Assembly: GCA_950097225.1 (NCBI GenBank)
Contig: CATNCE010000015.1
Coordinates: forward strand, 1-34,608
Length of the DNA stretch: 34,608 nucleotides
From: an uncultured Bacilli bacterium
Lineage (GTDB): Bacteria; Bacillota_I; Bacilli_A; RF39; UBA660
Reading direction: 5' to 3'
Shown here: in pieces, positions 1 to 34,608 of the stretch
Numbering within the stretch: the stretch's first letter is position 1
Layout of the letters: the number at the start of each line of letters is the position of its first letter
The notes under the pieces: model-generated
Seen by the model: the letters and a program-made list of their open reading frames with translations, nothing else
The model's database searches: none
Told to the model about the DNA's origin: nothing
Translations under genes and position numbers: made by a program

Positions 1-1
1 T

Positions 2-72
2 ATAAGACATCTCCTCCTTCGTATTATAATTTCGGCTTGAACACCTCAATTATAATACAGGAGATATCTTAT
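2..72. repeat. imperfect inverted repeat at window edge
   Basis: Arms 2-31 and 48-72 are complementary (ATAAGAyATCTCCT and GTATTATAATT blocks) apart from one mismatch and a 5-base bulge (16-20). The loop is 16 nt. It does not end in a T-run, so it is not a simple terminator. It could be a transposon end, a long RNA hairpin or a regulatory site; the window edge hides its context. Confidence 0.6.
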
Positions 73-94
73 GCATATACTATAAGTGTTAATC

Positions 95-119
95 CCACCC
101 GCATAGCAGGTGGTTTTTT
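95..119 (+). terminator. rho-independent terminator
   Basis: CCACC (95-99) pairs with GGTGG (109-113), with an inner GC/GC pair, followed by six T. It would end a plus-strand transcript coming from the hairpin region or from outside the window. Confidence 0.65.
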
Positions 120-138
120 GTTTAACGTTTCGTTAAAC
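120..138. repeat. perfect 8-bp palindrome
   Basis: GTTTAACG and CGTTAAAC are separated by TTT, immediately after the plus-strand terminator. It may be an operator or a second, convergent terminator stem; no T-run follows. Confidence 0.5.
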
Positions 139-155
139 ATCCTTAAAGGTTAATT

Positions 156-181
156 AAAAAATCACTAATTTGTTAGTGATT
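156..181 (-). terminator. rho-independent terminator
   Basis: On the minus strand AATCACTAA and TTAGTGATT form a 9-bp stem with a 4-nt loop, followed by a T-run (A at 156-160 on plus). The stop codon of the 106-aa gene lies inside the stem, so this ends that gene's transcript. Confidence 0.75.
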
Positions 182-485
182 TTATAGCTAGTTCATATTG
201 GTTTCTATGATACTCAAATTCTTTCCTATTGGCATCATTTATGCCATTTTTCATAAAGTCTTTAGTTATAAGTAACATCCAAATACGCTCATACAAAGCC
301 TTGTTAGAATCAGTCTTTTGACATATTGCATTATGCATGTTTTGTAATTCTTCATTGGGATAACTTTGCAAGTATTGATAAAACTCATTGTTGCATGTCT
401 CTACTGGTTTGTCAGTTGGTTCAACTTCCATCTCTGAAATTAATTTTGATATTACTTCAATATTATATAACATATCATTATCCAT
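165..485 (-). CDS. hypothetical small acidic protein (106 aa)
   Basis: I do not recognise a family. The ATG at 485 is chosen because AGAGG lies about 8 nt upstream; the next ATG upstream (494) would touch that ribosome binding site. The product is soluble, acidic at its N-terminus and probably mostly helical (long runs rich in E, N, K and L, with no hydrophobic segment). The reading frame is intact, with a clear ribosome binding site and its own terminator overlapping the stop. It is the outermost visible gene of the island, and it lies about 60 bp downstream of the XRE-CYTH regulator, in the same direction. Confidence 0.6.
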   Translation of the reverse strand: MDNDMLYNIEVISKLISEMEVEPTDKPVETCNNEFYQYLQSYPNEELQNMHNAICQKTDSNKALYERIWMLLITKDFMKNGINDANRKEFEYHRNQYELAIKSLTN

Positions 486-547
486 ATTTACCATCCTCTT
501 ATTCTTGTTTTAAGTTTAACACAGATAATATCATAAGTAAATACACC

Positions 548-1285
548 TTATTGATAAAGTAAGTGATATGGATAACCGCGTTTATCTATATTTTTTAAAT
601 CAAGCCCTAATTTTATAGCTAAATTTAATAAATTATCGTATTCACTGAAAGGATCTTCACTATATTCCTTTACTTCTATTTCAATAAAATAACCAAGATT
701 TTGAACATAATCAAGAGCTATTTCGTATTTATCGAGATAACGATAAGTACAGCGCGTTTTATCAACTACTACGATAGGATTAATATCTAAAACCTTAAAA
801 ATTTTTTCTAGGCTTGTGTCTGAGTCAATTTCTACTTCGTATTCATCACAATATTTGTTATCATACCAATGTTTATAATTTAAGATTTTCTTATTACCAC
901 GAATGCCTATCCTCAACCATTCATCAATTTCTCTACTCTTCAAAAATGGACGATATTTAGGCTCGTAGTAAGTGTCAATTTGTCTTGTTTCACTTATGAA
1001 TTTGCTGCTTTCTAAAAGAATTTTCATGTCATCATATTCACGTTTGGATAATTTGATTTTAATCTCTGTTTCGATATCATTTTTCTTAATATTATCAAAA
1101 ATAAGCTGGCTAGGACTGCAATTAAATAATTCCCCCATTCTCACGATGAGATCTAGACTTGGCTCAGTCCTATTTTGTTCCCAGCTAGAAATTGTTTTAT
1201 CAGTTACGTAAAGCTTAGATGCGAGTTCCTGTTGAGTCCATTTTTGTTTGTTACGCATTTCTGCTATCATTTTACCTATATTCAT
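548..1285 (-). CDS. XRE-family HTH regulator fused to CYTH (CyaB-like) domain
   Basis: Residues about 5-62 form a Cro/CI-type helix-turn-helix (TQQELASKL, TISSWE), followed by a CYTH domain from about 71 to the end. The CYTH signature ExExK is present (E72, E74, K76), as are further tunnel-type charged residues: R125, K138, E148/E150/E152, K176/R178, D192 and the LGYFIEIE strand with E202/E204. CYTH proteins (class IV adenylyl cyclases, triphosphatases) bind a triphosphate and divalent metal inside a beta tunnel. The inference is a one-component regulator whose DNA binding responds to a nucleotide or polyphosphate, or an enzyme that controls its own expression. A GGTGATG-type ribosome binding site precedes the start. 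The domain calls are firm; the ligand and any catalysis are unknown. Confidence 0.8.
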   Translation of the reverse strand: MNIGKMIAEMRNKQKWTQQELASKLYVTDKTISSWEQNRTEPSLDLIVRMGELFNCSPSQLIFDNIKKNDIETEIKIKLSKREYDDMKILLESSKFISETRQIDTYYEPKYRPFLKSREIDEWLRIGIRGNKKILNYKHWYDNKYCDEYEVEIDSDTSLEKIFKVLDINPIVVVDKTRCTYRYLDKYEIALDYVQNLGYFIEIEVKEYSEDPFSEYDNLLNLAIKLGLDLKNIDKRGYPYHLLYQ

Positions 1286-1358
1286 AATTCATCACCAACT
1301 AAATTGTAACATAAACTCTTTATTAATTATCTCTACATTTTGTAGATTAATGATGTAG

Positions 1359-2132
1359 CTATTCACAAACATTTGTAGTTTTTATTTTCTCTAAAATATG
1401 CTTACACCCACTATCTTGAATTAGGAACTGAGCATACAAATCGCTAAGAATTGCCTCTTTAGGAATTCTTATTTCTTTTATTTTTTCAAATATTTCTTGC
1501 ATTCTTTTTATTCCTATTCTTGAGGTTGCATCTTGCATTCTGGAGACTGATAAATCATATCTTAAAAATAATTGCTCATATAAAAATTGATCTGGAGTTT
1601 GGAATATTAGATGAGCCCTTCCATTTACAAAATCGATAACAAATGATGTCCATGCACTATCCAATTCTAACTTGTAGTGCAATTTAGCAGGTAAACTAAA
1701 TATACTTTGATTTTCGATATAAAAATCAACTAATGCTTGTAAATTACCATTGTAGTTATAAATACTATACATCCTCATATTCTTATCTTGTAATTTAATC
1801 TCATTAAAATTATCTACAAAAAAGTCCTCTTCAAATTCATTAAAAATTTCTTCATTTGAAATATTTTCTAATTTTTCTATATCGGTGATTATATATTTAA
1901 ATATTTTTAACTTTAAAATAAGATACTTCTTTTTGTTATATTCTAATAATTTAAATTGCTCTAAGTCACTATAGGAATCAAAGTGTTTGACATTTTTTTC
2001 ACATAAGGCGTGCAAACTTTTCCATAATTCAGGGATAAAAGATAATTTAGCAACTAAATCAGTTGCTAAAACCCCATCGGTTACTTCGAAATATTTTGCA
2101 AATAAATTATCTCTTAATTGTGCTTTTTCCAT
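1359..2132 (-). CDS. hypothetical protein (257 aa)
   Basis: An intact frame with no family I can recognise. It has no signal peptide or membrane segment. The sequence mixes predicted helices with an aromatic, beta-rich middle (about residues 115-180), and the C-terminus is basic and helical (repeated KI/KE motifs), ending CKHILEKIKTTNVCE. The region upstream of the ATG shows only a weak ribosome binding site. It lies 95 bp downstream of the metallopeptidase pair and 73 bp upstream of the XRE-CYTH gene, all on the same strand, so it may share their transcript. Its role is unknown. Confidence 0.6.
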   Translation of the reverse strand: MEKAQLRDNLFAKYFEVTDGVLATDLVAKLSFIPELWKSLHALCEKNVKHFDSYSDLEQFKLLEYNKKKYLILKLKIFKYIITDIEKLENISNEEIFNEFEEDFFVDNFNEIKLQDKNMRMYSIYNYNGNLQALVDFYIENQSIFSLPAKLHYKLELDSAWTSFVIDFVNGRAHLIFQTPDQFLYEQLFLRYDLSVSRMQDATSRIGIKRMQEIFEKIKEIRIPKEAILSDLYAQFLIQDSGCKHILEKIKTTNVCE

Positions 2133-2227
2133 AAGAAATTTCCATGTATAAATTTTTTTATTTTAATAACAGTTATAACTTGGTAAATTATCAAACTAGT
2201 TGAAATAGCATTATTACCACTATTTTT

Positions 2228-2590
2228 TTAATGCTTTTGAGGAAACATAAGCCTTATTTCTTCATCAATTTCAAATCTAATATTCTCAAATGAATCATTG
2301 CATTTAAATTCCATTTTAATAAGAGTAAGCCAACCAGCGTTATCAGTATAACCAATATCAGTCACTTCTTTTTTCAGGTCTAAAGTCTCTCCTATTAACA
2401 TATTTTCAAATTCTTCAACTATCAGAGAGAGTTCTATGAGCAATTCCTTGTAGCTACTCTCTTCGCCAACAAGAAAAAAGAAGCGAGGAGCTAATCCAGT
2501 TTTTATATTGGAATTATACACTCTAGTAGAGATATCCCAATAGCAATCCATCTTTTCTAATTTGTATTCTTTATTGTTAATTTTTATCAT
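2228..2590 (-). CDS. hypothetical partner of metallopeptidase (120 aa)
   Basis: A small soluble protein that looks like a mixed alpha/beta fold, with a hydrophobic FFFLVGEE stretch and an acidic C-terminal half. I do not recognise the family. Its start overlaps the end of the metallopeptidase gene by 14 nt and it has no strong ribosome binding site of its own, so translation is probably coupled. That arrangement fits a partner such as an inhibitor, immunity protein or cofactor, but nothing in the sequence proves this. It could equally be an unrelated small gene. Confidence 0.6.
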   Translation of the reverse strand: MIKINNKEYKLEKMDCYWDISTRVYNSNIKTGLAPRFFFLVGEESSYKELLIELSLIVEEFENMLIGETLDLKKEVTDIGYTDNAGWLTLIKMEFKCNDSFENIRFEIDEEIRLMFPQKH

Positions 2591-3512
2591 ATTCTATTAC
2601 GTTTTTATTTTCTTTATCGTTATATTCTTTCTTAATGTCTTCCAAAACAGATAATTGAAGAGCTTTACCAGTTAAAAGTTGATCTCTGTCTAAACCTAGA
2701 AAGTCAGCAATATCAAATATTAACCAAGCATTGATATACTTACTCGAATATAACATTTCAAAAAACTTTTGCAAACTATCTACTTTGTTGAGTTTATATT
2801 TTTCTTCTATCTTCTTTATACAGCCTCTAACAAAGAGATATGAACTTATATAAGACGATCTAAATGAGCAAGTTTTATTTGGTAAAATTTCTGTTACTCC
2901 AAACATGTACTTATCTTCTTCTTCTAATAGTTCTTCCGCCGTTAATATTTGATGTTCTTCTAAATTTATTAAGGCCTCAGTATGGCTTGTATATTTCTTT
3001 TGTAGATTCAAGATATAAAGTGGTATTGTTTCTGCAAACCCTTCTTTTAAGATTTTTGTTTCTTTAACAAAATTGATATGAATCAAGTGAGATAGTTCGT
3101 GTATTTCATTTTCAAAAAAAGCAATGCCTTTTTCTTCTCTTATAAAATTTTCACAAAGATTATCACTAGTTCCAAAAGCATGAGCAAACCCATCTAAATC
3201 ATAACAATTTACAGGTTTTGCTCCGCCTGTTCCATTATTAAATTGATCTGGATATCCTAGTAGCTCTACAAATTGATCAAATGGCACAATATATAAATAA
3301 TAAATTGGTTTGGCATTAGATGGATATTTTAAATTTAAATTTAATAATAATTCATAGCATTCACTCGTATATTTTAAGTAATTATCGTATAATCCTTTAT
3401 CATATTTAACTGCTAGTTCAGCACTTAATCTGACTTTGATATTCTCATTATATACTCTAATTTCCGAATTTTTTATATATTCTCTTAATTTATCTTTTTT
3501 AAATTCGCTCAT
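2577..3512 (-). CDS. gluzincin-type zinc metallopeptidase (311 aa)
   Basis: Residues 138-142 read HELSH (HExxH zinc motif), and an EGFAE segment follows with E157, placed where gluzincins (clan MA, Peptidase_MA-like) carry the third zinc ligand. H138, H142 and E157 are therefore the likely ligands and E139 the catalytic base. There is no signal peptide and no clear membrane segment, so it should act inside the cell. A GGAGTG ribosome binding site precedes the ATG. The remaining residues are not recognisable; the N-terminal 130 residues and the C-terminal helical part (about 230-311) may bind substrate. The gene overlaps a small partner gene and lies near an XRE regulator inside an integrated island, a setting reminiscent of toxin-like or stress-response proteases. 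The substrate is unknown. Confidence 0.7.
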   Translation of the reverse strand: MSEFKKDKLREYIKNSEIRVYNENIKVRLSAELAVKYDKGLYDNYLKYTSECYELLLNLNLKYPSNAKPIYYLYIVPFDQFVELLGYPDQFNNGTGGAKPVNCYDLDGFAHAFGTSDNLCENFIREEKGIAFFENEIHELSHLIHINFVKETKILKEGFAETIPLYILNLQKKYTSHTEALINLEEHQILTAEELLEEEDKYMFGVTEILPNKTCSFRSSYISSYLFVRGCIKKIEEKYKLNKVDSLQKFFEMLYSSKYINAWLIFDIADFLGLDRDQLLTGKALQLSVLEDIKKEYNDKENKNVIEYDKN

Positions 3513-3682
3513 AATGCACTCCTCAGTCCACTTAATTTTTTTATTTAATTGAAAATTTTTCTATTATAACTCTAATTAAATTATACTATACAAGTGTTTA
3601 TTAAACAAGAACATGTGCTATCGCGCAGTACCTTAAACATACTTTCTATGTATGAATTTTATTATCTAAATTATTTATATAA

Positions 3683-3823
3683 TTAAAATTCATACTTAAC
3701 ACCTACTTTTAATTCTTTATTCGTAGATATACCTTCTTCCTAAAAACTGATATAATTAGAATATGGAAGGAAAGAGAGTCCTGCTATCTTTTTTACATCA
3801 TCATACATCAAATTATCATCTTC
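3683..3823 (-). pseudogene. C-terminal gene remnant with in-frame stop
   Basis: One minus-strand frame reads a protein-like segment (...MYDDVKKIAGLSFLPYSNY...), hits a TAG, and continues in the same frame as EEGISTNKELKVGVKYEF before a TAA. It has no start or ribosome binding site. It looks like the tail of a gene damaged by a nonsense mutation; the family is not recognisable. Confidence 0.35.
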
Positions 3824-3860
3824 CTTTTTCTAATTTTTCAAAAAAAGAGAAGTAAAGGTA

Positions 3861-4100
3861 CTACAAACAATTCATAGTTTTTATGTAGTTTTCTAATTCT
3901 GATATTTTAATTTTCTTGCTTAAATTATTGATATAGATTTCATTAGAATAATTAAAAGCAAGAAACATTATATTATTGATAATAATTCTATGAAGCTCAA
4001 TATAATTTAAGTTTATTTTATCAATTTTACGAATACTACTATTGATAATTGTTGGAGTAGTATTACAAAAATCACATATTATCTCTAATCGTTTTTTTAA
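3861..4100 (-). pseudogene. start-less reading frame, probable remnant
   Basis: A minus-strand frame of about 79 codons beginning KKRLEIICDFC and ending with TAG. It has no ATG near its 5' end. A 14-codon ATG frame with a GGAGG just inside it ends at the A-run where this frame opens, so a frameshift in the seven-A tract may have split one gene. The family is not recognised. Confidence 0.3.
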
Positions 4101-4179
4101 GATTCCTCCATATCAATTTCTTTTTTGATTGCATTAATCATAGACACCAACCTTTCCTATGATTTCTTTCTAAAAACAG

Positions 4180-4202
4180 AAAAAAAACCAATCTTTCGAT
4201 TG
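4180..4202 (-). terminator. rho-independent terminator
   Basis: On the minus strand CAATC-GAAA-GATTG forms a 5-bp stem with a tetraloop, followed by a run of T (A at 4180-4187 on plus). It would end transcripts from the 35-aa peptide and XRE membrane gene upstream. Confidence 0.65.
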
Positions 4203-4374
4203 ATTCTATATATCAAAGTTCGAATAGTTCGAACAGATTTCCCAATGGTGCGTGAGTAAACCACATTTGGAAATTCGCATACAGGCTAATTTCTAAATCA
4301 ATTATAACATCATTTATATAGTTTTGCACCTAATAATCTAATCTTTGAGAGAAATTGTAATTTTTAATAATAAC

Positions 4375-4482
4375 TTATTTTTTTTGATTGTTTTCTTTTT
4401 TCTTTTTACTCCACAAAGTACCAGTAAGTGTACAGCCTCCACCAATAAATATAAATAGTATCATAAATATCCAAAATTCCAT
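4375..4482 (-). CDS. 35-aa membrane peptide
   Basis: A perfect AGGAGG ribosome binding site precedes the ATG at 4482. The product is one hydrophobic helix (FWIFMILFIFIGGG then CTLTG) with a highly basic tail (KKKKENNQKK), so a single-pass membrane peptide with its C-terminus probably inside. It lies 26 bp downstream of the membrane-bound XRE regulator on the same strand, so the two form a small operon. It may be a modulator of that regulator, or a toxin-like peptide. The evidence for translation is the strong ribosome binding site. Confidence 0.65.
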   Translation of the reverse strand: MEFWIFMILFIFIGGGCTLTGTLWSKKKKENNQKK

Positions 4483-4508
4483 ATTCTACCTCCTAAAATC
4501 TCTTTTTA

Positions 4509-5090
4509 CTATAATTCTTTCATTATGAATATTTCAATTATAAAAATAATAAATGTTATTAAACCTGTCAAAATCGCTAACAATATTTTTTGATAATTTC
4601 TTTTTCCAATTTCTTGTTGTACTTCTTCATAAGATAATGATTTATTTTCCATAAAAGCAATAATCTCTTTATAAGTTTGAATATCATTCTTCTTTTTAAA
4701 TTTCTCAATGACTATTGCTGTTACAAATGTTATTACAAAAAATAATGCCCAAATAATAACACCAATGTATCCATCTAAGGTAAATAATGGATATGCACTA
4801 AACATAACAATTAGCATTTCTACTAGGAAAATATAACTCATTATATTAAATTTTTCTATTTTTTCTTTACTTACTATCCTTTTCATCTCCTCTATATCTC
4901 CTTTTATAAAATCATCTAGAGTTACATGAAAAATGTTAGATAACATAGTTAAACTTTTTATATCAGGATAACTTTTATTTGTCTCCCAATTAGATATTGT
5001 TTGTCTTGAAACAAAAACTTTCAATGCTAATTCATCTTGTGAAATATTTTGTTTTTCTCTGTATTTTTTAATTCTTGCTCCAACATTCAT
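4509..5090 (-). CDS. XRE HTH regulator with C-terminal membrane domain (193 aa)
   Basis: The ATG at 5090 is chosen because GGAGGTG lies just upstream; a longer frame to 5153 reads through the promoter region. Residues about 1-60 form an XRE helix-turn-helix (ISQDELALKVFVSRQTISNWE). Three hydrophobic segments follow: about 84-103, 110-131 and 166-190, the first two separated by a short loop and the last preceded by a basic cytoplasmic stretch. This is a common Bacillota layout for membrane-tethered regulators that sense envelope stress or a membrane partner. The 35-aa membrane peptide is directly downstream. The ligand is unknown. Confidence 0.8.
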   Translation of the reverse strand: MNVGARIKKYREKQNISQDELALKVFVSRQTISNWETNKSYPDIKSLTMLSNIFHVTLDDFIKGDIEEMKRIVSKEKIEKFNIMSYIFLVEMLIVMFSAYPLFTLDGYIGVIIWALFFVITFVTAIVIEKFKKKNDIQTYKEIIAFMENKSLSYEEVQQEIGKRNYQKILLAILTGLITFIIFIIEIFIMKEL

Positions 5091-5279
5091 TTTGCACCTC
5101 CAATTACATTTTATATGAAAGAAATATTTTTGTCTGTCAAAAGTCTTTGACATCTAGTTATTAGTAATGAATTATAGTAAATTATTTTTCTTAATTGTAG
5201 CAAAAAAGAGTAAATCTTAAATAATCTACTCCACAAATTGTAATTTGAGTTACTTTTTAATAACAAGTTTCATTCCCAT

Positions 5280-5709
5280 TAATTTTTTTCTACTTCAACA
5301 TTATACTTTAATTCGTATGATAAAGTCCCTGACATAAAGGCGTCTTTTATTCCCATAATTTCTTTTGACATTTGCTCTTTATCTTCATACCAACCTAAAA
5401 AAGTATTATTAACTCCAAAAACAGTATTATTACTTTCGTCAATTCCAAATAAAGCATACTTTGGTGAATCTTTTCCACCTTTGTATTTATTTGATGATTG
5501 AATTTTATTGCAAGTTACTATAACATTTTCTATTGATGATATTATAGTACTGGAGATTCAATATTTGAGTATTTAGGCGAAACAGATCTGGACTAAACTC
5601 ATCTAATTCCCAATTACTTATCGTTTGTCTAGTTACTCCCATTTTTTCAGCAAGTTGTTCTTGTGAAAGTTTTGCACCTTTTCTTAAATTCATAATGACC
5701 TATATTCAT
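5280..5709 (-). pseudogene. broken XRE-family regulator
   Basis: Three pieces of one gene can be read on the minus strand. A GGAGTG site and ATG at 5709 give MNIG, then a frameshift. The next frame (5693 down to about 5570) reads an XRE helix-turn-helix (LSQEQLAEKMGVTRQTISNWE). The frame then runs out about 20 codons later, while another frame reads a coherent C-terminal domain ending GWYEDKEQMSKEIMGIKDAF...YNVEVEKN at 5280. The gene has therefore lost at least two frame positions and probably an internal segment. It lies between two working XRE-type loci and the IS110 element. Confidence 0.65.
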
Positions 5710-5814
5710 ATAATCACTCCTTTCACAAAACATTTTACTTTTTAATCGTTATTTAATCTACCAAATTTCTTTGGAAGTTACGCAAATATTTTTAACATTT
5801 CAACAAATTATAAT

Positions 5815-5982
5815 TTAGTCTTTAATTTTAATAATAATATCATAAGCAGTAGAACATTCTTCTTTTGATAATTTTGTTTCCTTTATTAGATATTCTATTG
5901 CCTCATCTCTACTATCAAACTTTTTCAATATATCTCTTACTTCTTTAAATACTTCAATAGCATTTTTAACTTCATTATTCAT
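5815..5982 (-). CDS. 55-aa hypothetical protein
   Basis: A GGGAGATGAG ribosome binding site precedes the ATG at 5982. The product is short, charged and probably two or three helices (VKNAIEVFKEVRDILKK, DEAIEYLIKE, SKEECSTAYDIIIKIK). There is no membrane segment. An extended -10 promoter (TGGTATAAT) lies about 60 bp upstream. The helical pattern with a central turn would suit a small dimerising or DNA-binding accessory protein, but no family is recognised. Confidence 0.6.
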   Translation of the reverse strand: MNNEVKNAIEVFKEVRDILKKFDSRDEAIEYLIKETKLSKEECSTAYDIIIKIKD

Positions 5983-6042
5983 ATTCTCATCTCCCTTTCA
6001 AATTGACTATCTAAGTTTTGTCAATACCAAATTTATAAAAAT

Positions 6043-6048
6043 ATTATA
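6043..6048 (-). promoter_or_regulatory. extended -10 promoter
   Basis: The minus strand reads TGGTATAAT (TATAAT at 6048-6043 with a TGn extension). A weak ATTTTC sits 16 bp upstream as a possible -35, inside one arm of an inverted repeat. It is positioned to drive the 55-aa gene. Confidence 0.45.
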
Positions 6049-6061
6049 CCACGACTAAAAT

Positions 6062-6094
6062 CACGAAAATAGGCATTTTTTTAAAATTTTCGTG
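6062..6094. repeat. 9-bp perfect inverted repeat
   Basis: CACGAAAAT (6062-6070) and ATTTTCGTG (6086-6094) face each other across 15 nt, between the IS110 transposase stop and the promoter of the 55-aa gene. It may be an operator overlapping the -35 region or structure at the end of the insertion sequence. Confidence 0.5.
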
Positions 6095-6127
6095 TATTAT
6101 AGTGATATATGTGATAAAATGAATTTG

Positions 6128-7330
6128 TTAATTTATTTTGAATGTTGTATTCTTTTTGCACATTGTATATAACATTCTTAATATTTTTGTTGAACACGCA
6201 GTTAGGCTTTCATAGTAATGTTTGCCTTCTGCTTTTTTTGTTAAATAATAATTATATACTGGATGTTCTGGACATTGGTGACCTAATTTAACTACCATTT
6301 GACTTATATTAAATAATATCCATCTTGCATATTTGTTTCCTCTTTTAGAGATAGCTCCATGAACATTAATACTTTTTCCTGATTGTATAATTGTTGGGTC
6401 TAACCCACAAAAAGCAATTAATTGTTTATGGTTATCAAATCTAGTAATATCTCCAAGTTCTCCAAGTAATTCAGTCGTTAATACTTCTCCGATACCATAA
6501 AACGAACTGATAATATCAAAGTAAGATGACTCTTTTGCTGTTTCAATCATCTTGTCTTTTAACTCATTTATTGTCTTAATGTTTTCTTGTAAAATGCTTG
6601 CCATATCTGATAAGTTTTTAACATCTGAATGATCTTTATCTACTCCTGGATAAGAGTTAAGAGAAATCTCTTTAATTTTATTTGCCAATCTTTTGTAATA
6701 ATAATCATGTCTTGAATTGGTTTTATACAAGTTGTTATATAAAGCATCTATTCTTTTTTCTTTAACAATATAAGCATGAGGAAAAGTTTTTATAAAATTT
6801 AAAGCTGCTTCTTCATAAATTCTACTGCCTTTGAATATTTCCTCAAACTCTGGAAAACAAATATTAATTAGTCTCTTATATCTATTTTTACAACTAACAT
6901 TTAATTGTGTTAGATAAAAATATTGTCTTGTCATTGCTTTTAGATTTGCATATAAATCCTTCTTTGATAAATCATGATATTCTACCTCATTAACAAAAAA
7001 TAACTTGGCTAATCTCATACAATCTTTTGTATCTGTCTTCGTTTTTCTTAAAGTATCATAATTATTTTTAGTAGTTAAACTATTGATTACTAAAGTATTA
7101 AAACCATTTTCTTTAAAATATCTTTCTACTGGCAAATGATAGATTCCTGTTGATTCCATAAATATTGTTAAATCTTCTAATTTTAAACTATCAATCTGAT
7201 TTTTCAATTCATCAAAATCTTTTAAATTATGTTTAATTTCTTTTGGTTCGATTAATACTTCTCCATACTCTGTAGATAACATCACCATACTTTTACATTT
7301 TGCAACATCTACACTTAATACTGCCTTCAT
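6128..7330 (-). CDS. IS110-family transposase (400 aa)
   Basis: This is the DEDD-type transposase/recombinase of IS110 elements, which is guided by a bridge RNA. The N-terminal RuvC-like domain shows D8 (SVDVAK), E59 (MESTGIYH), and D100/D103 (KTKTDTKDC). The C-terminal transposase_20 domain carries FYGIGEVLTTELLGELGDI, LIAFCGLDP and an SGKS segment near residue 311 with the likely catalytic serine, followed by SKRGNKYARWILF. The length of 400 aa is typical and the frame is intact, so the element may still be active. An AAGGAG ribosome binding site lies just upstream of the ATG. Confidence 0.93.
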   Translation of the reverse strand: MKAVLSVDVAKCKSMVMLSTEYGEVLIEPKEIKHNLKDFDELKNQIDSLKLEDLTIFMESTGIYHLPVERYFKENGFNTLVINSLTTKNNYDTLRKTKTDTKDCMRLAKLFFVNEVEYHDLSKKDLYANLKAMTRQYFYLTQLNVSCKNRYKRLINICFPEFEEIFKGSRIYEEAALNFIKTFPHAYIVKEKRIDALYNNLYKTNSRHDYYYKRLANKIKEISLNSYPGVDKDHSDVKNLSDMASILQENIKTINELKDKMIETAKESSYFDIISSFYGIGEVLTTELLGELGDITRFDNHKQLIAFCGLDPTIIQSGKSINVHGAISKRGNKYARWILFNISQMVVKLGHQCPEHPVYNYYLTKKAEGKHYYESLTACSTKILRMLYTMCKKNTTFKIN

Positions 7331-7576
7331 TACTTACTCCTTTCTGAATTTAAGTCTTCTGTTTCCACCATTATTTCATCAAGCTTGTTATATAGATTCC
7401 TTGACCTCACTATCTTAAACTAAATTAATAATAGAAATAAAAGCTGAACTGTCAATTTCATAGATTCTATGACCTCTGTAATTTGATGTTCTCACTTAAA
7501 CTCTTGGTAAATAATTTAACATAAAAAAATAAGATATAAATATTAAATTATTTACATCTTAAAGTATACTTGTAAT
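7331..7576 (-). ncRNA. candidate bridge RNA region of the IS110 element
   Basis: About 245 bp of non-coding DNA lies between the transposase start and the next gene, on the side where IS110-group elements encode their bridge RNA. Two near-identical 17-nt blocks occur on the minus strand, GAGGTCAwrGAATCTAT, at 7476-7460 and 7408-7392; 15 of 17 bases match and the starts are 68 nt apart. One of them forms the hairpin CATAGA-TCTATG. Paired related segments fit an RNA with two guide loops. The exact RNA ends and guide bases are not determined. Confidence 0.35.
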
Positions 7577-7672
7577 TTACCACAATAAATTTATTGCACA
7601 AGCAACAACTATACCTATTAGGATTATTATCCATCCTATTGTTTTTTTATGCTCTTTAAACCATTTTGACAT
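7577..7672 (-). CDS. 31-aa membrane peptide
   Basis: A GGAG ribosome binding site lies 8 nt before the ATG at 7672. The product starts with a basic head (MSKWFKEHKK) followed by one hydrophobic helix (IGWIIILIGIVVACAINLLW), so a tiny single-pass membrane protein. It sits beside the non-coding end of the IS110 element, with about 420 bp of repeat-containing non-coding DNA upstream. Small peptides of this type are often toxins or membrane-complex modulators; no family is recognised. Confidence 0.55.
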   Translation of the reverse strand: MSKWFKEHKKTIGWIIILIGIVVACAINLLW

Positions 7673-7895
7673 ATTTACCACTCCTATCTGTTCGACAAAT
7701 TACTATTTGTATGATAGATTAGCAAAAAATATAATTAATCTATTTGTACACAAATAATAGTTGAACTTATATAAATATTATAATACTTTTCATATCCTTT
7801 TTAAAGTTATTGTGTACATTTCCTTTTAAGAAATTCAAACAGTTTTATAATTTTTTATGTACCAAATCAAGAGTTACTTTTTAGCAGGATAAGTG

Positions 7896-8002
7896 TGTAT
7901 TACAAACAACTCGCCAGTGGCGAGTTTATCCTTAAAATAAAGGGTTTGCCAACTTTTAAATTGTATTACAAAATCTTTTTTGTTTTACTTTTGTATTACA
8001 AA
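7896..8002 (+). repeat. three direct copies of TGTATTACAAA
   Basis: Identical 11-mers lie at 7896-7906, 7962-7972 and 7992-8002, spaced 66 and 30 bp apart. A related TTGTACCAAAA follows near 8035. They are candidate protein-binding sites. Confidence 0.6.
7908..7926. repeat. strong hairpin AACTCGCC-AGT-GGCGAGTT
   Basis: A perfect 8-bp GC-rich stem with a 3-nt loop and no T-run after it on either strand. In an AT-rich region this is conspicuous. It sits 2 nt after the first TGTATTACAAA copy. Confidence 0.65.
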
Positions 8003-8099
8003 TATACCTTTATTTGCATTTGAAAATATACTAATTTGTACCAAAATTTAAGATTTTGAAATAAATTATACAACTCTTGTTGGTACAAAAAGATGTACC

Positions 8100-8927
8100 T
8101 TAAATATCAACATTTATAATATTTATTGGACTAACAGGTACTTCTATTAATCCATAATTAGTTATTTTAAATTTATCAAGGATAGGTATTAGTTTAAAAG
8201 GTTCATTAAAATAATTGCCTTTACTATATTTAAGCATAAACTCTTGATCATTAATTTGCTCTTTCTTTAATTCTTGATAATCAATCGGAAAGTTTAATTG
8301 TAATTTCTTAATATAACTCTTAATTTCTTCTCTAGTCATTGGTGCTGATACTTCAATATTTATAGGCATATCATTAGCTTTTATTTCTTGATTGCTATTA
8401 ATACCACCACTATTAAATATATTAGCATATTCTTCAATGAATGTTTTCTTGAAAGTAATATGTTTTATTTTTATATCCTTATCATTTTTAATAACTTCTA
8501 TAGAATCAATATAACTTGTTATTAATTCTTGTTTTTCTGATACAGATAATTTGTCCCATTTAGCTTGGAAATTTAATTCGTAAAAAGGGTTTATAAAACA
8601 TTTAATACTTTCTATATCTCTTTTAAGCATTATATCTTCAAATGTGAAATTGTATTGTTCTAATTCTTGTTCCTCTTTAATTTTCTTTTCAACATCAATA
8701 ATTCTATTTTCTAAATACGTTTTATCTTCTTTATATTCTGATAAATTAATAATTTCATTTAAGTAAGCATCCTTAAGTCTTATTATTTTATCTTTTAAAA
8801 TATATAGTTCTTTAGAAAGTAATTCATTCGTATTTTCGAGTTTTTTCTTTAAAAGTGGAGCAAAGTGTTTTTTAACAATCGAATCATACTCAATTATGTC
8901 TGTTATTTCATTGAGGTTATAATATGT
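8100..8927 (-). pseudogene. large serine recombinase, C-terminal remnant
   Basis: The open frame runs from the stop at 8100 back to 8927, where it meets a TAG. Its first half is a long coiled coil (LENTNELLSKELYILKDKIIRLKD, ENRIIDVEKKIKEEQELEQY). Its second half matches the conserved end of Bacillota large serine recombinases (AKWDKLSVSEKQELITSYIDSIEVI). The N-terminal catalytic serine domain and zinc ribbon are missing, so it cannot recombine DNA. A start at 8630 would give a 176-aa product, but it has no clear ribosome binding site. The truncation point coincides with the start of the divergent membrane/zinc-ribbon gene at 8924, which suggests a deletion or insertion junction there. Confidence 0.75.
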
Positions 8928-9952
8928 CTACAAAACATTATATAGGTATTATTGCATATTTTACAATAGTAATAGTGTGCATAGTAGCTAGAGAAAAAGA
9001 TTTTAATCTATCTAAAACTATTTGTAGAATTAAAAGTTTTTTGTTAAACAAAGAAAATAACAAACTATCTAAAAACATAAAAAGACCATTGCTAGAAAAT
9101 TCTAGCAAAGTAAATACAATAAATAACAAGAAAAAGTATTTGAATGAAGAATATCTTAAAATCTATCATGATATAGAATTTGATTTCGAAAAAGAAGCTC
9201 AGTACTATAATAATCATTGTTGCCCTAATTGTGGTATAGTTTTTGATAAAGAAATAAAAACTACTAGAGATTGTCCAGAATGTAAAAAAAAGATAATCAA
9301 ACGAAATAATTATTTAACAAAACAAAATTATTTAATGACAGAAAATAAATTTAAATTATTTGAAAAATATGAAAAAAAATTACAAGATCTAAATTTCTAT
9401 GACGAAATATTGAAACATGTTAGTTATAATTGTTCTAACATAAAGGAAAAAATTTTAATTTTAGAGAAAAGCAATAGAAATATAAGAGATTTAGTTTGGG
9501 AAATATGTAATGATCTTTCACTTGAATATTCTGTAAAAGGAACAAAAATAATTAATCAATGCAAAGCAAAGTCTTTACAAGATAAAGTTTTTGATATATC
9601 AGAGGCAAAAAGACTTTTTGGTATTTCCAATATTTATACATTGAATATGGCTAAGATTGCAGAACATGAAGATAAAATTGATATTTCAATAGATATTTTA
9701 TGTAATTACTTACATAACGAAGTGAGCATTTATATGTTAGAATTTACTTTTTGCGACTTATATGAATTTAAAGAACAAAGACTGATTCAATCACTAAATA
9801 CACGTTATTTAAAAGAATTTTTACAAAATCACTTTATTTCTATTAATCAATTTGAAAAATATTATAAAAGTTGTAATAGAAATTTTGTAATTCCAATAAT
9901 AGATAAAAATAAAGCTTGGAATTATATAGAAAAAAATTTAAAAACTAATTAA
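8924..9952 (+). CDS. membrane-anchored zinc-ribbon protein, unknown function (342 aa)
   Basis: A GAGG site lies 8 nt upstream of the ATG. Residues about 5-22 form a hydrophobic N-terminal anchor (IGIIAYFTIVIVCIVA). A basic linker leads to a zinc ribbon with two CxxC pairs (C100/C103 as CPNC, C117/C120 as CPEC). The remaining 220 residues are lysine- and asparagine-rich, mostly helical, and contain no motif I recognise. It is one of few plus-strand genes in the island and lies between the serine recombinase remnant and the broken tyrosine integrase, so it was probably element cargo. A zinc ribbon plus a helical cytoplasmic domain could bind nucleic acid or protein at the membrane; this is only inference. 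Confidence 0.7.
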   Translation: MSTKHYIGIIAYFTIVIVCIVAREKDFNLSKTICRIKSFLLNKENNKLSKNIKRPLLENSSKVNTINNKKKYLNEEYLKIYHDIEFDFEKEAQYYNNHCCPNCGIVFDKEIKTTRDCPECKKKIIKRNNYLTKQNYLMTENKFKLFEKYEKKLQDLNFYDEILKHVSYNCSNIKEKILILEKSNRNIRDLVWEICNDLSLEYSVKGTKIINQCKAKSLQDKVFDISEAKRLFGISNIYTLNMAKIAEHEDKIDISIDILCNYLHNEVSIYMLEFTFCDLYEFKEQRLIQSLNTRYLKEFLQNHFISINQFEKYYKSCNRNFVIPIIDKNKAWNYIEKNLKTN

Positions 9953-9983
9953 AAAAATCCCCTACTTTGCTGGAACAAAGTAG
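9950..9983 (-). terminator. hairpin with T-run on minus strand
   Basis: CTACTTTG (9962-9969) and CAAAGTAG (9976-9983) form an 8-bp stem with a 6-nt loop. A short A-tract precedes it on plus, which is a T-run for minus-strand transcripts. It lies just after the zinc-ribbon gene's stop, so it may also help end that transcript. Confidence 0.5.
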
Positions 9984-10001
9984 AGGTTGGGTTATACCCT
10001 A

Positions 10002-10036
10002 AGAAAAACCTATAACGCGAATTACAGAGTTTTTCT
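10002..10036. repeat. 8-bp inverted repeat upstream of integrase
   Basis: AGAAAAAC (10002-10009) and GTTTTTCT (10029-10036) are separated by 19 nt, about 60 bp before the integrase start. It may be an arm-type integrase site or operator; there is no other evidence. Confidence 0.4.
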
Positions 10037-11062
10037 ATGTATTAATGATACCATAGATTAACTTCTAATTCAATAAAAGAAAGAAGGAATTAATTTATGG
10101 CAGTTTATGAAAGTAAAAATCCTACAAAAGATGGACGAAAATACTTTTTTAGGATTATATATAAAGATATATTTGGAGAAAAACATGATTATACTTCTCC
10201 TAAGTTCAAAAAACGAAGCGAAGCTATAGAAGAAGAAGCAATTTATAGAACTCAATTATGTAATAAAACATCTAACTCTTCTATAACTATTGAACAAGCA
10301 TTTTATGAATTAATAAATAATAAAAAGAAAAAATATAAACCTCAGTCAATTAAAAGAAATTTTGATTTTTATCGACATTTAGATCCAATTAAAAATGTAA
10401 AGATAAATGATTTGAATTTGACAATATACAAAAAATGGGGTTCATTTTTAGAGAGTGAAAATATAAAAAATTCGTATAGAAATAAAATTTTATGTCTTTT
10501 TATGCAAATTATTACTTATTCGAACAAAGTATATAACACTGATAATAAAATAATTAACTTTGTTGAAAAATATAGAGAAAATGACATAAAAGAAGAAATG
10601 GTTTTTTTACACTAGAAGAATTTAAAAAGTATGAATCAGTAATAAATGAGTTTGAATGGAAAGTCTTTTTTGAAATATTATATTACATGGGGTTAAGACA
10701 AGGAGAAGCACAAGTCCTAAAACAAAAAGTAGTATAAGAACATTACCAATAAAAAAAGACTTATTAGAAGGCTTAAAAATAATGAATATAAAAGCAAAAC
10801 AATATAAAGATTACAAAGATTCTTGGTTTGTATTTGGTAACTCTATACCTTTTAAAGAGACAACAATTCAATTAAGAAAGAATAAATATTGTAAATTGGC
10901 TAATGTTAAACAAATAAGAGTACACGATTTTAGACACCCAAATGTCAAGCCCAAGACACAAATTTTTTATCCGCTCTTTTTGAATAAATTATCATGTATC
11001 TAAGCGCATCGGAGTATATCCTGTCTGCCGGTCTCCTTGATAAACTGGAAATTGTTGCTTAA

Positions 11063-11392
11063 TCAGAGGCCGTAATGAATGACCCATTTATTTTCGACCA
11101 ATGCCTTTTCTAACAGCTTCTTTAGTTCGTACAGTTCAGGAATATCAGCAATAACATCAGTAAATGCTTTTAACGAGCAAGGTGGAACAAGTGTAATACC
11201 ACAATATGCAAGCCCCTTACCCTTTGCAGAAAGCGTATGCCAATAGAAATCAATGAAGGTAAGCTTTTCAACAACGCCTTCTAAATAGTCATCATTAACA
11301 GAAATGCAGGCATATTTCCACGGTTCGTACTCGTCATATCTTTTACCCGGTTGGGGAGCATCTATCATAATTCCAAACTCATGTTTTGCCAT
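11063..11392 (-). CDS. conserved hypothetical cargo protein (109 aa)
   Basis: The ATG at 11392 is preceded by GAGGTGATG; the longer frame runs into GC-rich non-coding DNA. The product starts MAKHEFGIMIDAPQPGKRYDEYEPWKY and contains SAKGKGLAYCGITLVPP, a compact alpha/beta-like protein. From memory, similar small proteins occur in mobile elements of Clostridia, but I cannot assign a function. It lies within the GC-rich insertion, and its codon use (many GC-ending codons) differs from its neighbours, which supports recent transfer. Confidence 0.7.
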   Translation of the reverse strand: MAKHEFGIMIDAPQPGKRYDEYEPWKYACISVNDDYLEGVVEKLTFIDFYWHTLSAKGKGLAYCGITLVPPCSLKAFTDVIADIPELYELKKLLEKALVENKWVIHYGL

Positions 11393-11694
11393 ATACATCA
11401 CCTCTATAAACTGGCAATTTGTTGGGTTGTTTCTGGGTACAGTATAGCACACGCAGAGAGCCGGTACAAGCTGCCTGGAGCGGTGACAAGTCAGCGATCC
11501 AGGCGGCGGCCTCGCAGAGCGCACAAGTACATTGCCGCAGGCCATGTATAGAAGTGCCCCGTTCCTTGCAGGTGCTCGGAACGGGGACAGCTTAATCACT
11601 TGCACGAGGCGCACGGACTAACCCGCGCCGGTCCGCCTGAGCAGTCCCAGGCACAAGACCCGCCGCAAAGCTCACCGTCCTGTCTCCTGCTGGT

Positions 11695-11737
11695 AAAAAG
11701 CACCCAGCCGGGACGCTATGCGGTCCCGGCTGGATGC
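11695..11737 (-). terminator. strong GC-rich terminator
   Basis: On the minus strand a 15-bp stem (GCATCCAGCCGGGAC with GTCCCGGCTGGGTGC, one mismatch) and an 8-nt loop precede TTTTT. It lies upstream of the 109-aa gene and would end a transcript that entered from the right in the donor element. Confidence 0.75.
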
Positions 11738-12090
11738 TATACACTGTCTTTGTCCTTAACGTTACACCTCGCTTTTTGGCTTCCCTCGTTACGCCTATTT
11801 TTTGCAGGGGATTAGGTGGAAAAAGAACAAGGACAAACCGCCAACTCCTTGCAATGCAAGGGTTTTTCGATTTGTCCTTATTATGCCATAAGGGCACTCT
11901 TGTGCTTCCTTATTAATTAATCAGGGAGCTAGTATAACATTAGTAAGTAAGTATTTAGGGCATAGTCAAATAAGTATGACTTTAAATACCTATACTCACT
12001 TATATAAATCAGAACTTGATAATGTTGTTAACTTTATAAAATAAATTATAAAAAATGTGTTTATAAGTGTGTTTGAATATAAAATATAAT

Positions 12091-12113
12091 AAAAAAACTA
12101 CGTTATTACGTAG
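12091..12113 (-). terminator. terminator of tRNA-Thr
   Basis: CTACGT and ACGTAG form a 6-bp stem with a TATT loop. On the minus strand seven T follow. It starts 15 nt past the tRNA 3' end. Confidence 0.75.
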
Positions 12114-12127
12114 CAAATTAACTATAA

Positions 12128-12203
12128 TGGTGCCTACTGCCGGATTTGAACCAGCGACCTACGCGTTACGAGGGCGTTGCACTACCAACTGTGCTAAGTA
12201 GGC
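12128..12203 (-). tRNA. tRNA-Thr (anticodon CGT)
   Basis: A full cloverleaf: acceptor GCCTACT/AGTAGGC, D arm GCAC/GTGC, anticodon loop CTCGTAA (CGT), T arm GCTGG/CCGGC with loop TTCAAAT, and encoded CCA. The anticodon stem ACGCC/CGCGT has a C-C mismatch at its closing pair (31-39). The island integrase lies next to its 3' end, so it is the likely attachment site. Confidence 0.9.
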
Positions 12204-12212
12204 AAAAAAGAA

Positions 12213-12908
12213 CTATTGAGCTACTCTTTTTGGCTCCTCTTCTGAGTTTCCAAATAATTTTGCCCTTCTTTTTTCAATTTCTTTAACATCAACTAAATCG
12301 TCATTAATTGATGCACAGCTATTATTATACAATATTTTTCCATAATTGGAAGATATTTTATTTATTTCAACTTCATAACCAACAAACGGATATTTTTCTC
12401 CACTAATTGTAACTGATTTAAATGGCTCTACTTCTTCAATAATTCCTGTTAATAATTTTAACTGTCCATGAAAAATAATAACAAATGTTACCCCTTCTCC
12501 TATGGATTTTTCTAAATTATTCATCATCATTGTGAAAGTGCTTTCTTTGTTATAAGTCTCATTATACAAACAAATAAATTGTTCTAAAAGAGACCCTAGC
12601 GCACTATTTTCTTCTAGTCTTTTTAAAATTAAAGAAATAAGTTTTTCCCCGACTTTATCTTTGTTATCTATATAATCTTTTTTAAGGAGGGATTTAGTAA
12701 CTTCTAATTCTAAAACTGATGTTGTAATTGGTGTGTATCCATTTTGGGTTAAGTGGTTGTATATGCGTTTAGCTAAGTATTCACTCTCAAAAAGATAATG
12801 ATAGTTAATCGCCTCATAAAACCATTTTAAAATAGTTAGAGGTTCTTTTAGTTCTTCTAATTCACTGATTAGTTCACGAGTTTTTTCTTGTAAATTAAAT
12901 TGTTCCAT
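12213..12908 (-). CDS. hypothetical protein (231 aa)
   Basis: I do not recognise a family. The N-terminal 130 residues are helical and leucine/glutamate-rich, and the second half (about 140-210) is beta-rich (VTFVIIFHGQLKLLTGIIEEV, YEVEINKISSNYGKILYNN). There is no signal peptide or membrane segment, so it is a cytoplasmic protein. An AGAGGTG ribosome binding site precedes the ATG, and a 9-bp perfect palindrome covers its presumed promoter. It sits just outside the island, next to tRNA-Thr, with the TtcA-like operon upstream on the same strand. Confidence 0.65.
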   Translation of the reverse strand: MEQFNLQEKTRELISELEELKEPLTILKWFYEAINYHYLFESEYLAKRIYNHLTQNGYTPITTSVLELEVTKSLLKKDYIDNKDKVGEKLISLILKRLEENSALGSLLEQFICLYNETYNKESTFTMMMNNLEKSIGEGVTFVIIFHGQLKLLTGIIEEVEPFKSVTISGEKYPFVGYEVEINKISSNYGKILYNNSCASINDDLVDVKEIEKRRAKLFGNSEEEPKRVAQ

Positions 12909-12918
12909 GAAGCACCTC

Positions 12919-12940
12919 TTTATAGTAATTGTACTATAAA
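12919..12940 (-). promoter_or_regulatory. operator-like perfect palindrome
   Basis: TTTATAGTA (12919-12927) and TACTATAAA (12932-12940) are perfect 9-bp arms around ATTG, 5 nt upstream of the 231-aa gene's ribosome binding site. The arms contain TATAGT and TACTAT, -10-like on both strands, so a repressor bound here would block the promoter. Confidence 0.5.
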
Positions 12941-12977
12941 TTGAGATTGTTTTTTTAATAATTGTTTTTTCTTTACA

Positions 12978-13487
12978 TTATTTTAACGTATTTACTATTT
13001 GAAATAGAGAAAGAACTCTGTAGACCAACTCATCATCGTTGTTTAAGTCAACACTTTTAGTTCTTTCTTTTTCATAATCAAGAGCATAAAAAATATTATG
13101 AATCGTCCATTCTAATTCCATAGAATAAAGAGAACGCTCCCAGTCAGTTGGATATAATGCTTCATATTCTAATAAACATTTTAGAATCTCTTTTTGTTCT
13201 TTGAGTGTTTTTATGCGATAAGAGTCTAGGATAATCATGTTTGGATCATCCGTTAATCGTTCATCAACAACAAAGACATCACTCAACGAAGCGTTTTCTT
13301 GTTTTTGATTGATAAAATTAAGATCGCCAATATAAATATCCCCATTACTATACGAAAAATCACTTTTCATATCATTGGTTGTTAAGCTATCATTTGTTAA
13401 TTTAGGACATTTTTCTTTAAAAGAAAGCGCTATTAAAAGTGAGGACGCGATAATAAGTGCCCCATCTCGTAAGATATATTTTTTCAT
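12978..13487 (-). CDS. hypothetical exported/membrane protein (169 aa)
   Basis: A GGAGAAGG ribosome binding site precedes the ATG. Residues about 8-24 are hydrophobic (DGALIIASSLLIALSF), followed by a Cys (KEKCPKL), so it is either a short signal anchor or, less likely, a lipoprotein. The exposed domain is acidic with a helical second half (LKEQKEILKCLLEYEALYP). It starts 11 nt after the stop of the TtcA-like gene, so the two form an operon. No family is recognised and no link to tRNA thiolation is evident. Confidence 0.65.
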   Translation of the reverse strand: MKKYILRDGALIIASSLLIALSFKEKCPKLTNDSLTTNDMKSDFSYSNGDIYIGDLNFINQKQENASLSDVFVVDERLTDDPNMIILDSYRIKTLKEQKEILKCLLEYEALYPTDWERSLYSMELEWTIHNIFYALDYEKERTKSVDLNNDDELVYRVLSLFQIVNTLK

Positions 13488-13498
13488 TGTCCTTCTCC

Positions 13499-14329
13499 TT
13501 ATTTATAATCATCTAAAAAACTGGTATAGTTACCATCTTTTTTTGTTCCTAAAACACAATTTAGATTGATATTATCTAAGGCCTTAAAAATGTTATTGTC
13601 TATCTCCGAATTAATTTGGCGCATATCTTTTATAAGTCTTTTCATTTCTTCACGTTTACTAGTATGTTCATCAAGGGAGGATTCTAAAGTGAATTTACAA
13701 GCGCAATTAATAAATTTAAGATTATTATGAGTACACCAAGCTTTAATGGCTCTTTCTTTGACTAAGAAAAGCGGTCTTATTAGTTCGAGCCCTTCAAAAT
13801 TATCGGAATATAATTTGGGCATCATAGTCTTAATCTCTGCTCCATAAAATAAAGATAATAAATTAGTCTCTATTACATCATCAAAATGGTGACCTAAAGC
13901 AATTTTATTACAGCCTAGTTCTTGAGCTTTATTATATAGGTGTCCTCTGCGCATTCTAGCACACATATAGCAAGGGCTTTTAGCTTCCATTGACTCAACA
14001 CTTGCAAATATATCAGATTGAAATATTTCTAGATTAATATTAAGCTTTTGAGCATTTTCTTTAATTAATTGTAAATTTTCTTTCTGGTATCCAGGATCCA
14101 TGCACACAAAAAAAGCATCAAAATGAACTTTGCCATGACGTTTTATTTCTTCAATACATTTAGCTAATAAAAACGAATCTTTTCCTCCACTAATGCATAC
14201 CATAATCTTGTCATTATCCTCTATTAGCTCATAGTCATTGACAGCTTTAATAAAACGAGCCCATATTTCCTTGCGATAGGTTTTAATAATGCTGCGCTCA
14301 ATTTCTTTTAATTGTTCTTGATTTGTCAT
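13499..14329 (-). CDS. ttcA: TtcA-family PP-loop ATPase (tRNA 2-thiolation-like, 276 aa)
   Basis: The PP-loop SGGKDS lies at residues 47-52, which binds ATP and adenylates the substrate base. A CYMC pair near residue 119 and CAC near 214 match the cysteines that hold an Fe-S cluster in TtcA proteins, which thiolate C32 of tRNA. LGHHFDDVIETNLLSLFYG is the conserved LGHHxDD block. The length is close to other family members. A GGTGA site precedes the start. In Bacillota the exact substrate of this branch is less clear than in E. coli, so the symbol is tentative. It is transcribed away from the cytidine deaminase gene. Confidence 0.8.
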   Translation of the reverse strand: MTNQEQLKEIERSIIKTYRKEIWARFIKAVNDYELIEDNDKIMVCISGGKDSFLLAKCIEEIKRHGKVHFDAFFVCMDPGYQKENLQLIKENAQKLNINLEIFQSDIFASVESMEAKSPCYMCARMRRGHLYNKAQELGCNKIALGHHFDDVIETNLLSLFYGAEIKTMMPKLYSDNFEGLELIRPLFLVKERAIKAWCTHNNLKFINCACKFTLESSLDEHTSKREEMKRLIKDMRQINSEIDNNIFKALDNINLNCVLGTKKDGNYTSFLDDYK

Positions 14330-14362
14330 AGTAATTCACCACAAAAATTATATCATATTGAT

Positions 14363-14391
14363 TTGTTAAATAAAATAATACATGATAAAAT
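14363..14391 (+). promoter_or_regulatory. promoter of cdd
   Basis: TTGTTA (14363-14368) and TAAAAT (14386-14391) are separated by 17 bp, about 22 bp before the cytidine deaminase start, in the divergent gap with ttcA. Confidence 0.55.
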
Positions 14392-14413
14392 ATCATTAAG
14401 AAAGAGTGATATA

Positions 14414-14800
14414 ATGATCGATGAATTAAAAAGCCTGTTAAAGTGTAGCTACGCTCCTATAAGTAATTTTAGAGTTTCGGCGATAGTTCTTACTAAAGAT
14501 GGACAAAAATTTAAGGGAGTCAATGTTGAAGATCATAGTTTGCGAGCGGGAACTTGCGCTGAGAGAAATGCAATTTATGCAGCTATTACAAGTGGTGTAA
14601 AAAAGGGAGATATTACAAGTATTCATTTACTAGTTGAAAATGGAAAAATTGGAACTCCTTGTTTCGTATGTCGACAGATGATACATGAATATTGCAATAA
14701 AGATACCCTTATTAGATGTTATGCATTAAATGGAGAATATAAGGACTTTTTAGTTAGTGAGTTATGCCCGTATCCATTTGGAGAAGATGATTTAAATTAG
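14414..14800 (+). CDS. cdd: cytidine deaminase (128 aa)
   Basis: Hydrolyses cytidine or deoxycytidine to uridine in pyrimidine salvage. The zinc site is typical of the small homotetrameric Bacillota form: C48-A-E50 (CAERNA, with E50 as proton shuttle) and PC83-xx-C86 (PCFVCRQ). The N-terminal YAPISNFRVSA is the substrate-binding block. The ATG at 14414 has a GAGTG-type site upstream; a longer frame to 14312 would cross the promoter. The stop overlaps the terminator stem. Confidence 0.93.
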   Translation: MIDELKSLLKCSYAPISNFRVSAIVLTKDGQKFKGVNVEDHSLRAGTCAERNAIYAAITSGVKKGDITSIHLLVENGKIGTPCFVCRQMIHEYCNKDTLIRCYALNGEYKDFLVSELCPYPFGEDDLN

Positions 14801-14826
14801 AAAAGGTTAAGAACTTTTCTTTTTTT
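14799..14826 (+). terminator. terminator of cdd
   Basis: AGAAAAG (14799-14805) and CTTTTCT (14814-14820) pair around GTTAAGAA, followed by a T-run. It may also serve the convergent minus-strand gene in the other direction. Confidence 0.7.
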
Positions 14827-15460
14827 ATAAGGTAACATCGAATTCAACAGTCTCCCCTTCTGTTAATACACGATCCCAGTAATCTATCAAAGATTTTTGG
14901 TATTTTGTTACAAGATTGATGGCTAAGCGTGATGTATAAATAGATTTAAATGGTTCATTAATAAATTCTAATGTTTTTAAATCAATAATTTTCTCAACTC
15001 CACAATATAGACAATGAATATGTGGTGAGGCACTGTGCTTATGTTCTTTGGTATGAAAGAAAAAACGAATACCATTTATTTGACTATTTTCACTACCGAT
15101 AACTAAAGCTAATCTTTTCCCTTCTAAATGAAATTGCTCATTTAGTTCATTAATAGTTACGTCTAGTTTAGAATAATCTTGAGTATCAATATTTTTAATC
15201 ATGTTATCAATGAATTCTTCATCAAAAAACTCACTCCATAATATCTGATATATATTTTCTAAATAATAAGCGTACTGCTTTTCATGAGCATTTTTGATAC
15301 GAAAAGCATTGGCTAATTTATTCACGACACTTAGAAAATTTAAATTGCCATCAAATTCTTCTATATATGTTAACTTTATTTCGGATGGTAGATCATTATT
15401 TCCTTCTTTTAAGTTGTAACTTGTTATTTCAAATTCTAATTTAACTTTTTGATTTTTCAT
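14825..15460 (-). CDS. DUF4160-like protein (211 aa)
   Basis: The ATG at 15460 is preceded by AGAGGT; the longer frame to 15487 begins in that leader. The C-terminal half (about residues 115-205) resembles DUF4160, with an aromatic strand RFFFHTKEHK, a histidine-rich turn (PHIHCLYCG), and ending in helices LAINLVTKYQKSLIDYWDRVL. The histidines and cysteine might bind a metal. The N-terminal 110 residues are unfamiliar. DUF4160 proteins often pair with a second small protein in toxin-antitoxin-like loci, but here no such partner is evident; the function is unknown. Confidence 0.65.
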   Translation of the reverse strand: MKNQKVKLEFEITSYNLKEGNNDLPSEIKLTYIEEFDGNLNFLSVVNKLANAFRIKNAHEKQYAYYLENIYQILWSEFFDEEFIDNMIKNIDTQDYSKLDVTINELNEQFHLEGKRLALVIGSENSQINGIRFFFHTKEHKHSASPHIHCLYCGVEKIIDLKTLEFINEPFKSIYTSRLAINLVTKYQKSLIDYWDRVLTEGETVEFDVTL

Positions 15461-15520
15461 AAAAATACCTCTTTCTTTGGCGCACATGTTACATATTAAC
15501 GTATTTTTTTATCTAGTTAA

Positions 15521-15537
15521 AGGACTTCTTTAGTCCT
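15521..15537. repeat. small hairpin upstream of DUF4160 gene
   Basis: AGGACT and AGTCCT are separated by 5 nt, about 60 bp before the DUF4160-like gene. There is no T-run; it may be an operator or leader structure. Confidence 0.35.
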
Positions 15538-15636
15538 AGTATGGAAAACTATTTTATTAAAATATAGAGGTGTTCTCTACTAGCTGTAGATTGTTAATGA
15601 TAAGTAATTTACTAATACTTTTTTTGTTGTAAATTG

Positions 15637-15659
15637 AAAAAAAAGGACCTATTCGGTCC
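15637..15659 (-). terminator. terminator of Ham1-family gene
   Basis: On the minus strand GGACC-GAATA-GGTCC is followed by eight T (A at 15637-15644 on plus). It lies 35 nt after the stop of the Ham1-family gene. Confidence 0.75.
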
Positions 15660-15693
15660 CTGATAATTACATATACTTTATCTAGTATGGATT

Positions 15694-16305
15694 TTATATC
15701 TCACTAATATCTTTTTTTATTAGTCTCTTTGTTTTTTCATACTCATTTTTATACCACGTTATAAATTGCTCTTTAGCGGATATGTGTCCATCACGTCTGT
15801 TTAGTCTTTCTTTATCAGTCATCTCGGCCAATGTTTTAACAGAACCCGTTGGTTGAAATACATACCATAAAGAAGAACGCATCGCCTTATTTTCGTGTCC
15901 TCTTTTTTCATATGTTATACTGCCTTCATCGACACCATAGAAACAGTGAAACTCTGTTCCATCATAAAATGTTAAGCAATCTAAAAACTGACACCTTCTA
16001 TCTTCTATATCTTTTAAAGTATCTAGTAATCCATCTATATCCTCGGATATTCCACTTCTCCTTACAAATGCCCCAGGATATCCTGGATTATTAGGATAAT
16101 TAAGAATATTAAAACCTGAATCAATTACGAAACAAGGAGTTTTTAATGTTTCGTAAGCTTGCATGGCTTTACTTTTAGATACGAATTCTATATCATTTAT
16201 ATCGGGTTCTAAAAAAGCCATTGATATAACTTCAATAGGGATATTTTCTTCATTAAATCTTTCTTTTATTTCATATCCCTTATGTATATTTCCTGTTATA
16301 AACAT
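15694..16305 (-). CDS. Ham1/RdgB-family nucleotide pyrophosphatase (203 aa)
   Basis: The Ham1 (ITPase) family hydrolyses non-canonical purine NTPs to monophosphates. Family marks are the N-terminal TGNIHK, FVIDSGF with the conserved acidic residue, PGYPGAFVRR and a late DGHISAKEQF block. The N-terminus is a few residues shorter than usual. Its start overlaps a 52-aa ORF by 26 nt and lacks its own strong ribosome binding site, so translation is probably coupled. This divergent copy may be an accessory version beside a housekeeping RdgB elsewhere. Confidence 0.7.
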   Translation of the reverse strand: MFITGNIHKGYEIKERFNEENIPIEVISMAFLEPDINDIEFVSKSKAMQAYETLKTPCFVIDSGFNILNYPNNPGYPGAFVRRSGISEDIDGLLDTLKDIEDRRCQFLDCLTFYDGTEFHCFYGVDEGSITYEKRGHENKAMRSSLWYVFQPTGSVKTLAEMTDKERLNRRDGHISAKEQFITWYKNEYEKTKRLIKKDISEI

Positions 16306-16438
16306 CAGTAGTTAATTCATGTAACATTTTTTTTACTTTGTTAAAATTCCCTATAAATGGATCATTTACTGCCATTATTCTTTCTTCTAACTTTGAAAAA
16401 TTTATTTCGCTTGATTCTGTATGTGTATGTTTGATCAT
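16280..16438 (-). CDS. 52-aa hypothetical ORF coupled to Ham1-family gene
   Basis: GGAGAGG lies just upstream of the ATG at 16438. The product (starting MIKHTHTESSEINF, containing ERIMAVNDPFIGNFNKVKKML) is polar and helical, with no membrane segment. Its end overlaps the Ham1-family gene by 26 nt in another frame. It is either a small partner or a leader that sets translation of the enzyme. No family is recognised. Confidence 0.6.
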   Translation of the reverse strand: MIKHTHTESSEINFSKLEERIMAVNDPFIGNFNKVKKMLHELTTDVYNRKYT

Positions 16439-16494
16439 TATAAAACCTCTCCTTAGCTAATTATATTTTAGCAACAGAAGAGGAAATATATATG

Positions 16495-16973
16495 TCAGTT
16501 ATAAAAGTTTTCTAATAATTTTATAGCTTTAATTCTATTAATATAAAAATGCCTTATTTCTTCCTTAGATTCACAGTAGGCAGCTACACCCATTCGGTAC
16601 CAAGTAAAATTAAATCATGAGAATGAATTATTCTTTCTGATATGTTTTTTTTATCTTTTGAATAATATTCTATAAGACATTTTCTTTTTTCTTTAATCAC
16701 TTTGTTTATTAAATTGAAGATATTTTTATTCTTTATATCAATTTCATTTGGTGTTATAAATCTTTTAGGAACATTTATATTTTGATTTAATACATAGCCT
16801 CCATAGGGTCCTTTAATGGTGTCAATATAAATTCCTGCTTTTTCTATTTTTTCTTTATAAACCCGAATCATTCTTGGCGTAACTTCTAGTTTCTCAGCTA
16901 ATTCAGTTATACTATATTTTCTTCCAGAACTTAAATATTCAAGCATCATTAATACGTTGCTAATTTTAGACAT
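16495..16973 (-). pseudogene. frameshifted HTH-WYL regulator
   Basis: The first frame (16973-16584) gives a DeoR-like helix-turn-helix (YSITELAEKLEVTPRMIRVYKE, GPYGGYVL) followed by the beginning of a WYL domain (CLIEYYSKDKK, LILLGTEW), then a stop. One frame over, the sequence continues as VAAYCESKEEIRHFYINRIKAIKLLENFYN to a TGA at 16495, exactly where a WYL domain should continue. One indel at about 16590 explains this. WYL regulators sense nucleic-acid or nucleotide ligands; this copy lacks an intact sensor domain. Confidence 0.75.
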
Positions 16974-17023
16974 AAGATACCTCTTTTTTATTTTTTAGCT
17001 AAATCAATTGTATTCCCATTGAG

Positions 17024-17641
17024 CTAGTAGATACAATTATAGCCAAGATAAGCACTAGCCTTTATGGGAACCGCTATTCCCTTTTTCCATTCCTCTACTA
17101 ATATTTCTTTAGAGAATTTATCATTTACTATGTAATTTATTATTATGTTGTTGTTTTCAACTTTTAAGATAGTTTCTTCAATATTTAAAAAATTACTAAG
17201 ACAACGATCTTTTTTGCCGAATTCTAGAACTCTCTCTTTTGAAATATTAATTTTATCAGCAATTAAAAGAGCAGCTCCAACTGGGCTATTTATTTCATCC
17301 CCATTTGAATGGTCTTTGATAGCATGAATTATAGTTTCTTTACTTTCTCGTGATAGTGTTGTTTTATCTAGAAAATGAATACACATTTCACTGCTTCTCT
17401 TTACATGCCCATTTTTTCCTTCTATGGCGCCTATATCATGTAGCAACCCAGCAATTTTTCCTAATTCAATAGTATATTCGTCGAAATTAAGCTTTGCTAA
17501 TAGATTTTCAATAGTTCTTATTACAAAGGTAGTGTGATATCGTCCATGGCAAGCCATTAAGATATTTTCATTAACTTTATTTATTGAATCAATGATATTA
17601 TTTAACTCTTCATCGTTATTAAGCATGTCATATTTATTCAT
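17024..17641 (-). CDS. HD-domain phosphohydrolase (205 aa)
   Basis: The HD metal-binding motif is visible: H33-x-x-x-H (HGRYH), LLHDIG near residue 69, a later H (IHAIKDHSNGD) and a distal D (LLIADKIN). This is the fold of metal-dependent phosphohydrolases that act on nucleotides or related phosphoesters. The C-terminus (about 145-205) is beta-rich and unfamiliar. A GGAGG site precedes the ATG. It lies upstream of the broken WYL regulator on the same strand. The substrate is unknown. Confidence 0.75.
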   Translation of the reverse strand: MNKYDMLNNDEELNNIIDSINKVNENILMACHGRYHTTFVIRTIENLLAKLNFDEYTIELGKIAGLLHDIGAIEGKNGHVKRSSEMCIHFLDKTTLSRESKETIIHAIKDHSNGDEINSPVGAALLIADKINISKERVLEFGKKDRCLSNFLNIEETILKVENNNIIINYIVNDKFSKEILVEEWKKGIAVPIKASAYLGYNCIY

Positions 17642-17719
17642 ATTATCCTCCTAATTACTAATATTCTAACACAACTTAATAGCTATTTGAAATATGTTTA
17701 ATTAGATGCACTTAAAATA

Positions 17720-17848
17720 GTGCGTTATAGCATTACTATTTGTAATACTAAATTAAAAGAGCACCTAACTCAGCATTGAATTAGGCGCTACACAAATTAT
17801 GGGGTAACACTCACCTAAGGATTCGAGTATTAATAATCTGGTGCCCGA
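17720..17848 (+). pseudogene. decayed copy of type I toxin cassette
   Basis: The sequence aligns with the 3' part of the intact cassette at 18920-19020. A hydrophobic tail frame (CVIALLFVILN, stop) is followed by TAAAAGA, the hairpin GCACCTAA/TTAGGCGC (17761-17788), a TACACAA segment, then GGGTAACACTCA. In the intact copy the matching parts are the toxin stop, CCACCTAA/TTAGGTGG, TAACCAA and GGCAACACTCA. No start codon or T-run remains, so this copy looks dead. Confidence 0.5.
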
Positions 17849-17872
17849 AAGAGAGGACGTACAATAACTTTT

Positions 17873-18676
17873 TTAAATATTTAACTCTAATCCTACACCA
17901 ACTTCATTGATATCTAATTTTTTTGCCATTTCTATTTTTGCTTTTAAAGATACACAATGACATGGATATAACAATTCGATATTATTTTCTTTTAAATAAT
18001 CTATAGTTTTTTCTAACCTTTCATTTACATCAAATAAATGAAATCCACCAATAACTCCATATATTCTATCGTCATTACAAACTTTTTTAGCGTATTCTAT
18101 TATATTGCAAATGCCACTATGAGAACATCCTGTTATAACAAATAACCCTTTTTCACTTTTATAAACAATTGCTGAATCATCATTTATTGTATCATCAATT
18201 TTTTCTCCATTAACAATACTTTTTCCAATTGAATATCTCTGTTCAAAATCATTCAAAATAGGAATCTCTCCTAAATAGGTAATATGTTCGCTAATTTGAA
18301 CTGGTTTTTTAGATAAATTTAATTGACAAACTTTTGATAGTTCTTCCTTAGATAAAGGACTTCCAATATATAAGCCAGTTGAATCTTCTTTATAATCAAA
18401 ACATTCTGGATGAGCAATTAACTCAATAGTTCTTTTTTCTTTAAAAATATATATTAAACCACCAGTATGATCATCATGACCATGTGATATAACTAATTTG
18501 TTAACATCATTCAAATTAATATTCATTTTCTTTGCATTTTCTATAATAATAGTTGAGTATCCTGTGTCAAATAATATTTTTTCATTGCCATCTTCAATAT
18601 AATAACTTACTCCTGGTTCTGCTAAATAATACATATCAATGAATGTATTATTATCTTCTAATACTTTTAATTTCAT
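17873..18676 (-). CDS. MBL-fold metallo-hydrolase (267 aa)
   Basis: The ATG at 18676 has GAGGAAT upstream; the longer frame to 18721 crosses the promoter. HGHDDH at residues 65-70 is the metallo-beta-lactamase zinc motif, with further ligands in the TGCSHSG and GGFHLF blocks. The overall order resembles the MBL subgroup annotated as dihydropterin-ribofuranosyl-aminobenzene phosphate synthase-like, but the substrate cannot be read from sequence. There is no signal peptide. A palindrome in its promoter suggests regulation. Confidence 0.75.
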   Translation of the reverse strand: MKLKVLEDNNTFIDMYYLAEPGVSYYIEDGNEKILFDTGYSTIIIENAKKMNINLNDVNKLVISHGHDDHTGGLIYIFKEKRTIELIAHPECFDYKEDSTGLYIGSPLSKEELSKVCQLNLSKKPVQISEHITYLGEIPILNDFEQRYSIGKSIVNGEKIDDTINDDSAIVYKSEKGLFVITGCSHSGICNIIEYAKKVCNDDRIYGVIGGFHLFDVNERLEKTIDYLKENNIELLYPCHCVSLKAKIEMAKKLDINEVGVGLELNI

Positions 18677-18699
18677 AAATAATTCCTCATCGTATAGTA

Positions 18700-18716
18700 T
18701 ATTGTTTTTGACAATA
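18700..18716 (-). promoter_or_regulatory. palindromic operator in MBL-gene promoter
   Basis: TATTGT and ACAATA face each other across five bases. On the minus strand it lies between a TTGTGT (-35-like) and TACTAT (-10-like) with 16-bp spacing, about 25 bp before the start codon. Confidence 0.45.
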
Positions 18717-18729
18717 CACAAGTATGTTT

Positions 18730-18750
18730 ACTAAATTGGCATAATTTAGT
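18730..18750. repeat. 8-bp inverted repeat
   Basis: ACTAAATT and AATTTAGT around GGCAT, just upstream of the MBL gene's promoter. It is possibly a second operator or structure between the divergent MBL and toxin-peptide loci. Confidence 0.4.
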
Positions 18751-18850
18751 AGAAAATTCTTGTTACCAAAACTCATGTTTTCTATAATCATTTTAGGAAC
18801 ATTTAATAAGTTGGGTGGAGCCAAACTTCATAAAGAAGGGAGGCGATACA

Positions 18851-18934
18851 ATGAACAAGAAAGATTTACTAATCTTTGCTCTAGTAATTATTATCTTCCT
18901 TTTACTATTATTGTTATTCATAACTTTAATATAA
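18851..18934 (+). CDS. 27-aa hydrophobic peptide, probable type I toxin
   Basis: GGGAGG lies 7 nt before the ATG. After MNKKD, the whole peptide is one membrane helix (LLIFALVIIIFLLLLLLFITLI). It is followed by two strong stem-loops, the second with a T-run. This is the arrangement of small type I toxins, whose mRNA is silenced by an antisense RNA from the same locus. A decayed copy of the 3' cassette lies about 1.2 kb away. The antisense promoter is not identified, so the toxin role is inferred. Confidence 0.55.
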   Translation: MNKKDLLIFALVIIIFLLLLLLFITLI

Positions 18935-18941
18935 AAGAAAT

Positions 18942-18970
18942 CCACCTAACTCATCCAATGATTTAGGTGG
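18942..18970 (+). ncRNA. structured 3' element of toxin mRNA / possible antisense target
   Basis: CCACCTAA (18942-18949) and TTAGGTGG (18963-18970) form a perfect 8-bp stem 7 nt after the toxin stop. The same stem with changed bases (GCACCTAA/TTAGGCGC) appears in the decayed copy, so the pairing is largely kept. Confidence 0.5.
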
Positions 18971-18983
18971 TAACCAATTAAAC

Positions 18984-19022
18984 GGCAACACTCAACACTG
19001 GCATATTGAATGTTCCTTTTTT
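18984..19022 (+). terminator. terminator of toxin cassette
   Basis: GGCAACACTCAA pairs with TTGAATGTTCC (about ten pairs with one bulge and one mismatch), followed by six T. Confidence 0.7.
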
Positions 19023-19063
19023 ATTTTATGCAAGTTTCCTTGACATATTCATGATATCATAAA

Positions 19064-19085
19064 AACGACTTTTTGACAAGTCGTT
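19064..19085 (-). terminator. terminator of tRNA-Arg (bidirectional)
   Basis: AACGACTT and AAGTCGTT form an 8-bp stem with a 6-nt loop and T-runs on both strands. On the minus strand it follows the tRNA-Arg. Confidence 0.65.
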
Positions 19086-19123
19086 TTGTTTAATACTCGA
19101 AAAGGTCGAGTTTCCTATCAATC

Positions 19124-19200
19124 TGGTGTTCCCAGGCAGAATCGAACTGCCGACCTATCGCTTAGGAGGCGATTGCTCTATCCTACTGAGCTACGAGAAC
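19124..19200 (-). tRNA. tRNA-Arg (anticodon CCT)
   Basis: A 77-nt cloverleaf: acceptor GTTCTCG/TGGGAAC, D arm GCTC/GAGC, anticodon stem ATCGC/GCGAT with loop CTCCTAA (CCT), T arm GGCAG/CTGCC with loop TTCGATT, and encoded CCA. Confidence 0.95.
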
Positions 19201-19237
19201 ATATATGTATTATATCAAAAAAAAATAACAATGGATA

Positions 19238-19759
19238 CTATTTACGTCCCATTGTTACAAAATAAAATGCCATTATAACAGCCAAATTTAATTTTCCGTT
19301 GACAATATTAGTAATTTTAGTGTAACTAAACTTATTAGCAAAATACTCATAAATAGCAACCATCTTATCAACAGCAGTTAAAACCCAACTCTCCTTGTAC
19401 TTCGGCACTTTGGTGTTTAAAGGAAACATGTGTGCTTCAATCGCGTTTTCTTCAATTGCATTTAAGGAAAATTCCCCTTTCGCATTTTGAAGGGCAATAT
19501 CCGGATGGACAACACCTTGGATAAGTCCATGATTGCTACCAAATTCGTCATTGGTAAAAAAATCATGTAGTAAAGCTGCACGAGTTGCTGACTCGTAATC
19601 TAATTTTAATTTCTTTGATATTTTGTATACATTTTTAGCTACGCGAATAGAATGCTCCATTCTAGTTATACCATGATGTGACTCATAGGCAATTTTCTGA
19701 AACTTTCTATTGGCCATTATATCTTTAGAAATATAATCAAAACTCTTATCGTTTTTCAT
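19238..19759 (-). CDS. HD-domain phosphohydrolase (173 aa)
   Basis: The start at 19759 follows GGAGG with 11-nt spacing; the longer frame to 19804 would cross an extended -10 promoter (TGCTATAAT). HD motif residues are in HGITRMEHSIRV, LLHDFF, an EAHMFP block and TAVDKMVAIYEY. It is therefore a metal-dependent phosphohydrolase fold. The C-terminus (KLNLAVIMAFYFVTMGRK) is hydrophobic and may associate with the membrane. The substrate is unknown. It is transcribed alone, ahead of tRNA-Arg. Confidence 0.75.
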   Translation of the reverse strand: MKNDKSFDYISKDIMANRKFQKIAYESHHGITRMEHSIRVAKNVYKISKKLKLDYESATRAALLHDFFTNDEFGSNHGLIQGVVHPDIALQNAKGEFSLNAIEENAIEAHMFPLNTKVPKYKESWVLTAVDKMVAIYEYFANKFSYTKITNIVNGKLNLAVIMAFYFVTMGRK

Positions 19760-19786
19760 ATATTGAATAACCTCCAGTACTTTCTC

Positions 19787-19795
19787 ATTATAGCA
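19787..19795 (-). promoter_or_regulatory. extended -10 promoter of HD gene
   Basis: The minus strand reads TGCTATAAT at 19795-19787. It lies about 28 bp before the chosen start codon; no strong -35 is visible, as is common for extended -10 promoters. Confidence 0.55.
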
Positions 19796-19895
19796 CATTT
19801 GCATGCTATAAATGTGAAATTTGTGTTATTTTTTTATTATTTAACACTTTTAAGTAACCATATAGATTATATTACTTTTTCGCATTTTTGTCTAG

Positions 19896-20744
19896 TTAGC
19901 TACCCATTTCGAATGTAAAACCATTGTTTTCAACAGTAAACCCTTGTTTACTAAATACCATGCCATTATCTAGAGTAATGCTCGTTGCGTCCTCAGTATA
20001 AGAGTGTAAACCATGCACACCCCCGTCATAATAATATGCAAGTTCATATTTTATTGCGCCATTTATTAATAGCAACTTAGAAGAAGCATCATCTTGGTAT
20101 TGATAGTATTTCATTTCAGTATCAGCCATTTCTAATTCTATGCCATCACAGAATAGATAATTGTCATTTACGGTAAATAAACGATAGTTTCCATCTGTAC
20201 TATTTAAACCTAAACTACTATTCTTTAAATCATATGCACCTTCTTCTTTGTGTATGATTCCTGCATCATTTTTTGTAAATAAAATATAATGATAGCTAAA
20301 ATCTTTTTGAGTTGGAGCTAGTATTAAAACCATGTTATCATTTTGAAACTTACGAGCTATTTCACGATTATATACATATTTAGGAAAAGGATTGGCTTTA
20401 GTCGTTGTCGTAGTTGTCGTCGTATATTTTGCATCACTCGTAGTAATATATTTACTTATAAGACGATAGCCCAAGTATGATAAGAAACCAGCTAAAGCAA
20501 ATAACGTTATGACAATTATAAAGCTTATGATGGGATTGTGTTTTTTTACTTTAATGGCATTGTTAACATCACGAGCTTGATTAGTGTTAATGGCTTGGTT
20601 AGCTTGAATTGTAGCACTTACGATGTTATCGCGCTCACGGTTTAACATATTATCATTTTGATTCACTGTAACTTTTGATAAGTCAACTTTTTCTGGTGTA
20701 ACATAGTTATTGTTATTATTATTTTGATTATTGTTATTATTCAT
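19896..20744 (-). CDS. membrane protein with Asn-rich head and extracellular beta domain (282 aa)
   Basis: The start at 20744 follows GGAGTG. The N-terminus is Asn-rich and repetitive (NNNNQNNNNNN), then a polar stretch to a TM helix at about 74-95 (ISFIIVITLFALAGFLSYLGY). A threonine run (eight T) links it to an extracellular beta-rich domain of about 165 residues, which I do not recognise. The charge pattern (KVKKHN before the TM) puts the N-terminus inside. The gene overlaps the membrane gene before it by 8 nt, so the two are coupled, and it lies at the end of the surface block. Confidence 0.7.
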   Translation of the reverse strand: MNNNNNQNNNNNNYVTPEKVDLSKVTVNQNDNMLNRERDNIVSATIQANQAINTNQARDVNNAIKVKKHNPIISFIIVITLFALAGFLSYLGYRLISKYITTSDAKYTTTTTTTTKANPFPKYVYNREIARKFQNDNMVLILAPTQKDFSYHYILFTKNDAGIIHKEEGAYDLKNSSLGLNSTDGNYRLFTVNDNYLFCDGIELEMADTEMKYYQYQDDASSKLLLINGAIKYELAYYYDGGVHGLHSYTEDATSITLDNGMVFSKQGFTVENNGFTFEMGS

Positions 20745-21318
20745 TATTAGCACTCCTTTTTATTTTAATTAATGCTTTAGTAAAATCATTTATAATGCAT
20801 GAATATTGATTATTTTCTTTATATACTACATTAGAATTTGTATAAAATGTATATATATCATTTTCCTCACTTTTAAATGATAAATATAGTAAGTTATTAT
20901 CTATTTTATCAATCGCAATTAGTGTTAAATTTAAATTCTTTCTTTTAAAGAAATAGTAATTGATAAAAATATATAAACAAGTAATAAGTATACCTATTGG
21001 TAAATTGTAAGTGTTTATCCCAAATTTTATAGAGTTAGCAATAAAAGCTATTCCAGCGGGAGCTAAAATTGAAAATGATATATACCCATAGATGGCACTA
21101 AAGCCATTATCAAGGTTATTTATAACAGATGATGCTGGATAACTTTTGATGATAAGACGCATTATGAAGTAGCTAAGCACGATGCTTACAAATATTTCTA
21201 AGCTAAAATATGTTATATTAAATTCATTAATAGTTACAAAGTTAATTAACGTCATACCATAAAGTGATACACATATACAAATTAATGGTATTAATAATAA
21301 TAGAAATAATATACTCAT
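20737..21318 (-). CDS. polytopic membrane protein, unknown (193 aa)
   Basis: The start at 21318 follows AAGGATG. Four or five hydrophobic segments occupy about residues 1-22, 37-57, 78-98 and 107-124, followed by a basic loop and a soluble beta-rich tail (about 130-193, NLTLIAIDKIDNNLLYLSFK). I do not recognise the family. Its stop overlaps the start of the Asn-rich membrane protein, so the two are likely to be partners. Confidence 0.65.
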   Translation of the reverse strand: MSILFLLLLIPLICICVSLYGMTLINFVTINEFNITYFSLEIFVSIVLSYFIMRLIIKSYPASSVINNLDNGFSAIYGYISFSILAPAGIAFIANSIKFGINTYNLPIGILITCLYIFINYYFFKRKNLNLTLIAIDKIDNNLLYLSFKSEENDIYTFYTNSNVVYKENNQYSCIINDFTKALIKIKRSANNE

Positions 21319-21342
21319 AGCTAGCATCCTTTACTATAAATA

Positions 21343-21348
21343 ATTATA
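21343..21348 (-). promoter_or_regulatory. -10 element before membrane gene pair
   Basis: TATAAT on the minus strand, about 25 bp before the start codon at 21318. The best -35 (TTGATA) is 19 bp away, so the promoter is moderate. Confidence 0.4.
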
Positions 21349-21371
21349 TCATAAAAAAGTTTATTTATATC

Positions 21372-21411
21372 AAAATAAAAGCATACATTTTTTTATGTAC
21401 ACTTTTATTTT
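21372..21411 (-). terminator. long hairpin ending the surface operon
   Basis: AAAATAAAAG (21372-21381) and CTTTTATTTT (21402-21411) form a 10-bp stem, continued by CATACAT/ATGTACA pairs around a T-run. It lies 12 nt after the ASCH gene. The T tail is weak, so some read-through into the next two membrane genes is possible. Confidence 0.6.
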
Positions 21412-21422
21412 ATAACTTCATA

Positions 21423-21821
21423 TTATTTATTTTGTGGATACTCAAAATCCCAAAGGCTTAACTTTCCCTTACAAGTAATAGGATCTATTTCTTCTGGATT
21501 TTCCATTTTAAAAGCATAGCCTTGCCAATCTTGATGAGTTATTACACTATGGTATATGCGCTCATCTTGATCTTTTAAAATTTTTCTAAAAGTATCGTCA
21601 ACTTTGATACAATCAGTGATAGTAACTTTTCCTATTATACATCCTGATGGATATTCTAAATTAAGATATTTAAATCTTTCTAAAGCTTTTTTATCAACAC
21701 CAAGTCCTGCGTGGATGAGAATATCCCCACGATATTTAGTACACCATGTTCGAAATTCATACTTTTTATAGCCCTTGATGATTAAAGTTGCAAAGGGTTG
21801 TTTAATAGTTATTACTTTCAT
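21423..21821 (-). CDS. ASCH-domain protein (132 aa)
   Basis: The ASCH fold (PUA-like, RNA/nucleotide-binding) is shown by the N-terminal KVITIKQPFATLIIKGYKKYEFRTW, then RGDILIHAG and a central GCIIGKVTITDCI. The length fits a stand-alone ASCH domain. Such proteins are linked to RNA modification or hydrolysis of modified nucleosides. Its start follows the stop of the cohesin/cadherin-like gene by 4 nt, so it is the last gene of the surface operon, an odd partner for secreted proteins. Confidence 0.85.
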   Translation of the reverse strand: MKVITIKQPFATLIIKGYKKYEFRTWCTKYRGDILIHAGLGVDKKALERFKYLNLEYPSGCIIGKVTITDCIKVDDTFRKILKDQDERIYHSVITHQDWQGYAFKMENPEEIDPITCKGKLSLWDFEYPQNK

Positions 21822-21825
21822 TTAA

Positions 21826-23466
21826 TTAGCCTCTCTTGATGATTATTTGTTCATTTGCTTGATTTGGGGGTGTAGTATTGACTGGCTTTACAACTTTTTT
21901 AACCAAACGAACTTGGTTTTGTTGAGGCGCAGGTGTTGGATTTTGATTAGTAGCAACTGCTGATGTTGCTACTGCAACAGGATTAGTTGGTTGATGAGTA
22001 CTTACTACTTGTTTTGGAACAACCCGATTGGTAGGAGATACGATATTACCCGAATTAGCGATATTACCTGGAGTTATAACGTTTTGACCATTAACAACTA
22101 CTTGATTAGTACGATTAACAGCATCACGATTAGCATCGGCAATAGCTTGTGTTTTTTGATCATTATGAGCTTTTTTTAGCTTAATGCGAGTAATTAATAT
22201 ATAGGCATTAGTACCAATAAAACCGGCAGATAATAGCCCAATAGCGATTAGCATTATCAGAGAATTATAATTTCTTTTAACGTGAATTACATATTCTGAT
22301 GATGCTTTATCACCATATTGAACTTTAATATAGATATTATTATCGCCCTTAGTTAATGATATTAAGCCATCACCCATAACTGAGTTATCGACATTATCAG
22401 ATTGAGCAATAACGAAAAGCTCTTTTACAGTTGTTGGGACATATATCGTATATTCTTTTACATCTTTATTAAAGTTAAAATCGTAGCCTACAACTTTTAA
22501 ACTAGCTAAATACGTATTATAGATATTAGTATCATCAGGTCTAGTTATAACAACTTGAACAGTAAGTGACTGATTATATTCGTTGCGAATAACTAATTCA
22601 ACAACATTTTTACCTACTGCTAACGTTCTCGTTCCTTCACCAATAATAGCAATGTTGGCAGCAGCAGTTGCGGTTACTTCGACACTTTCAGTATCATAAT
22701 TAACTGTTGCGTAATACTTGCGATTTTGATAAGTAACAGGGAAATCCCCTACTTTAACACTATCTAAGTATAAACCAGGAATTGGTGATTGATGGGGATC
22801 GTTTGGATCAAATATAGGCTGAGTTGTCGTATTAGGTTGGTTTGGATCAAACGTATTTGGCTGAGTTGTACTAGTCTTGTAAGGATCATTATTGGTATTT
22901 GGCTGAGTTGTATTAGTCGTTGGTTTTCCTCCTGTAGGTGGAACCGTTGGCTTTTGAGTTGGACTCGTTGGGTTCGTTGGATTTGTAGGCTTTTGGGTTG
23001 GATTTGTTGGGTTCGTTGGGTTTGTAGGTAATGGATTAACAGTGAATGACTTTTGTTTAGCACCAATATTAATCTCATTATAAGCCTCATCAGCAATCTT
23101 GACACTAGTAAGCTTTAATGTTGCTGTTCCTGGAGATGTTGCACGAATATTAACTATCGCGATAGTAAAGCTTCCTGTTAAGTCTCTAGAAGATACATAA
23201 AGAAGACTGCTTGGCGTATTTTCTTGAGCATTCCATCCGTTTCCTGGAGTAAGAGATTCAATTGTAGCTCCTCCGCTCATGGAAAGTTGAATATCGGCAG
23301 CTGATGCTCCTCCTGTTATAGCATTTCCAGTTATAACACATGTCGTATTCTTTCCTACTTGAACATTATTACAGGTAATGTTAACAGAGAAAGAACCTGC
23401 ATCAACATAAAATGGGCATACAATTAATAAAAATATTCCAAATAGAATTAACTTATATTTTTTCAT
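21826..23466 (-). CDS. membrane-anchored cohesin-like/cadherin-like surface protein (546 aa)
   Basis: Order: signal peptide (1-22); cohesin-like beta sandwich (about 24-145, from AGSFSVNITCNNVQVGKN to the IGAKQKSFTV end); a Pro/Thr/Asn linker with TNPTNP and TQP repeats (146-230); two cadherin-like beta sandwich domains (about 231-312 and 315-400, the second showing YLASLKV, YTIYVPTTV, KGDNNIYIKV); a TM helix (about 403-427); and a 115-residue cytoplasmic tail rich in Q, N and P. It should display the cohesin-like domain away from the membrane. The long inner tail is unusual for a simple anchor and could bind a partner inside. It starts with a GGAG site and overlaps the 171-aa receptor gene by 14 nt. 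The cohesin call rests on fold pattern, not on a database match. Confidence 0.75.
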   Translation of the reverse strand: MKKYKLILFGIFLLIVCPFYVDAGSFSVNITCNNVQVGKNTTCVITGNAITGGASAADIQLSMSGGATIESLTPGNGWNAQENTPSSLLYVSSRDLTGSFTIAIVNIRATSPGTATLKLTSVKIADEAYNEINIGAKQKSFTVNPLPTNPTNPTNPTQKPTNPTNPTSPTQKPTVPPTGGKPTTNTTQPNTNNDPYKTSTTQPNTFDPNQPNTTTQPIFDPNDPHQSPIPGLYLDSVKVGDFPVTYQNRKYYATVNYDTESVEVTATAAANIAIIGEGTRTLAVGKNVVELVIRNEYNQSLTVQVVITRPDDTNIYNTYLASLKVVGYDFNFNKDVKEYTIYVPTTVKELFVIAQSDNVDNSVMGDGLISLTKGDNNIYIKVQYGDKASSEYVIHVKRNYNSLIMLIAIGLLSAGFIGTNAYILITRIKLKKAHNDQKTQAIADANRDAVNRTNQVVVNGQNVITPGNIANSGNIVSPTNRVVPKQVVSTHQPTNPVAVATSAVATNQNPTPAPQQNQVRLVKKVVKPVNTTPPNQANEQIIIKRG

Positions 23467-23968
23467 GTTTGTTACTCCTTCTTTTTATTATCCAGATAAT
23501 ACTTATTATTCCTATTAATATAATAACACATGGAATAATAAATTTTATGATACTTCGTTCCTTTTTAGGAATATTGACACTTGTTGAGATGAGATGCTCT
23601 TGAAAAAAGCTATCATATACTTTTAGATCTTTAATAATTATATCACTTTCTTTAAGCTCTTTAGATGATTTTAGGGTTATTGTACCTAACTTCTTAAATC
23701 CTGTGTAATCTTTTTCTGAATAAAGAGAAAACCACTTATCTTCCATGCTTCCTTCCCAAGATCCATCAACACTTGTTGCCGTTATTTTGGCATACTCAGG
23801 CACTTCATAGTGAAAATCAATTGCACTTATGGGATAGTCAAATAAAGAGGCAAATGTACAGACAAATTCTTCTTTATCACCTGTACATTGGATACTTACC
23901 TCTTCTTTGGCTAAAACACTTATTGGTGCTAATAGTAGTATTATTAATAGTAAAATCTTATATTTCAT
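23453..23968 (-). CDS. small membrane-anchored cohesin-like protein (171 aa)
   Basis: The start at 23968 has GAGG 8 nt upstream; the ATG two codons earlier is too close to it. Order: signal peptide (MKYKILLLIILLLAPISVLA), a single beta-sandwich ectodomain of about 120 residues (EVSIQCTGDKEEFVCTF, AISAIDFHYEVPEY-type cohesin strands, LGTITLKSSKEL), a TM helix at about 138-160, and a basic tail (KRRSNKHEKI). The strand order and the GTITLK strand resemble cohesin modules. It overlaps the giant dockerin gene by 11 nt at its start and the 546-aa gene by 14 nt at its end, so the three are co-translated. It is probably the short-arm receptor or a chaperone for the dockerin. Confidence 0.7.
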   Translation of the reverse strand: MKYKILLLIILLLAPISVLAKEEVSIQCTGDKEEFVCTFASLFDYPISAIDFHYEVPEYAKITATSVDGSWEGSMEDKWFSLYSEKDYTGFKKLGTITLKSSKELKESDIIIKDLKVYDSFFQEHLISTSVNIPKKERSIIKFIIPCVIILIGIISIIWIIKRRSNKHEKI

Positions 23969-26900
23969 TGTCATTTCCTCGATAGAAACGATAAAGCTTA
24001 GCTACATCTCCACTGGTTACATTGTCGCGTTTTAAAATACGAGCTGCTCTTAAGATATTTTCATCTGGAGTTATGATATTACGAACAATTCGCACTAGGT
24101 AAGCAAAATCTCCAGTGTCAATCGCACCATTACCATTTAAGTCCCCAATGACAATTATGGTATAAGTACTATTACCACTTATAAGTTTATAATTAGTTCC
24201 AACAACTTCGGTAGTAGAAGTCACATCTTCGTTCTTGTTGTTAACAATCTTGTAGTTAGGTTGGATATTTTGGATATTACTGATAAATACTTCTTTTCTT
24301 AGACGTAATTCAGTCATTTTATTGACAAAGATAATTTTATTTTCATTATCAATATCATAAATTGGCGATTTTAATGCCTCAGTAACATTGACAACGAAAG
24401 TCTTAAAATACTCTTTATTATGAACGGTTATAGTCGTCTCTCCCTTGGATTTAGCTATAATGTTATTATTTTCAACAACAGCAACATCAGGATTAGATGA
24501 TGTGTATTTCATATTTTTATTTGTAGCATCTTCAGGACTTATATATAATTCAAATGCTTTTACGTCTCCTGGATCTAACGTTATAGCGCCGGTTAGATCT
24601 TGTTTATCGATTATAATTGAAAGATCAGTTATCCTTTTATATTCGAGAACTTCTCTAGTTATTGATGCATATGGAAGTCCCTTTATACAAAGAGCAAATT
24701 CGACATTACCATATGAAACATCATCATAATCAAACGTTATTTGCTTGTATTCTTCAACTAAATTGTAATTAGATTTTATTTCTGTAATTACACGTCCATT
24801 ATTAATTATTTTAATCGAATAATCATTATCAATTGGATGATTAGATGAGAAATTTATAGTTCCTAGTACACCAATATAATCATAAAGATTATCCGTATTA
24901 TTAATTTTTTCTTTAGTTACAATGCTAGATGATGAGAATATATTTACTCTATAACTATTTTGGTCAATTGTAAAACGCAAGCGATTAGAGATGTTATAGT
25001 TATTCAAAACGTCTCCTAATAATGCAGCAACATAGTAAGTACCTACTCTAGCTTTGTATGGTAAAATCTTAATACGATAGGTGTCATTAGAGACCTTTAT
25101 AACATCAAAGCTATTGGCAACATTATCACTAGAAATACTAGAATAAACTATATTATTATAGTTATCATAGACGCGGAATTTTAGGTTGTTAAGATCGGCA
25201 GCTGTTAGATTAGTTGTATCAACCTTAAATTCATAATATTGATTATCATTTTCAGCGATTATTGGGCTTGTTGAAGCCTTTATATCTTTAATCATGATTT
25301 CTTTATATTCGCCATATAAATCTATTTCGGTAGTATTAGTAGTAATATTTTGCGTAGAAGCATCGCGATATTCAAGATGAACTACGTATCTTCCTGCTTC
25401 TAGATTTTGAGTAGTTGCTGTGTATTCAAGACGAACAGCATTTCCTTGTTTAGTAATCTTAAACTTATTAGTAACATCAGTGTTATCAGTTATTGATGTT
25501 ACCTTAACTGTCATATTATTTACTAAGATATTATAGTTGCTACGGAAATTCACAATGTATGTTCCTCCATAATTATTATGGATAAGTCCGTCTTTGGTCT
25601 TTGATTCGATATCAACATTAGTAATTTCAATTTTACGTTCATAATCAGCCATAGTAAAGTCAACTGTCTTATTTAATACGAATGTATTTTTAGCATATGA
25701 CATATAGACACGATAAGTACCTGGTTTTAAATTGTTATTAGGTTCATATCTTAGACTAACTTGGAACTCATTGGCATCTGGAGTTGTACTCATAAATGTC
25801 TTTGTAAATTCACTTGTTACATCTTTATTTTCAAAGTCTTTGACGATAATATTGTCAGTAAATTCTGTTTTTACTAATGTATTGTCAACTAAATTACCAT
25901 TAAACATTTCATTGGTAATAAGATTTAAAATTATTTCACCACCCTGTTCGCGATTTGGAACCGCTGGAGATGGATCGTATGTTACTTCTTTTACTCGATA
26001 ATCAAAGTATATTTCACTAAAATTGAATACTTGATGATCTTCAATTACACGACCATCGGCATCTTGATAACTAACCATTACTAAGACGTCTCCTGCCGGA
26101 ATTTGTTTATTACTATTATATTCTAATTCTAGTTTATGTTCATTTCTAAATTTGTCAGAACTATAAATAAAATAGCTATTGTAATCGATGTTTTGATTAT
26201 TATTAGTAATATTTACGGTTGCCTCTTCATAGCCGATTCCTAAAACAGTTACAGGTATTATAATCGTAGCATCTTTATTAGTGAATAAAGATTGGCTTAT
26301 TTCATTGTCACTTAGTTTAGTAGCGATAGCAGCATCCCCAAACTTAATTTCGGCATATTCTGCGACGATATTAAAGTTATATACGGCATAGTCACGAGAG
26401 GAATAATAAATAACTAATTGATATGCTCCTTTGTCTAGTATACCTTGAGCATTAGCTTTTAATTTTAAATCAATATTGATGTTATCATGAGTTATAACTT
26501 CAAAGTAGTTATTGAAATTAATTGCCGTATCTGGTGAACATATAGATGCATTAGCACAATCTTGAGTAATAATAAACTGCGCATTTTCTTCGTGAATAGT
26601 ATCTAAGGTTACATCGATATGCGTATCAGGAATATTGCTATAAAATCCTGGAGCCTTGTGAGTTTTACCAGAATCATCTATAAGACCATAGATATCGGCA
26701 TCGAGAATTTCCCATCCGAAGGTCTCTTTCATAGAAGCCATTTCATATTCAAATTCCTGGCCATTATAAATGACTTTTAAATAGAAGCTTCCGTCGAATA
26801 TTCGATCAATTTTATCGATATTTAAGTGTAAGAAAATATTTCCATTGTAACTATCTTTTATTACTTCTGGGTCTTTTTCTTCCCAACGATCAGTTATAGT

Positions 26901-29900
26901 GAACATGCGATCAGTTGATGATTCACTTGATACGTCGATGTAACGACGAGTCTCAGGATCAAAATACTGAACGATATATTGAATTTTACGAACACCATCT
27001 ATTGGCTCTAAATCTTCATAGTTAATATATTGAGAAGTTATGCTGCGTTCAATATACATTTCATTGGCTTTGGCGTGTCCTTTTTCAATTCCCATGTGGA
27101 AACTGAATGTGTCGCGTTCGACATTAAATATAAAATTATCAGTTAATAATTCCCCGTTTGGCTCTTGATAACTTATAGTTAAAGTATATTTTCCAACTGG
27201 AGCCAAGAGATTTGATGTATCTTCAAAGTAATTCATTAAAGTCATCGTATATAAATTGTTTTCAGCATCGAGAATTACGTTATCTTCGGTGTAAGAGAAC
27301 AAAATATGATCATTAACATCGGAGAATGTTTTATTCTCTTTATTCCAAGTTAAGACATCTGGTACGCCCTCATCAGTTTCATGAGTCATAGAGAAATTAA
27401 AATTATCAACATTAGCTATATAGTATCCTTTAACAGGAATGGTTAAACTAGATGCAAAGTTGTGATAGAAAGAGGTCTTTGTTATGGAACTATTATCGAC
27501 ACTAAGTCCGTAGTAATTTCCTGATAGCTCAAACTCTTCTATAACATCATCCATATCGTATCCATTATTACTATAGCTAAACACAATACGATATGTTCCT
27601 TTGCGAATAAGATCCATATTAGTCACCATGTGAATATTAGAACTAGTTAGTAAGTTATTTACCGATGTTAATTCACTTAATTCACGAGTTGGACGAATAT
27701 TATCTGTTATTGTGAAGTGATCATTGGCATCAATCCAATTATTACCATCTTTAAACTGAATTTTATATGAGAAATTCTCTAAATTATACATATATCCTAA
27801 TCTAAAGTTGATATCTACATAACTTTCAACATTTGTATAAGCTTTATCAGCACTACTTATTGAGTTAGATAAGGCAAAGTTATCGATAAGAACATCATAG
27901 TTAGGAACATCATAGTGAAGTGAAGTCATGTGAATATTACGCATCCACATCTCGGGATATACATTACGGTCAATAGCAGCATCATCCGAGTCATCATTAT
28001 AAATATATCCAACTCCCTTAGCAGCATTGTGAGTTACATAAATGTAATAAAATCCTGGATTAACTTCGGTCTTTGGCAAGATAGTTATCGTTCTTTTAGG
28101 ATCAGGAGAGGTACGATTTACAGTAATATAGAATTGATCAGTTACCTCATTACCTACTAATGGCTCGCCGTTTTCTTCAGTTATTTGATAACGCCCTCTT
28201 ATTCCTCCTAGAAGATAATTATTGTCATGATCAAAGGCGAATGTGGTAGCAATAAGACGATACATTTCTGAATAAGTCTGTTTAAAACTATCATTCATTA
28301 CTTTAACGATTGGATTTGGATTTCCGTTAACCGTGTATTCAACGGATAAGTCAGTAGCATCAGCGGAAGCAGCAAACGTACGAATAACATGCATGCTAAA
28401 GTTATCACTTATAATGTTACCATTAGCGTCTAAATTGTAATATTTTAACTTAGTTGCACCTGGAGTGTAATCACTTATGTACTGATATGCATCGGCATAC
28501 TTAGTAGCAAATTCGCTTATTGGCAGGGTTTGCCCCGTTTGATAATTTACTCCGCCATCGAGACTCAGATCGTAATAGACTGTGTTGTTGTAAATACGAT
28601 TAATTTTAGCAATGTAATCTACTTCGTCAAAGAAGAAAATATTTCCGTCTTCATCTTCGTCAGCACGACGATCGAAGATACGATATCCGATAGAATCTTT
28701 TTCAATATTGTCTATATCTACTTTCGTTTTCTTCATGTAAAATCCAACATAGTATTCATACTTTTTATTACTATTTGGATAATTAGTCATTAAAATGTCA
28801 CTAGGATCATTAGAATGATTATCATATTCACTATATACATAGTAGTCGATTTTTCCATCAGATAGTGTAAATTTAGAAGATGAATCATATTTTCCAAACC
28901 CATAGTATAGAGTATAATCCCCAATGTAGTAGTCTTGATTAGATAAATACTTAATAGTTACATAGATATACCCATCAGCAATTTCACTATAATCAAGTTC
29001 TAGGGCAAAGTTTGAATCGTAAACTGTTTCTCCTAGATTCTCAACAAGAATTTGGGGAGCGCGACCTATTGGTACATCTTTTACTAGTTGCACTTGTAGA
29101 TTTGCAACTTCTTCTTGAGTATACGCTTCAAAGTAAAGTTTTAATTTAAGTTCTCCACCTGTGATGGATAATGGTACTAAATCAGGCTGTTTTACAATAT
29201 TTTTAACAACCTTAGTTCCGATTCCTGAGTCATGATAGAATATATCGCCTGTTTCTTCATCACGAGTGTATTGATTAGACATTAAAGTACCATAGGCAGA
29301 AGGATTAGCAGCTTTAAAATCATCTACTTCTTCTTTTATTAGAGTATCACTTGAACGACCTTTATAATAGTAAACATAGTATTTTTCAACCTCTATAGTT
29401 TCAGGTGGTTTTGGTTCACCTTCACCTTCTCCTTCGCCAGATCCACCTTCTCCACCACCAGGGTCAGTCCCTTCAGGAGTGGGTGGTTCGGTTTCGCCAG
29501 GATTTTCTGGATCAGTTGTTTCACCTGGATTTTCTGGATCGGTTTCTCCCTCAGGGTTATCCGGATCAGTAGGTTCTGGCTCAATAGGAATACTTACAAT
29601 TTCTTTTGTGTATTTAACAATGTAAATAGAATTATTGTAGTTTACGGCAACCTTATTTTCATTACGATTGTCTGTAGTTATTTTAGAATATGCCAAATTT
29701 GGATATGTTTCTTTTAATTCTTGCTCGGAATATTTTACTTCTTCATATGTACCATTGTTATTTTCACGAACAATGTATTTTTTTACACCTGTTGTATTCT
29801 CGGTTCCTACGACATCTATATCATAATTTAAATGTTGATAAGATATCTGATAACGATTAGCCTTACGTTGAGCTTGTAACTCAGTAAAAATAGAACGCTT

Positions 29901-30974
29901 ATCAGTAATTGTAAAAGTAAACTTTCTGGTATAGTTTGGCACTAGGTCACTAGAAAAGTCTTCTTGATCACGCAATGTAAGTGTAAATGTATACGTTCCT
30001 TTAGGAGTATAATTATCATTAACATCGACGAAATCACCATTTTCTAAGATAATTTCTCTTTTAATATTTTTAAATGAAATTATGTCATTACGAACATCAA
30101 AAATAAAGGCATCAGTATAGTCAATACCATTTTTCTTAATGGCGTAATCAAAATCTTGGAAAGTCAAATTCTCTGGTAATTTTTGAGAGAATTCTACTTG
30201 CCAAGTATTTTCTAAGTTTTCAGGCACGGTTTCATTATCAGAATCATAAATAATGTCAAAATTAAATTCTTTTTTCAAGACGTCAAAGGTTTTGGTTACT
30301 GAGTTTGAATTATTATAATTTATTTTTATACGATAACGTCCAGCTGTAACTTTAGCTTTATTAGTAATAGTTACATTCATTGTACCAATATTTTCTTCAT
30401 CAACTTCAAAAATTCTTTCAATGTTAAAAAGTTCTGATGCATCCTCACCTAGACTGTCGATAAGTTCAATATCGATACGATCTGCCTCAGTTTGTGCAAC
30501 ATTTTTAATATTGCTAATATCAAACGTTATTTTTAATGGATCTTCAACACGAATCGGATCTGGTTCAATAGTTAATGGTCCTACACTTAGAGATATTGGA
30601 TTAGTAGTGGTAGTATTTATAGTTTCACAAGTTTCATTTTTGGATAAGTAGTTGGTAGATATATATTTTTCACTGGAATTACTAATTTTAGCCCAGTCGC
30701 CCTCTTCAGTCATACAATAAACTTTAACTTCTGTACATTTATCAACTGATGCAATAATGTTAGAATCATTAATAATTGTAGACGAACGAATACGTACCCC
30801 ATCAGCAGTTACATAGTAAATCTCTGGCTCGCCAACAACGCATGAAGAAGCTGCATGTTTCGAGTTTGCAATTGTACGAATGCTTTTTTCCAAGCCGCTA
30901 AAACGAGTTTGAACTAAAAGAAAAATTCCGACAATTAAAATAACGGCCAATACTTTTTGAACGTACTTCTTCAT
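23958..30974 (-). CDS. giant dockerin-bearing surface protein (2338 aa)
   Basis: Order: a hydrophobic N-terminal segment (7-22) that anchors or exports the chain; an SH3b domain (about 50-112, DGVRIRSS, GDWAKIS) that may bind cell wall; beta-sandwich-like domains to about 460; a Pro/Glu/Gly linker (about 461-525) made of PENPGET and GEGEGEG runs; then a long array of repeated beta-sandwich-like units, each showing a GTYRI/GKYTL-type strand; a Big2-like domain (about 2115-2200, LDPGDVKAFEL, YTSSNPDVAVV); a pre-dockerin domain (about 2205-2272); and a C-terminal dockerin. The first dockerin loop, DLNGNGAIDTGD, has all calcium ligands. The second (RDNVTSGD) is degenerate. The promoter and start are clear (TATAAT 24 bp upstream). 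The chain is probably an adhesin or scaffold held by the cohesin-like receptors. Confidence 0.82.
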   Translation of the reverse strand: MKKYVQKVLAVILIVGIFLLVQTRFSGLEKSIRTIANSKHAASSCVVGEPEIYYVTADGVRIRSSTIINDSNIIASVDKCTEVKVYCMTEEGDWAKISNSSEKYISTNYLSKNETCETINTTTTNPISLSVGPLTIEPDPIRVEDPLKITFDISNIKNVAQTEADRIDIELIDSLGEDASELFNIERIFEVDEENIGTMNVTITNKAKVTAGRYRIKINYNNSNSVTKTFDVLKKEFNFDIIYDSDNETVPENLENTWQVEFSQKLPENLTFQDFDYAIKKNGIDYTDAFIFDVRNDIISFKNIKREIILENGDFVDVNDNYTPKGTYTFTLTLRDQEDFSSDLVPNYTRKFTFTITDKRSIFTELQAQRKANRYQISYQHLNYDIDVVGTENTTGVKKYIVRENNNGTYEEVKYSEQELKETYPNLAYSKITTDNRNENKVAVNYNNSIYIVKYTKEIVSIPIEPEPTDPDNPEGETDPENPGETTDPENPGETEPPTPEGTDPGGGEGGSGEGEGEGEPKPPETIEVEKYYVYYYKGRSSDTLIKEEVDDFKAANPSAYGTLMSNQYTRDEETGDIFYHDSGIGTKVVKNIVKQPDLVPLSITGGELKLKLYFEAYTQEEVANLQVQLVKDVPIGRAPQILVENLGETVYDSNFALELDYSEIADGYIYVTIKYLSNQDYYIGDYTLYYGFGKYDSSSKFTLSDGKIDYYVYSEYDNHSNDPSDILMTNYPNSNKKYEYYVGFYMKKTKVDIDNIEKDSIGYRIFDRRADEDEDGNIFFFDEVDYIAKINRIYNNTVYYDLSLDGGVNYQTGQTLPISEFATKYADAYQYISDYTPGATKLKYYNLDANGNIISDNFSMHVIRTFAASADATDLSVEYTVNGNPNPIVKVMNDSFKQTYSEMYRLIATTFAFDHDNNYLLGGIRGRYQITEENGEPLVGNEVTDQFYITVNRTSPDPKRTITILPKTEVNPGFYYIYVTHNAAKGVGYIYNDDSDDAAIDRNVYPEMWMRNIHMTSLHYDVPNYDVLIDNFALSNSISSADKAYTNVESYVDINFRLGYMYNLENFSYKIQFKDGNNWIDANDHFTITDNIRPTRELSELTSVNNLLTSSNIHMVTNMDLIRKGTYRIVFSYSNNGYDMDDVIEEFELSGNYYGLSVDNSSITKTSFYHNFASSLTIPVKGYYIANVDNFNFSMTHETDEGVPDVLTWNKENKTFSDVNDHILFSYTEDNVILDAENNLYTMTLMNYFEDTSNLLAPVGKYTLTISYQEPNGELLTDNFIFNVERDTFSFHMGIEKGHAKANEMYIERSITSQYINYEDLEPIDGVRKIQYIVQYFDPETRRYIDVSSESSTDRMFTITDRWEEKDPEVIKDSYNGNIFLHLNIDKIDRIFDGSFYLKVIYNGQEFEYEMASMKETFGWEILDADIYGLIDDSGKTHKAPGFYSNIPDTHIDVTLDTIHEENAQFIITQDCANASICSPDTAINFNNYFEVITHDNINIDLKLKANAQGILDKGAYQLVIYYSSRDYAVYNFNIVAEYAEIKFGDAAIATKLSDNEISQSLFTNKDATIIIPVTVLGIGYEEATVNITNNNQNIDYNSYFIYSSDKFRNEHKLELEYNSNKQIPAGDVLVMVSYQDADGRVIEDHQVFNFSEIYFDYRVKEVTYDPSPAVPNREQGGEIILNLITNEMFNGNLVDNTLVKTEFTDNIIVKDFENKDVTSEFTKTFMSTTPDANEFQVSLRYEPNNNLKPGTYRVYMSYAKNTFVLNKTVDFTMADYERKIEITNVDIESKTKDGLIHNNYGGTYIVNFRSNYNILVNNMTVKVTSITDNTDVTNKFKITKQGNAVRLEYTATTQNLEAGRYVVHLEYRDASTQNITTNTTEIDLYGEYKEIMIKDIKASTSPIIAENDNQYYEFKVDTTNLTAADLNNLKFRVYDNYNNIVYSSISSDNVANSFDVIKVSNDTYRIKILPYKARVGTYYVAALLGDVLNNYNISNRLRFTIDQNSYRVNIFSSSSIVTKEKINNTDNLYDYIGVLGTINFSSNHPIDNDYSIKIINNGRVITEIKSNYNLVEEYKQITFDYDDVSYGNVEFALCIKGLPYASITREVLEYKRITDLSIIIDKQDLTGAITLDPGDVKAFELYISPEDATNKNMKYTSSNPDVAVVENNNIIAKSKGETTITVHNKEYFKTFVVNVTEALKSPIYDIDNENKIIFVNKMTELRLRKEVFISNIQNIQPNYKIVNNKNEDVTSTTEVVGTNYKLISGNSTYTIIVIGDLNGNGAIDTGDFAYLVRIVRNIITPDENILRAARILKRDNVTSGDVAKLYRFYRGNDNEI

Positions 30975-30995
30975 ATATCCACATCCTATGATAAA

Positions 30996-31024
30996 ATTAT
31001 ACCATCACAAGCATTTTATGTAAA
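30996..31024 (-). promoter_or_regulatory. promoter of the surface operon
   Basis: On the minus strand TTTACA (31024-31019), a 17-bp spacer and a perfect TATAAT (31001-30996) lie upstream of the 2338-aa gene. An AGGATGTGG site follows before the ATG. Confidence 0.75.
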
Positions 31025-31091
31025 TACCTCATTCCGGCTTAATCACCTATATTATGTGCAAAATCGACATATTTATTAGCAGTCATTTGAT

Positions 31092-31122
31092 AAAAAAATT
31101 AAATCCCCTATTCGGAATTTAA
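31092..31122 (-). terminator. terminator of adenosine deaminase gene
   Basis: TTAAAT and ATTTAA arms plus CC/GG pairs flank GAATA, and seven T follow on the minus strand. The stop codon of the deaminase gene lies in the loop. Confidence 0.75.
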
Positions 31123-32058
31123 TTCATTTAATAGTTCTTGTTTTTCATTAAAAGATAGAAAAGAGGCTTCAATTGCCATAACGTTCATGTTATATAGCTC
31201 TTCATTAGTTAGTAGAAGTTCTCTTTGAACATTTACATATTCTTGGGATAATGTCACATTAGAAACCGTACGATTATCGGTATTAATACAAACGTTTATA
31301 CCCATATCATATAATTTTTTTAAGGGGTGTGATTTTATATCATCATAAATATTAGTCTGGATATTACTAGTAGGACAAACTTCTAGAGTTATGTTTTTTT
31401 CTTTAATAAGGTTAAGGCATTCTTGACTTTCTAAAGCCCGAACTCCATGCCCAATTCGCTTAGCACCAAATTCTATAGCATCCATTATACTTCTGGGTCC
31501 TGATGCTTCTCCTGCATGAATAGTGAATGGAATACCTTGCGAGGCGGCATAAGCAAATAATTCTTCATAATCGCGAGTTGGATATATTTTTTCTGCACCA
31601 GCTAGATCGATACCAACTACACCTTTGTTTAAATATTTATAGGCTAAATCAATTACTTTTTTATTATCTTCTTTGGAATCCCCACGCATAAGGCATAGCA
31701 AAATATTGCTCTTTAGTTTGGTTGAGCGCATCCCTTTTAGGACGGAATCTACTACTTCATCTAGGGAAAGAACACTCGTGTGTTTGTTTGGTGCAAAACG
31801 TATCTCAGCATATATGCAATTGTCTTCAAGTAAATCATTACAAAGTGAGGATGCTACTAAATAAAGAGACTCTCTACTTTGCATTACTGATACTGGTTCA
31901 GAAAATTTAGTTAAGTAGTCATTTAAATCGTGACACTTAGGCTTAGCTATAAGAATATTTTTAGCGTCACTTTCAGATATATTTTTTATCTTGCTGTAAA
32001 GACTGGGCTTTAAACTACCATCTAAATGTACATGTAATTCAACTTTTTTAATCGTCAT
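31108..32058 (-). CDS. add: adenosine deaminase (316 aa)
   Basis: Converts adenosine to inosine in purine salvage. Zinc and catalytic motifs are present: HVHLDGS near the N-terminus (H9, H11), FTIHAGE (His ligand and catalytic Glu), RIGHGVRA (His) and CINTDNR (Asp, usually TDDP). The ATG at 32058 follows AGGTG; the frame extends to 32106 only by overlapping the ftsW-family gene. It is 22 bp downstream of that gene, so it is probably co-transcribed with it, and ends in its own terminator. Confidence 0.9.
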   Translation of the reverse strand: MTIKKVELHVHLDGSLKPSLYSKIKNISESDAKNILIAKPKCHDLNDYLTKFSEPVSVMQSRESLYLVASSLCNDLLEDNCIYAEIRFAPNKHTSVLSLDEVVDSVLKGMRSTKLKSNILLCLMRGDSKEDNKKVIDLAYKYLNKGVVGIDLAGAEKIYPTRDYEELFAYAASQGIPFTIHAGEASGPRSIMDAIEFGAKRIGHGVRALESQECLNLIKEKNITLEVCPTSNIQTNIYDDIKSHPLKKLYDMGINVCINTDNRTVSNVTLSQEYVNVQRELLLTNEELYNMNVMAIEASFLSFNEKQELLNELNSE

Positions 32059-32080
32059 ATAATCACCTATCTTGGGATTA

Positions 32081-33166
32081 TTATACCATATTATTGTTCT
32101 TTTCAATATTAAGAATTATGCCAATCATTAAAAGACATGTGAGCAAGCTTGAACCACCATATGATAAAAATGGCAAGGTAACTCCAGTAACGGGAATTAG
32201 CCCAACTACTACTAGTAGATTAAGAAGAGTCTGTAAAACAAGCTCGATTATTAAACCAAAAGATAAATATTTCCCAAAAAGATCTTTAGTACACAAGGAT
32301 AATTTGATAACTTGATAAAAAAGAACAATATAACAAGTTGTCAAAATAACGATGCCAATGAACCCTAGTTCTTCAGAAATAATGGCAAATATGAAGTCCG
32401 TTTGAGGTTCTGGTAAGTAAAAGTGTTTTTGAATAGAATTTCCTAGCCCTAAGCCAAATAGTCCACCCGGTCCAATGGCATACAAACTCTGAATTATTTG
32501 AAACCCGCTTCCTAATGGATCACTCCAAGGGTTTAAATAGGCTACAATTCGAGCCATACGATATGGAGCAATCAAGATTAAGCCAACGATACCGATGATG
32601 CCTAAGAAACCAAGCTTTACAAAAAAAGATATTTTAATATTAGAAGTAAATATTAAAACGATAAGTGATAAAACAATGATAGCGCCACTACCGAAGTCTG
32701 GTTCTAATAAAATAAGTAAGAAGGCAAACATAATTATTGCTAGTATAGGCAAAGAATAAGCGATAATTTTATCCATGTTTTTGTCGTTTTTAGAAAGGTA
32801 TTTGGCCACAAATATAATTAGAGATACTTTGGCAATTTCACTTGGTTGTATGCCAAATGCCCCTATTCCAAACCAACTTCTAGATCCATTACGAACAATC
32901 CCAATCCCAGGTATTAAAACGAGAATGAGGAGAACAATGGCAATTAGTAAAATCTTATTGGCATATTTATAGTATAGTTTGTAATCAACTTTACTGACGG
33001 CAAACATGATGAGTACCCCAATTATAGCAAATAAGGACTGATGCATAGTAAATTTAAAGGGATTAGAAAACTTGTATTCAGCCCAAACTGATGACGAGGA
33101 AGTAATCATAACAATTCCAAATATAGTTAAAAATAAGGTTATAAATATAATTAATCTTTTTCTCAT
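32081..33166 (-). CDS. FtsW/RodA/SpoVE-family peptidoglycan polymerase (361 aa)
   Basis: About ten TM helices. Family blocks include GIVRNGSRSWFGIGAFGIQPSEIAKVSLI, LLEPDFGSGAII, RMARIVAYLNPWSDPLGSGFQIIQS, and PEPQTDFIFAIISEELGF, ending GLIPVTGVTLPFLSYGGSS. These are the SEDS glycosyltransferase motifs that polymerise lipid II into glycan strands with a class B PBP. The genomic position after mraY fits FtsW, but the sequence does not separate FtsW from RodA or SpoVE. The start codon has only a weak ribosome binding site. Confidence 0.9.
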   Translation of the reverse strand: MRKRLIIFITLFLTIFGIVMITSSSSVWAEYKFSNPFKFTMHQSLFAIIGVLIMFAVSKVDYKLYYKYANKILLIAIVLLILVLIPGIGIVRNGSRSWFGIGAFGIQPSEIAKVSLIIFVAKYLSKNDKNMDKIIAYSLPILAIIMFAFLLILLEPDFGSGAIIVLSLIVLIFTSNIKISFFVKLGFLGIIGIVGLILIAPYRMARIVAYLNPWSDPLGSGFQIIQSLYAIGPGGLFGLGLGNSIQKHFYLPEPQTDFIFAIISEELGFIGIVILTTCYIVLFYQVIKLSLCTKDLFGKYLSFGLIIELVLQTLLNLLVVVGLIPVTGVTLPFLSYGGSSLLTCLLMIGIILNIEKNNNMV

Positions 33167-33178
33167 ACTAAAATATAT

Positions 33179-33208
33179 GAAAAAAAGAAGCTAATTATTA
33201 ACTTCTTT
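33179..33208 (-). terminator. hairpin between mraY and ftsW-family gene
   Basis: On the minus strand GAAGTTAAT and ATTAGCTTC form an imperfect 9-bp stem with a T-run after it. It lies just after the mraY stop, so the ftsW-family gene may have its own promoter or depend on read-through. Confidence 0.55.
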
Positions 33209-33215
33209 GTAGTTT

Positions 33216-34208
33216 TTATAGCCAAACACCATATATTACGCCAAACATAGCTAGTAAGAAACCAATTGTCCAGAAAACCCTAACAATATCAGTTTCACTC
33301 CACCCTAGTTCTTCAAAATGGTGATGAATTGGGGCTTTCAAGAAAACTTTTTTCTTAAACTTACGAATAGCAATTATTTGGATTAAACTAGATAGTGTTT
33401 CTACGACAAATACGCCACCTATTAAAGCAAGAGATACTTCATGATGTGTTAGTATCGCGATAGATGCAAGGGCACCACCTAGCGCTAAAGATCCGGTATC
33501 TCCCATAAATACCCGTGCAGGATGGGAGTTAAATAGTAAGAATCCCATCAGTGATCCAACTAGTACAAAAGAGAAAATAGCTATACTTTCATATCCAGCT
33601 ATCCAGTCACTTCCCCACGAAATTACTCCATATGCAAGAAAGGCAACAACGGATAAGCCTCCACATAGACCATCTAACCCATCCGTGATATTAACAGCAT
33701 TAGTAGTTCCAACTAGTAAGAAGAGGATGAATAAACCATATGCCCAACCAAGTTGCCATTTAATGCCAAATAAAGTGATTTCTAAGTTTGTCGATCCACC
33801 ATTATGTTTATATATAGTATAGAATACCACAGCAATAAATAACTGAGCTACTAATTTAGTTAACGTAGACAAGCCTTTATTGTTATGATATCTAATTTTG
33901 GTAAAATCATCAATGAAACCTAAAATGGCATAACTTAGGAATACAAAAATGATAATCGCAAGGTTATAAGACATGCCAATACTACCACGAAAAGCCAGCA
34001 AAGCAAGGGCTATTAAAGGAGGAATTATGAATATTAATCCACCGATAGTTGGTGTTCCTTCTTTCTTCAAATGTCTTTTATTAATTAGTCTACTTACGCT
34101 TTGCCCTGCTTTTAATTGTTTTAAAACTGGAATAATTAGCAAACCAACAACTATCGCTAAAACAAAGCCTAGGGTAAGTCCTAAAATTGATTTTGCTAAA
34201 ATAAGCAT
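33216..34208 (-). CDS. mraY: phospho-MurNAc-pentapeptide transferase MraY (330 aa)
   Basis: Makes lipid I by joining UDP-MurNAc-pentapeptide to undecaprenyl phosphate at the membrane. Diagnostic motifs are present: GTPTIGGLIF, FIDDFTKI (catalytic Asp pair), NAVNITDGLDGLCGG, VFMGDTGSLALGGALA and the HHHFEELGW block. About ten TM helices and normal length. GGCGGTGATG precedes the ATG. No murD follows directly, unlike the usual dcw order mraY-murD-ftsW. Confidence 0.96.
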   Translation of the reverse strand: MLILAKSILGLTLGFVLAIVVGLLIIPVLKQLKAGQSVSRLINKRHLKKEGTPTIGGLIFIIPPLIALALLAFRGSIGMSYNLAIIIFVFLSYAILGFIDDFTKIRYHNNKGLSTLTKLVAQLFIAVVFYTIYKHNGGSTNLEITLFGIKWQLGWAYGLFILFLLVGTTNAVNITDGLDGLCGGLSVVAFLAYGVISWGSDWIAGYESIAIFSFVLVGSLMGFLLFNSHPARVFMGDTGSLALGGALASIAILTHHEVSLALIGGVFVVETLSSLIQIIAIRKFKKKVFLKAPIHHHFEELGWSETDIVRVFWTIGFLLAMFGVIYGVWL

Positions 34209-34229
34209 ATCATCACCGCCTATAGCTAT

Positions 34230-34235
34230 ATTATA
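34230..34235 (-). promoter_or_regulatory. -10 candidate of mraY
   Basis: TATAAT on the minus strand, about 22 bp before the mraY start. No good -35 is visible at 17 bp. Confidence 0.4.
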
Positions 34236-34311
34236 CTACATCGTTAATTATAATCGATATAAATTGTAAACACTTTACATGTATTCATTACTAATATATG
34301 TAAAATAACAC

Positions 34312-34340
34312 AAAAAAAGAAATTGAATTAACAATTTCTT
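34312..34340 (-). terminator. terminator of the sortase-anchored gene
   Basis: On the minus strand AGAAATTG-TTAATT-CAATTTCT is followed by seven T. It begins 2 nt after the stop of the anchored protein gene. Confidence 0.8.
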
Positions 34341-34341
34341 A

Positions 34342-34608
34342 CTATCTTTTTCTAGTTTTAGATTTCTTCTTAAATTTTTTACGTGATTTAACTACTTTTC
34401 CATCTAGTAAATTATCTCTAGCATGTTCATATGCTATACATATTCCTGCTCCTAATGCTAAGCCTACTCCTGCTCCTATCTTACCGATAAGACCAACTAA
34501 ATCGTTTTCACCTGTTTTTGGAATTGGTGCTGGTGTTTCTTGTGGTGGTGCTGGTGTTTCTTGTGGTGGTGCTGGTGTTTCTTGTGGTGGTGCTGGTGTT
34601 TCTTGTGG
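34342..34608 (-). CDS. C-terminus of sortase-anchored, repeat-rich surface protein (partial)
   Basis: The frame enters from the window's right end with tandem PQETPAP repeats, then IPKTGEND (an LPxTG-type sortase signal with I for L), a hydrophobic stretch (LVGLIGKIGAGVGLALGAGICIA) and a strongly basic tail (KSRKKFKKKSKTRKR). This is the classic order for a protein cleaved and joined to peptidoglycan by a sortase. The hydrophobic stretch is glycine-rich, and the segment between it and the final basic cluster is longer than usual (EHARDNLLDGK). The N-terminal part lies outside the window. Confidence 0.8.
   Translation of the reverse strand, partial: PQETPAPPQETPAPPQETPAPPQETPAPIPKTGENDLVGLIGKIGAGVGLALGAGICIAYEHARDNLLDGKVVKSRKKFKKKSKTRKR
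34526..34608 (-). repeat. 21-bp tandem repeat (four copies, running off the window)
   Basis: The unit GGTGCTGGTGTTTCTTGTGGT (plus strand), at 34526, 34547, 34568 and 34589, encodes PQETPAP on the minus strand. The copies are identical at DNA level, so the copy number is likely to vary between strains. Confidence 0.85.

Follow-up and report, generated by a model that had tools for sequence, protein, structure and literature searches.

A giant dockerin protein and two membrane cohesin receptors encoded in one operon of an uncultured Bacilli bacterium

The window analysed here (34,608 nt of contig CATNCE010000015.1 from an uncultured Bacilli bacterium of the gut, lineage RF39; UBA660) carries, as a preliminary description had it, one operon for a 2338-aa dockerin protein and two single-pass membrane proteins. 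The operon is probably a dedicated, non-cellulosomal dockerin-cohesin surface-attachment unit, in which a long fibre would be held non-covalently by membrane cohesin receptors. The giant would be exported after synthesis with its receptors, and the cohesin heads of both would bind its C-terminal dockerin in a calcium-dependent manner, a step that co-divergence of the two modules supports. A chain of about 2300 residues would thereby be kept at the membrane's outer surface without a covalent bond. The short receptor would lie near the membrane and the long receptor would extend further through two cadherin-like domains; the conserved tail of the latter could, speculatively, couple attachment to something inside. 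Of the surface display or adhesion proposed earlier, display appears likely and adhesion only plausible.

The three ORFs were found on the minus strand in the order giant, short receptor (173 aa) and long receptor (546 aa), and the coordinates are given in Table 1. The receptor genes overlap by 14 nt, as described before; the giant and short receptor genes overlap by 17 nt when counted from the first ATG, and the 11 nt given before holds from the second ATG. A promoter-like site located about 22 nt upstream of the giant's ATG was the best in the scanned region, where the total of such sites was near the shuffle mean. The ASCH-domain gene, missing from the orthologous locus L028, is probably the fourth member of the transcription unit, ahead of a strong hairpin terminator. 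The giant-short-long order was kept in genomes G021 (L027/L028, where contig ends interrupt the giant) and G043 (L029); it is common to three genomes of two genera, and the arrangement is therefore not due to chance.

Table 1. Features of the operon and its surroundings (positions in the window)
Feature	Position	Strand	Basis
Promoter-like site, TTTACA-17-TATAAT, TG ahead of second hexamer	30996..31024	-	Consensus match only
Giant dockerin protein, 2338 aa	23958..30974	-	ORF, Pfam, orthologue comparison
Big_2 Ig-like domain, giant aa 2133-2188	24411..24578	-	Pfam E 1.4e-5, over cut-off
Linking ("X"-like) module, giant aa about 2205-2274	24153..24362	-	Predicted beta-helix-beta, pLDDT about 67-90
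C-terminal dockerin, giant aa 2275-2338	23961..24152	-	Canonical calcium loop in repeat 1, degenerate in repeat 2
Short receptor, 173 aa: signal peptide, cohesin, single TM, short tail	23453..23974	-	Sequence
Cohesin ectodomain of short receptor (predicted)	23555..23908	-	AlphaFold2 pLDDT 86.1; PDB matches headed by cohesins
TM helix of short receptor, approximate	23486..23548	-	Sequence
Long receptor, 546 aa	21826..23466	-	Sequence, Pfam, profiles
Cohesin domain of long receptor, aa 24-147	23026..23397	-	Profile homology
First cadherin-like domain, aa 236-313	22528..22761	-	PF12733-type profile match, E about 3e-9
Second cadherin-like domain, aa 320-398	22273..22509	-	PF12733 E 3.5e-5, 24.6 vs cut-off 24.2 bits
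TM helix of long receptor, approximate	22186..22260	-	Sequence
Cytoplasmic tail of long receptor	21829..22185	-	Motif common to three orthologues
ASCH-domain gene	21423..21821	-	Pfam domain; 4 nt past long receptor
Intrinsic terminator hairpin, A+T-rich, 18-bp stem	21370..21412	-	z -5.3, 0/200 shuffles

From N- to C-terminus, the giant consists of a hydrophobic segment, an SH3b-like region (SH3_3 was called only in the orthologue L029), a long body, a Big_2 domain, a linking module and the dockerin. The long body gave no matches in the Pfam search, and a simple strand motif matched the protein only six times, with no regular period. Comparison of the predicted C-terminus with the PDB showed that the Big_2 region resembles Big_2 and S-layer Ig domains (Z about 11); the Ig domain filled the match list, so that this comparison said little about the linking module or the dockerin. 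A linking module was present at the same position in the C28 dockerin protein. The giant ends in the dockerin and carries no LPXTG-type sorting signal.

As a single sequence searched within its own genome, the giant's dockerin scored 18.1 bits with PF00404, under the cut-off of 22.9. A profile of the three orthologous giant C-termini aligned over the full length with the cohesin-bound dockerins 2ccl_B and 1ohz_B (E 1.5e-7), and by this match the C-terminal dockerin described earlier is real. A canonical calcium loop (DLNGNGAIDTGD) remains in the first repeat, and the loop of the second is lost (ILKRDNVTSGDVAKLYRFYRG), as in both orthologues. Since the second loop is degenerate in all three proteins, the module is an atypical dockerin and not a canonical type I dockerin, which is recognized by two calcium-binding repeats. 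The helix of the degenerate repeat was kept across genomes. The dockerin part of the giant model had low confidence (pLDDT 52-58).

The predicted ectodomain of the short receptor had its best PDB match in the Archaeoglobus fulgidus cohesin 2xdh (VIA Z 14.6, 2.7 A over 115 residues), and nearly all matches after it were also cohesins. The model thus bears out the earlier cohesin call and points to a cohesin beta-sandwich, with a conserved Cys pair and a W-[EQ]-G motif. The Pfam cohesin search put forward in the preliminary description gave no match for either receptor; the lack of a PF00963 match reflects sensitivity and not fold, and the short receptor of the orthologous locus L028 scored 16.8 bits against a cut-off of 24.1.

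The long receptor consists of a signal peptide, a cohesin, a Pro/Thr linker, two cadherin-like domains, a TM helix and a cytoplasmic tail of about 120 aa. Profile comparison, with signal peptides removed beforehand, related its cohesin to the short receptor (E about 1e-9) and to the cohesins of the family (E 1.4e-5), and a model of short-type cohesins matched it with E 2.4e-10. By homology, the ectodomain is accordingly assigned as a cohesin, in agreement with the earlier call. Of the two cadherin-like domains recognized before, the second was recovered by Pfam and the first by profile. The tails of the three orthologues share the motif [IV]-N-G-[QK]-[SN]-x-[VI] ... V-x-P-T. Among 84,980 genomes, close relatives of the long receptor were found at two loci, which a separate genome search had also returned; the number is a floor, since exact patterns were used in the scan.

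The triad is one case of a wider dockerin-cohesin arrangement. A dockerin gene was located directly upstream of a cohesin gene in 50 of the 145 genomes of the family, and 52 of the 112 Pfam cohesin matches of the whole family, spread over these 50 genomes, lay 90-158 bp downstream of a dockerin match. Of the 27 top dockerin genes that could be evaluated, 26 had a signal-peptide/cohesin-like gene within 0-24 bp after them. Dockerin-cohesin gene pairs were also present in four further families of the class, and large dockerin proteins accompanied by one to three receptors were found at L095, L096, L115, L127, L159, L160 and L166. Single-chain cohesin-TM-dockerin proteins were found as well; such gene fusions hint at pairing.

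The N-terminus of the giant allows a different arrangement, in which the protein is anchored by its N-terminal segment and the dockerin grips receptors of a neighbouring cell or of the same cell. In all three giants some 20 residues separate the h-region from the nearest A-x-A-like site, whereas the site follows directly in the receptors and in the dockerin protein of C28. As no signal-peptidase-like site lies near the hydrophobic segment, the N-terminus may be membrane-anchored, and such an anchor, if real, would make a loop or a cell-cell bridge possible. N-terminal membrane segments with no clear site were also found in related dockerin proteins of L161 and L166. However, giants of the same layout in L095, L096 and L115 have ordinary signal peptides, and the hydrophobic stretch measures only 14-16 residues; this arrangement is thus considered unlikely.

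The pairing of dockerin and receptors, formerly a conjecture, was supported by the family-wide adjacency and by specific co-divergence. In the glucosaminidase set, dockerin and cohesin co-diverged with r 0.74 (partial r 0.73 given the glucosaminidase, linking module and cadherin; p 0.0003), while the controls gave r -0.06 (linking module-cohesin) and 0.04 (dockerin-signal peptide). Linkage was rejected as the cause in this set, because the linking module and signal peptide are equally near on the DNA and uncorrelated. In the window's class, r was 0.73 (p 0.0004) against controls of 0.48 and 0.33, for 10 pairs and with controls that correlate somewhat too. As the dockerin co-diverges with the adjacent cohesin and the neighbouring segments do so less or not at all, the data support the pairing. 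Cys-type cohesins were partners of KLY-type dockerins in 6/6 cases and of QKHIL/KNYIM-type dockerins in at most 2/32 (Fisher 1e-5, rows not independent). From these sequence comparisons we infer that the giant's dockerin binds the co-encoded cohesins. The contrary reading is that the genes are adjacent without their products interacting, the receptor ectodomains being beta-sandwiches of a generic cohesin fold and the half-degenerate dockerin having lost its binding. In its favour, the window modules fall under the Pfam cohesin and dockerin cut-offs and one calcium loop is lost. It is improbable given the specific co-divergence, the conserved helix and a fold match to cohesins and not to any sandwich.

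A search of the rest of the genome for dockerins and cohesins, as suggested earlier, revealed a second pair, which carries an enzyme: a SagB-like glucosaminidase-dockerin with a membrane cohesin (L001/L030, C28). Its QKNIL-type dockerin and Cys-free cohesin differ from the KLY-type dockerin and Cys-type cohesin of the window, so the two pairs probably do not cross-react. PF00404 matches (E up to 1) were a peptidoglycan glucosaminidase, the giant, two prophage proteins and one fusion protein, with no dockerin-bearing polysaccharide-degrading enzyme among them; the two PF00963 matches were single-domain, with no scaffoldin of repeated cohesins among them, an absence that is not absolute because the assembly is 92% complete. 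The phage tail dockerin protein had no relatives among phage records and viral contigs, a weak test. Dockerins and cohesins are a cellulosome hallmark and their joint presence is commonly so read (PMC12997984), but a reduced or vestigial cellulosome-like system whose receptors mainly recruit degradative enzymes is highly improbable, given these dockerin matches, the lack of a repeated-cohesin scaffoldin in the Pfam search and an operon encoding neither a multi-cohesin scaffoldin nor a glycoside hydrolase, which upholds the earlier statements that the operon has no such enzyme and is not a cellulosome.

Sortases were found in 129 of the 145 family genomes, with five matches in the present genome, so replacement of sortase by the dockerin-cohesin system was ruled out, and a further means of attachment would have to serve some separate purpose. 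The sortases weigh against the surface-attachment unit, as do the lost second calcium loop, the low-confidence dockerin model, the 10-pair test with its partly correlated controls and the possible N-terminal anchor.

Cellulosomes are anchored by type II cohesin-dockerin pairs to SdbA-like surface proteins. The window system uses the same two modules, with a large extracellular protein whose dockerin is matched to a surface cohesin and preceded by a linking module. It differs in that the receptors are single-pass membrane proteins and not SLH- or sortase-anchored, in that no scaffoldin, CBM or dockerin-bearing polysaccharidase was found, and in that a single operon encodes the ligand together with its receptors. 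Non-cellulosomal cohesin and dockerin modules were reportedly reviewed by Peer and colleagues in 2009 (Peer et al. 2009). Use outside cellulosomes is shared by the A. fulgidus cohesin 2xdh and by the GH84/GH33 modules of Clostridium perfringens; the latter link enzymes pairwise, unlike the non-enzymatic giant and membrane receptors here. The family-wide glucosaminidase-dockerin/cohesin-cadherin-TM pair (C28) likewise has the membrane cohesin gene directly after the dockerin gene, and differs in its ligand, which resembles the peptidoglycan hydrolase SagB, and in motifs of another class. Dockerin/cohesin proteins of ANME archaea (PMC9012536) and a giant dockerin ORF of Omnitrophota (PMC10066038) are likewise dockerin-bearing surface proteins, for which attachment or cell-cell interaction was proposed; the relevant passages of both papers mention no membrane cohesin receptor paired with them in an operon. 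A search of the open literature found no account, for these bacteria, of a dockerin gene encoded together with a membrane cohesin.

The dockerin-cohesin joint, familiar chiefly from machines that degrade cellulose, thus appears to keep ordinary surface proteins attached to the cell, as dedicated ligand/receptor pairs fixing them to the membrane in sortase-bearing genomes. Gene order identifies the cognate partners in dozens of naturally occurring dockerin-cohesin pairs, probably insulated from one another, which is useful for specificity studies and as a source of orthogonal parts. The arrangement also suggests how bacteria with reduced genomes retain their giant surface proteins. Tentatively, dockerin-cohesin may be a general modular surface attachment throughout this class of gut bacteria, most of them uncultured: many secreted proteins would carry their own dockerin with one or more co-encoded membrane cohesin receptors, each genome would hold several insulated codes, the giants would be membrane-held fibres, and some phages would exploit the codes through dockerins on their tail proteins.

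The draft genome was 1.61 Mb in size, and its contig C15 was entirely covered by the window. The gene of the giant, the protein with the C-terminal dockerin, overlapped that of the short receptor by 17 nt, or by 11 nt counted from the second ATG; the genes of the short and long receptors overlapped by 14 nt. The overlaps of 11 and 14 nt in the preliminary description were therefore correct on the second count. A promoter-like site (11/12 match to the consensus only) ended about 22 nt upstream of the giant's start codon, an ASCH-domain gene began 4 nt downstream of the long receptor, and a strong hairpin (z-score -5.3) lay 3' of the ASCH gene. Because of this site and this hairpin, the giant, both receptors and ASCH probably form one transcription unit. 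The order giant-short-long receptor recurred in G043 (hRUG910) and in G021 (uncultured Bacilli bacterium isolate Lapin-005 bin82); in the latter, the giant was divided between two contig ends. The ASCH gene was absent from the G021 locus and is dispensable for the unit. Beyond the terminator, two genes (19896-21327) encoded membrane proteins of 196 and 285 aa with no family matches; they may belong to the system, because their homologues directly followed the long receptor in G021 (L028).

The giant's C-terminus scored 18.1 bits as a Pfam dockerin, below the cut-off of 22.9. Despite this score, the earlier dockerin call was supported by an alignment of three orthologous C-termini, whose top matches were the solved dockerins 2ccl_B and 1ohz_B (E 1.5e-7, full module covered). 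The first calcium loop was canonical in all three; the second repeat had lost its calcium ligands and retained the helix DV[AS]KL[YF]. The structure model showed a Big_2 domain, a linking module and, at low confidence, three helices at the dockerin positions. The module was classed as an atypical dockerin in which a single loop is intact. The giant was acidic (15% D+E versus 9% K+R) and is probably rich in beta-sandwiches.

Structure prediction of the short ectodomain, set beforehand as a check, gave a cohesin fold (input with five relatives, pLDDT 86). In the PDB comparison, cohesins stood at the top and nearly throughout the list, the best match being a non-cellulosomal Archaeoglobus fulgidus cohesin (Z 14.6, 2.7 Å over 115 residues). 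With signal peptides removed, the N-terminal domain of the long receptor was homologous to that of the short one (E about 1e-9), matched family cohesins (E 1.4e-5) and had no match to cadherin-like domains; the short-type model search also picked up the long receptor (E 2.4e-10). The claimed cohesin-like ectodomains thus held, the short by predicted fold and the long by homology, and both cadherin-like domains of the long receptor were confirmed.

Adjacent modules, if cognate, were expected to diverge in parallel. The dockerin-cohesin distance correlation in 17 glucosaminidase-type pairs was 0.74, and 0.73 (partial, p 0.0003) with glucosaminidase, linking-module and cadherin distances removed; the controls gave -0.06 (linking module-cohesin) and 0.04 (dockerin-signal peptide). 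Plain linkage does not explain this, because the uncorrelated control segments are equally close on the DNA. An earlier run of 20 pairs gave 0.68 (partial 0.61). Among 10 pairs of the class to which the window's unit belongs, the dockerin-cohesin correlation was 0.73 (p 0.0004) versus 0.48 and 0.33 for controls, a weaker contrast than in the glucosaminidase set. KLY-type dockerins preceded Cys-type cohesins in 6/6 scored pairs, and QKHIL/KNYIM-type dockerins in at most 2/32 (Fisher 1e-5; rows related, classes defined post hoc after sequence inspection). By eye, L160, L161, L163 and L166 fitted this rule. Three genomes (the own one, G021 and G043) carried both classes, and each class kept to its own type of cohesin there, an observation that speaks against lineage as the sole cause. 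We infer that the window's pair is insulated from the genome's second pair, on contig C28.

In the C28 pair, a SagB-like glucosaminidase with dockerin (L030:8162-9910) was followed by a cohesin-cadherin-TM gene (6845-8152), a core pair found family-wide. The adjoining 2156-aa protein (L030:10020-16490), with many GYTFAGWY-type repeats, looks like another giant surface protein.

Among 145 family genomes (144 genera; Pfam, E 0.01), cohesin was found in 81 and dockerin in 110. Of 112 cohesin matches, 52, spread over 50 genomes, lay 90-158 bp downstream of a same-strand dockerin match. For 26 of the 27 evaluable top-scoring dockerin genes, the next gene, 0-24 bp further on, encoded a protein that opens with a signal peptide followed by a cohesin-like stretch. 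The commonest ligand resembled the glucosaminidase SagB (identified on one member; consensus shared). Receptor model A5 also matched proteins from other families within the class, and a dockerin gene lay directly upstream of the receptor gene in loci from four of these families (f5, f13, f16, f19). The window's locus is one of a wider class of dockerin/membrane-cohesin systems. Large dockerin proteins with several receptors recurred, partly non-homologous to the window's giant; those of L095 and L096 consisted of PF12733 repeats.

Dockerin proteins and receptors of the window and of loci (L) from other genomes
Feature	Position	Strand	Receptors
Giant ORF, 2338 aa	30974-23958	-	
Short receptor ORF, 173 aa	23974-23453	-	
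Long receptor ORF, 546 aa	23466-21826	-	
L096 dockerin protein, 2779 aa			742, 532 aa and a third, cut one
L115 dockerin protein, 2247 aa			715 and at least 555 aa
L160 dockerin protein, 1299 aa			372, 383 aa
L159 dockerin protein, 686 aa			376, 389 aa
L166 dockerin protein, 2121 aa			208 aa

Other architectures were also observed. An own-genome prophage (contig C11, L031:7025-10789) encoded a 1254-aa tail protein with an S74 chaperone near its end and a dockerin-like insert, DANNDGKLDALDLLIVQKIID; the next prophage gene (L004:1417-1614) encoded a peptide of 65 aa that had a membrane segment at its N-terminus and contained DVNGDGEVNALDLLIVQKYIL, and holin-like and endolysin-like genes came after. 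The prophage motif resembled the host's C28 dockerin, unlike the giant's, and the prophage possibly uses a host cohesin as receptor. In a second prophage-like region (G071:C6, L124:832-3081), a 749-aa tail-type protein soon after the tape-measure gene ended in the dockerin motif DLNNDGEVDSADLLLMRQKIL. A pilin-like protein (G003:C4, L117:2218-3198; N-terminus FTLIELLAVIVILAIIGL) had three dockerin motifs in tandem. Four single-chain proteins (L032:8151-10496 in G000:C7, the own genome; L098:4637-13300; L099:8842-17487; L100:2-6505) combined a cohesin at the N-terminus with two membrane segments, followed by a dockerin-type motif and an extensive ectodomain; that of L098 also matched Peptidase_M26_N, which is only the N-terminal region of that family. 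In G140, the protein encoded at L161:3154-4800, with a dockerin protein gene on one side and a plain receptor gene on the other, had a membrane segment at the N-terminus, a cohesin-like region of the Cys type and, at the C-terminus, a dockerin of its own; it is possibly a chained adaptor.

The unit would work in a manner like cellulosomal anchoring. Neither a scaffoldin nor a dockerin-bearing polysaccharidase was found in Pfam searches of the own genome, in agreement with the first view that the system is not a cellulosome. Substitution for sortases was tested and rejected. The kind is already known, since non-cellulosomal cohesins and dockerins have been described: the Archaeoglobus fulgidus cohesin 2xdh and those of ANME archaea (PMC9012536) and Omnitrophota (PMC10066038). 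The variant seen here, in which one operon encodes a giant ligand together with two membrane receptors of the cohesin type, is new as far as the openly accessible literature shows.

The main rival reading is that the giant's N-terminal anchor stays uncleaved, so that the chain would form a loop or bridge two cells. In the likeliest mechanism, the giant is exported, and calcium-dependent binding ties its C-terminus to the cohesin heads of both receptors, which are unlike in reach and in cytoplasmic tail. Capture by both receptors would hold a long acidic chain on the membrane with no covalent bond to the wall.
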